A program made the position numbers and the translations under genes. The notes under the pieces were generated by a model. The model was not told the DNA's origin and did not search any database. It saw only the letters and a program-made list of their open reading frames with translations. A stretch of DNA of 36,954 nucleotides from a virus: positions 1 to 36,954 of the IMG/VR virus record IMGVR_UViG_3300043313_000373; one strand, written 5' to 3'. Positions 1 through 36,954 of the stretch are shown here, piece after piece; positions within the stretch are counted from its first letter, which is position 1, and each line of letters opens with the position of its first letter.

Positions 1-265
1 GGTCGAGGTAGTCGTTGTCGTTGCGGTTCTCCCAGTGCCAGCGGAGGAACTCGTTGAAGTCCAGCGCCCCATCGACCTCGGCGAGCCACCTCGCGCGCAG
101 GTGGGGTAGCGCAGCGGCGAGCATCCCCTCCCACTTGCAGCGCAGGCAGAGCGTGAGCATGCCGTCAGGTGGTCCCCACTGTCCCCAGTGATCGCAGCCA
201 GCGGGTGCGTCGTGCTCGTACCAGTTGAGGCCCGCCTCCACGGCCTCGGCGGGGATGTCAGGCAT
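1..265 (-). CDS. Hypothetical zinc-ribbon-like protein (3' end cut by window edge)
   Basis: The reading frame starts at ATG 265-263 and is still open at position 1, so at least 88 residues are present and the C terminus is missing. The N terminus is MPDIPAEAVEAG, nearly the same as that of the neighbouring gene at 258-602. Residues of the CxxC type (CLRC, preceded by CDHW) suggest a small metal-binding protein. The start overlaps the upstream stop by 8 nt (ATGCCTGA). It is the last gene seen of the leftward early operon. Function is unknown. Confidence 0.7.
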   Translation of the reverse strand, partial: MPDIPAEAVEAGLNWYEHDAPAGCDHWGQWGPPDGMLTLCLRCKWEGMLAAALPHLRARWLAEVDGALDFNEFLRWHWENRNDNDYLD

Positions 266-269
266 GGTC
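234..269. repeat. Copy A of a 36-bp dispersed repeat
   Basis: This 36-bp stretch recurs at 571-606 with a single mismatch. It covers the start codon and the first codons (MPDIPAEAVEA) of the gene at 1-265, plus the stop of the preceding gene. Its position at a gene junction suggests recombination or duplication at gene starts. Confidence 0.9.
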
Positions 270-602
270 GGCCTCCTCTGCGATCTGGGCCGCGAGCCAC
301 GCCATGTGCTCAGCACGATCACCGGACGCAAGCGACCAGTGTTCGCGTGCCCATGTGGCGGACTCGCGTCGCCAGCGAGGCTTGAACGGACGCGGCAGTC
401 GCCCATCGGCGGTCCACGCGTCACCGCACCGGCAGCACGTCCACGTCGGGCCGTACCAGAGTTGATCGAACGCAACGAAACGACGGCGGCGATGGCACGT
501 GGGGCATTGGCGGATCCGGCGCAGCCAGAACGTTTCCGGTCGACAGACGATTACGTCACCCATCGCCGCCGCCTCCACAGCCTCGGCGGGGATGTCAGGC
601 AT
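258..602 (-). CDS. Small zinc-ribbon protein
   Basis: This 114-residue protein has two CxxC pairs: CPTCHRRRR near residue 29 and CCRC near residue 54, spaced as in a zinc ribbon. I chose ATG 602-600 because its junction (ATGCCTGA, overlapping the upstream stop by 8 nt) copies the junction of the 1-265 gene exactly; ATG at 608 or 632 is also possible. The first 11 residues, MPDIPAEAVEA, match those of the next gene. It lies in the early operon with recombination genes. DNA or RNA binding is possible, but no function is recognised. Confidence 0.7.
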   Translation of the reverse strand: MPDIPAEAVEAAAMGDVIVCRPETFWLRRIRQCPTCHRRRRFVAFDQLWYGPTWTCCRCGDAWTADGRLPRPFKPRWRRESATWAREHWSLASGDRAEHMAWLAAQIAEEADHA

Positions 603-606
603 GGTC
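571..606. repeat. Copy B of the 36-bp dispersed repeat
   Basis: It matches 234-269 except for one base and again spans a start codon and the N-terminal codons, here of the gene at 258-602. Confidence 0.9.
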
Positions 607-801
607 ATGGTTGGCCCATCCGATTCGGTCAAACCGGTATTCGCTGACCTTGCGGCGTTCGTCGGGAGTCAGTCGGTGGTGACGGTCGGCACACGCGTGC
701 TCGTCGGCGCACGCCACGCGGGGGTCACCTTTCGCGTCGACGTAACGCTCGGTCGGCCCGTTAGATGCGCCGCAGACGTCGCAACGTTCGTGGTCACCCA
801 T
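595..801 (-). CDS. Small Cys/His-rich protein
   Basis: This 68-residue protein begins MGDHERCDVCGASNGP and continues with a second Cys/His cluster (ACADEH, ACADRHH), so a single treble-clef or zinc-ribbon metal site is likely. Start ATG 801-799 overlaps the upstream stop by 8 nt in the form ATGGGTGA, the same geometry as at the next two junctions. No specific function can be assigned. Confidence 0.65.
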   Translation of the reverse strand: MGDHERCDVCGASNGPTERYVDAKGDPRVACADEHACADRHHRLTPDERRKVSEYRFDRIGWANHDHA

Positions 802-1519
802 CGCCGCGCTCCCCGTGCTCGGCGTAGATCGCGCGAATCTGCTTGAAGCCGGGCAGCAGGTCCTGACCATGATCGATGGCTGATCGCTCGCATTCGACGA
901 TGTATGCCAACACCGCGTCCCGCTGCTGCTCCAGCTCCGCCACCCGAGTGCCCGCGTCAATGCCGTACCGCCGCCACTTGCCCGACTCCTCGTGCAGCGG
1001 CGGGTCGGGGCAGCGCTCGTCTTGCAGCCTGGCTGCTAGGTCGTCCCGCTCTTGCTCCAGGTCCGCAACGATCAGGCGTGATCCCTCGACCATCACGCCT
1101 GCGTCGTGAAGCTGTGCAGCGAGGGCGTGGCGCTCCCGCTCCAGCTCCGCGACCCGGATGACCGCCTTGTCGGCGATGGCGCTGAGGTTGGCTATGACGC
1201 GGTCGCGGTCGTCGTCGACCATCGCGGCGAGCGGTACCACCAATCCGGCCACGACGTGAACGAAGTCGGCGATGTCCTCGTCGTCGGCCTTGATGTCCCC
1301 GGCGGTTGCCTTCTCGGCCAGTTCCATCGCCTTCAGCGCGAGTGCCAGCCGGATCTTCTGCGCGGCGGTGAGCCCGGACGGGGCGGGGCCGGTCGGCACC
1401 AGCCGCCATGTCAGGTCGCGGGGTGCGGTCGCCGGATCTGGCATGGCACGGATGGCCACCTCGACCTCGTGTGCGATACGGGCTTCACGGCCGGTCGGCC
1501 GATCTGTCTCACTTGTCAC
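794..1519 (-). CDS. Coiled-coil hypothetical protein
   Basis: This 241-residue protein starts at GTG 1519-1517 behind a good Shine-Dalgarno sequence (AAAGGGGG). The C-terminal half holds a heptad-rich segment in which VAELERER, VADLEQERD and VAELEQQRD recur, a clear coiled coil that suggests oligomerisation or a scaffolding role. The N-terminal half has no motif I recognise. It sits downstream of a 58-aa gene and upstream of zinc-ribbon genes in the early operon. Confidence 0.7.
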   Translation of the reverse strand: MTSETDRPTGREARIAHEVEVAIRAMPDPATAPRDLTWRLVPTGPAPSGLTAAQKIRLALALKAMELAEKATAGDIKADDEDIADFVHVVAGLVVPLAAMVDDDRDRVIANLSAIADKAVIRVAELERERHALAAQLHDAGVMVEGSRLIVADLEQERDDLAARLQDERCPDPPLHEESGKWRRYGIDAGTRVAELEQQRDAVLAYIVECERSAIDHGQDLLPGFKQIRAIYAEHGERGDG

Positions 1520-1685
1520 CTTGGCCCCCTTTCATCGACGCCACCAGGGCGCGCCTGCGGGTCGAACAGGCCCGGCCGCTATCCGCACCACCATGGGATG
1601 CGGGGCGCTGGCGAACCTCGGGATCTTCCTGGACGTCACGGAAGCGCTCCATGATCAGTGCGCGGTAAAGCTCCTCATTCGTCAT
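1509..1685 (-). CDS. Hypothetical protein, 58 aa
   Basis: A short frame from ATG 1685-1683 (MTNEELYRALIMERF) to TGA 1511-1509 fills the gap between its neighbours. Its start overlaps the end of the upstream gene by 11 nt and its stop overlaps the GTG of the next gene, as is usual in this operon. The N-terminal half is helical and charged, the C-terminal half basic. No function recognised. Confidence 0.5.
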   Translation of the reverse strand: MTNEELYRALIMERFRDVQEDPEVRQRPASHGGADSGRACSTRRRALVASMKGGQGDK

Positions 1686-2130
1686 TCCAGGGCCCCCACT
1701 TCAGCGTCGGGTTGACCGTGGCCACGCGGTAGGGCCTGCCGTAGCTCTCGGGCAGGATCGGCGCGTGCGGGTAGGTGTAGAACCGCTGCACGTTGACGGT
1801 GAGCTGGCAGGTCCGGTTGTGGGTGCGGTAGACGACCGGGTGTCGCCGCACCAGCCAGCGCAGCCACCGGCGGCCCCGGTAGGTCCGCTTGAAGTGTTGC
1901 CACCAGGTGGCGGGCACGTCCACCGACACCTGGCCTGCCGCAGTGATGTTGGCGGGCGGCAGGCGCTCGGCCAGCACGTGATACCCGATCTCCACGATCA
2001 GGCCCCGCATGAACGCGTCGTGATGGGTCTGCATGTGCATCGACGCCAGCAGCTCGTCAGACAGCACCTGGCGAAGCCCGCCCTTGAGCCATTCCAGGTT
2101 GATCTCGGTAACCTGCGAATCGGACATCAC
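1675..2130 (-). CDS. Hypothetical protein, 151 aa
   Basis: The frame starts MMSDSQVTEINLEW with ATG at 2130 or 2127. The N-terminal 50 residues are amphipathic helices; the middle has a very basic stretch (FKRTYRGRRWLRWLVRR, about residues 81-97) and the C terminus is rich in Tyr and Pro. The basic patch is compatible with nucleic-acid binding. It follows the gene at 2133 by 2 nt in the recombination cluster. I do not recognise the family. Confidence 0.65.
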   Translation of the reverse strand: MMSDSQVTEINLEWLKGGLRQVLSDELLASMHMQTHHDAFMRGLIVEIGYHVLAERLPPANITAAGQVSVDVPATWWQHFKRTYRGRRWLRWLVRRHPVVYRTHNRTCQLTVNVQRFYTYPHAPILPESYGRPYRVATVNPTLKWGPWNDE

Positions 2131-2132
2131 CG

Positions 2133-2339
2133 CTACTCCAGTCCCAGCATCTCGATCAGGTCGGGCGCAAGGCGCATCATTCGCTCGCGCGCGGCAATGC
2201 GCTGCGCAGCACTCGGCTTCGGGATGGAGTCGAGCTGCGCCAGCCCGCTGCCCAGCGACAGGCCCTTGGCGGGCGCTCGCTCAACGTGTGCGGCGCGATC
2301 CGTGTGCCCCATCGGGTTGGCATGGACCCACTTGCCCAT
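2133..2339 (-). CDS. Hypothetical protein, 68 aa
   Basis: It runs from ATG 2339-2337 (MGKWVHANPMGHTDRA) to TAG at 2133. The start shares one base with the TGA of the VRR-NUC gene (TGATG), a typical coupled junction. The C-terminal part is a basic amphipathic helix ending LIEMLGLE. It could be a partner of the nuclease encoded just upstream, judged only from position. Confidence 0.6.
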   Translation of the reverse strand: MGKWVHANPMGHTDRAAHVERAPAKGLSLGSGLAQLDSIPKPSAAQRIAARERMMRLAPDLIEMLGLE

Positions 2340-2656
2340 CAGCGGATCCCCCTCAGTTGTGACTCGATGCGCCCTGTGGTCAGATCGGCCGGACGCCACA
2401 GGCCCACATCGGCCCCGGCAGCGAACAGCCGGTCCAGCCAGAGTTGCTGCGGCAGGGTCGGCTTGCCCTTGGCCGACTTCAACTCGCGGAAGAGCACTCC
2501 CCTGCGCCCAGCAATAACCAGGTCGGGGAAGCCCTCGTCGCCCTCGATGGCGGTACGCCAGCCGTGCTCGGTGCGGGCCGGGCGGTCGTGATGGACCAGC
2601 AGCCCGAGCAGCTTGCACAGATCCATCACGGCCCCCTTCAGGTCGTCCTCGGTCAC
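2339..2656 (-). CDS. VRR-NUC domain nuclease
   Basis: This 105-residue protein is a stand-alone VRR-NUC domain, a PD-(D/E)XK nuclease family that includes phage Holliday-junction-resolvase-like enzymes. Visible core residues are D45 in GFPDLVI and E58-x-K60 in FRELKSAKG, followed by the LPQQLWLDRLFAAGADVGLW helix and strand typical of the family. Start GTG 2656-2654 overlaps the RecT stop by 4 nt (GTGA). Placement beside RecT- and RecE-like genes supports a role in recombination or in resolving replication intermediates. Confidence 0.88.
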   Translation of the reverse strand: MTEDDLKGAVMDLCKLLGLLVHHDRPARTEHGWRTAIEGDEGFPDLVIAGRRGVLFRELKSAKGKPTLPQQLWLDRLFAAGADVGLWRPADLTTGRIESQLRGIR

Positions 2657-3549
2657 GGTGCAACTTCGGCGGTCGGCGGCCAGTCGTCCCGCGACGACGG
2701 GGGCTCAGTCGTGGCGTCGTCCTCGTCGAACGGCAACGGCTGATCCACCAGCGGCCCCTCGATGAACGGCGCGCGGTACGGGGTGGTGTCCTTCGCGGCG
2801 GCCCGGCGCTTGCGGGGCTGGTCGGCGTACGGGGTGGTCAGCTCCTCGATGGTGACCGCGCGCTCCTGCGGCGTGGCCCCGTCGCGCTCGTCGTGCTCGA
2901 TCTCCTCGACCGCGTACGGCATGGCGAAGAGCACGTCAGAGGCGATCAGCCGGGCCAGCTCGCTAGTGGCTCGGGCGATCAGCATCGTCTGCGGCTGCAG
3001 CTTCCATGGCCCCGGACCCTTGCCCGCCTTTTCGGCCCTCTCGCCCCGCGCGGGCAGGCCCATCTGAATGGCCCGCTCCATCGTCCACTCCACCGTCACC
3101 GGCTCGTCGTACGCACCGCTCCCCGGACCCACGGCCCAACCGCCGCCCACATACCGCTGCCCCTCCATAACCACGCGCGTGGGACTGGCCTCAACCAGGG
3201 TGAGCTTGTGCCCCCGCGACTGGAGCAGGCCCCGCATCGCGTGCGCCCGCAGCGCGGGCGTGCCGTAGATGATGTCGATGGAGCGCAGTGCGGCCATCGG
3301 CTGCATGCCCAGTTCGTGCCCGGCCAGGATCGCGGCGGTGATGTCGTGCGGCTTGCCCTGCATCGTGGCGGGCACGAACTGGGTCTTGGACAGCGCGATG
3401 GCGATCTGGTGCGCCTCGCGCGCGGCGTAGGCCCACCGCACCAGATCGCCATCGGCCCCCGCCGGGATGGCGCGCGGCACGGGCATCATCTCTGCCTCGT
3501 CGAGCTTGGCCAGCCGGGTATCCGCGCTGACCGGAACGTCGTGTCCCAC
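2653..3549 (-). CDS. recT: RecT-family single-strand annealing protein
   Basis: This 298-residue protein matches the RecT family: a helical N-terminal segment, then FVPATMQGKPHDITAAILAG, then GMQPMAALRSIDIIYGTPAL, the conserved core of RecT/RedB-type annealing proteins. It would coat and anneal single strands made by the nuclease encoded directly upstream. The C-terminal 70 residues are acidic and proline-rich, often an SSB- or partner-interaction tail. Start GTG 3549 is preceded by GGAGGT and lies 1 nt after the nuclease stop, so the pair is coupled. Confidence 0.88.
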   Translation of the reverse strand: MGHDVPVSADTRLAKLDEAEMMPVPRAIPAGADGDLVRWAYAAREAHQIAIALSKTQFVPATMQGKPHDITAAILAGHELGMQPMAALRSIDIIYGTPALRAHAMRGLLQSRGHKLTLVEASPTRVVMEGQRYVGGGWAVGPGSGAYDEPVTVEWTMERAIQMGLPARGERAEKAGKGPGPWKLQPQTMLIARATSELARLIASDVLFAMPYAVEEIEHDERDGATPQERAVTIEELTTPYADQPRKRRAAAKDTTPYRAPFIEGPLVDQPLPFDEDDATTEPPSSRDDWPPTAEVAP

Positions 3550-3550
3550 T

Positions 3551-4414
3551 TCAGACCTCCATATAGCGATGGCGCGTCACGGCCCAGCGGGGCAGTGACA
3601 CGGTGCCGATCCTGTCGGCGTTGTAGCCCGGCCAGCGCCCGCTCTCAACGCAGTCCCGGTATATCTGGCGGGCCAGCGTGTTGCGCTCGGCTCCGATGGC
3701 CACGCCCTCCTCGTCGATCTGCACCAGGTTCACCAGGTAGGGCTCGGTCTTCTCCTGGAACACGAAGACCACGCGCGGGATCGCGGATTCGGGGTGGAGC
3801 GCCGCGACGCCATCGGCGTACCAGGCGGCCTGCTGGTGGTAGCCGTACCTGTCCACCGCCTTGCTGATCGACTCGTCGTCGGCGGCGACACACGTCTTGT
3901 AGTCGGCAATGACGGACCGCCCGTTCGACGGCCGCCACCAGTCCAGCATCGCCTTGCAGCGCACGCCGGTGTCCAGGTCATCCCACACCAACACCTGCTC
4001 GACGAAGCCGGACTCCCCGAACAGCCCCGGCACCTGGGTGTGCAGTTCGGCGGCCATCTCCTGCACCTGGTAGGCCTCGGCCTCCAGCACCGGAATCCTG
4101 CCGTCGGCGTAGGCGCGGTTGCGGGCCAGCTTCGCCTCTTTGGTGCGCCAGGAACCGGCCTCCACGATGCTGAACTCAGCACCCCGGCCGAGCACCACGC
4201 GGTGCGCGGCGTGACCCAGGTCGAACTCCCTGCGGCGTGGCTCGGGATGGTCGCGCCACCACCGGAACTTGGCGGGGCAGCTCGGCGGCAGCAGCAGCTT
4301 GGCGCCCGACTGGGTCAGCGCGTGACGCTCGGCGTGGTAGACCTCCGGTGCCACGTCGTACACGCCGGGCGTGTCCAACTCAGCACCGATCGCGGTGCCT
4401 AGTTCGACACTCAT
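3551..4414 (-). CDS. RecE/YqaJ-like PD-(D/E)XK exonuclease
   Basis: This 287-residue protein has the features of phage exonucleases that pair with RecT: YHAERHALTQSGAKLLLPP at the N terminus, GHAAHRVVLG (about 68-76), CKAMLDWW with D158, VIADYKTC with D171 and K173 (the PD-(D/E)XK core), then YHQQAAWY (QxxxY box). The predicted job is 5'-to-3' degradation of one strand at double-strand ends. Start ATG 4414 overlaps the previous stop by 4 nt. Immediate linkage to RecT strongly supports the call. Confidence 0.87.
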   Translation of the reverse strand: MSVELGTAIGAELDTPGVYDVAPEVYHAERHALTQSGAKLLLPPSCPAKFRWWRDHPEPRRREFDLGHAAHRVVLGRGAEFSIVEAGSWRTKEAKLARNRAYADGRIPVLEAEAYQVQEMAAELHTQVPGLFGESGFVEQVLVWDDLDTGVRCKAMLDWWRPSNGRSVIADYKTCVAADDESISKAVDRYGYHQQAAWYADGVAALHPESAIPRVVFVFQEKTEPYLVNLVQIDEEGVAIGAERNTLARQIYRDCVESGRWPGYNADRIGTVSLPRWAVTRHRYMEV

Positions 4415-4683
4415 GCCGCCTGCCGCCCCCGCTGACGTGCGCGTGGACCGCACTCCTTGGCGTGCAGCCGCCGCAGGCCGGTCGCCCCGAAGCGCTCCCG
4501 CGTGACCAGCTCGACATACGTCGGCATGGCCCCGTCGGTCACCGGCGGGTACACGCGGCACGTGCCGTCTGTGCTGGGCTCAGCATTGAGCAGTGCCGGG
4601 CGCAGCGTCCGCCGATGCCTGGCCTTCAGTACCGGCGCGTGGCAGACCGGGCACGCGTCCTGTGTCGAGTCGAGCAGCTTCAC
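4411..4683 (-). CDS. Small Cys-containing protein
   Basis: This 90-residue protein starts at GTG 4683-4681 (MKLLDSTQDACPVCHAPV). CPVC near residue 11 and later single cysteines (TCRVYP, KECGPR) could make a zinc site. The C terminus is Arg-rich. It overlaps both neighbours by 4 nt and is translated between the SLOG gene and the exonuclease. Function unknown. Confidence 0.6.
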   Translation of the reverse strand: MKLLDSTQDACPVCHAPVLKARHRRTLRPALLNAEPSTDGTCRVYPPVTDGAMPTYVELVTRERFGATGLRRLHAKECGPRARQRGRQAA

Positions 4684-5057
4684 CGGTCCTCCCAGCGGTA
4701 CACGATCGTGGGAATGCCCGCCTCATGCGCCAGGCTCGCGCAGTGCGTGGCCCCCCGCGAGTTGTCCCGAATGAACGCCAGGCAGACGTCAGCACCGGCG
4801 GCCACCATCTCGGCGTTGCGGCGCGGACCAGCACCCTTGCCGGTGCTCCAGTCGGCTGGGTGAGCCTCGATGAGGATCGGCTCTCCCAGCGCGGCCAGCC
4901 CGGCGGCCCACTGCTCGGCGTGACGGTCGGCTCCCCCGTCGGCAGCCCCATGCACAAGGATCAACCCGGCAGGGTCGACGTATTCGCGGTCCAGGGCATC
5001 CTCGACGACCTGGACGTCAGTCCAGGTGCGCGAGCCGGTCACCAGCACCCGCCTCAC
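4680..5057 (-). CDS. SLOG-superfamily (DUF2493/YspA-like) protein
   Basis: This 125-residue protein opens RRVLVTGSRTWTD, continues LILVHGAADGGADRHAEQWA and ends with GKGAGPRRNAEMV and LAFIRDNSRGATH, the hallmark order of DUF2493, a Rossmann-like SLOG family (related to DprA/LOG folds) thought to bind nucleotides or nucleotide-derived ligands. Start GTG 5057 has GGAGG upstream and overlaps the previous stop (GTGA). Such genes are common in phage early regions; the ligand here is unknown. A role in DNA metabolism or in sensing nucleotide signals is inference. Confidence 0.85.
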   Translation of the reverse strand: MRRVLVTGSRTWTDVQVVEDALDREYVDPAGLILVHGAADGGADRHAEQWAAGLAALGEPILIEAHPADWSTGKGAGPRRNAEMVAAGADVCLAFIRDNSRGATHCASLAHEAGIPTIVYRWEDR

Positions 5058-5296
5058 CGGTCCTCCCTCCGGTCGGCCAGCGCGTTCTCGGTGTCGAAGC
5101 ATCGCCCGCACTCGGGGGCCGCCCCCGGCTTGCCGCAGACGCGGCAGCAGCAGCCCGGACACGGGATCTCGACCAGCAACGCCTCACGCCGGTAGGTCAC
5201 CCACTCGTCGCCCCGGCACATGCGGCACACGGTCGGGGGCGACACCAGGGCCAGTGCCAGGCCGGGCGTCCGGGTGGGCAGCTCGGACGTGCTCAT
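5054..5296 (-). CDS. Multi-CxxC zinc-finger protein
   Basis: An 80-residue protein with four Cys pairs: CRMC, CPGC, CRVC and CGRC between residues 24 and 67, resembling a compact DnaJ-type or rubredoxin-like two-zinc module. Start ATG 5296 overlaps the upstream stop (ATGA). It could be a nucleic-acid or protein adaptor; no catalytic motif is present. Confidence 0.68.
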   Translation of the reverse strand: MSTSELPTRTPGLALALVSPPTVCRMCRGDEWVTYRREALLVEIPCPGCCCRVCGKPGAAPECGRCFDTENALADRREDR

Positions 5297-5457
5297 TTCG
5301 GCTCCTCCGGGGGATTCAATGCGGCGTCGATCTCGGCGGCCAGGTCGCGGGCCCAGTCGTCCGACCTGGCGTCCCCGACGCTGTCGAGGCCGTAGTTCCA
5401 CCAGGCGAAGTTGGTCAACCTGTTGAAGATCAGCTCGGTACGCTCGAACGTGCTCAT
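5293..5457 (-). CDS. Hypothetical protein, 54 aa
   Basis: The frame from ATG 5457-5455 (MSTFERTELIFNRLTN) to TGA 5295-5293 is bounded by ATGA overlaps on both sides, which favours this start over an upstream ATG at 5487. The protein is acidic and helical. No function recognised. Confidence 0.6.
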   Translation of the reverse strand: MSTFERTELIFNRLTNFAWWNYGLDSVGDARSDDWARDLAAEIDAALNPPEEPK

Positions 5458-5834
5458 GCGACCAGCTCTCGCATGGCGGACTGCCACTCGGCGGCACCGC
5501 GCAAGTAACCCGCCACGTCCTGGATGACCAGGGCGGCGACCTCGGCGCGGCCCACGTAGCGGCGCGGGGTGGCGTAGGGCATGTCGCGGATGGCGTCGTG
5601 CGACATGCGGGTCTGACGGATGCCCCGCACCCGCAGTGCGGCGGTGACCGGCTCATCCACAGCCACAGGCACGCTCAGGGGGACGCGGCGGTACTCGCCG
5701 GTGTCGCGGTGACGGCGGATACCGGAGTCCCCCCAGGTGCCGCCCTGAACCCGCTGGCGGCGGTGGAGGTCGTAGCGCTCCATGCCGACACAGGCGGCAG
5801 CGAAGACAAGGCAGCCGAGCACGAACGAGATCAT
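5454..5834 (-). CDS. Membrane-anchored hypothetical protein
   Basis: This 126-residue protein has one N-terminal membrane segment (MISFVLGCLVFAAACVG) and then a basic cytoplasmic-type domain with RRYVGRAEVAALVIQ. ATG 5834-5832 was chosen because GGGAGG lies just upstream and the start overlaps the upstream stop (ATGA); an ATG at 5867 lacks this. It forms a run of three membrane proteins with the next two genes. Confidence 0.68.
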   Translation of the reverse strand: MISFVLGCLVFAAACVGMERYDLHRRQRVQGGTWGDSGIRRHRDTGEYRRVPLSVPVAVDEPVTAALRVRGIRQTRMSHDAIRDMPYATPRRYVGRAEVAALVIQDVAGYLRGAAEWQSAMRELVA

Positions 5835-6001
5835 CGGTCCTCCCAGAGGTGAGGCGGGTGGCAGCACGAACAGTCCACGTCATCACAGCGCCGGGCCGCC
5901 TGTCGAGCCTTGGCGGCCCGGCGGGACAGCCCCACGAGGCCGACCAGGGCGGCCATGCCGACAACAATAGCGCCGATCGACCAGGCGTACTCGGCGATCA
6001 C
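5831..6001 (-). CDS. Small membrane protein, 56 aa
   Basis: Starting at GTG 6001-5999, the protein has one hydrophobic helix (IGAIVVGMAALVGLVGL) followed by an Arg-rich stretch and a Cys cluster (RRCDDVDCSCCHPPH). Both ends overlap neighbours by 4 nt (GTGA and ATGA). The mix of one membrane helix with a short Cys/His tail is unusual; function unknown. Confidence 0.62.
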   Translation of the reverse strand: MIAEYAWSIGAIVVGMAALVGLVGLSRRAAKARQAARRCDDVDCSCCHPPHLWEDR

Positions 6002-6273
6002 ATCGGCCGCCGGGGCTGCGCCCAGTCGCGGGCCAGCAGGTTCAGCCGCGTGTCCCTGCTGGGCGGCCCGTGATGGGCGACAGGGTGAGCGGGGGCGACC
6101 CCGCGAGAGTAGGTCGGCCGCTGGCCAGACGGCGGCGGGGGCGGCGACTGGTCGTCCTTGCGGCGGTCCCGCTCGTCGAGCCAGCGAATGGCCAGCGCGC
6201 CCGCAATGCCGCCCAGGACGGCGATAGCGGCGGCCATTCCCGCGAGGATGGCGGTGATCGGTATGCTTTCCAT
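5998..6273 (-). CDS. Membrane protein, first gene of the early operon
   Basis: This 91-residue protein (ATG 6273-6271) has one long hydrophobic helix, ITAILAGMAAAIAVLGGIAGALA, then a charged, Pro-rich tail (SPPPPPSGQ). AAAGG lies about 10 nt upstream. The leader contains GGTCGACT (6277-6284), the same core as sites in the regulator's control regions. It is the promoter-proximal gene of the leftward early operon, separated from the small gene at 6399 by two strong hairpins. Confidence 0.68.
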   Translation of the reverse strand: MESIPITAILAGMAAAIAVLGGIAGALAIRWLDERDRRKDDQSPPPPPSGQRPTYSRGVAPAHPVAHHGPPSRDTRLNLLARDWAQPRRPM

Positions 6274-6276
6274 CAG

Positions 6277-6284
6277 AGTCGACC
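6277..6284. promoter_or_regulatory. Possible regulator half-site in early-operon leader
   Basis: AGTCGACC here is the reverse complement of GGTCGACT, the core found at 6621-6628 and 6970-6977. GT-N2-AC fits the known GntR operator pattern. Only a half-site is recognisable. Confidence 0.35.
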
Positions 6285-6300
6285 TTTCAAGTGGTCCTTC

Positions 6301-6334
6301 GTGACGGCCAGCGCTCACCGGCGCTGGCCGTCAC
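6301..6334. terminator. Perfect 14-bp hairpin
   Basis: Arms 6301-6314 and 6321-6334 pair perfectly around a 6-nt loop (TCACCG). It lies between the stop of the gene at 6399 and the early operon start, so for leftward transcripts it could terminate or attenuate. There is no long T run, as is common in actinobacteria. Confidence 0.65.
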
Positions 6335-6345
6335 CACGTTTAGGC

Positions 6346-6383
6346 GGGGACGACACCTGGGTGCGGGCCTAGGTGTCGTCCCC
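6346..6383. terminator. Perfect 13-bp hairpin
   Basis: Arms 6346-6358 and 6371-6383 (GGGGACGACACCT and its complement) are perfect with a 12-nt loop. It is 12 nt from the hairpin at 6301-6334; the tandem pair makes a strong stop or attenuation point after the gene at 6399-6602. Confidence 0.65.
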
Positions 6384-6398
6384 AGCGCGCACTCGGCT

Positions 6399-6602
6399 CT
6401 AACTCACCCCGGGGCTGGAGCGGTGCGCGCGCACCTGGCAGCCCTGCGTGCGGCTGCCAGCGTGAGTGAACAACGGGCGGGTCTGGTAGTTGGTGTGGAT
6501 GTTGCCGCAGAGCTTGCAGTCGGCGGTGCCGGGATAGACGTCGTCCACCACGTGGGCGTCACCCGAGACGATCACGATCGTGCCCCTGCGCGGGTGGCTC
6601 AT
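6399..6602 (-). CDS. Small protein with CxxC motif
   Basis: A 67-residue protein from ATG 6602-6600, with a strong AGGAGG ribosome site. It starts MSHPRRGTIVIVSGDAHVVD and has one CKLCGN motif plus a later Cys. It is a single-gene unit: a promoter candidate and an operator half-site lie upstream and two hairpins downstream. It may be directly controlled by the GntR-type regulator. Function unknown. Confidence 0.65.
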   Translation of the reverse strand: MSHPRRGTIVIVSGDAHVVDDVYPGTADCKLCGNIHTNYQTRPLFTHAGSRTQGCQVRAHRSSPGVS

Positions 6603-6617
6603 AGCTGGCCTCCTCTA

Positions 6618-6629
6618 CCTGGTCGACTA
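6618..6629. promoter_or_regulatory. Operator half-site CCTGGTCGACTA
   Basis: This 12-mer is identical to 6967-6978 and matches the right half of the 19-bp palindromes at 7283 and 8473. It sits between the predicted start of the minus transcript and the ATG at 6602, where bound regulator would block elongation. Confidence 0.55.
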
Positions 6630-6637
6630 AGTCTATC

Positions 6638-6666
6638 ACGATATGTTCGGCACGGGTGTCACGCAA
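6638..6666 (-). promoter_or_regulatory. Candidate promoter for the 6399-6602 unit
   Basis: On the minus strand TTGCGT (6666-6661), a 17-nt spacer and TATCGT (6643-6638) resemble a sigma-70-type promoter. The predicted start near 6631 leaves a leader of about 29 nt containing the operator half-site. Confidence 0.4.
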
Positions 6667-6695
6667 GGCGTCGGCCAGCCTTTATTGGTGTGCGC

Positions 6696-12057: not shown

Positions 12058-12461
12058 GGCTTCACCCCGCCCGTACGGGCGGACGCGGCTGCGTTCGCGT
12101 CAGCGAGCACGACCGTCAGCGTCTCGTCGTCGAGCGCTGCCAGCGCGGTCAGTACGGCCGCCGCGCGACGGGTCACGTAGCCCCGGCGACGGGTCTCGGA
12201 GTGCTCGGCCACGGCTGTCGGGTCGACCTTGTTCAGGTCGGCCAGCGTGCCGACGATGGCGCGCTCCATCAGCGTGTGGTGCGGCTCGCCGTTGGTGAGC
12301 ATGAGCTGCCAACCGCTGTCGTCGTCGATCCAGTCATCGTTGGGCGGAAAGCCGACCAGCGTGCGGGCCGCGTTCAGCTCCGCGTCGCCGGGATCGCCTC
12401 CAGCGGGCCAGGCGTAGACCCCGCCCTCCGGGGCATGGATGATGATCCACCACTCTGTCAT
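12054..12461 (-). CDS. Hypothetical protein before the endolysin
   Basis: A 135-residue protein from ATG 12461 (MTEWWIIIHAPEGGVYAWPA), chosen because it overlaps the upstream stop as ATGA. The first 60 residues look beta-rich, the last 40 form an Ala-rich helix (RRAAAVLTALAALDDETL). Located between tail-tip genes and the endolysin, it may be a minor virion or lysis-regulating protein. Family not recognised. Confidence 0.65.
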   Translation of the reverse strand: MTEWWIIIHAPEGGVYAWPAGGDPGDAELNAARTLVGFPPNDDWIDDDSGWQLMLTNGEPHHTLMERAIVGTLADLNKVDPTAVAEHSETRRRGYVTRRAAAVLTALAALDDETLTVVLADANAAASARTGGVKP

Positions 12462-12991
12462 CGACTCACCCACATAATCATCATGGCGCACGCCGTGTCG
12501 GTCAGATTGGCCGTGTTCAGGTTGCCGCCCGAGTCCTGGTAACCGTACAGCTCGACGTAGTCACCTACGTTCAGGTAGACGTAGAACATCTTCATGGGAA
12601 CCTCGCACGATCCGCCTGTCGTTGCGGGCAGGTAGACCCCGGTGCCGTACACCTCGACGCCGTTGACAGCCCAGCGCCCGCCGCGACGGTTGACCGTGTT
12701 GCTCGACCACCCGGTGCCGCCCTGGAGCTGGTACCAGCCCGCATAGGTGGCGTAGTAACGGCTGGAATTGGTGGACGTGGAGTGCCCCTCGGGGATGTCG
12801 TAGACCTCTTCGTCGAAGGTGATCGCGGTCATGACGCCGGTGGCGACCGTCTGACCGGCCGTGGGCGCGCGGAACATGCCGAAGGGCCGAGTGAGCAGGA
12901 AGTCCAACGGGTCGCGCACAAATGCGTTCAGCTCCGACGTGGTCGAGACACCGTCGGGGAAGTCGTGCGAGGTCGGAACCACCACGCCCAT
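12458..12991 (-). CDS. Tail-tip/receptor-binding-type protein, paralogue 1
   Basis: This 177-residue protein resembles the trimeric beta-sandwich (C1q/TNF-like) modules at the end of phage tail proteins: SELNAFVRDPLDFLLTRP near the N terminus, YAGWYQLQGGTGW in the middle, and GDYVELYGYQDSGGNLNTA near the end. It is about half identical to the next gene upstream. ATG 12991 shares one base with that gene's stop (TGATG). Role: probable host-recognition or minor tail protein, from fold-type and position. Confidence 0.72.
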   Translation of the reverse strand: MGVVVPTSHDFPDGVSTTSELNAFVRDPLDFLLTRPFGMFRAPTAGQTVATGVMTAITFDEEVYDIPEGHSTSTNSSRYYATYAGWYQLQGGTGWSSNTVNRRGGRWAVNGVEVYGTGVYLPATTGGSCEVPMKMFYVYLNVGDYVELYGYQDSGGNLNTANLTDTACAMMIMWVSR

Positions 12992-13518
12992 CAGCGGCTC
13001 ACCCACCGGATCATGAACGAGCACTGCTGGTCGGTGGTGACGGCCGTGTTCAGGTTGCCGCCGCTGTCCTGGTAGATGTAGAACTCCACGTAGTCACCCA
13101 CGTTCAGGAAGACGAAGAACGCGCGGCTGGGTGTCTCACAGGTGCTGGTCGCCGTGGTGGGCAGGTACACGCCCGAACCGTTGACCAGCGTGCCGTTGAC
13201 GGCAAAGCGGTTGGCCCGGCGGTTGGTCACGTTGGCCGCATAGCCGGTGCCGCCCGCCACCTGATACCAACCCGCATAGACGGCCGTGTAGCGGCTGGTG
13301 TTGACGGTGGTGGAGTGTCCGTCAACCGAGTCGATGATCTCTTCGTCGAACAGGCACGCGGTCATGGTGGCGGTGGTGATGGTCTGCAGTACCGTCTGGC
13401 GCAGCGCCGCGATCGGCGGGGACAGCAGGAAGTTGATCGGGTCGCGCACAAACGTGTTCATCTCTGTAGACGTGGCCTGGGCGTCGGCGAAGTCGTGGGT
13501 GCCGGGTACCGCTGCCAT
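12991..13518 (-). CDS. Tail-tip/receptor-binding-type protein, paralogue 2
   Basis: This 175-residue protein shares the whole plan of the gene at 12458: STEMNTFVRDPINFLLSPP, YAGWYQVAGGTGYAAN, GVYLPTTATSTCE, GDYVEFYIYQDSGGNLNTA and the ending WVSR. GGAGG precedes ATG 13518. The two copies are adjacent and in the same direction, a tandem duplication that has diverged. Predicted to be a trimeric tail-tip module that contacts the host surface. Confidence 0.72.
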   Translation of the reverse strand: MAAVPGTHDFADAQATSTEMNTFVRDPINFLLSPPIAALRQTVLQTITTATMTACLFDEEIIDSVDGHSTTVNTSRYTAVYAGWYQVAGGTGYAANVTNRRANRFAVNGTLVNGSGVYLPTTATSTCETPSRAFFVFLNVGDYVEFYIYQDSGGNLNTAVTTDQQCSFMIRWVSR

Positions 13519-13531
13519 CAGCTTGCCTCCA

Positions 13532-14155
13532 TCAGAACGGCCTCACGTCACTGCCATCCCACCGGGAGTCGCCCCAGCGGAACCATGGCCCGGACTGCCC
13601 GAGCGTCGAGCCGACCAGCGCCGACGCCGTGAAGCGCAACCGCCGGACCACCCGCGAGATGTCGTGCGCGACACCCACGATCACCAGGTGATCGGCACCC
13701 TGCGGCCAGGTGGAGGGCACGCCAGTGAGCTGGATGCGCTGCCCCACACCCAGGCGCAGCAGAAAGCGCTTCTGATCGTCGGTGCGGTACATGAGGTCGA
13801 CGGTCAGGACGGGCAGGTGCATGCGCGGATCACCGAAGTAGGTGACCACCCAGTGCCCCAGGTTGGCCGTGTCGGCGTCCACAGCCGTGGTCAGCGTCGC
13901 GGTGAACGGGAAGACGCCGTTGGTCGCAATCGACGGGTCGTTGTCCTCGCGCGCGCTGACGCCGTTCACCTGACTGACCTCGGCATGGTTGATCGGGCGG
14001 TTCAGGCGCAGAACGATCGACCGCGACAGCCAGCACAGCGGGATCTGCGCCGGGTCGGCCGCCACCCCGGCGGGCCACCAGTAGTCGTTGGTGATGACCG
14101 CCGACGCGCCCTCGGTCAGGCGGGCCGACGGCGTGAACATCCCGGTGCGGATCAT
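13532..14155 (-). CDS. Minor tail protein
   Basis: This 207-residue protein (ATG 14155, ATGA overlap with the upstream gene) is rich in beta strands and in Trp/Asn/Thr residues, for example VLRLNRPINHAEVS and LGHWVVTYFGDPRMHL. It lies in the run of minor tail genes after the tape measure. No enzymatic motif is visible; the call rests on place and composition. Confidence 0.68.
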   Translation of the reverse strand: MIRTGMFTPSARLTEGASAVITNDYWWPAGVAADPAQIPLCWLSRSIVLRLNRPINHAEVSQVNGVSAREDNDPSIATNGVFPFTATLTTAVDADTANLGHWVVTYFGDPRMHLPVLTVDLMYRTDDQKRFLLRLGVGQRIQLTGVPSTWPQGADHLVIVGVAHDISRVVRRLRFTASALVGSTLGQSGPWFRWGDSRWDGSDVRPF

Positions 14156-14892
14156 CGGCCACCGGCCAGCAGGGTCCGGGCCTTACCGCTGGAGCTGACA
14201 TTGGTGAGGCGCACCCGAGACGCGGCGGCGACCGGGGGGATCAGCGTGCCGCCCACGTCCGCGAATGTGACCGTGGCGATCTCCCACTGTTCGGACACGG
14301 TACCGGTGGCCTGGCCGGTGACCGCTACGCCCAAACCGCCGACCAGGATGCGCTCGGTCGCGGTGGTGAACCCGTTCGTCGCGCGGGCCGTATAGGGAGC
14401 TGACGCACCGCAGGCCCCGAAGCCGCCGGTCTGGCCGAAGCTGCCCACCAGTTGGTCGGCGGTAGCAGGGGTGACGCTGCTCGACAAGAGCGCCTTGGAG
14501 TTACCGGTACCCGAGCCGGTCTTGTCCCGCATGTCGGAGGTCCAGGGCCCGTTGGTGGACCGGTACTCCAGCCCGGAGATCCGCTTGAACGTGCACGCCG
14601 CCGCCATCGTGACGGTAATCAGGTTGGCCCCCGCGCTGGTCAGGCAGCCGGTCGGCACATAGAAGATCCGCACGGCGTCGTTAGCGGGGGCGTTGCGAAC
14701 CTTAGCAATGGCGGACTGCCAAGGGTTACCGGCCGCATCGGTCACGGAGAGCACGTCGGTTACGCCCGTGTCTTCCCATCCGATGCCGATCCAGAGCAAG
14801 TTGCCCAGACTGTTGGACGAGTAGGAAGCGGTCACGGTCGTGCCCGAGCCGTCGGCCGCACCATGGGTCTCGCGGTGAAAGACGATCGTCAC
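14152..14892 (-). CDS. Minor tail protein, beta-sandwich
   Basis: The 246-residue product starts at GTG 14892 (MTIVFHRETHGAADGSG). It is Thr/Ser/Gly-rich with repeated beta motifs (LGNLLWIGIGWEDTGV, DAVRIFYVP, TVTFADVGG), resembling phage tail proteins with a carbohydrate-binding-like sandwich. It lies 4 nt after the upstream stop, in the minor tail block. Confidence 0.68.
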   Translation of the reverse strand: MTIVFHRETHGAADGSGTTVTASYSSNSLGNLLWIGIGWEDTGVTDVLSVTDAAGNPWQSAIAKVRNAPANDAVRIFYVPTGCLTSAGANLITVTMAAACTFKRISGLEYRSTNGPWTSDMRDKTGSGTGNSKALLSSSVTPATADQLVGSFGQTGGFGACGASAPYTARATNGFTTATERILVGGLGVAVTGQATGTVSEQWEIATVTFADVGGTLIPPVAAASRVRLTNVSSSGKARTLLAGGR

Positions 14893-14896
14893 GGGG

Positions 14897-15715
14897 CTAT
14901 CCCTGCGCGTAGGACAATGAGCCGGACACCGCGCCCAGGGCCGTGCCGGTCACGCCCGCGTAAACGAGCTGGAGCACCGAGTTGTCCCAGACCTCGGGCA
15001 TGTTCAGTTCCGACCAGCTCAGCGCGTACGGGGTGTTGGCCAGCGGGGTGGGCAGTTCGGCCATCAACCGGAACGCCACCAGGTGAATGGCCCCTGAGAC
15101 GTACGACGTACCCAGAACCACCCCCTGCACAGAGCGCACACCCACGTCTCCGGCCTGCAGAGCGAAGACCACCAAGGTCCCAGCCACGCCGGTGATGGGG
15201 AAGCTGGCCAGCGTCGCCGTACGCCCGGCCGTACCCGCCGAGTTGGTGTAGCTGACCGTCGTGTTGGTGATCGCACCCGCGTTGCCGGTGACCACTGAGG
15301 TCTCCATCGCCAGGAACACACCCGCGCCGTTGGTGGAGGCCGTCTCATCGCGGGCGGGCCAGGCGGGGGACACGATCGGCTGGTTGATCGTGGTGGTGAC
15401 TACCGGGACGTTGCCCCACAGCCTGTCGATCACCCACAGGCCCTGCACGTTGCCGGTCTGGATACCGGAGATACGGGTGATGTAGGACTGCTCGCCGGAC
15501 ACGGCCGCCGGGATCGCGATAGCGCCATTGGTGGTGCCGGTGAACACCGCGCCGTTGAGGGCACCCGTGGGAGCCGCGCCCGCGCCGAGCGGGCCGGTCT
15601 GATACCACGGCGTGTGCTGGATACCCACCGCCTCGGCGGTGCCCGCGTCCTTACCAAAGAAGCGCGGATACGGGATCATCCCGTTGATGAGCTGGTCAAG
15701 GCTGACAATGGTCAC
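14897..15715 (-). CDS. Minor tail protein
   Basis: This 272-residue protein starts at GTG 15715 (MTIVSLDQLINGMIPYPRFF). Features such as ISGIQTGNVQGLWVIDRLWG and VSPAWPARDETASTNGAGVF are of the Ala/Thr/Gly-rich tail type seen in actinophages. It follows the distal tail protein gene by 12 nt. Likely structural; role inferred from order. Confidence 0.7.
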   Translation of the reverse strand: MTIVSLDQLINGMIPYPRFFGKDAGTAEAVGIQHTPWYQTGPLGAGAAPTGALNGAVFTGTTNGAIAIPAAVSGEQSYITRISGIQTGNVQGLWVIDRLWGNVPVVTTTINQPIVSPAWPARDETASTNGAGVFLAMETSVVTGNAGAITNTTVSYTNSAGTAGRTATLASFPITGVAGTLVVFALQAGDVGVRSVQGVVLGTSYVSGAIHLVAFRLMAELPTPLANTPYALSWSELNMPEVWDNSVLQLVYAGVTGTALGAVSGSLSYAQG

Positions 15716-15727
15716 GCCGGACTCCCG

Positions 15728-17101
15728 TCACACATTGAGGATCGTTCGCCGATCCTGGAAGGTCAGCGAGCCGTTGCCCGCGATGAACAGACGGCCCTGC
15801 TCGGTGTTGCGGGCCTCGTACATGGCTTCGGCGGCCGTCTTCCCGGCCAGCCTGGCCGCGCTCATGACCGAACAGCCCGCGTCAACGTCGGGCATTTCCG
15901 AGTCGGTCAACCCCATGTAGGCACCGATGGTGCGGATCCGAGCGCCGGTGAGTTGGCGCTCCATGCCCTCGAAGCCCATGTGGTACTGGGCGACGAAGTC
16001 GGCATTGGTGTAGTCGGTGGCCGCGCCGACGTAGAGCTGCGCATGCCCGATCAGACCGTTGTGCAGGTCGGCCACCCGGATCTCCGTGATGGTGGTGCCG
16101 GTGGGCGCAACGCCGCCGACAGCCGCCACATAGATCTTGTCGCGTACCCACATCTCCAGCGTGTTGGGTGTGTAGCCGTAGCGCAGCGCCAGCGGGATGG
16201 GCTGGCCGGTGATCGCCGAGTTGCCGCCGGTCGTAGTGGTGCTACCGGTCAGGGAGGTGCCGGTCAGGTCGGCGACGATGTCGCCCACGGTCACGTTGTA
16301 GGCGATACGCACAAAGCCGGTCGCGGTCGGGCCGGTCTCGGAGAGCTGGAGCACCAGCGGGTACATCAGCGTGGCCGTGGTGGGCTCGACGTTGACCCAG
16401 ACCACGGCGGTGATCACCTGTCCGGCGTTGAGAGTGATGGCCGGGCTGGACACCGAGCGCAGACGGAGCTGGGCGGCAGGCGGCACACGGGTCATGCGCA
16501 GCACCGAGAGGTCATCGGCGGGAGCCACCGAGCCGTTGGCGTTGTCGATCTGGGCGGGCGTGTAGTTGTTGCCGTCCACCACATACAGGCCCAGGTTGGG
16601 CAGAGTGCCGAACGCCGACCGGAACGTGGTGCCCGAGGGCTCGTTGAGCGGCCAGTAACCCTGCAACGATGTCCCGGTGGTGCCCCGGTGCTGGACGTAG
16701 GCGGCCAGCGTGGACAGGAACGTGCGGCTGCGCTCCCAGCGACTGAGCTGGTCCACCGACTGCACCGCGATCTGCTGATCCAGGCCCGGCCCGGCCCAGT
16801 CGGTGATCTCGGGGAATTCGATGGTGCCCCGGTGCAGCTCGAAGACGAAGATGCCGATCTGCTCGGTCAGCCTTACCGGCATGCCGGTAGTCAGCGCCAT
16901 CGGGGAAGAGGCATTGCCGGGCGTGAAGGAATGGGTGGGGTTGCTGAGCAGGAAGCGCAGCACACCGGGCTCTTCGGAGGTCTCGACGCCGTCACCCAGG
17001 CCGCCCGTAATCGGCGCGCGGAACGAGTCCACGGACGCCGTGACATCCACCCAGCCCACGCCGTAGTCGAAGAACAGGTGCCAGTTCTCGTAACCGGCCA
17101 T
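15728..17101 (-). CDS. Minor tail protein with LamG-like segment
   Basis: This 457-residue protein follows the tape measure directly (TGATG overlap), the usual slot of the first minor (distal) tail protein. The N terminus (WVDVTASVDSFRAPI, then GVLRFLLSNPTHSFTP) matches tail-tip proteins; residues about 145-345 contain GYWPLNEPSGTTFRSAFG and WVNVEP, pointing to a concanavalin/LamG-like sandwich; the C terminus ends GNGSLTFQDRRTIL. It is likely to join the tube to the baseplate. Confidence 0.78.
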   Translation of the reverse strand: MAGYENWHLFFDYGVGWVDVTASVDSFRAPITGGLGDGVETSEEPGVLRFLLSNPTHSFTPGNASSPMALTTGMPVRLTEQIGIFVFELHRGTIEFPEITDWAGPGLDQQIAVQSVDQLSRWERSRTFLSTLAAYVQHRGTTGTSLQGYWPLNEPSGTTFRSAFGTLPNLGLYVVDGNNYTPAQIDNANGSVAPADDLSVLRMTRVPPAAQLRLRSVSSPAITLNAGQVITAVVWVNVEPTTATLMYPLVLQLSETGPTATGFVRIAYNVTVGDIVADLTGTSLTGSTTTTGGNSAITGQPIPLALRYGYTPNTLEMWVRDKIYVAAVGGVAPTGTTITEIRVADLHNGLIGHAQLYVGAATDYTNADFVAQYHMGFEGMERQLTGARIRTIGAYMGLTDSEMPDVDAGCSVMSAARLAGKTAAEAMYEARNTEQGRLFIAGNGSLTFQDRRTILNV

Positions 17102-18978
17102 CAGTCCTCGAATCCCAGCCCGCGACCGCCATTGCGGCGCTTGTGCGCCAGCAGCTCCTCACGGAGCACTCGGCCGTCGGGCGTCTCGTGGATGACCCGC
17201 AGGGTGATGACGTCGCTGCCACCACCACCGCCGCCCGAGCCGATCGACATCTTGGAGCTGCTGCCACTCCTGGCCCGGTCGACCTCATCGGTGGTGCTGA
17301 CGTACTCGCCACCGTGGACGATGGCGAGCTGTGGCGCGCCCTTCGGCCCGGCCACCAGGCCACCGCTGTCGTAGCCCTTGAGCATCATCGTCTTGGACAC
17401 GGCGTTGTTGAGCGCGCCCATACCCAGGACGTGCACGCTTACGGTGATCTCCTTGTGGATGTTGGGCTGGTCGTGCAACTTCTTGTATGAGCCCAACAGC
17501 TTGTCGATCTCGGCCTTGCTGAAACCCAGCGCTGCCAATTGGCGGCCCAGTGCCGCCACCTGCTCGTCGAACTTGCGGGTGGCTGCGGCGGTGCCCGTGC
17601 CACTCTTGATGGCCGCCGTGCGCTGACGCTCGTAGTCCTGGATCAGGCCCAGAATCATGGCCTGGTTGGCCAGGCCCTTCTCGGTGTGGTTGGACAGCGA
17701 GTGCCCGTTGGCCTCAACCGACTTGGTCAGCGCCAGGGTGTCCCGCTTCACCGCGAGCAGCGCCTGGTCATAGTTCATCTGGTCGCTGAACAGGTCGTCG
17801 AGGGCCGTCTTCAACTCGTCGATCGACATTGTCAGGTGCGCGTTGGCGGTGTAGGCGTCGGCGGACGCGCTGGCCATGGCGTGGAAGCGGCCGGGAATGG
17901 GTGCCCAGGCACCGCTGACCTTCGGCCCGATCTCGGCCAGATCCTCAAAGCCGTTGTTCATCATGCCCATGATCGTCTGGAGCGGGCCGCCGATGTCCTC
18001 CAGCCAGCCGGTGACCTTCGCGCCCGCGCGCACCAGGTCATCCCAGGTGTTGGCGAGGAAAGCCACGGTCTGGCCCAGGATCTGGATCGTGCCGTCCAGC
18101 ATCATGAACAGCGTGTGCATGCCGGTGACGGTGCCCTGAGAGTTGGTCATCAGGTCAAAGAAGTCGCCCAGCGTCTTGCCCAGGTCGGGCAGCTCGTCGG
18201 CCAGCGCCTGAATCACCGGCCCCATGCCCTCGAACGCCTTGCGCAGGCCCGGCATCAGCCCCTTAGCGAAGCCGCCCAGCCCCTCGGCCAGGACCGGCAC
18301 CAACCTGGCCAGCGGCTCGAACGCGCTGCCCAGGTCCAGATCGGCGAAGTCGTGGCGCAGGATGTCCAGGCTCTCGATGATCGGCCCGACGAACGCCTTG
18401 CCGCCGCCGAAGAACTCTTCGCTGATCGACTTGCCGAACGCCGCCGCCGACTGGCGCACGGCATTGTCCTTGCTGGCCATGGCGATACCGCCAGCGATGC
18501 CGCCGATGCCGGTCAGTCCGGCCACCGCGCCCGCGATAGCGCCGCCGAGCGCTGGCAGTGCGCCGATGACCGCGCCGATAAGGAAGGGGATGAAGCCCGA
18601 GGTAACGGCGCTGACCGCCTCGCCGCCGCCCGCCAGCGCCTTGGCGAAGCCGCGCGTGAAAGCGTTGCCGCCGCCGCTGCCTGCCCGCTCCAGCTCGTCC
18701 TTGAGGTTTTCGAGCTGGCGTAGCTGGCTCTTGTCGCGGCGCAGGTCCTTGAACAGGGTCTTGTTGCCGGTGCGGTCGATCTCCTTGCCGATGTCGACGA
18801 CCGAGCGGCGCAGCCGCTGGATCTCGGCGTCGGTCCTGGAGCCCTCCTTGCCAAAGTTGGCCAGGTTGCGCTCGGCGCGCTCGGCGGACGAGGCCACGTT
18901 GTCCAGCTCGGTTGCCCCTTGGAGCAGGCCGCGCCCCTTGGCCTCGGTGAGGACGTCGAAGACGATGTCACGTGCCAC
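17101..18978 (-). CDS. Tape measure protein
   Basis: This 625-residue protein starts at GTG 18978 (MARDIVFDVLTEAKGRG). It has a helical, charged N-terminal section, a hydrophobic Gly/Ala segment (SGFIPFLIGAVIGALPALGG and AIAGAVAGLTGIGGIAGGIA, about 130-165), then long helices with repeated LPDLGKTLGDF-like patterns and a C terminus with GYDSGGLVAGPKG, all typical of siphovirus tape measures. The length implies a short tail of roughly 90 nm by the usual 1.5 angstrom per residue rule. It follows the tail chaperones, as is standard. Confidence 0.9.
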   Translation of the reverse strand: MARDIVFDVLTEAKGRGLLQGATELDNVASSAERAERNLANFGKEGSRTDAEIQRLRRSVVDIGKEIDRTGNKTLFKDLRRDKSQLRQLENLKDELERAGSGGGNAFTRGFAKALAGGGEAVSAVTSGFIPFLIGAVIGALPALGGAIAGAVAGLTGIGGIAGGIAMASKDNAVRQSAAAFGKSISEEFFGGGKAFVGPIIESLDILRHDFADLDLGSAFEPLARLVPVLAEGLGGFAKGLMPGLRKAFEGMGPVIQALADELPDLGKTLGDFFDLMTNSQGTVTGMHTLFMMLDGTIQILGQTVAFLANTWDDLVRAGAKVTGWLEDIGGPLQTIMGMMNNGFEDLAEIGPKVSGAWAPIPGRFHAMASASADAYTANAHLTMSIDELKTALDDLFSDQMNYDQALLAVKRDTLALTKSVEANGHSLSNHTEKGLANQAMILGLIQDYERQRTAAIKSGTGTAAATRKFDEQVAALGRQLAALGFSKAEIDKLLGSYKKLHDQPNIHKEITVSVHVLGMGALNNAVSKTMMLKGYDSGGLVAGPKGAPQLAIVHGGEYVSTTDEVDRARSGSSSKMSIGSGGGGGGSDVITLRVIHETPDGRVLREELLAHKRRNGGRGLGFED

Positions 18979-19155
18979 CGCCGCCTCCTCCCAGGTGGTG
19001 CCGAGCCATCCACGCCTCGGTGATCTCGGCGTAGCGCCGCCAGTCGCGGTAGTCCATAGTCTCGATCTCGTCGCCGGTCAACGACGGCACCGCCGCCCGC
19101 ATGTACGGGGTCAGTCCGCGTCGTCGCTCTGCGAAGGTGACCCGCCGGGCTCTTT
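18968..19155 (-). CDS. Tail assembly chaperone, T extension reached by -1 frameshift
   Basis: After the slip at GGGAAAA (19159-19153), the -1 frame reads ARRVTFAERRRGLTPYMRAA and continues to MDYRDWRRYAEITEAWMARH and a Gly run, ending TGA 18970-18968, about 61 residues beyond the shift. It has no suitable start of its own and ends across the tape measure GTG. This is the gpGT-type fusion made by many siphoviruses to assemble the tail around the tape measure; total fusion length is about 193 residues. Confidence 0.85.
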
Positions 19156-19548
19156 TCCCAGCTCGTCCGCCTCATCCAGGGTGGTGATGTGGTCGGGCTG
19201 GTCGTCGCGGCGGGCGATGTAGCCCAGCAGGTCGTACGTCCAGTCGGGCCAGGCGACGTCCACCCCGGCCCGGCGGACACCCAGCCAGAACATGATCGAA
19301 ACGGTGCGCCGTGACGGCCGCCGGATCGCCTCGCCGGTCTCCTCGTCGATGAGCGGCACGCCCTTGTCTTCGGCGGGCTCGCCGCGCAGGCATTCCAGCC
19401 AGTCCTCCGGATCCAGGCCCGGACCGTCCGGCTCGGGCCGTTCGACCAGGTCGGCCTCCTGGTTGGTGAAGCGGTTAATGTCCATGAAGATCCACCCGGC
19501 GGGGAGGCCATAGCGCTTGTGATCGTCATCGGAGAGCATAAAGCGCAT
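19111..19548 (-). CDS. Tail assembly chaperone (G-type)
   Basis: This 145-residue acidic protein (ATG 19548, 2 nt after the upstream stop) occupies the slot between the tail tube and tape measure. It carries motifs such as DDDHKRYGLPAGWIFMDI and RRPSRRTVSIMFWLGVRRA. Codons CTG-GGA-AAA near its end form a GGGAAAA slippery site; without slipping it ends 13 codons later. Function: transient chaperone for the tape measure, by analogy with lambda gpG. Confidence 0.85.
   Translation of the reverse strand: MRFMLSDDDHKRYGLPAGWIFMDINRFTNQEADLVERPEPDGPGLDPEDWLECLRGEPAEDKGVPLIDEETGEAIRRPSRRTVSIMFWLGVRRAGVDVAWPDWTYDLLGYIARRDDQPDHITTLDEADELGKEPGGSPSQSDDAD
19153..19159 (-). promoter_or_regulatory. Programmed -1 frameshift site GGGAAAA
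   Basis: The heptamer lies in the right phase (xxG-GGA-AAA) 14 codons before the G stop, and the -1 frame stays open to the tape measure start with clearly coding residues. This is the standard tail-chaperone arrangement. Confidence 0.87.
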
Positions 19549-19550
19549 GA

Positions 19551-20009
19551 TCAGCCTCTCTCAACGCGCTGACGGATGCGCTCCGCAACCGCCTCCAGCC
19601 CCCGGTAGACATCCTCGGCCGCCCCGTGTACTGGGTTGTCCACGAAGCCAGGGGTGACCGACTGGTCGTACCAGCGCAGCGGGTTACCGAACAGCTTGTG
19701 CCGCAGTAGGCCCGAGTTGATCGCGTTGACGGCGCGCAGCAGCGAATGCCCCCGTGCATACACCCGCACCCGCAGGCCGGTGGCCCGCATCAGCGTCTGC
19801 ACCCGGATCGCCCTGGACATGGTCGGGGCGTAGCCCGAGGGCAGGTAGGTGGACGCCTGGGCGCTGATCGCCCGCTGCAGCGGCTTGATCTGCTCGCGCG
19901 TCTCCGCGTTGATCTGGCGCTGGCGCGTGCGGTGCTGCTCGCGCATCAGGCGCGCGATGCGCCTGATCTCGAAGGGGGGGGTACCGACGATGTGAACCTC
20001 GACGGCCAC
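19551..20009 (-). CDS. Structural protein of the neck/tail region (HK97 gp10-like size)
   Basis: This 152-residue basic protein starts at GTG 20009, whose G overlaps the TAG of the tail tube gene. It is helical and Arg-rich (IRRIARLMREQHRTRQ, then SGYAPTMSRAIRVQT, and YDQSVTPGFVDNP). Its size and location suggest a minor tail or neck protein, but it lies after the tail tube gene rather than before it, so the gp10-like assignment is tentative. Confidence 0.6.
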   Translation of the reverse strand: MAVEVHIVGTPPFEIRRIARLMREQHRTRQRQINAETREQIKPLQRAISAQASTYLPSGYAPTMSRAIRVQTLMRATGLRVRVYARGHSLLRAVNAINSGLLRHKLFGNPLRWYDQSVTPGFVDNPVHGAAEDVYRGLEAVAERIRQRVERG

Positions 20010-21073
20010 TAGAACGTGACATCCAGGTTCTCGGCCATGACCTGGATGGCGGGCAGCGTGCCCGCCGGGTCGGCGAACGCCTGGAAGGTCGTCTTGTTGT
20101 CCAGGCCCTGCGGCCCAGACACGTTGATCCCCGAGTTGGTGATCTTGCAGAACGGCATGATCACGGAGAGCTTGCCGAACTGCGAGGTGCCCGCGTCGAC
20201 CTTGCCGACCCAGGACAGCTCCAGGCAGGTGGTGCTGTAGGCCGCGTATGCGTCGTAGAGCTGCGTACGGTCCTGGAACTCGATGTCCAGGTCGGCGGTG
20301 TAGGACTGGAACGCCGAACCGGCCATGAGCTGGTTGGACTTCGTGCCGAGGCCACCCGAGAAGAAACCGTCGGTACGCAGCGGCATCGCGCCCTTCGCCG
20401 ACACCCCGCGGCAGCCCTTGATCTCCGCGCCACCGGCCACCGATACCACGCTCGACGCGACCGAGGGCGTGCCGCCGATCTTCGCCGAGAAACAGTTGAA
20501 CCGCAGCGGTTCGTTGATGGTCGCGCCGGTGCCGCCCACGTAAGCGGCGGTGGCCAGCGCGGTGGCGGTCGCCTCGGACCAGCCGTCCAGAGAGAAGCGC
20601 AGCTTGAGCAGCTCGTTACGGGCCTGCGACAGCTCCCACTGGGTGATCTTCGCGCCAGCCACGGTGTGCGGGCGCACCAGGCCGGTCTGGGTGGTCTCCG
20701 GGAACCCGAACTGCACCGTCATGGCCAGCGCGCCGGGGTCGCCGTTCCAGAACGCGCTGCGGTAGAACGCACCGGAGAGCAGCACCGGGGCCGCCAGCGG
20801 CGCGCCCAGCATCTGCTTGTAGATCAGGTCCAGGTTGCGAGTGCCGACGTTAAGCTCCACGTCGCGCGAGACCTGCTGGCCGACCGTCGCGGTGCGGTCG
20901 ATGGTGGGCACGGTGGAGCATCCGCCCAGCCCCTCATCGGTGACCTTGAGAACGTCCAGCCCGTCCCCGCCGATGGAGACATGCTTGTAGAAGTGGTCAA
21001 CCGTGACCGGCGTGCCGACCGTGGTTTCGTTCTTATACCCGAACTGCGAGCAGATGCCCGAGCCGACAGCCAT
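20009..21073 (-). CDS. Major tail tube protein
   Basis: The 354-residue product has the beta-rich composition of a tail tube subunit: GICSQFGYKNETTVGTPVTV at the N terminus (the pattern 'FGYxxETTxGTP' is characteristic of tube proteins), IDRTATVGQQVSRDVELNVG, DLDIEFQDRTQLYDAY and KITNSGINVSGPQGLD. AAGGAGGGG precedes ATG 21073, a very strong ribosome site fitting a highly expressed structural protein. The gene lies between neck genes and tail chaperones. Confidence 0.87.
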   Translation of the reverse strand: MAVGSGICSQFGYKNETTVGTPVTVDHFYKHVSIGGDGLDVLKVTDEGLGGCSTVPTIDRTATVGQQVSRDVELNVGTRNLDLIYKQMLGAPLAAPVLLSGAFYRSAFWNGDPGALAMTVQFGFPETTQTGLVRPHTVAGAKITQWELSQARNELLKLRFSLDGWSEATATALATAAYVGGTGATINEPLRFNCFSAKIGGTPSVASSVVSVAGGAEIKGCRGVSAKGAMPLRTDGFFSGGLGTKSNQLMAGSAFQSYTADLDIEFQDRTQLYDAYAAYSTTCLELSWVGKVDAGTSQFGKLSVIMPFCKITNSGINVSGPQGLDNKTTFQAFADPAGTLPAIQVMAENLDVTF

Positions 21074-21076
21074 GGG

Positions 21077-21370
21077 TTACCCCTCCTTATCACCCTCGGG
21101 CAGGTCGACCATTTCGACCGCCTTCGTCTTGGACTTCTTGCCGGACTCCAGCTCCCATGTCGAGCGGGCGAACGCGCGCACGTCTCCGTCTTCGAGCACG
21201 CCGAGCTGGACCACGAAGTAGTCGGCGGCCTCGTCGTCCTCGACCACCTTGCCGGGAACGTCGACACTCGCGCCGACCAGCAGCTCCAACGGCATGCCCA
21301 CGGCCATGCCGAGCACGGGCACGCTGGCGTCGTGGCGGCCCACGTAGCGCAGGCGGATGATGTCGACCAT
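21077..21370 (-). CDS. Hypothetical protein next to the tail tube
   Basis: A 97-residue acidic protein from ATG 21370 with AAGGAG upstream (MVDIIRLRYVGRHDASVPVL). RYVGRHDASVPVLGM suggests a small beta-barrel with similarity in style to head-tail joining or tail-associated small proteins. C terminus is highly charged. No certain family; placed 3 nt before the tail tube start. Confidence 0.65.
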   Translation of the reverse strand: MVDIIRLRYVGRHDASVPVLGMAVGMPLELLVGASVDVPGKVVEDDEAADYFVVQLGVLEDGDVRAFARSTWELESGKKSKTKAVEMVDLPEGDKEG

Positions 21371-21381
21371 TGCGTGCTCCT

Positions 21382-21870
21382 TTAGATCCTGGTCCAGACG
21401 ACCACGGAGAAGTTGACGATCACGTCGCAGCCGCTCTGCCCACGCATCTGGCGCACCTGGGTGATCTGCGGCTGACATGCCAGGACCACGGTCGGCACAC
21501 CTAGCGACGAGTTGCGGACCAGGGCATGTATGGCCCTGGTCCAGGTGAACGCGGTGGCCCGCGCGGTGCGCATGACACTGTTCGCGTCGCGCGTGGAGAT
21601 ACCGCAGGGGATCTCCCAGTGCTCATCCACATCAGCGTGCGCGCCGTCAACGCCCAGGCTCGCCCAGGAGAACTCGGCGCTGGTGACGGACTCGTCGTCC
21701 ACTACCGGGCGCGCGCCGATCGTGACGATGGTCGGCCCGGAGAAGTCGGTGAGCCCCGGCCCGTCGTAGACCCGCAGCGTCTCGGCGGCGATGCCCGCCG
21801 CGATGGTGGCGTCAGCGATCACCGTGTCGTAGAGCCCGTTAAGCACAGCCTCGATCGCGGTGGTGGTCAT
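21382..21870 (-). CDS. Tail terminator/neck protein
   Basis: The 162-residue protein (ATG 21870, ATGA overlap) has LNGLYDTVIADATIAAGIAA followed by TLRVYDGPGLTDFSGPTIVT and a strand-rich C-terminal part (GCDVIVNFSVVVWTRI). This matches the plan of tail completion or terminator proteins that lie between the connector and the tube gene. Assignment rests on fold-like pattern and order. Confidence 0.68.
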   Translation of the reverse strand: MTTTAIEAVLNGLYDTVIADATIAAGIAAETLRVYDGPGLTDFSGPTIVTIGARPVVDDESVTSAEFSWASLGVDGAHADVDEHWEIPCGISTRDANSVMRTARATAFTWTRAIHALVRNSSLGVPTVVLACQPQITQVRQMRGQSGCDVIVNFSVVVWTRI

Positions 21871-22397
21871 GCGATGTAGACCCTGCGGTCGGGGGCCAGC
21901 AGCTCCTGCGCGCGACGCGGGACGGCGAAGCCCAGCGGGGTCTGCACCAGCTCTTCACCGGGGTAGCCGCGTCCGGCCGAGCCGTTCTGGACCATCCACA
22001 GGTGCCGGAAGACTTCCAGTCCGGCCGTCTTCTGCCTGCTCAGAATGGCCGCGAGTCCGGCGGTGTAGACCACGGTGTAATAGCCGTAGAACCAGGAGCC
22101 CCGGCTGACGATCAGCCCCGACGTGGTGTCGGCGAAGTAGCTGGTGGTGTCCAGCGCGGTGCCCTGGTCGGGCGTGATCGACGTGACCGAGACCAGCGGC
22201 ACCTTGTTGGGCTGGATCACGCACGAGTTGAGCTGGCGCAGCTCGGTGAGGACGGTCGGGGACAGCGGGCCGCCGATCGCGTACTCCACCCATTCGCTGG
22301 CGGCCGTGAGCACGGTGGTCATCTTGGTGTCGTCGGCCGCGCCGCCGGTGTAGTTGATCCACGCCTTCGCCTCAGCCAGGGTCGCAACCAGCGTCAT
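21867..22397 (-). CDS. Head-tail connector (gp6-like) protein
   Basis: This 176-residue protein opens LVATLAEAKAWINYTGGAAD, followed by TVLTAASEWVEYAIGGPLS and VPLVSVTSITP, the typical pattern of HK97 gp6/SPP1 gp15-type connectors that dock on the portal ring. ATG 22397 has GGAGGGG upstream. It follows a strong hairpin that separates it from the capsid accessory gene. Confidence 0.82.
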   Translation of the reverse strand: MTLVATLAEAKAWINYTGGAADDTKMTTVLTAASEWVEYAIGGPLSPTVLTELRQLNSCVIQPNKVPLVSVTSITPDQGTALDTTSYFADTTSGLIVSRGSWFYGYYTVVYTAGLAAILSRQKTAGLEVFRHLWMVQNGSAGRGYPGEELVQTPLGFAVPRRAQELLAPDRRVYIA

Positions 22398-22422
22398 GGC
22401 GTCCCCTCCGAGGCAGGTAGTA

Positions 22423-22465
22423 CCACCGGCCCCCCAGGGGAGGCCGTCCCGACGGGGGCCGGTGG
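22423..22465. terminator. 12-bp hairpin between head and connector genes
   Basis: CCACCGGCCCCC (22423-22434) pairs perfectly with 22454-22465; the 19-nt loop can form a smaller stem. For leftward transcripts it could lower expression after the capsid genes or stabilise the 3' end of their mRNA. Confidence 0.6.
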
Positions 22466-22483
22466 CACGTCTCTATGTGAAAT

Positions 22484-23041
22484 CTACGTGATGTAGACGT
22501 ACGGGATCACGAATGCGCTGGTGGGTGTGGCCACCGTGGCAGGCGCGACACCGAGCACACCGGAGCCGTGGGTCTGCGAGCACGCCCGGCCCGCAGCGGC
22601 CAGAGCCGCATTGAGCATCGAGACGCCGCGCAGGGTCGGCACCGTGGTGGCGGTGAAGCTGATGCCCACCCGGTAGAGCCCGGCCGCCGGTGTGGTGTAC
22701 GCCGTAGCCAGGGTGCCCGCGTACGCCGTGTTGGCCGCACGCGCCGTGGTAAGGAAGTCGGCCGACTGCGCGAGCTTGTTGCCCGCGCTGTCCCGGATCA
22801 CCACGTAACCGTTGGTGGGCGTACCCGCCGCCGTGCCGCCGGTGACGAAGTTCAGCGCAGTGATCGTGACGCCCGCGTCGATGTACATGTCAAAGACCAG
22901 CTCGACGCCGGTCGCCGCGATGGCACAGTCAACGCTGGCGTAGAGCTTCGGCACCGACTCGCCGTAGATGTTCGGCGAGCCGAAGCGCAGCCAGTCCGGA
23001 TTGACCTTGGGATACGCCTCGGTGTTGGTATTGCCCGGCAT
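22484..23041 (-). CDS. Capsid-associated beta-sandwich (head fibre/decoration-type) protein
   Basis: A 185-residue protein (ATG 23041) with YGESVPKLYASVDCAIAATG then strand-rich repeats such as GYVVIRDSAGNKLAQSADF and GLYRVGISFTATT. It is Ala/Thr/Gly-rich and resembles phage surface beta-sandwich proteins. It sits two genes after the major capsid protein, where decoration or head-fibre proteins are usual. No specific family is certain. Confidence 0.62.
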   Translation of the reverse strand: MPGNTNTEAYPKVNPDWLRFGSPNIYGESVPKLYASVDCAIAATGVELVFDMYIDAGVTITALNFVTGGTAAGTPTNGYVVIRDSAGNKLAQSADFLTTARAANTAYAGTLATAYTTPAAGLYRVGISFTATTVPTLRGVSMLNAALAAAGRACSQTHGSGVLGVAPATVATPTSAFVIPYVYIT

Positions 23042-23043
23042 GC

Positions 23044-23361
23044 CTACTCCGTCTTCTTGGCCGCAGGTGCCCGCTTGGCGGGAGCCTTGGCCTTGTCGTC
23101 GTCGCCCTTGTCGCCGTCCTTGACGTCGTCGCCGTCCTTGACGTCGTCGCCCGACTCGTCGGTCTCCACCGATTCCTCGGTCCCGTCGTCGTCGAACTCC
23201 GCGCCGAAGTCGTCGCGGAGAGCCTGACGGATCTCCTCGATGCGCCGGGCCTTGGTGCCCTCCCGGCCGTTGTCGGGGCTCTTGAGCTGGTTCTCCAGCT
23301 CGGTGCGCAAGGAAGCCTCGCGCACCGCCGGGGTCGAAACCCAGTCCATTGGCATAGTCAT
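23044..23361 (-). CDS. Acidic low-complexity head-region protein
   Basis: This 105-residue protein (ATG 23361 behind AGGAGG) has an N-terminal helix-rich half (LRTELENQLKSP, RRIEEIRQALRDDF) and an extremely acidic middle with a duplicated GDDVKD unit, ending in a basic Ala/Lys tail (AKRAPAAKKTE). The half-acidic, half-basic design fits a disordered head-associated protein. It lies 6 nt after the major capsid stop. Confidence 0.65.
   Translation of the reverse strand: MTMPMDWVSTPAVREASLRTELENQLKSPDNGREGTKARRIEEIRQALRDDFGAEFDDDGTEESVETDESGDDVKDGDDVKDGDKGDDDKAKAPAKRAPAAKKTE
23116..23151. repeat. Tandem 18-bp repeat (two perfect copies)
   Basis: The 18-bp unit at 23116-23133 recurs immediately at 23134-23151 and encodes the GDDVKD duplication in the acidic protein. 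This is likely a slippage-type length polymorphism. Confidence 0.85.
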
Positions 23362-23367
23362 GGCCTC

Positions 23368-24840
23368 CTAGTACCCGGCGGTCGGGATGACGCCCGTGCC
23401 GCTGATGACCGAAATTGCCTCGGGGCGACGGTTGCCCATGAACGCGAAGTACTCGAAGACCTGGACGCGCACCTGAAGGGTGCCGCTCAGGACCTCCTGG
23501 AGCACCCGCGTGCGAACCGGACCCTCCCAGAGGAAGAGGTCACTCCACCGCGCGGTGATGATCCGGGTCTCGTTGGTGCCGCCGCCAAGGTTCGACGGGA
23601 TGTTGCCGTCGGTGTAGGCGGGGGCGCCGTAGGCGAACATGCCCGCCGCACCCTCGGCCGCGAGGCCGCTCTGGGTGGCCGCCGGGTTGTAGGCCACGCC
23701 CGGCAGCGTGATCAGCGGCCGGTTGGTCGTGTCGAGCTGGCCGGTTGCCCAGTACCACATCGACGGAATGAGGAGCACGCCCGTCGCGGGCAGCTTGCGG
23801 TTCTTCTCGATCAGCGAGGCCGACTGCACGAGCGGGACGTACAGCTCAGGCAGGGTCGGGCTGGCATCGGTGTAGGTCACGGCGTTGATGCCCGGAACGT
23901 TGAGGATGCCGAGCACCTGACCGGCAGCGTTGGACCCGTTGACCACCTGAATGTCGAGCTTGCTGTTCAGGTCAGCCAGCAGGTCGGCGTAGATGATGTC
24001 GTCGAAGTTGATCGGCGACTGGTCGAGAAGCTGCAGCGCGATGTCCTGCTGTCCGGCGATCGTCTTGACGTTCGCCTGGACCGACGTGTCGGTCAGGTCG
24101 GTGGACTGCACCGCAGCCGCGTCAGCGGTCTGCACGGCGGCAGCCGTACCGGTGCTGACCTTCGGCAGGTTGATGGAGTCGGTGCCCGGCGGCAGATCGA
24201 AGTGCTGGCACAGGTTGGCCGCGGTCCGGCCGAAGCGCGGCAGGTCAACGTACTGGTCGACCATCCAGAGCGGGGGAACGAAGTAACCGCCCTGGCCGTC
24301 CGTCCGGTTCGGGTTGACACGCGACTCGAAGACGGAACCGTCGGGCAGCGCCCGCTGCTCGTCGCGCGCGCGACGCTCGCGGTTGGCCAGCCGTGCGGGC
24401 AGCTCGACCCGCAGCTCGGCCGCGTGGCGGGCAAGCCGCTCGGAGGCCGCATTGGCACCGCCGTCGCCGTCACCGTGGCCGGTGCCAGCGCGGGCCAGGT
24501 CCAGGAAGTATGAGTGTCCGGAGCCCCGGCCGTAGACCATCGGCTCGTTGGTGACGACCGCGCCGCCGACCGCGCGCGTCTCGGTCGTGGCACCGTCGCC
24601 GGACACCGCGTTCTCGGCCGGAAGGGCTGCGATGGTGGCCCGGCGGGCCTCGTCGCGGGCCACGGCCAGGTACAGCCCGGTGGCTTCCCGTCCGGCGGCA
24701 GCGTCGGCCATCTCGCCGCGCTCGGTGGTGAGCGCGTCCCAGCGGGCCTGCTGCTGCTCGTCCAGCGGGTTGTTGCCCGCTGCGTCGTTGATACTGCGCA
24801 GCTCGGTCGCAATAGCGGCCAGGCGCACACGTGGATTCAT
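23368..24840 (-). CDS. Major capsid protein (HK97 fold)
   Basis: The 490-residue protein has the HK97 layout: a helical N-terminal delta/scaffold region (about 1-60, LDEQQQARWDALTTERGEM), a linker, then the shell domain with GGYFVPPLWMVDQYVDLPRF, LPKVSTGTAAAVQ, LLDQSPINFDDIIYADLLA, ITLPGVAYNP and a C-terminal ARWSDLFLWEGPVRTRVLQE with FAFMGNRRPEAI. ATG 24840 has AGGAG upstream. It directly follows the prohead protease, which would remove the N-terminal region during maturation. The stretch 60-155 is longer than average. Confidence 0.92.
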   Translation of the reverse strand: MNPRVRLAAIATELRSINDAAGNNPLDEQQQARWDALTTERGEMADAAAGREATGLYLAVARDEARRATIAALPAENAVSGDGATTETRAVGGAVVTNEPMVYGRGSGHSYFLDLARAGTGHGDGDGGANAASERLARHAAELRVELPARLANRERRARDEQRALPDGSVFESRVNPNRTDGQGGYFVPPLWMVDQYVDLPRFGRTAANLCQHFDLPPGTDSINLPKVSTGTAAAVQTADAAAVQSTDLTDTSVQANVKTIAGQQDIALQLLDQSPINFDDIIYADLLADLNSKLDIQVVNGSNAAGQVLGILNVPGINAVTYTDASPTLPELYVPLVQSASLIEKNRKLPATGVLLIPSMWYWATGQLDTTNRPLITLPGVAYNPAATQSGLAAEGAAGMFAYGAPAYTDGNIPSNLGGGTNETRIITARWSDLFLWEGPVRTRVLQEVLSGTLQVRVQVFEYFAFMGNRRPEAISVISGTGVIPTAGY

Positions 24841-24853
24841 TGGAAGGACTCCT

Positions 24854-25537
24854 CTAAGGGAAGACGGAGAGAGCGCGCTCACGCGCGGCTCTGGTCAATC
24901 CCGAGGTGTCCAGTTCAACGGCCCCGGCGGACGGGGTGCCCGCAGGGGCGGCCCCGTCACTGGAATTGCGCAAGTAGTCAACGAGATCATAGAGCAGTCG
25001 CCGCCGCTCGTCATCGTCCAGGCCCATCATCATCGAGCGCACACTGACGCTGGTGGCCGTGTAGACCGGGTGGACGACCGGCCCCAGCTCGTACAGCTCG
25101 ACCTCCTTGACGCTGCGCAGGTCGACCTCAGTGCCGCGCCGGGTCCAGGTGTCGTTGTTGACCCGCATCTTGAAGCTCATGCCGCGCAGCGCCTTGCCCT
25201 CGATGGCCTGACGGATCGGCTCGACCACCGGGTTGTCGAACAGCCGCGCCCGCACATACAGGCCGTGCTCGTCAGGGTGGACGTCCTCGAACGCGCCGAT
25301 GGGCACAGTGCCGGTGCGCGGGTCGTTGCCGTGGTCGAACTGGAGGACGGGCATCCGCTCGGCGAGCGTCTTGGTGAAAGCGGAGCGCTCAATCATCTCG
25401 TCGAACGCCGGTTCCCGGCCCATCGCGGGCACGCGGGCATGCCGGTTGAACACCGCCGCGTAGCCCTCCATGGTGTGTCCGTCGGACACCTCGGGCTCGA
25501 AGCTGTAGGCGCGCACGCAGAACCGGGACGGCTTCAC
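24854..25537 (-). CDS. Prohead (capsid maturation) protease, U35/HK97 gp4 family
   Basis: A 227-residue serine protease: EGYAAVFNRHARVP near the N terminus, VLQFDHGNDPRTGTV with catalytic His69, and ALRGMSFKM with catalytic Ser121, then YELGPVVHPVYTATSV, the family's conserved tail strand. I chose GTG 25537 because GGAGG lies 7 nt upstream; a TTG at 25549 is poorer. It processes the capsid protein encoded next in the operon. Confidence 0.9.
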   Translation of the reverse strand: MKPSRFCVRAYSFEPEVSDGHTMEGYAAVFNRHARVPAMGREPAFDEMIERSAFTKTLAERMPVLQFDHGNDPRTGTVPIGAFEDVHPDEHGLYVRARLFDNPVVEPIRQAIEGKALRGMSFKMRVNNDTWTRRGTEVDLRSVKEVELYELGPVVHPVYTATSVSVRSMMMGLDDDERRRLLYDLVDYLRNSSDGAAPAGTPSAGAVELDTSGLTRAARERALSVFP

Positions 25538-25552
25538 GGCATCCTCCAAACG

Positions 25553-25801
25553 CTAGAAGTCATCGGGCGTGTCTTCGGGCACGTCGATGGGATCGGACCA
25601 ACCGGTGCGGGGTAGTGCCTCGAAGCCCATGATCAGCGCCTGGATGTCGGGGGCCAGGTCGTCCCAGGTGGCGTTGTCCATGCCTGCGGCCATATACGCC
25701 TCGCGCACCTGGGCAGCCTCGTCGGGGTCCGGGTCGTGCGACCCGAGCGCGTCGGAGAGTCGGTAGTGCAGCTCGGCCTGCGGCGAGAGTGGCTGGGTCA
25801 T
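25553..25801 (-). CDS. Hypothetical protein between portal fusion and protease
   Basis: An 82-residue acidic helical protein from ATG 25801, which shares one base with the portal stop (TAATG). It begins MTQPLSPQAELHYRLSDALG and has DNATWDDLAPDIQALIMGFE. It might be a chaperone, scaffold or partner (even an antagonist) of the enzyme domains at the end of the portal protein; that idea rests on adjacency alone. Confidence 0.65.
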   Translation of the reverse strand: MTQPLSPQAELHYRLSDALGSHDPDPDEAAQVREAYMAAGMDNATWDDLAPDIQALIMGFEALPRTGWSDPIDVPEDTPDDF

Positions 25802-28800
25802 TAGTCGGCCTCCTGAATGATGAGCACGGAACGGTTCACCCAGTTGTATGCGGGCTTGCCGGGGCGGGCGATGTGCACCGCACCCCCGCCGGGGCTGTGG
25901 TGGTGGCTGGAGATCTCGATCCCGTCAAGACCCTCCGCAGCGGCGTAGCGGCCAGGGTCGCGCAGCGTGCCGACGCCGCCGGTGTCGCCCTGCCGGGAGC
26001 CGCTGAAGTGCTTCGACGAGGAAGAGCCGGTGGCACGGGCGCGCTTGTGAACGCTGTCAAAGCCTTCGATCTTGGCTGACTTCGGGATCAGGATGCGCAC
26101 CACACTGTTCTTAGAGCCGTCGCTGTACATCCTGGCCACGCTCTGCTGGGTGGTCAGGTAGTAGCCGTTGCCGAAGATGCCGGTGCCGTAGTAGGCCGGG
26201 CCGCTGCGCATGTCCTCGTGAATGGAGGCAGCCGACTTGGTCGGGGTGCCCCAGCCGCCCGCGCTCTGGACGCCACGCCACGCCTCGATGTAGTCGCCGG
26301 TAGCCAGCAGCCGGTCAAACTCACTGCGCTTGACCACGGTGGGCGTCTCGTCATAGCCCTGCATCGCGCCGATGGCGGCCAACCGCTCGTCGGCGGTCTT
26401 GCCCCGGTAGCTGCGCCGGGTAGCGGACACGTCGGAGCGGAGCTTGTCCTGGGCACCGTTGTCGCTAACGAGATTCCTGCCCTTCGACGGCTTGTGCGGG
26501 GTGGCGGGGCGCGGCGGGGCCGACGGTGCGCCGTTGCCCGCCGTGGTCGAGGGGAAGATTGACATGACGTTGGTCTGCAGCTTGCCGCCCGCCACCGGGT
26601 GATGCAGCTTGCCCGCCTTGTCCAGGGCGTCGATCTCGGCCCGCGTCATCCACTTCGCGTCGGAGGTCTCCATGCGCGCGTTGTGGGTCTGAAGGTGCGG
26701 GGTCATCATGGTCGGCACCGTGGCGGCCACCGAGTGGTACGTCCACGGCGTGGGGTTGCCCTTGGCGTCCACCGCGTTGATGTCGGAGCGCTCCAGCACG
26801 TGATAGCCGTGCACCTGCGCACCGGCGAAGTCGGCGTCGGTCCAGCCCAGCTCTTCGGCCACCTCGCGGGTTGCGCCCTGGTAGAAGTTCTCCTTGGACT
26901 CGAACGCACCGCCGGGATAGCTCCACACCCCGGGGTCAGAGATGGCCGGGCCGCGCTGGGTCATCAGGAACCGCTCGGTGCCGCTGGCGTCAACGTGGCG
27001 CAGCAGCAGTCCGCCCGAGCCGTACTTGCCCCACACGCGCGACTTGTGGTCGGGGGTGTAGAGCCACTCATCCCCGCGCTGGCCGCTATTGGTGGCCTGC
27101 ACCAGCAGACCGCCCTGCGGCGCGGGCAGGATCGTCTGGTGCGGGTTGGCCGGTCCGGCGATCTGGGCCGACGGGGTCGGCATGGTACCGAGCGGCGTGC
27201 CCGCCGGGGTGAACCGGTCGATGAGCTTCTTGGCCCGGTCGCGGTCCTTGCGGCCCGGCGCGAACTGGGCGGTGGCGTGCAGCCCGGCCAGGATCTGCTG
27301 CTGATCCCGCGCCGTCATAGCGTCGTAGTCGGCCTTGTGCAGGTGGCCGATATGGGTGTTGCGCTCGGCGTCGCTCATCATCGAGTTGGACGATGCGGCC
27401 AGCGCGTTGCCCTGCCGGGTGCCGCGGTTGGCGCGACCCGACACCGGCGTGATCGGGGTCTGCATGTGCGGGTTGGGATTGGCCGGTGCCCCGCCGGGCA
27501 GCGTGCCCACGTTGGTAAGCAGCCGGGCCAACGGGTCATGCTTGTCCATGATGTCGGCCGCGCGCTGCACCAGCGCCGGATCAGCGCTGGTGGCATACAC
27601 GCCGGTCAGGTAGTCCATCAACGTCTTGCGCTCGGGCGAGGGCAGATTGTTGAAGTCGTACGGGTCGATCGCGTCGATCGCGTCGAGCTTCTCGGCGTCG
27701 GTAGCCACGGTGGGCAGCAGCGCCTGCGCATAGCGCGCCTGCGCGAACGGTGCCCTCGACCCCGGCGCCAAGTGAATGGCGTTGCTGGGCACCGTCGCGC
27801 GGTGGTTCGGGTCGAAGCGGTCCAGCAGGTCACGCGCCCGCAGACGCTGCGCCGGGTCGACGTGGTAGCCGTAGATGTCGTCGAGCACATCCATCACGAC
27901 GTGCTGGGAGCTTCCGTCCATCGCGTCGAAGTCGGCACGACTCAGCTTCTCCAGCTCGTCCAGCTTCACCGCGCCGGACAGTGCCCCGTTGGCAGCCGCC
28001 AATGCATCACGGATCCGCGCCTGCTGCGCCGGGTCGTACACGCCGGGAACACCCGGAGCCGTGGGCAGCTTCGCCGCAGGCGCTGCGGTCGGGTATCCGG
28101 CGAGCTGGGCATGCACGCGGTCGGCCTGCGACTGGTGTGATCCCCACTGATGGCTGGAAAGGTGCGCCAACATCCAGTCCTGATCGGCCACGGATAGCGA
28201 CGCCCAGTCGCTGGGGGTCATCTGGCCAGCAGAGGCAAGCTTGGAGGGATCGGTGACGTTCGCGTCGCGCATCAGGAACAGCGCATTGGAAGCGCGCACG
28301 GTTCGGTTCGGCGACGAGATGAACACCGGCATGGCAATAGGCATGGCCGTGCCCACCGGAGCTGGCGCGGCAGTGCCGGGCGTGACCTGCACCAGGCGGT
28401 CATAGACGTCCTGGGCGCGCTGGCTGTCCTGACGGCGCAGCGCGTGCGCGTTGATGTCGTTGAGCTTGTCCAGGATCTTGTTCTGATCCGGGCCGGACAG
28501 GGTGGCGAAGTCGGTGTCGGTGAGCCGGTCGACCTTGTCCATGGTGTCGGTGATCGGGTTGGGCTTGCCGACCGCGTCCAGCGCGTCGGCGATCCGCTTG
28601 GCACGCGTCGAGCGCGGCCCGGGCACGCCCGGCGAGCGCGGCAGGCGCGGGGTGGGCACATGCACCGGCTGCGGCACGTGTACGGCCGGGGTCATGCCCG
28701 CGCCCACGTGGTGCAACAGCGCCTGCCGGATGTAGTCGTGGCTGGCCCCGCGCGGCAGGGTGACACCCATCCGGCGGGCCACCCGGCGCAGCCGGTCACG

Positions 28801-30480
28801 GTTGTAGCTGGCGAACGGGTCCGGGCCGCCGCCGGTGAGATGGATGTTGATCGCGTCGCGCAGCAGCGCACCGGCAGAGATGAACTTGCCGTCCGGCCCG
28901 CGCGGGTGAAGCGACGGGTCCCAGGAGCGGCCGGTCTCCCCGTAGAGGTCGACACCGTTGGACTCAGCGATCATCTGCAGCGCATCAACCAGAGCCTGCT
29001 CGTCATCGTCCAGCTCGGCATCGTCTAGGTCGGCGAAGTCGTCGGGCTCGTCGTCGTCCGGTTCCATCCGGTGCCGTCCGGGAAGCGCCCGGACAGCGCG
29101 CACGTCGGCGTCGGCGTGCAGCATTCCGCGAGCGGGGGCGTCGGGACCGCCGCCCGGCCCGCCGCTACCGCTGGAGGACTGGAGCTGCACCGACACCCAG
29201 TCGGGGTCCTTGACCAGCAGCGTCATGTCGTAGTTGTTCTCGACCGCCGCGATAGCCGACTCCCGCAGGAAGCCGCCGGTGGACAGGCTGACGATGGTGG
29301 ACGCCTTCGCCGAGCCGATCTCGGCCATATCCTTGGCGTCCTCGCGCAGGTACGGGATGTCGAAGTCGTCATACCAGAGCTGCTCGTCGGCGGGCTCGGT
29401 GATGACGGAGGCCAGCGACCCGCAGGCCGAGCGCCACAGCGGGCGCATCGTGCCGTCGACGAAGTTGCGCTTGGCGGCGTTGTAGTTGCCTGCGTTCAGC
29501 GATGAGCCCTGCATGCCCTCGGACAGGCCGACGATCACCGGGGAGATGCGCAGCACGGCCGCAATGCGGGTCTCACCGGCACCGGTGATGGCCCGGTAGT
29601 CGATCTGCTGCATGGTGGCCGCCGACAGCGACATGTCCGCACCGCCGCCGATGTACAGCGGCTTGTAGGCGTTCTCCGGACCCTCGTGCTCGGCCTTGGC
29701 CGCCGCCACGAACTCGCGGAACTTCTCGATACTCAGGTCCGGCCCGAGCCGGAAGACCGGCCCAAGCGTCGCACCGTTGCGGAAGAATCCGAGCTTGTGC
29801 TGGGTGGCGGCCTGATCGGCCATGATCTCGGCGACAATCGGGGTCAGGCAGGACATGCCCCGGTAGTTGGCATCCGGGTCGGGGATCGGCGACCAGTGCG
29901 CCAGCTCCTCGGGCAGGTAGAACTTCGGCGAGCCACGGTCGATGCCGCCGGGCCAGTAGGCGTATCCGGCCACGTCGGACTGCACGGCCACGTCCGGCGG
30001 GGCGGTCATGATGATCTGCACCCAGTCCGGGCGCAGTCGCCGCAGCCGCTCGCCTTCGCGCGCGATGTAGGCGTTACCGGACAGGTCAACGTCACCGAGC
30101 ATGCGGGCGAGCAGCTCGCCGGACGTGCCGTTAGGCCACGGCCTCTCCAGCGGGCGCAGCTCGCGGCCACCGTGCAGCGCCTGCGGGCGGCCGTTGAGGA
30201 AGCCGCGGAACTGGAAGCGCGCCTCGCTGAACACGAGCTGGCGGGCCACCATGCAGGCGAAGACGACACCGTCGGACTTGAACAGCGACTGCACGTAGCT
30301 GGAGAAGTTGTTCTCGATCGTCTCACGGTCGCGGTCGCGGCCGATGCCCCCGCCGCTGTAGTAGCTCTTGAACGCGGCGAACGCGGCTGGGGAGAAGTCG
30401 TTGAAGTAGTCGTTACCCAGGCGGGAGCGACTCTCGGTGGCGGCCGAACGACCGAGCAGGCTTCGCCACAGCTTCGCCAT
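25801..30480 (-). CDS. Portal protein fused to linker repeats, NUDIX and ADP-ribosyltransferase-like domains
   Basis: One uninterrupted 1,559-residue frame. Residues 1-430 are an HK97/SPP1-type portal (VVFACMVARQLVFSEARFQF, DVDLSGNAYIAREGERLRRL, IAAVLRISPVIVGLSEGMQ). HPRGPDGKFI near 523 is a motif often seen where enzymes are attached to phage head proteins. Residues about 625-1091 hold five diverged 65-75-residue repeats. About 1132-1300 is NUDIX, with the box GGAFESKENFYQ...REVAEELGW near 1189-1212 (Gx5Ex7REVxEExGW). About 1337-1559 looks like an ADP-ribosyltransferase: EAWRGVQS (Arg near 1398), YYGTGIFGNGYYLTT and IPKSAKIEG. The portal's ring implies about 12 copies of each enzyme per virion. 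Domain limits are approximate. Confidence 0.88.
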   Translation of the reverse strand: MAKLWRSLLGRSAATESRSRLGNDYFNDFSPAAFAAFKSYYSGGGIGRDRDRETIENNFSSYVQSLFKSDGVVFACMVARQLVFSEARFQFRGFLNGRPQALHGGRELRPLERPWPNGTSGELLARMLGDVDLSGNAYIAREGERLRRLRPDWVQIIMTAPPDVAVQSDVAGYAYWPGGIDRGSPKFYLPEELAHWSPIPDPDANYRGMSCLTPIVAEIMADQAATQHKLGFFRNGATLGPVFRLGPDLSIEKFREFVAAAKAEHEGPENAYKPLYIGGGADMSLSAATMQQIDYRAITGAGETRIAAVLRISPVIVGLSEGMQGSSLNAGNYNAAKRNFVDGTMRPLWRSACGSLASVITEPADEQLWYDDFDIPYLREDAKDMAEIGSAKASTIVSLSTGGFLRESAIAAVENNYDMTLLVKDPDWVSVQLQSSSGSGGPGGGPDAPARGMLHADADVRAVRALPGRHRMEPDDDEPDDFADLDDAELDDDEQALVDALQMIAESNGVDLYGETGRSWDPSLHPRGPDGKFISAGALLRDAINIHLTGGGPDPFASYNRDRLRRVARRMGVTLPRGASHDYIRQALLHHVGAGMTPAVHVPQPVHVPTPRLPRSPGVPGPRSTRAKRIADALDAVGKPNPITDTMDKVDRLTDTDFATLSGPDQNKILDKLNDINAHALRRQDSQRAQDVYDRLVQVTPGTAAPAPVGTAMPIAMPVFISSPNRTVRASNALFLMRDANVTDPSKLASAGQMTPSDWASLSVADQDWMLAHLSSHQWGSHQSQADRVHAQLAGYPTAAPAAKLPTAPGVPGVYDPAQQARIRDALAAANGALSGAVKLDELEKLSRADFDAMDGSSQHVVMDVLDDIYGYHVDPAQRLRARDLLDRFDPNHRATVPSNAIHLAPGSRAPFAQARYAQALLPTVATDAEKLDAIDAIDPYDFNNLPSPERKTLMDYLTGVYATSADPALVQRAADIMDKHDPLARLLTNVGTLPGGAPANPNPHMQTPITPVSGRANRGTRQGNALAASSNSMMSDAERNTHIGHLHKADYDAMTARDQQQILAGLHATAQFAPGRKDRDRAKKLIDRFTPAGTPLGTMPTPSAQIAGPANPHQTILPAPQGGLLVQATNSGQRGDEWLYTPDHKSRVWGKYGSGGLLLRHVDASGTERFLMTQRGPAISDPGVWSYPGGAFESKENFYQGATREVAEELGWTDADFAGAQVHGYHVLERSDINAVDAKGNPTPWTYHSVAATVPTMMTPHLQTHNARMETSDAKWMTRAEIDALDKAGKLHHPVAGGKLQTNVMSIFPSTTAGNGAPSAPPRPATPHKPSKGRNLVSDNGAQDKLRSDVSATRRSYRGKTADERLAAIGAMQGYDETPTVVKRSEFDRLLATGDYIEAWRGVQSAGGWGTPTKSAASIHEDMRSGPAYYGTGIFGNGYYLTTQQSVARMYSDGSKNSVVRILIPKSAKIEGFDSVHKRARATGSSSSKHFSGSRQGDTGGVGTLRDPGRYAAAEGLDGIEISSHHHSPGGGAVHIARPGKPAYNWVNRSVLIIQEAD
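27205..28606 (-). repeat. Five diverged protein repeats in the portal linker
   Basis: Repeat units lie at residues about 625-700, 727-795, 817-893, 912-983 and 1021-1091. Shared pattern: helix, 'l..l...Df..l...dq..il..L..i', then 'A..llDrf.P'. Examples: DFATLSGPDQNKILDKL, DWASLSVADQDWMLAHL, DFDAMDGSSQHVVMDVL, DFNNLPSPERKTLMDYL, DYDAMTARDQQQILAGL. Recognised only at protein level. Confidence 0.75.
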
Positions 30481-30634
30481 CCGGTGCTCCCTTTACCTCG
30501 TCCGTGAATGCCACACCCACCGCCAGCAGCACGCCACCGATGATCAAGCCCCAGCCGCCGAGCAGCCAGGTCAGTCCGCCGGTCAGCACGCCCAGCGCGA
30601 TGCCGAGCACCAGCAACGCCTCGCGCCTGGTCAT
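30413..30634 (-). CDS. Small membrane protein between terminase and portal
   Basis: A 73-residue protein (ATG 30634, ATGA overlap with the terminase stop) with two hydrophobic helices (EALLVLGIALGVLTGGLTWLL and GLIIGGVLLAVGVAF) and a basic tail. Its last 68 nt overlap the portal start in another frame. Its coupled start supports it being real; the role of a membrane protein in the packaging gene block is unknown. Confidence 0.6.
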   Translation of the reverse strand: MTRREALLVLGIALGVLTGGLTWLLGGWGLIIGGVLLAVGVAFTDEVKGAPDGEAVAKPARSFGRHRESLPPG

Positions 30635-32133
30635 CCGCGCATGATCCAGGCACCGACCGGCTCGGGCGGGCGGGTCACGAACCCCCACACCGCCTGCGTG
30701 GCCGTAGCCACCGGGGCCAGGTTGCCATCAGCCATGATCACATCCCAGGTGGTGCCTTCGCGGCCCAACGAGCGGGTCACCGCACATTTCATCGCGTCGT
30801 CCAATCGCTGATCACTGCGATGCCACAACCGCCAGGCGGGCACGTCGCCGGTGCGGGTCAGCGCGTCGTACACCATTCCGTAGGCCGCCCCGGCCTCGGG
30901 CGTGTTCATCGGGGTGACCCGCAGATCCAGCTTGGCTTTCTTCAACGCCTCGTCCACCTCGATGATCATGCTGGCCCCGGCACCCGACCGGTCGATCACC
31001 AACCGGCACGGCTTCCAGCGCCTCACAAGCTCCACCGCCCGAGCAGGCACCCAGCCGGTGCGCGGCCCCAGCTCGATGATCGTCATGTGCAGGTCCCCGT
31101 CGGCGCGCTGCCCGGCCGCCGCAATACACGTGCTCTCCCGGTCGGGCCGTACGTAGATCGCGAAGCTGACCGGGTCCAGCGCCGTTGACTCGTCGTCGGT
31201 GCTGGCCAGCCAGTCGGCCTCGCTGACGACCTGCCAGTCGGCACCGGCGGCCACCGGCCAGATGCAAAGGATCTCACGCGCGAAGCCTGCATTGGACATC
31301 GACTGCCGCAGTCCGTCCAGCTTCTCGGCCGTCGGCGCGTTGGGCCGGGGCATCCCCAGCGCCGGATTGGCCTGCGCCCGCGCCTGCGGATCGTCGAGCG
31401 CCCTTTGGATCTGCTCCGCGCCCTCGGCCGCCGCCGACCACTCCAGGTAGCACAGCGTCGGGTCGGTGCCTTTCATGCCGCGCTTGCGCATCGTGGTCAG
31501 CGGCACGCCGGTCTCGGTGTCCAATACCGGTGAAGACGTGTACCAGAGCTGTGGATTGGGGCGGGCGAGCAGCGTCGGCATGAGCGCCTCGGTCTGGAAC
31601 TCGTCCAGCTCGTACGCCTCGTCGAGCACCACCAGGTCACCGGACAGGCCCCGGCCGGATCCCTTCGTGCGCGCCTTGAAGATCAGCCGTGCGCCGTTGC
31701 GCAGCTCGATCATCGCGCTGCCCGTCGGCGTGGAAAAGCCACCGCTCTGGCCCGGCTTCATCTGGCGCTGCAGGTCCGGGGTGTTCTCGATCAGGCCCTT
31801 GAGCCGCCGGAAGTGCTCCAGCGACGTGCTGAACAGGTGCGACGTGTGAATGATCAGCTTCTCGCCACCGAGGAACAGCCCGAACAGCTCGCGGGCCTCC
31901 AGAACGGACCCCTTGCCGTTCTGGCGGGGCACGATCAGCCCGACCTCGAACGCACTCCAGCGCCCATTGGGCCGCTCGCCGAGCGAATACTCCAGGCACA
32001 GTCGCTGCCACGGGTCCAGCAGCAGCCCCGCCGACTCGGCCAGCTCGTAAGCCTCCTGGCCCGAGGAGCTGACGTAGTCGGGGACGCTTGAGATGCGCGG
32101 GGTCTGCGAGCCGATCAGCACGGCCGTGCTCAT
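30631..32133 (-). CDS. terL: Terminase large subunit
   Basis: The 500-residue protein has an N-terminal ATPase domain with Walker A VPRQNGKGS (69-76), Walker B LVVLDEA (167-173), and the coupling motif LWYTSSP (196-202), then a C-terminal nuclease domain with acidic residues in VRPDRES (D331), LVIDRSGAG (D381) and LDDAMK. It cuts and pumps DNA into the prohead through the portal encoded next. ATG 32133 overlaps the small-subunit stop (ATGA). Confidence 0.93.
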   Translation of the reverse strand: MSTAVLIGSQTPRISSVPDYVSSSGQEAYELAESAGLLLDPWQRLCLEYSLGERPNGRWSAFEVGLIVPRQNGKGSVLEARELFGLFLGGEKLIIHTSHLFSTSLEHFRRLKGLIENTPDLQRQMKPGQSGGFSTPTGSAMIELRNGARLIFKARTKGSGRGLSGDLVVLDEAYELDEFQTEALMPTLLARPNPQLWYTSSPVLDTETGVPLTTMRKRGMKGTDPTLCYLEWSAAAEGAEQIQRALDDPQARAQANPALGMPRPNAPTAEKLDGLRQSMSNAGFAREILCIWPVAAGADWQVVSEADWLASTDDESTALDPVSFAIYVRPDRESTCIAAAGQRADGDLHMTIIELGPRTGWVPARAVELVRRWKPCRLVIDRSGAGASMIIEVDEALKKAKLDLRVTPMNTPEAGAAYGMVYDALTRTGDVPAWRLWHRSDQRLDDAMKCAVTRSLGREGTTWDVIMADGNLAPVATATQAVWGFVTRPPEPVGAWIMRG

Positions 32134-32462
32134 GCGGACGCAATAGTGACCAGGGCAAGCCGTCGCGCGCGCTTGGCGGCGATCTGCTCGCTCGGCGAGA
32201 CGCGCTTTTCGTCGGGCAGGGCGTCGATGAGCACGAGCATGACGCGCAGCTCCTTGATCACTGCGATCAGGGTCCGCCCGTCGCCCAGGCCGCAGACGCA
32301 GATGCACTCGCTCTTGTGCTGCGCCCAGCGCGTGTCGTCGGCCTCCTCGGCCAGCCTGTCGCGCATCGCCACGAGCGTTTCGCGATAGTCCCCGCGCTGC
32401 ACGATCTCGGCCAGCGAGGGCGCTACGTCCTCATCCGAAGAGTGCAAGTTGGACGATTCCAC
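32130..32462 (-). CDS. Terminase small subunit-like protein
   Basis: This 110-residue protein has a helical build (LAEIVQRGDYRETLVAMRDR, then RTLIAVIKELRVMLVLIDAL and a basic C terminus), like actinophage small terminases. GTG 32462 was chosen for the strong GGAGGGGG upstream. It overlaps the end of the HNH gene by 32 nt and the start of terL by 4 nt. Its role would be recognition of the packaging site. No HTH is obvious, so the call rests mainly on position and type. Confidence 0.7.
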   Translation of the reverse strand: MESSNLHSSDEDVAPSLAEIVQRGDYRETLVAMRDRLAEEADDTRWAQHKSECICVCGLGDGRTLIAVIKELRVMLVLIDALPDEKRVSPSEQIAAKRARRLALVTIASA

Positions 32463-33066
32463 CAGTCCCCCTCCGAAGGTTGCATCTGAAGTGCGCCAGT
32501 CGCACATTGGCCTTGGTGTCCGGTCCGTGTTCCGAGACTGGTATCAGATGATCAATAGTTGGGGCCCACGGGTCCGGCACTTCCAGATCCATCTGCACAT
32601 CAGCGTCGCAGATGCCACACCGGAATTGATCACGCCTAGCAATCTCGAAGAGCGTGTAGGGCTCGCATTCCACCTCACGCAAGATGGCCTCGCGTAGACG
32701 TTTGCGTGCGTTCCTGTGATCTCTACGTGCCAGAACGGCGCACGGGTCACAGTATTTGTAGCCGCTGGTGCGCGGACCTCCGCATCGCAGGCAATCGGGG
32801 CTCGCCACGTCGGGGCTCGCCCCGACGTGGCGAAGTGCCCACATGCAAGCGTCAGAGCACGTCAGCCGTCGATAGCCACGGGGGACTGGGCTATCGAACA
32901 TCTGGCCGCAGTGCTTGCAGGGCAGGCGCAAAGCTTTCCTGCTGTAGGGCGCGGGCGATAAGCGCCTACACGCCCGGCACGTGAGCTGACCTGCGGGAAG
33001 CGACTTCTTGTTGGTAACCACCAGCTTCCCGCAGCGCGAGCAGGGAGTGTTGGGGATCTTGGGCAT
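32431..33066 (-). CDS. HNH endonuclease with zinc ribbons
   Basis: A 211-residue protein. The N-terminal half has three CxxC zinc modules (CSRCGKLV, CRACRR, CKHCGQMF, CLRCGG, CDPC); the C-terminal HNH core reads FRCGICDADVQ, TIDHLIPVSEHG and NVRLAHFRCNLRRG. HNH genes beside terminase are required for genome-end cleavage in several cos phages (e.g. HK97-like), and this one precedes the small terminase. ATG 33066 follows a control region with paired palindromes. Confidence 0.88.
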   Translation of the reverse strand: MPKIPNTPCSRCGKLVVTNKKSLPAGQLTCRACRRLSPAPYSRKALRLPCKHCGQMFDSPVPRGYRRLTCSDACMWALRHVGASPDVASPDCLRCGGPRTSGYKYCDPCAVLARRDHRNARKRLREAILREVECEPYTLFEIARRDQFRCGICDADVQMDLEVPDPWAPTIDHLIPVSEHGPDTKANVRLAHFRCNLRRGTGGIVQLALFG

Positions 33067-33078
33067 GCGTGCTTGGCC

Positions 33079-33117
33079 TCCACATTGGACACACTATGCT
33101 TACCGTCCACATTGGAC
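33079..33117. promoter_or_regulatory. Pair of palindromic operator-like sites
   Basis: TCCACATTGGA (33079-33089) and GTCCACATTGGAC (33105-33117) share the palindrome TCCA-N3-TGGA, centre to centre 27 bp. They lie directly upstream of the leftward HNH/terminase operon and are candidate binding sites of a dimeric regulator of late expression. Confidence 0.55.
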
Positions 33118-33297
33118 GTCTGATGCCGGAGTTACGCGCTGTAACTGCTTACGCAGGGTTAGCGTGATTTCGGCCGTGATAATAAAGTGGATCATAAAGG
33201 GCGGGTCCTCCATATGTCCGGTTTGCGTCCCAGACCCACCCCCCTACCATACCTGCAGGTCAGAGGCTTGCATCATCGCTCACACATGCATGATCAT

Positions 33298-33323
33298 CAC
33301 TATGCATGTGCTCACACATAGTG
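33298..33323. repeat. Inverted repeat in AT-richer block
   Basis: CACTATG (33298-33304) and CATAGTG (33317-33323) are perfect complements with TGTG/CACA able to extend the stem. Possible protein-binding site within the packaging/control region. Confidence 0.6.
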
Positions 33324-33393
33324 AGTTGTGATCACACACAGCTACCACTACCTACTGTCACCATGGAGGGGCTACCCATAGTGACACTGCGTA

Positions 33394-33416
33394 GGGTGGG
33401 TGGGTGTAGGTGTGGG
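33394..33416 (+). other. G-quadruplex motif
   Basis: Four GGG runs at 33394, 33398, 33402 and 33414 with loops of 1, 1 and 9 nt meet the G3N1-9 rule on the plus strand, inside the non-coding region. Confidence 0.65.
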
Positions 33417-33560
33417 TAGTACATGCGTACCCATCACCCCACATGCGTGCCCCTCAGCAGGGGGTACCAGTGCAAGGGCACCCCACAGCGGGCACCCCAC
33501 ACAGCAGGCCCCTCACGTGGAAGGGGTCCATATGCAGGCCCCCTCTGCGAGGCCCCCTTG

Positions 33561-33887
33561 TCACCAGTCCCGCTCGGGACGCCCCGGCGGGAAGACCTCC
33601 ACCCACAGGATGCGATCCCCCACGATGGTGTTGCAGTTCTGTCCCCTGCCCCAATGGTTGCGACACACGGGACAGCCCTCGCGTCCGTGGATGCGCCGCA
33701 GGTTGGCGCGTACGTGGGCGAGGGCTGGGAAGCGCGAGACGGGGTAGGTGTGATTGATGGTGTTGGTGCCAGCGTGACCGCACCAGCAGCACATGTCGGG
33801 GTCGCCGGTGACGGGGTGCAGGATGGCCTTACGGAGCTTGACGAAGGTGCGATGGTTGCGGCCGAAGCTCGACGCCGGACGACTCAC
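33561..33887 (-). CDS. HNH-type nuclease, small
   Basis: This 108-residue protein from GTG 33887 (GGAG 9 nt upstream) has a zinc/HNH core: CCWCGHAGTNTINHTYPVSR, ANLRRIHGREGCPVCRNHWG. The order CxxC, NH-P, N, CxxC-N fits a compact HNH (ββα-metal) fold. It lies on the other side of the non-coding region from the terminase-linked HNH gene. It could be a homing-type nuclease or a packaging/recombination nuclease. Confidence 0.75.
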   Translation of the reverse strand: MSRPASSFGRNHRTFVKLRKAILHPVTGDPDMCCWCGHAGTNTINHTYPVSRFPALAHVRANLRRIHGREGCPVCRNHWGRGQNCNTIVGDRILWVEVFPPGRPERDW

Positions 33888-33903
33888 GGGCACACTCCAG
33901 CCG

Positions 33904-33928
33904 CTGCTACTGCTGGTGACAGTAGCAG
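33904..33928. terminator. 9-bp hairpin between minus-strand genes
   Basis: CTGCTACTG (33904-33912) pairs with CAGTAGCAG (33920-33928) around a 7-nt loop. It follows the stop of the gene at 33937 and could end its transcript. Confidence 0.55.
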
Positions 33929-33936
33929 GTAGCCGA

Positions 33937-34740
33937 TCATGTGGAAGACAGCCGCACGCACAGTTTGCCCAGCACATCACCGCATCGGTAGGTGGGCGCG
34001 CCGTTGAATGTGCCGTGCGGGGTGATGATGTGCCGCACGCTCATCTGGTTGATCAGCTTGCGGGTGCGCTCCCGGTCTCGGCTCAGGTCCAGGTATGCGG
34101 CCAGGGTGGCCAGCTCGGCTGCGGTGAGCAGCATGCTGTCGGCCTGCGCGCGGAGCATGGCCCGCGTCGCGGCCACGTCGTGGACAGCGCCGCAGTCGGC
34201 GCAACGCACCGCGTGGTGGCCGTGGGTGCCATACAGGTATGCACCGCACTGGCAGCGCCCGGCCAGCACGCGATCGGGTGGGGCGTCGACGGTGCGGTGG
34301 GCGAGCTGGATGGCGTCGTGCAGCTCGCCCCAGGCGCGTACGGCCTCGTCCTGCGAGCGCAGCCAGCCCAGGTGCCCGGACAGCCACAGCATGGTCAGGG
34401 GCAGCGTGAGGTAGCCGCGCACCCGCACGGGCTGGGTGATCTCGATGTAGCGCACCCAGTAGCGCACGGTGTTGCTGATCAGCTTGGCGTTGGCTGCGGC
34501 CCGCAGGTTGACGGGCAGCGTCCGGCCTTCTAGCGCGAGCGGCCCATGTTCCCAACCGTCGTTGGGGGTGGCCTGTCCGCTCCCGTCGGTGGCCATACGG
34601 TCCATCTTGGCGATGGTAACGGGCAGCTCCGAGGCATAGAGGGCACCACGGAACAGCTCAAACGTGAGCAGGGCGGTGCAGGCGTGGCAGATGAACGCCA
34701 CGTCTGTCATCGCCCTGTCGCACCGCCCGCACTCGCTCAT
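33937..34740 (-). CDS. Zinc-ribbon / helix-turn-helix protein
   Basis: A 267-residue protein: N-terminal CGRCDRAMTDVAFICHAC zinc ribbon, helical middle, a second ribbon (GRCQCGAYLYGTHGHHAVRC then ADCGAVHD, about 160-190), and a C-terminal winged-HTH-like segment (LTAAELATLAAYLDLSR, RTRKLINQMSVRHI, TFNGAPTYRCGDVL). This plan is common for actinophage DNA-binding proteins. It may regulate the nearby promoters or replication. ATG 34740 overlaps the upstream stop (ATGA). Confidence 0.78.
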   Translation of the reverse strand: MSECGRCDRAMTDVAFICHACTALLTFELFRGALYASELPVTIAKMDRMATDGSGQATPNDGWEHGPLALEGRTLPVNLRAAANAKLISNTVRYWVRYIEITQPVRVRGYLTLPLTMLWLSGHLGWLRSQDEAVRAWGELHDAIQLAHRTVDAPPDRVLAGRCQCGAYLYGTHGHHAVRCADCGAVHDVAATRAMLRAQADSMLLTAAELATLAAYLDLSRDRERTRKLINQMSVRHIITPHGTFNGAPTYRCGDVLGKLCVRLSST

Positions 34741-34964
34741 GTCGGGGCCTTCCAGTTGTTCGGATCGTGCCCCAGTTCTACATCAAGATCCATGGATGCG
34801 GTCAGCCCGTCACTGGATACCTCATAGGACCTCAGGGTGCCCTCACCTGCAATGTCGCCGAGCACCACCACGGGCACCAGCCGACCGACGCTCCCGTCGA
34901 AGCAGCCCGGCGCGAAGCGCTCGCCGGGAGGCGGGTAGACAGTCACGCTCATCTGGGCCTTCAT
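34737..34964 (-). CDS. Hypothetical protein, 75 aa
   Basis: Starting at ATG 34964 (MKAQMSVTVYPPPGERFAPG), the protein has short beta-like segments (RLVPVVVLGDIAGEGTLRSY, TASMDLDVELG) and looks like a small beta-barrel. The internal start at residue 5 is possible. It follows a 35-aa membrane protein by 1 nt. No function recognised. Confidence 0.62.
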   Translation of the reverse strand: MKAQMSVTVYPPPGERFAPGCFDGSVGRLVPVVVLGDIAGEGTLRSYEVSSDGLTASMDLDVELGHDPNNWKAPT

Positions 34965-34965
34965 G

Positions 34966-35073
34966 TCACCAGACCTTACGACCGAGCAGCAGCAACACGC
35001 CCGCATAGACGGTGCCGCACACCACCAGGATGACCACGCCGGTGACCAGGTGGCGCACGAAGTCCCGAACCAT
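34966..35073 (-). CDS. 35-aa single-span membrane protein
   Basis: The frame ATG 35073 (MVRDFVRHLVTGVVILVV) to TGA 34968 encodes one hydrophobic helix (LVTGVVILVVCGTVYAGVLL) with a basic end (GRKVW). GAAAGG lies about 8 nt upstream and the flanking genes abut it, so it is probably expressed. Function unknown. Confidence 0.58.
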   Translation of the reverse strand: MVRDFVRHLVTGVVILVVCGTVYAGVLLLLGRKVW

Positions 35074-35075
35074 GA

Positions 35076-35249
35076 TCAGCCTTTCGAGGAGAGGTGCCAG
35101 AACCGGCAGGTGGGGCACTGATAGGCGCGCTCTTCGTGCCGCCTGGTCGGCTTGGAACGGAGCGAACGCCTGATCTTGGCGTCGGTCACGGCCATCTGCG
35201 CCACAGCCTCAGCGTCAAAGATGACCTTGCCGGTGGCGCACCTGATCAT
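35076..35249 (-). CDS. Small zinc-finger-like protein, 57 aa
   Basis: From ATG 35249 (MIRCATGKVIFDAEAVAQMA); the C terminus has YQCPTCRFWHLSS, a knuckle typical of phage one-zinc proteins, with an Arg-rich segment before it. ATGA overlap with the upstream gene. Possibly nucleic-acid-binding. Confidence 0.65.
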   Translation of the reverse strand: MIRCATGKVIFDAEAVAQMAVTDAKIRRSLRSKPTRRHEERAYQCPTCRFWHLSSKG

Positions 35250-35503
35250 GCCGACACCGGCTCGTCCGCGAACGGCCGGTCGTACCGGTTGGCGCAGGCC
35301 CGGCACTCGCGCGCCTTGCCCCAACCGGTCCAGCCCAGCTCACCACCAGGGTGGACACTGATCAGCCGGTACCGATCACCAGGGCGGATGGCGTGCCCAC
35401 AGTATCCACAGGCGTAGAGCTTGCGGGCGGTGCGCTCCACTGCCCACGTGCCGCTCTTGGCGTCGTAGATGTCGCGGCGACTGTTGCGCAGACGCCTGCT
35501 CAT
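35246..35503 (-). CDS. Small zinc-ribbon protein, 85 aa
   Basis: ATG 35503 (MSRRLRNSRRDIYDAKSGTW). It has YACGYCGHAIRPGDRY and KARECRACANRY, two CxxC pairs about 35 residues apart, forming a zinc ribbon. Overlaps both neighbours by 4 nt. Common phage type with unknown function. Confidence 0.7.
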   Translation of the reverse strand: MSRRLRNSRRDIYDAKSGTWAVERTARKLYACGYCGHAIRPGDRYRLISVHPGGELGWTGWGKARECRACANRYDRPFADEPVSA

Positions 35504-35862
35504 CCGAGCGCGTCCAGCAACGCCTCGCGCACCCTGTCCACAATCTCGTCCACAGTGACCTCTGCCGACTTGATCGCCGCTTCGATCGAGCCGAGCGGCA
35601 GCTCTTCATCTTCCCTGCGGTGGTGATACAGGAAATCGCTCACCATGTCGTCGACTGCGGAGCGCACGTGCGCGGCCCGGTCGGTCTCGGGGGTCGGGTC
35701 TTCGGCTGCGCGGCCCACGATGGCATCGGCCATGGCCTCACGGCACGCCGCGGGCGGAACCCGGAACATCGGCCCGCCGTAGTAGTCCTCCTCGGAGAGG
35801 ACGGCCAGGATGTGTGCGCGGAGCAGGTCACGGCTGACGGTGATCATGAGTGGCTTGGGCAT
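35500..35862 (-). CDS. Hypothetical helical protein, 120 aa
   Basis: From ATG 35862 (MPKPLMITVSRDLLRAHILA), mostly helices with several acidic clusters (RREDEELPLGSIEAAI, VTVDEIVDRVREALLD). Not recognised. Lies 1 nt after the lipoprotein gene. Confidence 0.65.
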   Translation of the reverse strand: MPKPLMITVSRDLLRAHILAVLSEEDYYGGPMFRVPPAACREAMADAIVGRAAEDPTPETDRAAHVRSAVDDMVSDFLYHHRREDEELPLGSIEAAIKSAEVTVDEIVDRVREALLDALG

Positions 35863-35863
35863 G

Positions 35864-36304
35864 TCAGGCTCCGCTCGTGACGTAGAGGATGACGATACGG
35901 CCGGTGCCGTCGAAGCGGCTAGCCACCTTGATCAGCTTGCCGTTGTCGTACACGTCGACCGACAGCAGATCCTCGCCCGGCCAGGTGACCGTGCCGCGCA
36001 GGCGCACCGGGTGGGGCAGGTCACCCCAGTACGTGAACGTCCCGCGCCACTCGCGCACGGCGCGGGTCACCTTGACCTGCGAGGGCTGCTTGGTGACCGG
36101 ATGACGCAGCAGCTCCCCGGTGACCGAGTCGGTCAGCTCCAGGTCGGCGGTGAACGTGACCACGGGGTGACCCTTCGGCACGGTGGTCACGATCTCGATG
36201 GTGTTCATGCGGCGCGGCGGGCCGGTGTCGGGCTTGCCCTCGGGCTTGGCGCAGCCGACAACGGCCAGGACCAGGCACAGCGCGATAACGTGACGGCGAT
36301 TCAT
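35864..36304 (-). CDS. Phage-encoded lipoprotein
   Basis: A 146-residue protein with a type II signal: MNRR, a hydrophobic stretch (VIALCLVLAVV) and lipobox VVGC with Cys18. The mature part is a beta-rich domain (IEIVTTVPKGHPVVTFTADL, RGTFTYWGDLPHPVRLRGTV). AGGAGG precedes ATG 36304. Predicted to sit on the outer face of the cytoplasmic membrane of the infected cell. Phage lipoproteins of this kind often block superinfection, but the role here is unknown. Confidence 0.75.
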   Translation of the reverse strand: MNRRHVIALCLVLAVVGCAKPEGKPDTGPPRRMNTIEIVTTVPKGHPVVTFTADLELTDSVTGELLRHPVTKQPSQVKVTRAVREWRGTFTYWGDLPHPVRLRGTVTWPGEDLLSVDVYDNGKLIKVASRFDGTGRIVILYVTSGA

Positions 36305-36323
36305 GTTGGCCTCCTAGGTTGAC

Positions 36324-36581
36324 CTACTCCGGATCGAGCGTTTCCACCCACTCGACGATCAGGTGCGTGGTATGCCCGGTCTCGCCCTTGTTTGCGATGA
36401 CCTTCGCGTTGTCTGGCGCGGCCTGCGCATCGAGCGTGCGCACAAGGTTGCGCAGGTGCCACGCTGTCATCCGGTCGGCGATGGGTGACCGAACCCACCC
36501 GTATTGCTTGCTCACCAGCTCGGGTTCCGCACCGTCCTTGAACGTGCGCACGTGCTCGGTTGTGATCCTGAGGTCGCTCAC
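36324..36581 (-). CDS. Hypothetical protein, 85 aa
   Basis: GTG 36581 overlaps the preceding stop (GTGA). The protein (MSDLRITTEHVRTFKDGAEP) is mixed alpha/beta with WHLRNLVRTLDAQAA and a final HTTHLIVEWVETLDPE. No family recognised; it is coupled to the Acb2-like gene. Confidence 0.65.
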   Translation of the reverse strand: MSDLRITTEHVRTFKDGAEPELVSKQYGWVRSPIADRMTAWHLRNLVRTLDAQAAPDNAKVIANKGETGHTTHLIVEWVETLDPE

Positions 36582-36793
36582 CGGTCGAGCGCCGCTCGCA
36601 CAAAGCAGTCCTTGGCTTCCAGCAGCTTGCGAAGCCCGGCGGTCAGCTCCGGGCCGTCGTCGAGCACGTCGAGCATGGCGTGAGCCAGGACGTGGACGGG
36701 CTGGCTGAACGGCTGCAGGCCCTTCGGCAGGTGGTCATACTCGAAGTACCGCATGATCGCCTGGGTGGCCGGGTGGCGACTAAGCATCTCCAT
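36578..36793 (-). CDS. Acb2/Tad1-hairpin-type (DUF7681) protein, possible cyclic-nucleotide sponge
   Basis: This 71-residue protein reads HPATQAIMRYFEYDHLP, then QPFSQPVHVLAHAMLDVL, then GPELTAGLRKLLEAKDCFVR. That order (HPAT, FxyxHLP, LQ, LA, ELT..LRKLLEAKD..VR) is the widespread phage family whose fold matches Acb2, an anti-CBASS protein that sequesters cyclic dinucleotides/trinucleotides, and the Tad1 hairpin. ATG 36793 has ACGGAG upstream; ATG 36808 has none. Whether this member binds nucleotides is untested. Confidence 0.68.
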   Translation of the reverse strand: MEMLSRHPATQAIMRYFEYDHLPKGLQPFSQPVHVLAHAMLDVLDDGPELTAGLRKLLEAKDCFVRAALDR

Positions 36794-36954
36794 CGGGACT
36801 CCGTTCATAGATGCCGGTCACGTTAAAAATGACGTCACGCGGGTGGCACGAGATGAACGCCTCGTCGAAGACCGCATACGTGGCACGGTGCCCGCGCATG
36901 CCGCTGACCTGCTGGTAGGCGTCCATCTCCTCGCGCCACCGTGCGTTGTACCCG
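36780..36954 (-). CDS. Hypothetical protein (5' part beyond window edge)
   Basis: An open frame enters at the window edge (ARWREEMDAYQQVSGMRGHR) and ends TAG 36782-36780, leaving 57 C-terminal residues with FDEAFISCHPRDVIFNVTG. It overlaps the Acb2-like start by 14 nt. Codon pattern and overlap suggest a real gene; not identified. Confidence 0.6.
   Translation of the reverse strand, partial: GYNARWREEMDAYQQVSGMRGHRATYAVFDEAFISCHPRDVIFNVTGIYERSPDGDA

What the first reader, a model, noticed from the sequence alone, without database searches (positions are those of the whole stretch)
25801..30480. Portal protein fused to NUDIX and ADP-ribosyltransferase domains
One open frame joins a full portal domain, an extended repeat linker, a NUDIX hydrolase with an intact box and an ADP-ribosyltransferase-like domain. 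Portal rings usually have 12 subunits, so the particle would carry about a dozen copies of each enzyme at the DNA entry vertex, suited to entering the cell first. ART plus NUDIX suggests making and removing, or supplying and clearing, ADP-ribose or NAD-linked marks, as the T4 Alt/NudE pair does with separate proteins. Toxins fused to MuF head proteins are known; a portal carrying both enzymes seems unusual.
Basis: partly seen in the sequence, partly recalled or inferred. Interest (0 to 1): 0.88.

Follow-up and report, generated by a model that had tools for sequence, protein, structure and literature searches.

The report
Phage portal carrying NUDIX and ART-fold
An uncultured bacterial virus has fused its DNA-gate (portal) protein to a NUDIX enzyme and a domain folded like ADP-ribosyltransferases, nearly always followed by a tiny acidic partner gene, which suggests that enzymes are packed inside the particle at the DNA exit and kept in check until infection; this is a new arrangement of a strategy already proposed for other phages.

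Summary
Window 25801-30480 (-) is one 1559-aa frame: a PF04860 portal, an HPRGPDGKF/SAP-like connector, five ~100-aa repeats, a NUDIX domain with an intact box, and a C-terminal domain whose confident model (pLDDT 88) matches the ADP-ribosyltransferase (ART) superfamily. It is not a sequencing artefact: contig L093 has the same fusion with a portal only 41% identical, and Mu-type (L118, L123) and portal-MuF (L117) genes carry related modules; most relatives (~25) have it as a stand-alone gene. Found here: a 77-82-aa acidic ORF overlaps or abuts the end of the ART in 34 of 36 distinct loci and is absent from 123 loci without the ART, a candidate inhibitor. The ART keeps motif-1 Arg and G-x-G-x-Y but lacks the canonical motif-3 Glu, so ART activity is unproven. 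Most likely the chain is packed inside the head, released by the adjacent S78 protease and delivered with DNA to act on NAD/ADP-ribose chemistry. NUDIX and ART fusions to head proteins including portal are already described (PMC9503650), so this is a new variant of a known kind.

The parts
29179..30480 (-). portal core (aa 1-434); PF04860 at aa 108-388
   Evidence: Pfam E 5.7e-26, PHROG portal E 1.9e-26; 49% identical to portal of Rhodococcus phage Jflix2 and about 42% to Gordonia Nymphadoravirus portals, which have only short tails
28942..29178 (-). Gly/Pro-rich and acidic linker (aa 435-513)
   Evidence: sequence and composition; aa 440-560 has pI 4.1
28684..28941 (-). connector: WDPSLHPRGPDGKF motif plus SAP-like helical segment (aa 514-599)
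   Evidence: same module in L093, L095, L097, L117, L118 (twice), L123, L146, L167; motif 1 in window vs 0.1 expected by shuffling. 'SAP-like' is by eye
27196..28608 (-). five imperfect repeats of about 100 aa (aa 625-1095)
   Evidence: pattern 5 observed vs 0.008 shuffled; similar repeats in relatives
26551..27108 (-). NUDIX domain (aa 1125-1310) with complete box
   Evidence: PF00293 E 1e-10; structural matches RenU Z 10.4, NrtR-ADP-ribose Z 8.7, NadM ADPRase Z 8.4; box residues invariant in relatives
25804..26490 (-). ART-superfamily-fold domain (aa 1331-1559): R1402, E1422, R1425, G1437-N-G-Y-Y1441, D1519
   Evidence: model pLDDT 87.9; fold matches; conservation in 37 sequences
25553..25801 (-). 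82-aa acidic ORF (pI 4.1) whose ATG overlaps the portal-effector stop codon by one base; candidate inhibitor/immunity partner
   Evidence: 34/36 ART loci, 0/123 loci without ART; scan with this protein family alone: 24/24 loci have ART upstream
24854..25549 (-). S78 prohead protease, candidate releasing enzyme
   Evidence: PF04586 E 1.2e-25
23368..24882 (-). major capsid protein (context)
   Evidence: PF05065 E 3e-12
30631..32307 (-). terminase large subunit (context; the start listed is mechanical)
   Evidence: PHROG 9 E 3.9e-58

Best explanation
This is a portal-anchored, head-internal effector. The portal part assembles the ring; its C-terminus, which in known portals (crown/barrel) points into the capsid, carries a connector, a repeat linker, a NUDIX hydrolase and an ART-fold domain into the lumen. 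The S78 prohead protease encoded next door probably cuts the linker during maturation, freeing NUDIX-ART to leave with the DNA. In the new host the ART-fold part would consume NAD or ADP-ribosylate a host target and the NUDIX part would cleave ADP-ribose/NAD-type molecules. The small acidic protein made from the overlapping ORF binds and silences the ART-fold domain in the producing cell. Shown: gene structure, domains, recurrence, partner linkage. Inferred: luminal position, cleavage, injection, substrates, inhibition.
For: Intact frame and domains; same fusion in L093, and related fusions with Mu-type portals L123 and L118 and portal-MuF L117, so the module is repeatedly put on the head's DNA gate; elsewhere stand-alone, in L008 between MuF and protease. 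ART fold: the 50 PDB rows shown are ART-superfamily chains headed by a cyanophage A4 pre-ejectosome chain (Z 6.8, rmsd 4.5, 132 aligned). NUDIX matches include ADP-ribose binders. NUDIX is also paired with other ART-type domains: DUF3626-like in L024 and R-S-E-type in L167. Partner ORF linkage 34/36 vs 0/123. T4 precedent: portal C-terminal fusions assemble, and Alt, an ART, is cleaved by the prohead protease (PMC9026906).
Against: The canonical motif-3 Glu is replaced by A/S/N/Q/G in the family, so the ART part could be inactive or act differently. Z values (5-7) are modest. No protease site, virion proteomics or activity is known; the portal ring itself is not ejected. The window contig is an uncultured record and its host is unknown. 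The partner could be a chaperone or head factor rather than an inhibitor.
Confidence: 0.5

Rival explanations
1. Anti-defence cargo: the NUDIX is the working part and clears host ADP-ribose-derived or NAD-derived immune signals; the ART-fold domain is a non-catalytic NAD/ADP-ribose binder that guides or regulates it.
For: NUDIX box fully conserved, ART Glu lost; phage Nudix domains proposed to counter ADPr signals (PMC9503650).
Against: R, Y and a helix Glu/Asp of the ART-fold domain are invariant or nearly so in 37 sequences, which argues for function at that site; L118 and L052 carry the ART-fold domain without NUDIX; mono-ARTs without the Glu are known (own knowledge).
Confidence: 0.25
2. 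Polymorphic-toxin-like system: the ART-fold domain is a toxin against the infected cell or competitors and the 82-aa ORF is its immunity protein.
For: Exchangeable C-terminal domains and a strictly linked small acidic downstream gene are hallmarks of such systems; MuF-borne polymorphic toxins are known (PMC5576092).
Against: No evidence of toxicity; host reprogramming would serve a lytic phage as well as killing; no copies found in one scan of genome contigs, though that scan needs exact peptide patterns.
Confidence: 0.3
3. Structural role: the extension is an internal core or scaffold on the portal and the enzyme folds are relics.
For: Long repeat linkers times about 12 copies would form a large core, as ejection-protein cores do (own knowledge).
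Against: Closest cultured portals work without any extension; NUDIX box and ART-fold residues stay conserved; relatives encode it as a separate gene.
Confidence: 0.1
4. Assembly or frameshift artefact joining two genes.
For: Most relatives have separate genes.
Against: Uniform coding signal; second fused contig with 71% ART but only 41% portal identity; the two are sisters in the ART tree (97/90).
Confidence: 0.02

Closest known systems
Nudix domains fused to MuF, portal or capsid-processing peptidase (Iyer et al. 2022, PMC9503650)
   Same: NUDIX on a portal, proposed to be packaged and injected; ARTs on head/portal proteins also mentioned
   Different: the passages read do not name a portal carrying both NUDIX and ART, nor the connector, repeats or the small partner
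T4 Alt (head-packaged ART) with NudE
   Same: ART and NUDIX functions in one phage, Alt packaged and cleaved by prohead protease
   Different: separate proteins; Alt is a canonical ART (own knowledge), here the motif-3 Glu is missing
MuF polymorphic toxins of temperate phages (PMC5576092)
   Same: enzyme domain on a head protein, possible immunity gene downstream
   Different: no MuF domain in the window protein; the carrier is the portal
Polyvalent proteins (PMC5512222)
   Same: multidomain virion-linked effectors, incl. portal fusions with PBECR, 2H, InPase
   Different: this NUDIX + ART-fold pair with fixed small partner is not described in the passages read
Mycobacterium phage Tierra gp9 (annotated capsid maturation protease and ADP-ribosyltransferase)
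   Same: ART-type domain on a head-maturation protein; similar to the C-terminus of L024
   Different: different ART-type family, protease rather than portal as carrier

Membership tests
Phage portal protein (PF04860) | profile match above curated cutoff | tested here: met
   91.9 bits vs 39.1
Phage portal protein (PF04860) | position between terminase and protease/capsid | tested here: met
   same order in Bunnybear; in Jflix2 the next gene is a fused capsid-protease
Phage portal protein (PF04860) | forms the ring in particles | not testable with these tools
   needs virions
Nudix hydrolase | PF00293 above cutoff | tested here: met
   42.2 bits vs 21.1
Nudix hydrolase | box GX5EX7REUXEEXGU | tested here: met
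   G1191...W1213 complete (last hydrophobic is W); catalytic residues invariant in relatives
Nudix hydrolase | substrate and activity | not testable with these tools
   needs enzyme assay
ADP-ribosyltransferase superfamily (fold) | ART fold | tested here: met
   pLDDT 87.9 model; PDB rows shown are ART-superfamily chains, Z 5.0-6.8; BFVD matches include a named PolyVal ART. Z is below 8, so this rests on the consistency of the list
ADP-ribosyltransferase superfamily (fold) | motif 1 Arg/His and motif 2 G-x-G-x-Y | tested here: met
   R 37/37, G-x-G-x-Y 37/37; equivalence to the known motifs is by sequence order and eye
Canonical R-S-E or H-Y-E ART | motif-3 catalytic Glu | tested here: not met
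   no Glu at the column that matches it by eye, A in window; only the distant L052 has Glu there. No structural superposition of residues could be run
MuF polymorphic toxin | MuF domain (PF04233) | tested here: not met
   no match in the window protein at E<=0.1; present in L117 and L008
MuF polymorphic toxin | cognate immunity protein that neutralises the toxin | not testable with these tools
   only strict linkage of an acidic ORF
Polyvalent phage effector | several effector domains in one virion-associated chain | tested here: inconclusive
   domains met; virion association only inferred from fusion to portal

The most novel reading that the evidence does not exclude
The portal is used as a polymorphic-effector carrier: a shared HPRG/SAP-like connector docks exchangeable NUDIX-plus-ART cassettes onto unrelated portals (PF04860, Mu-type, portal-MuF), and the Glu-less ART family comes with its own small inhibitor, giving a dedicated effector-inhibitor system at the DNA gate.
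Probability: 0.25. Interest if true: 0.8.

Novelty: new variant of a known kind. Interest (0 to 1): 0.56.

Why it matters
It would give a genetically simple case in which dose and position of packaged NAD/ADP-ribose enzymes in the virion are fixed by the portal ring, so that their release, ejection and function become directly testable. The strictly linked small acidic protein is a concrete, easily tested candidate ART inhibitor, and the shared connector may be a cargo tag for phage heads.

Tried and rejected
Frameshift/assembly artefact: rejected by coding signal and by L093. Internal translation start that would make a free effector: none with a >=5-base SD in codons 400-1344. Hidden MuF domain in the window linker: no Pfam hit. 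Canonical R-S-E ART: not supported, Glu missing. Close relatives in cultured phages: none for the linker, the L118 ART or the L025 tail, only distant NUDIX and weak ART-region hits (Burkholderia jumbo phages; Gordonia GodonK/Phendrix E 7e-3). Genome-contig scan with NUDIX-ART: none. Frame errors were repeated correctly.

Full report
WHAT IS THERE. Window 25801-30480 on the minus strand is one open frame of 1559 aa. Third-position GC is 0.79-0.95 in every 100-codon block and the codon log-likelihood is clearly positive in this frame throughout. It starts at an ATG behind a purine-rich stretch, and no internal start with a good SD lies in codons 400-1344. Gene order on the minus strand is terminase (30631-32307), a small membrane-type ORF, this gene, an 82-aa acidic ORF, an S78 prohead protease and the major capsid protein.

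DOMAINS. Portal PF04860 at aa 108-388, E 6e-26; NUDIX PF00293 at aa 1169-1289, E 1e-10. The NUDIX box is complete. A WDPSLHPRGPDGKF motif with a SAP-like segment (aa 514-599; likeness by eye) and five repeats of about 100 aa (5 seen, 0.008 expected in shuffles) join the two. The last 229 aa match no Pfam or PHROG family. A 24-sequence AlphaFold model of this part has pLDDT 87.9 and pTM 0.86. The PDB rows shown by VIA-align are ART-superfamily chains (Z 5.0-6.8): a cyanophage A4 pre-ejectosome chain first, whose own annotation I could not read, then cholix, exotoxin A, diphtheria toxin, ParT, tankyrase, PARP14, RES and MbcT. Foldseek's own E-values in PDB are weak (best 5e-3), but in BFVD 13 matches pass 1e-3, with a named PolyVal ART and a MuF fusion of Microbacterium phage Schubert. 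A profile of the family finds only tankyrase in PDB sequences, at E about 1: not significant, but at the G-x-G-x-Y motif. For NUDIX the best structural matches are RenU (Z 10.4), NrtR with ADP-ribose (8.7) and NadM ADPRase (8.4).

ACTIVE SITES. In 37 aligned ART-fold sequences the motif-1 Arg (R1402), a second Arg (R1425), G-x-G-x-Y (Y1441) and D1519 are invariant, and a helix Glu (E1422) is Glu in 35 and Asp in 2. The column that matches the canonical third-motif Glu, by eye, holds A, S, N, Q or G. The distant stand-alone relative in L052 appears to keep it (EEWVILNRS, by eye). So the fold is supported and the activity is not shown. Mono-ARTs without that Glu are known (own knowledge), so the loss does not prove inactivity.

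RELATIVES. The closest cultured portals (Rhodococcus Jflix2, 49%; Gordonia Bunnybear, 43%) are 470-500 aa and lack the extension. No cultured phage record has a close relative of the linker or of the NUDIX-ART part. IMG/VR scans gave 38 distinct ART-fold ORFs. Architectures (with Pfam): PF04860 portal + connector + repeats + NUDIX + ART in window and L093; Mu-type portal PF06074 + connector + NUDIX + ART in L123, and without NUDIX in L118; portal-like + MuF + connector + NUDIX + ART in L117; about 25 long proteins in which no portal is fused (the complete ones 1550-1970 aa, many with an LHPGPCKGWK motif near the N-terminus, several cut by contig ends so that their N-termini are unseen), in L008 lying between MuF and protease; and L095, a separate gene overlapping the end of a portal gene and with an extra R-S-E-type ART (PF03496 E 6e-13). 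In the ART tree window and L093 are sisters (97/90) and L095 is next (100/91): the fusion probably arose from adjacent genes, and the fusions to Mu-type portals look separate. Window and L093 portals share only 41% while their ART parts share 71%.

PORTAL TAILS IN GENERAL. Among 80 portal relatives most end within 80 aa of the core, but several carry other tails: L024 portal + NUDIX (E 5e-12) + DUF3626-like domain, similar to a part annotated as ADP-ribosyltransferase in Mycobacterium phage Tierra gp9; L084 portal + HPRG motif + DUF3626-like; L025/L027 portal + R-S-E-type ART (PF03496 E 7e-5, just under the curated cutoff); L052 portal + HPRG motif + unknown, followed by more HPRG-tagged proteins, one with the ART fold. 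The HPRG motif occurs 6 times in L052 against 0.0 by shuffling. NUDIX-ART pairs and ART-type tails on portals therefore recur.

PARTNER GENE. A 77-82-aa acidic ORF (pI 4.1-4.5 in the seven first examined) overlaps or abuts the ART stop codon. It is present in 34 of 36 distinct ART loci with enough downstream sequence and in none of 123 loci without the ART; that control set is mixed, including about 75 portal relatives. A scan with the small protein family alone returned 24 loci, all with the ART upstream, several of them on contigs that the ART scan had not returned. L118 has a shorter likely relative. It has no Pfam or PHROG match.

MECHANISM. Portal C-termini form the crown/barrel facing the capsid interior (own knowledge; crown named C-terminal in PMC12810830), so the extension should lie in the lumen. 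T4 portal C-terminal fusions (gp20-GFP, gp20-Hoc) were assembled into particles, and Alt, an ART present at 40 copies, is cleaved by the prohead protease (PMC9026906). Hence the most likely route is luminal display, cleavage by the adjacent S78 protease and exit with the DNA. The small acidic partner most likely keeps the ART-fold domain silent in the producing cell. All of these steps are inference.

COMPARISON AND NOVELTY. Iyer et al. [quoted passage not shown] portal fusions with PBECR, 2H and InPase domains are described too (PMC5512222). The window is therefore a new variant of a known kind. What I did not find described: both enzymes on one portal, this Glu-less ART family, the HPRG/SAP-like connector and the linked acidic partner. 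My literature view is limited to open-licence papers.

Noticed in passing
L095 2481-5954: Portal gene interrupted by two large in-frame insertions with intein-like ends.
   Followed up: no
L052 10-6351: Run of consecutive ORFs after the portal, each with a W...HPR.P.GKF motif (6 found, 0.0 expected by shuffling): possible head-cargo tag.
   Followed up: partly
L024 2957-8263: Portal + NUDIX + DUF3626-like domain: NUDIX on a portal paired with an unrelated ART-type domain.
   Followed up: partly
L025 2616-4628, L027, L014 7001-8998: Portal fused to a short R-S-E-type ART (RGG, STS, EDE); L014 seems truncated or shifted at the end.
   Followed up: partly
L118 2907-7604: Mu-type portal with two connectors and a kinase-like stretch between them.
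   Followed up: no
L174-L187, L189, L193, L204: Proteins of up to 4800 aa with NUDIX and sometimes ART-type domains, polyvalent-protein-like.
   Followed up: no
window 2653-4561: RecT-like annealing protein and exonuclease VIII-like pair.
   Followed up: no
window 9683-9756: tRNA-Met (CAT).
   Followed up: no
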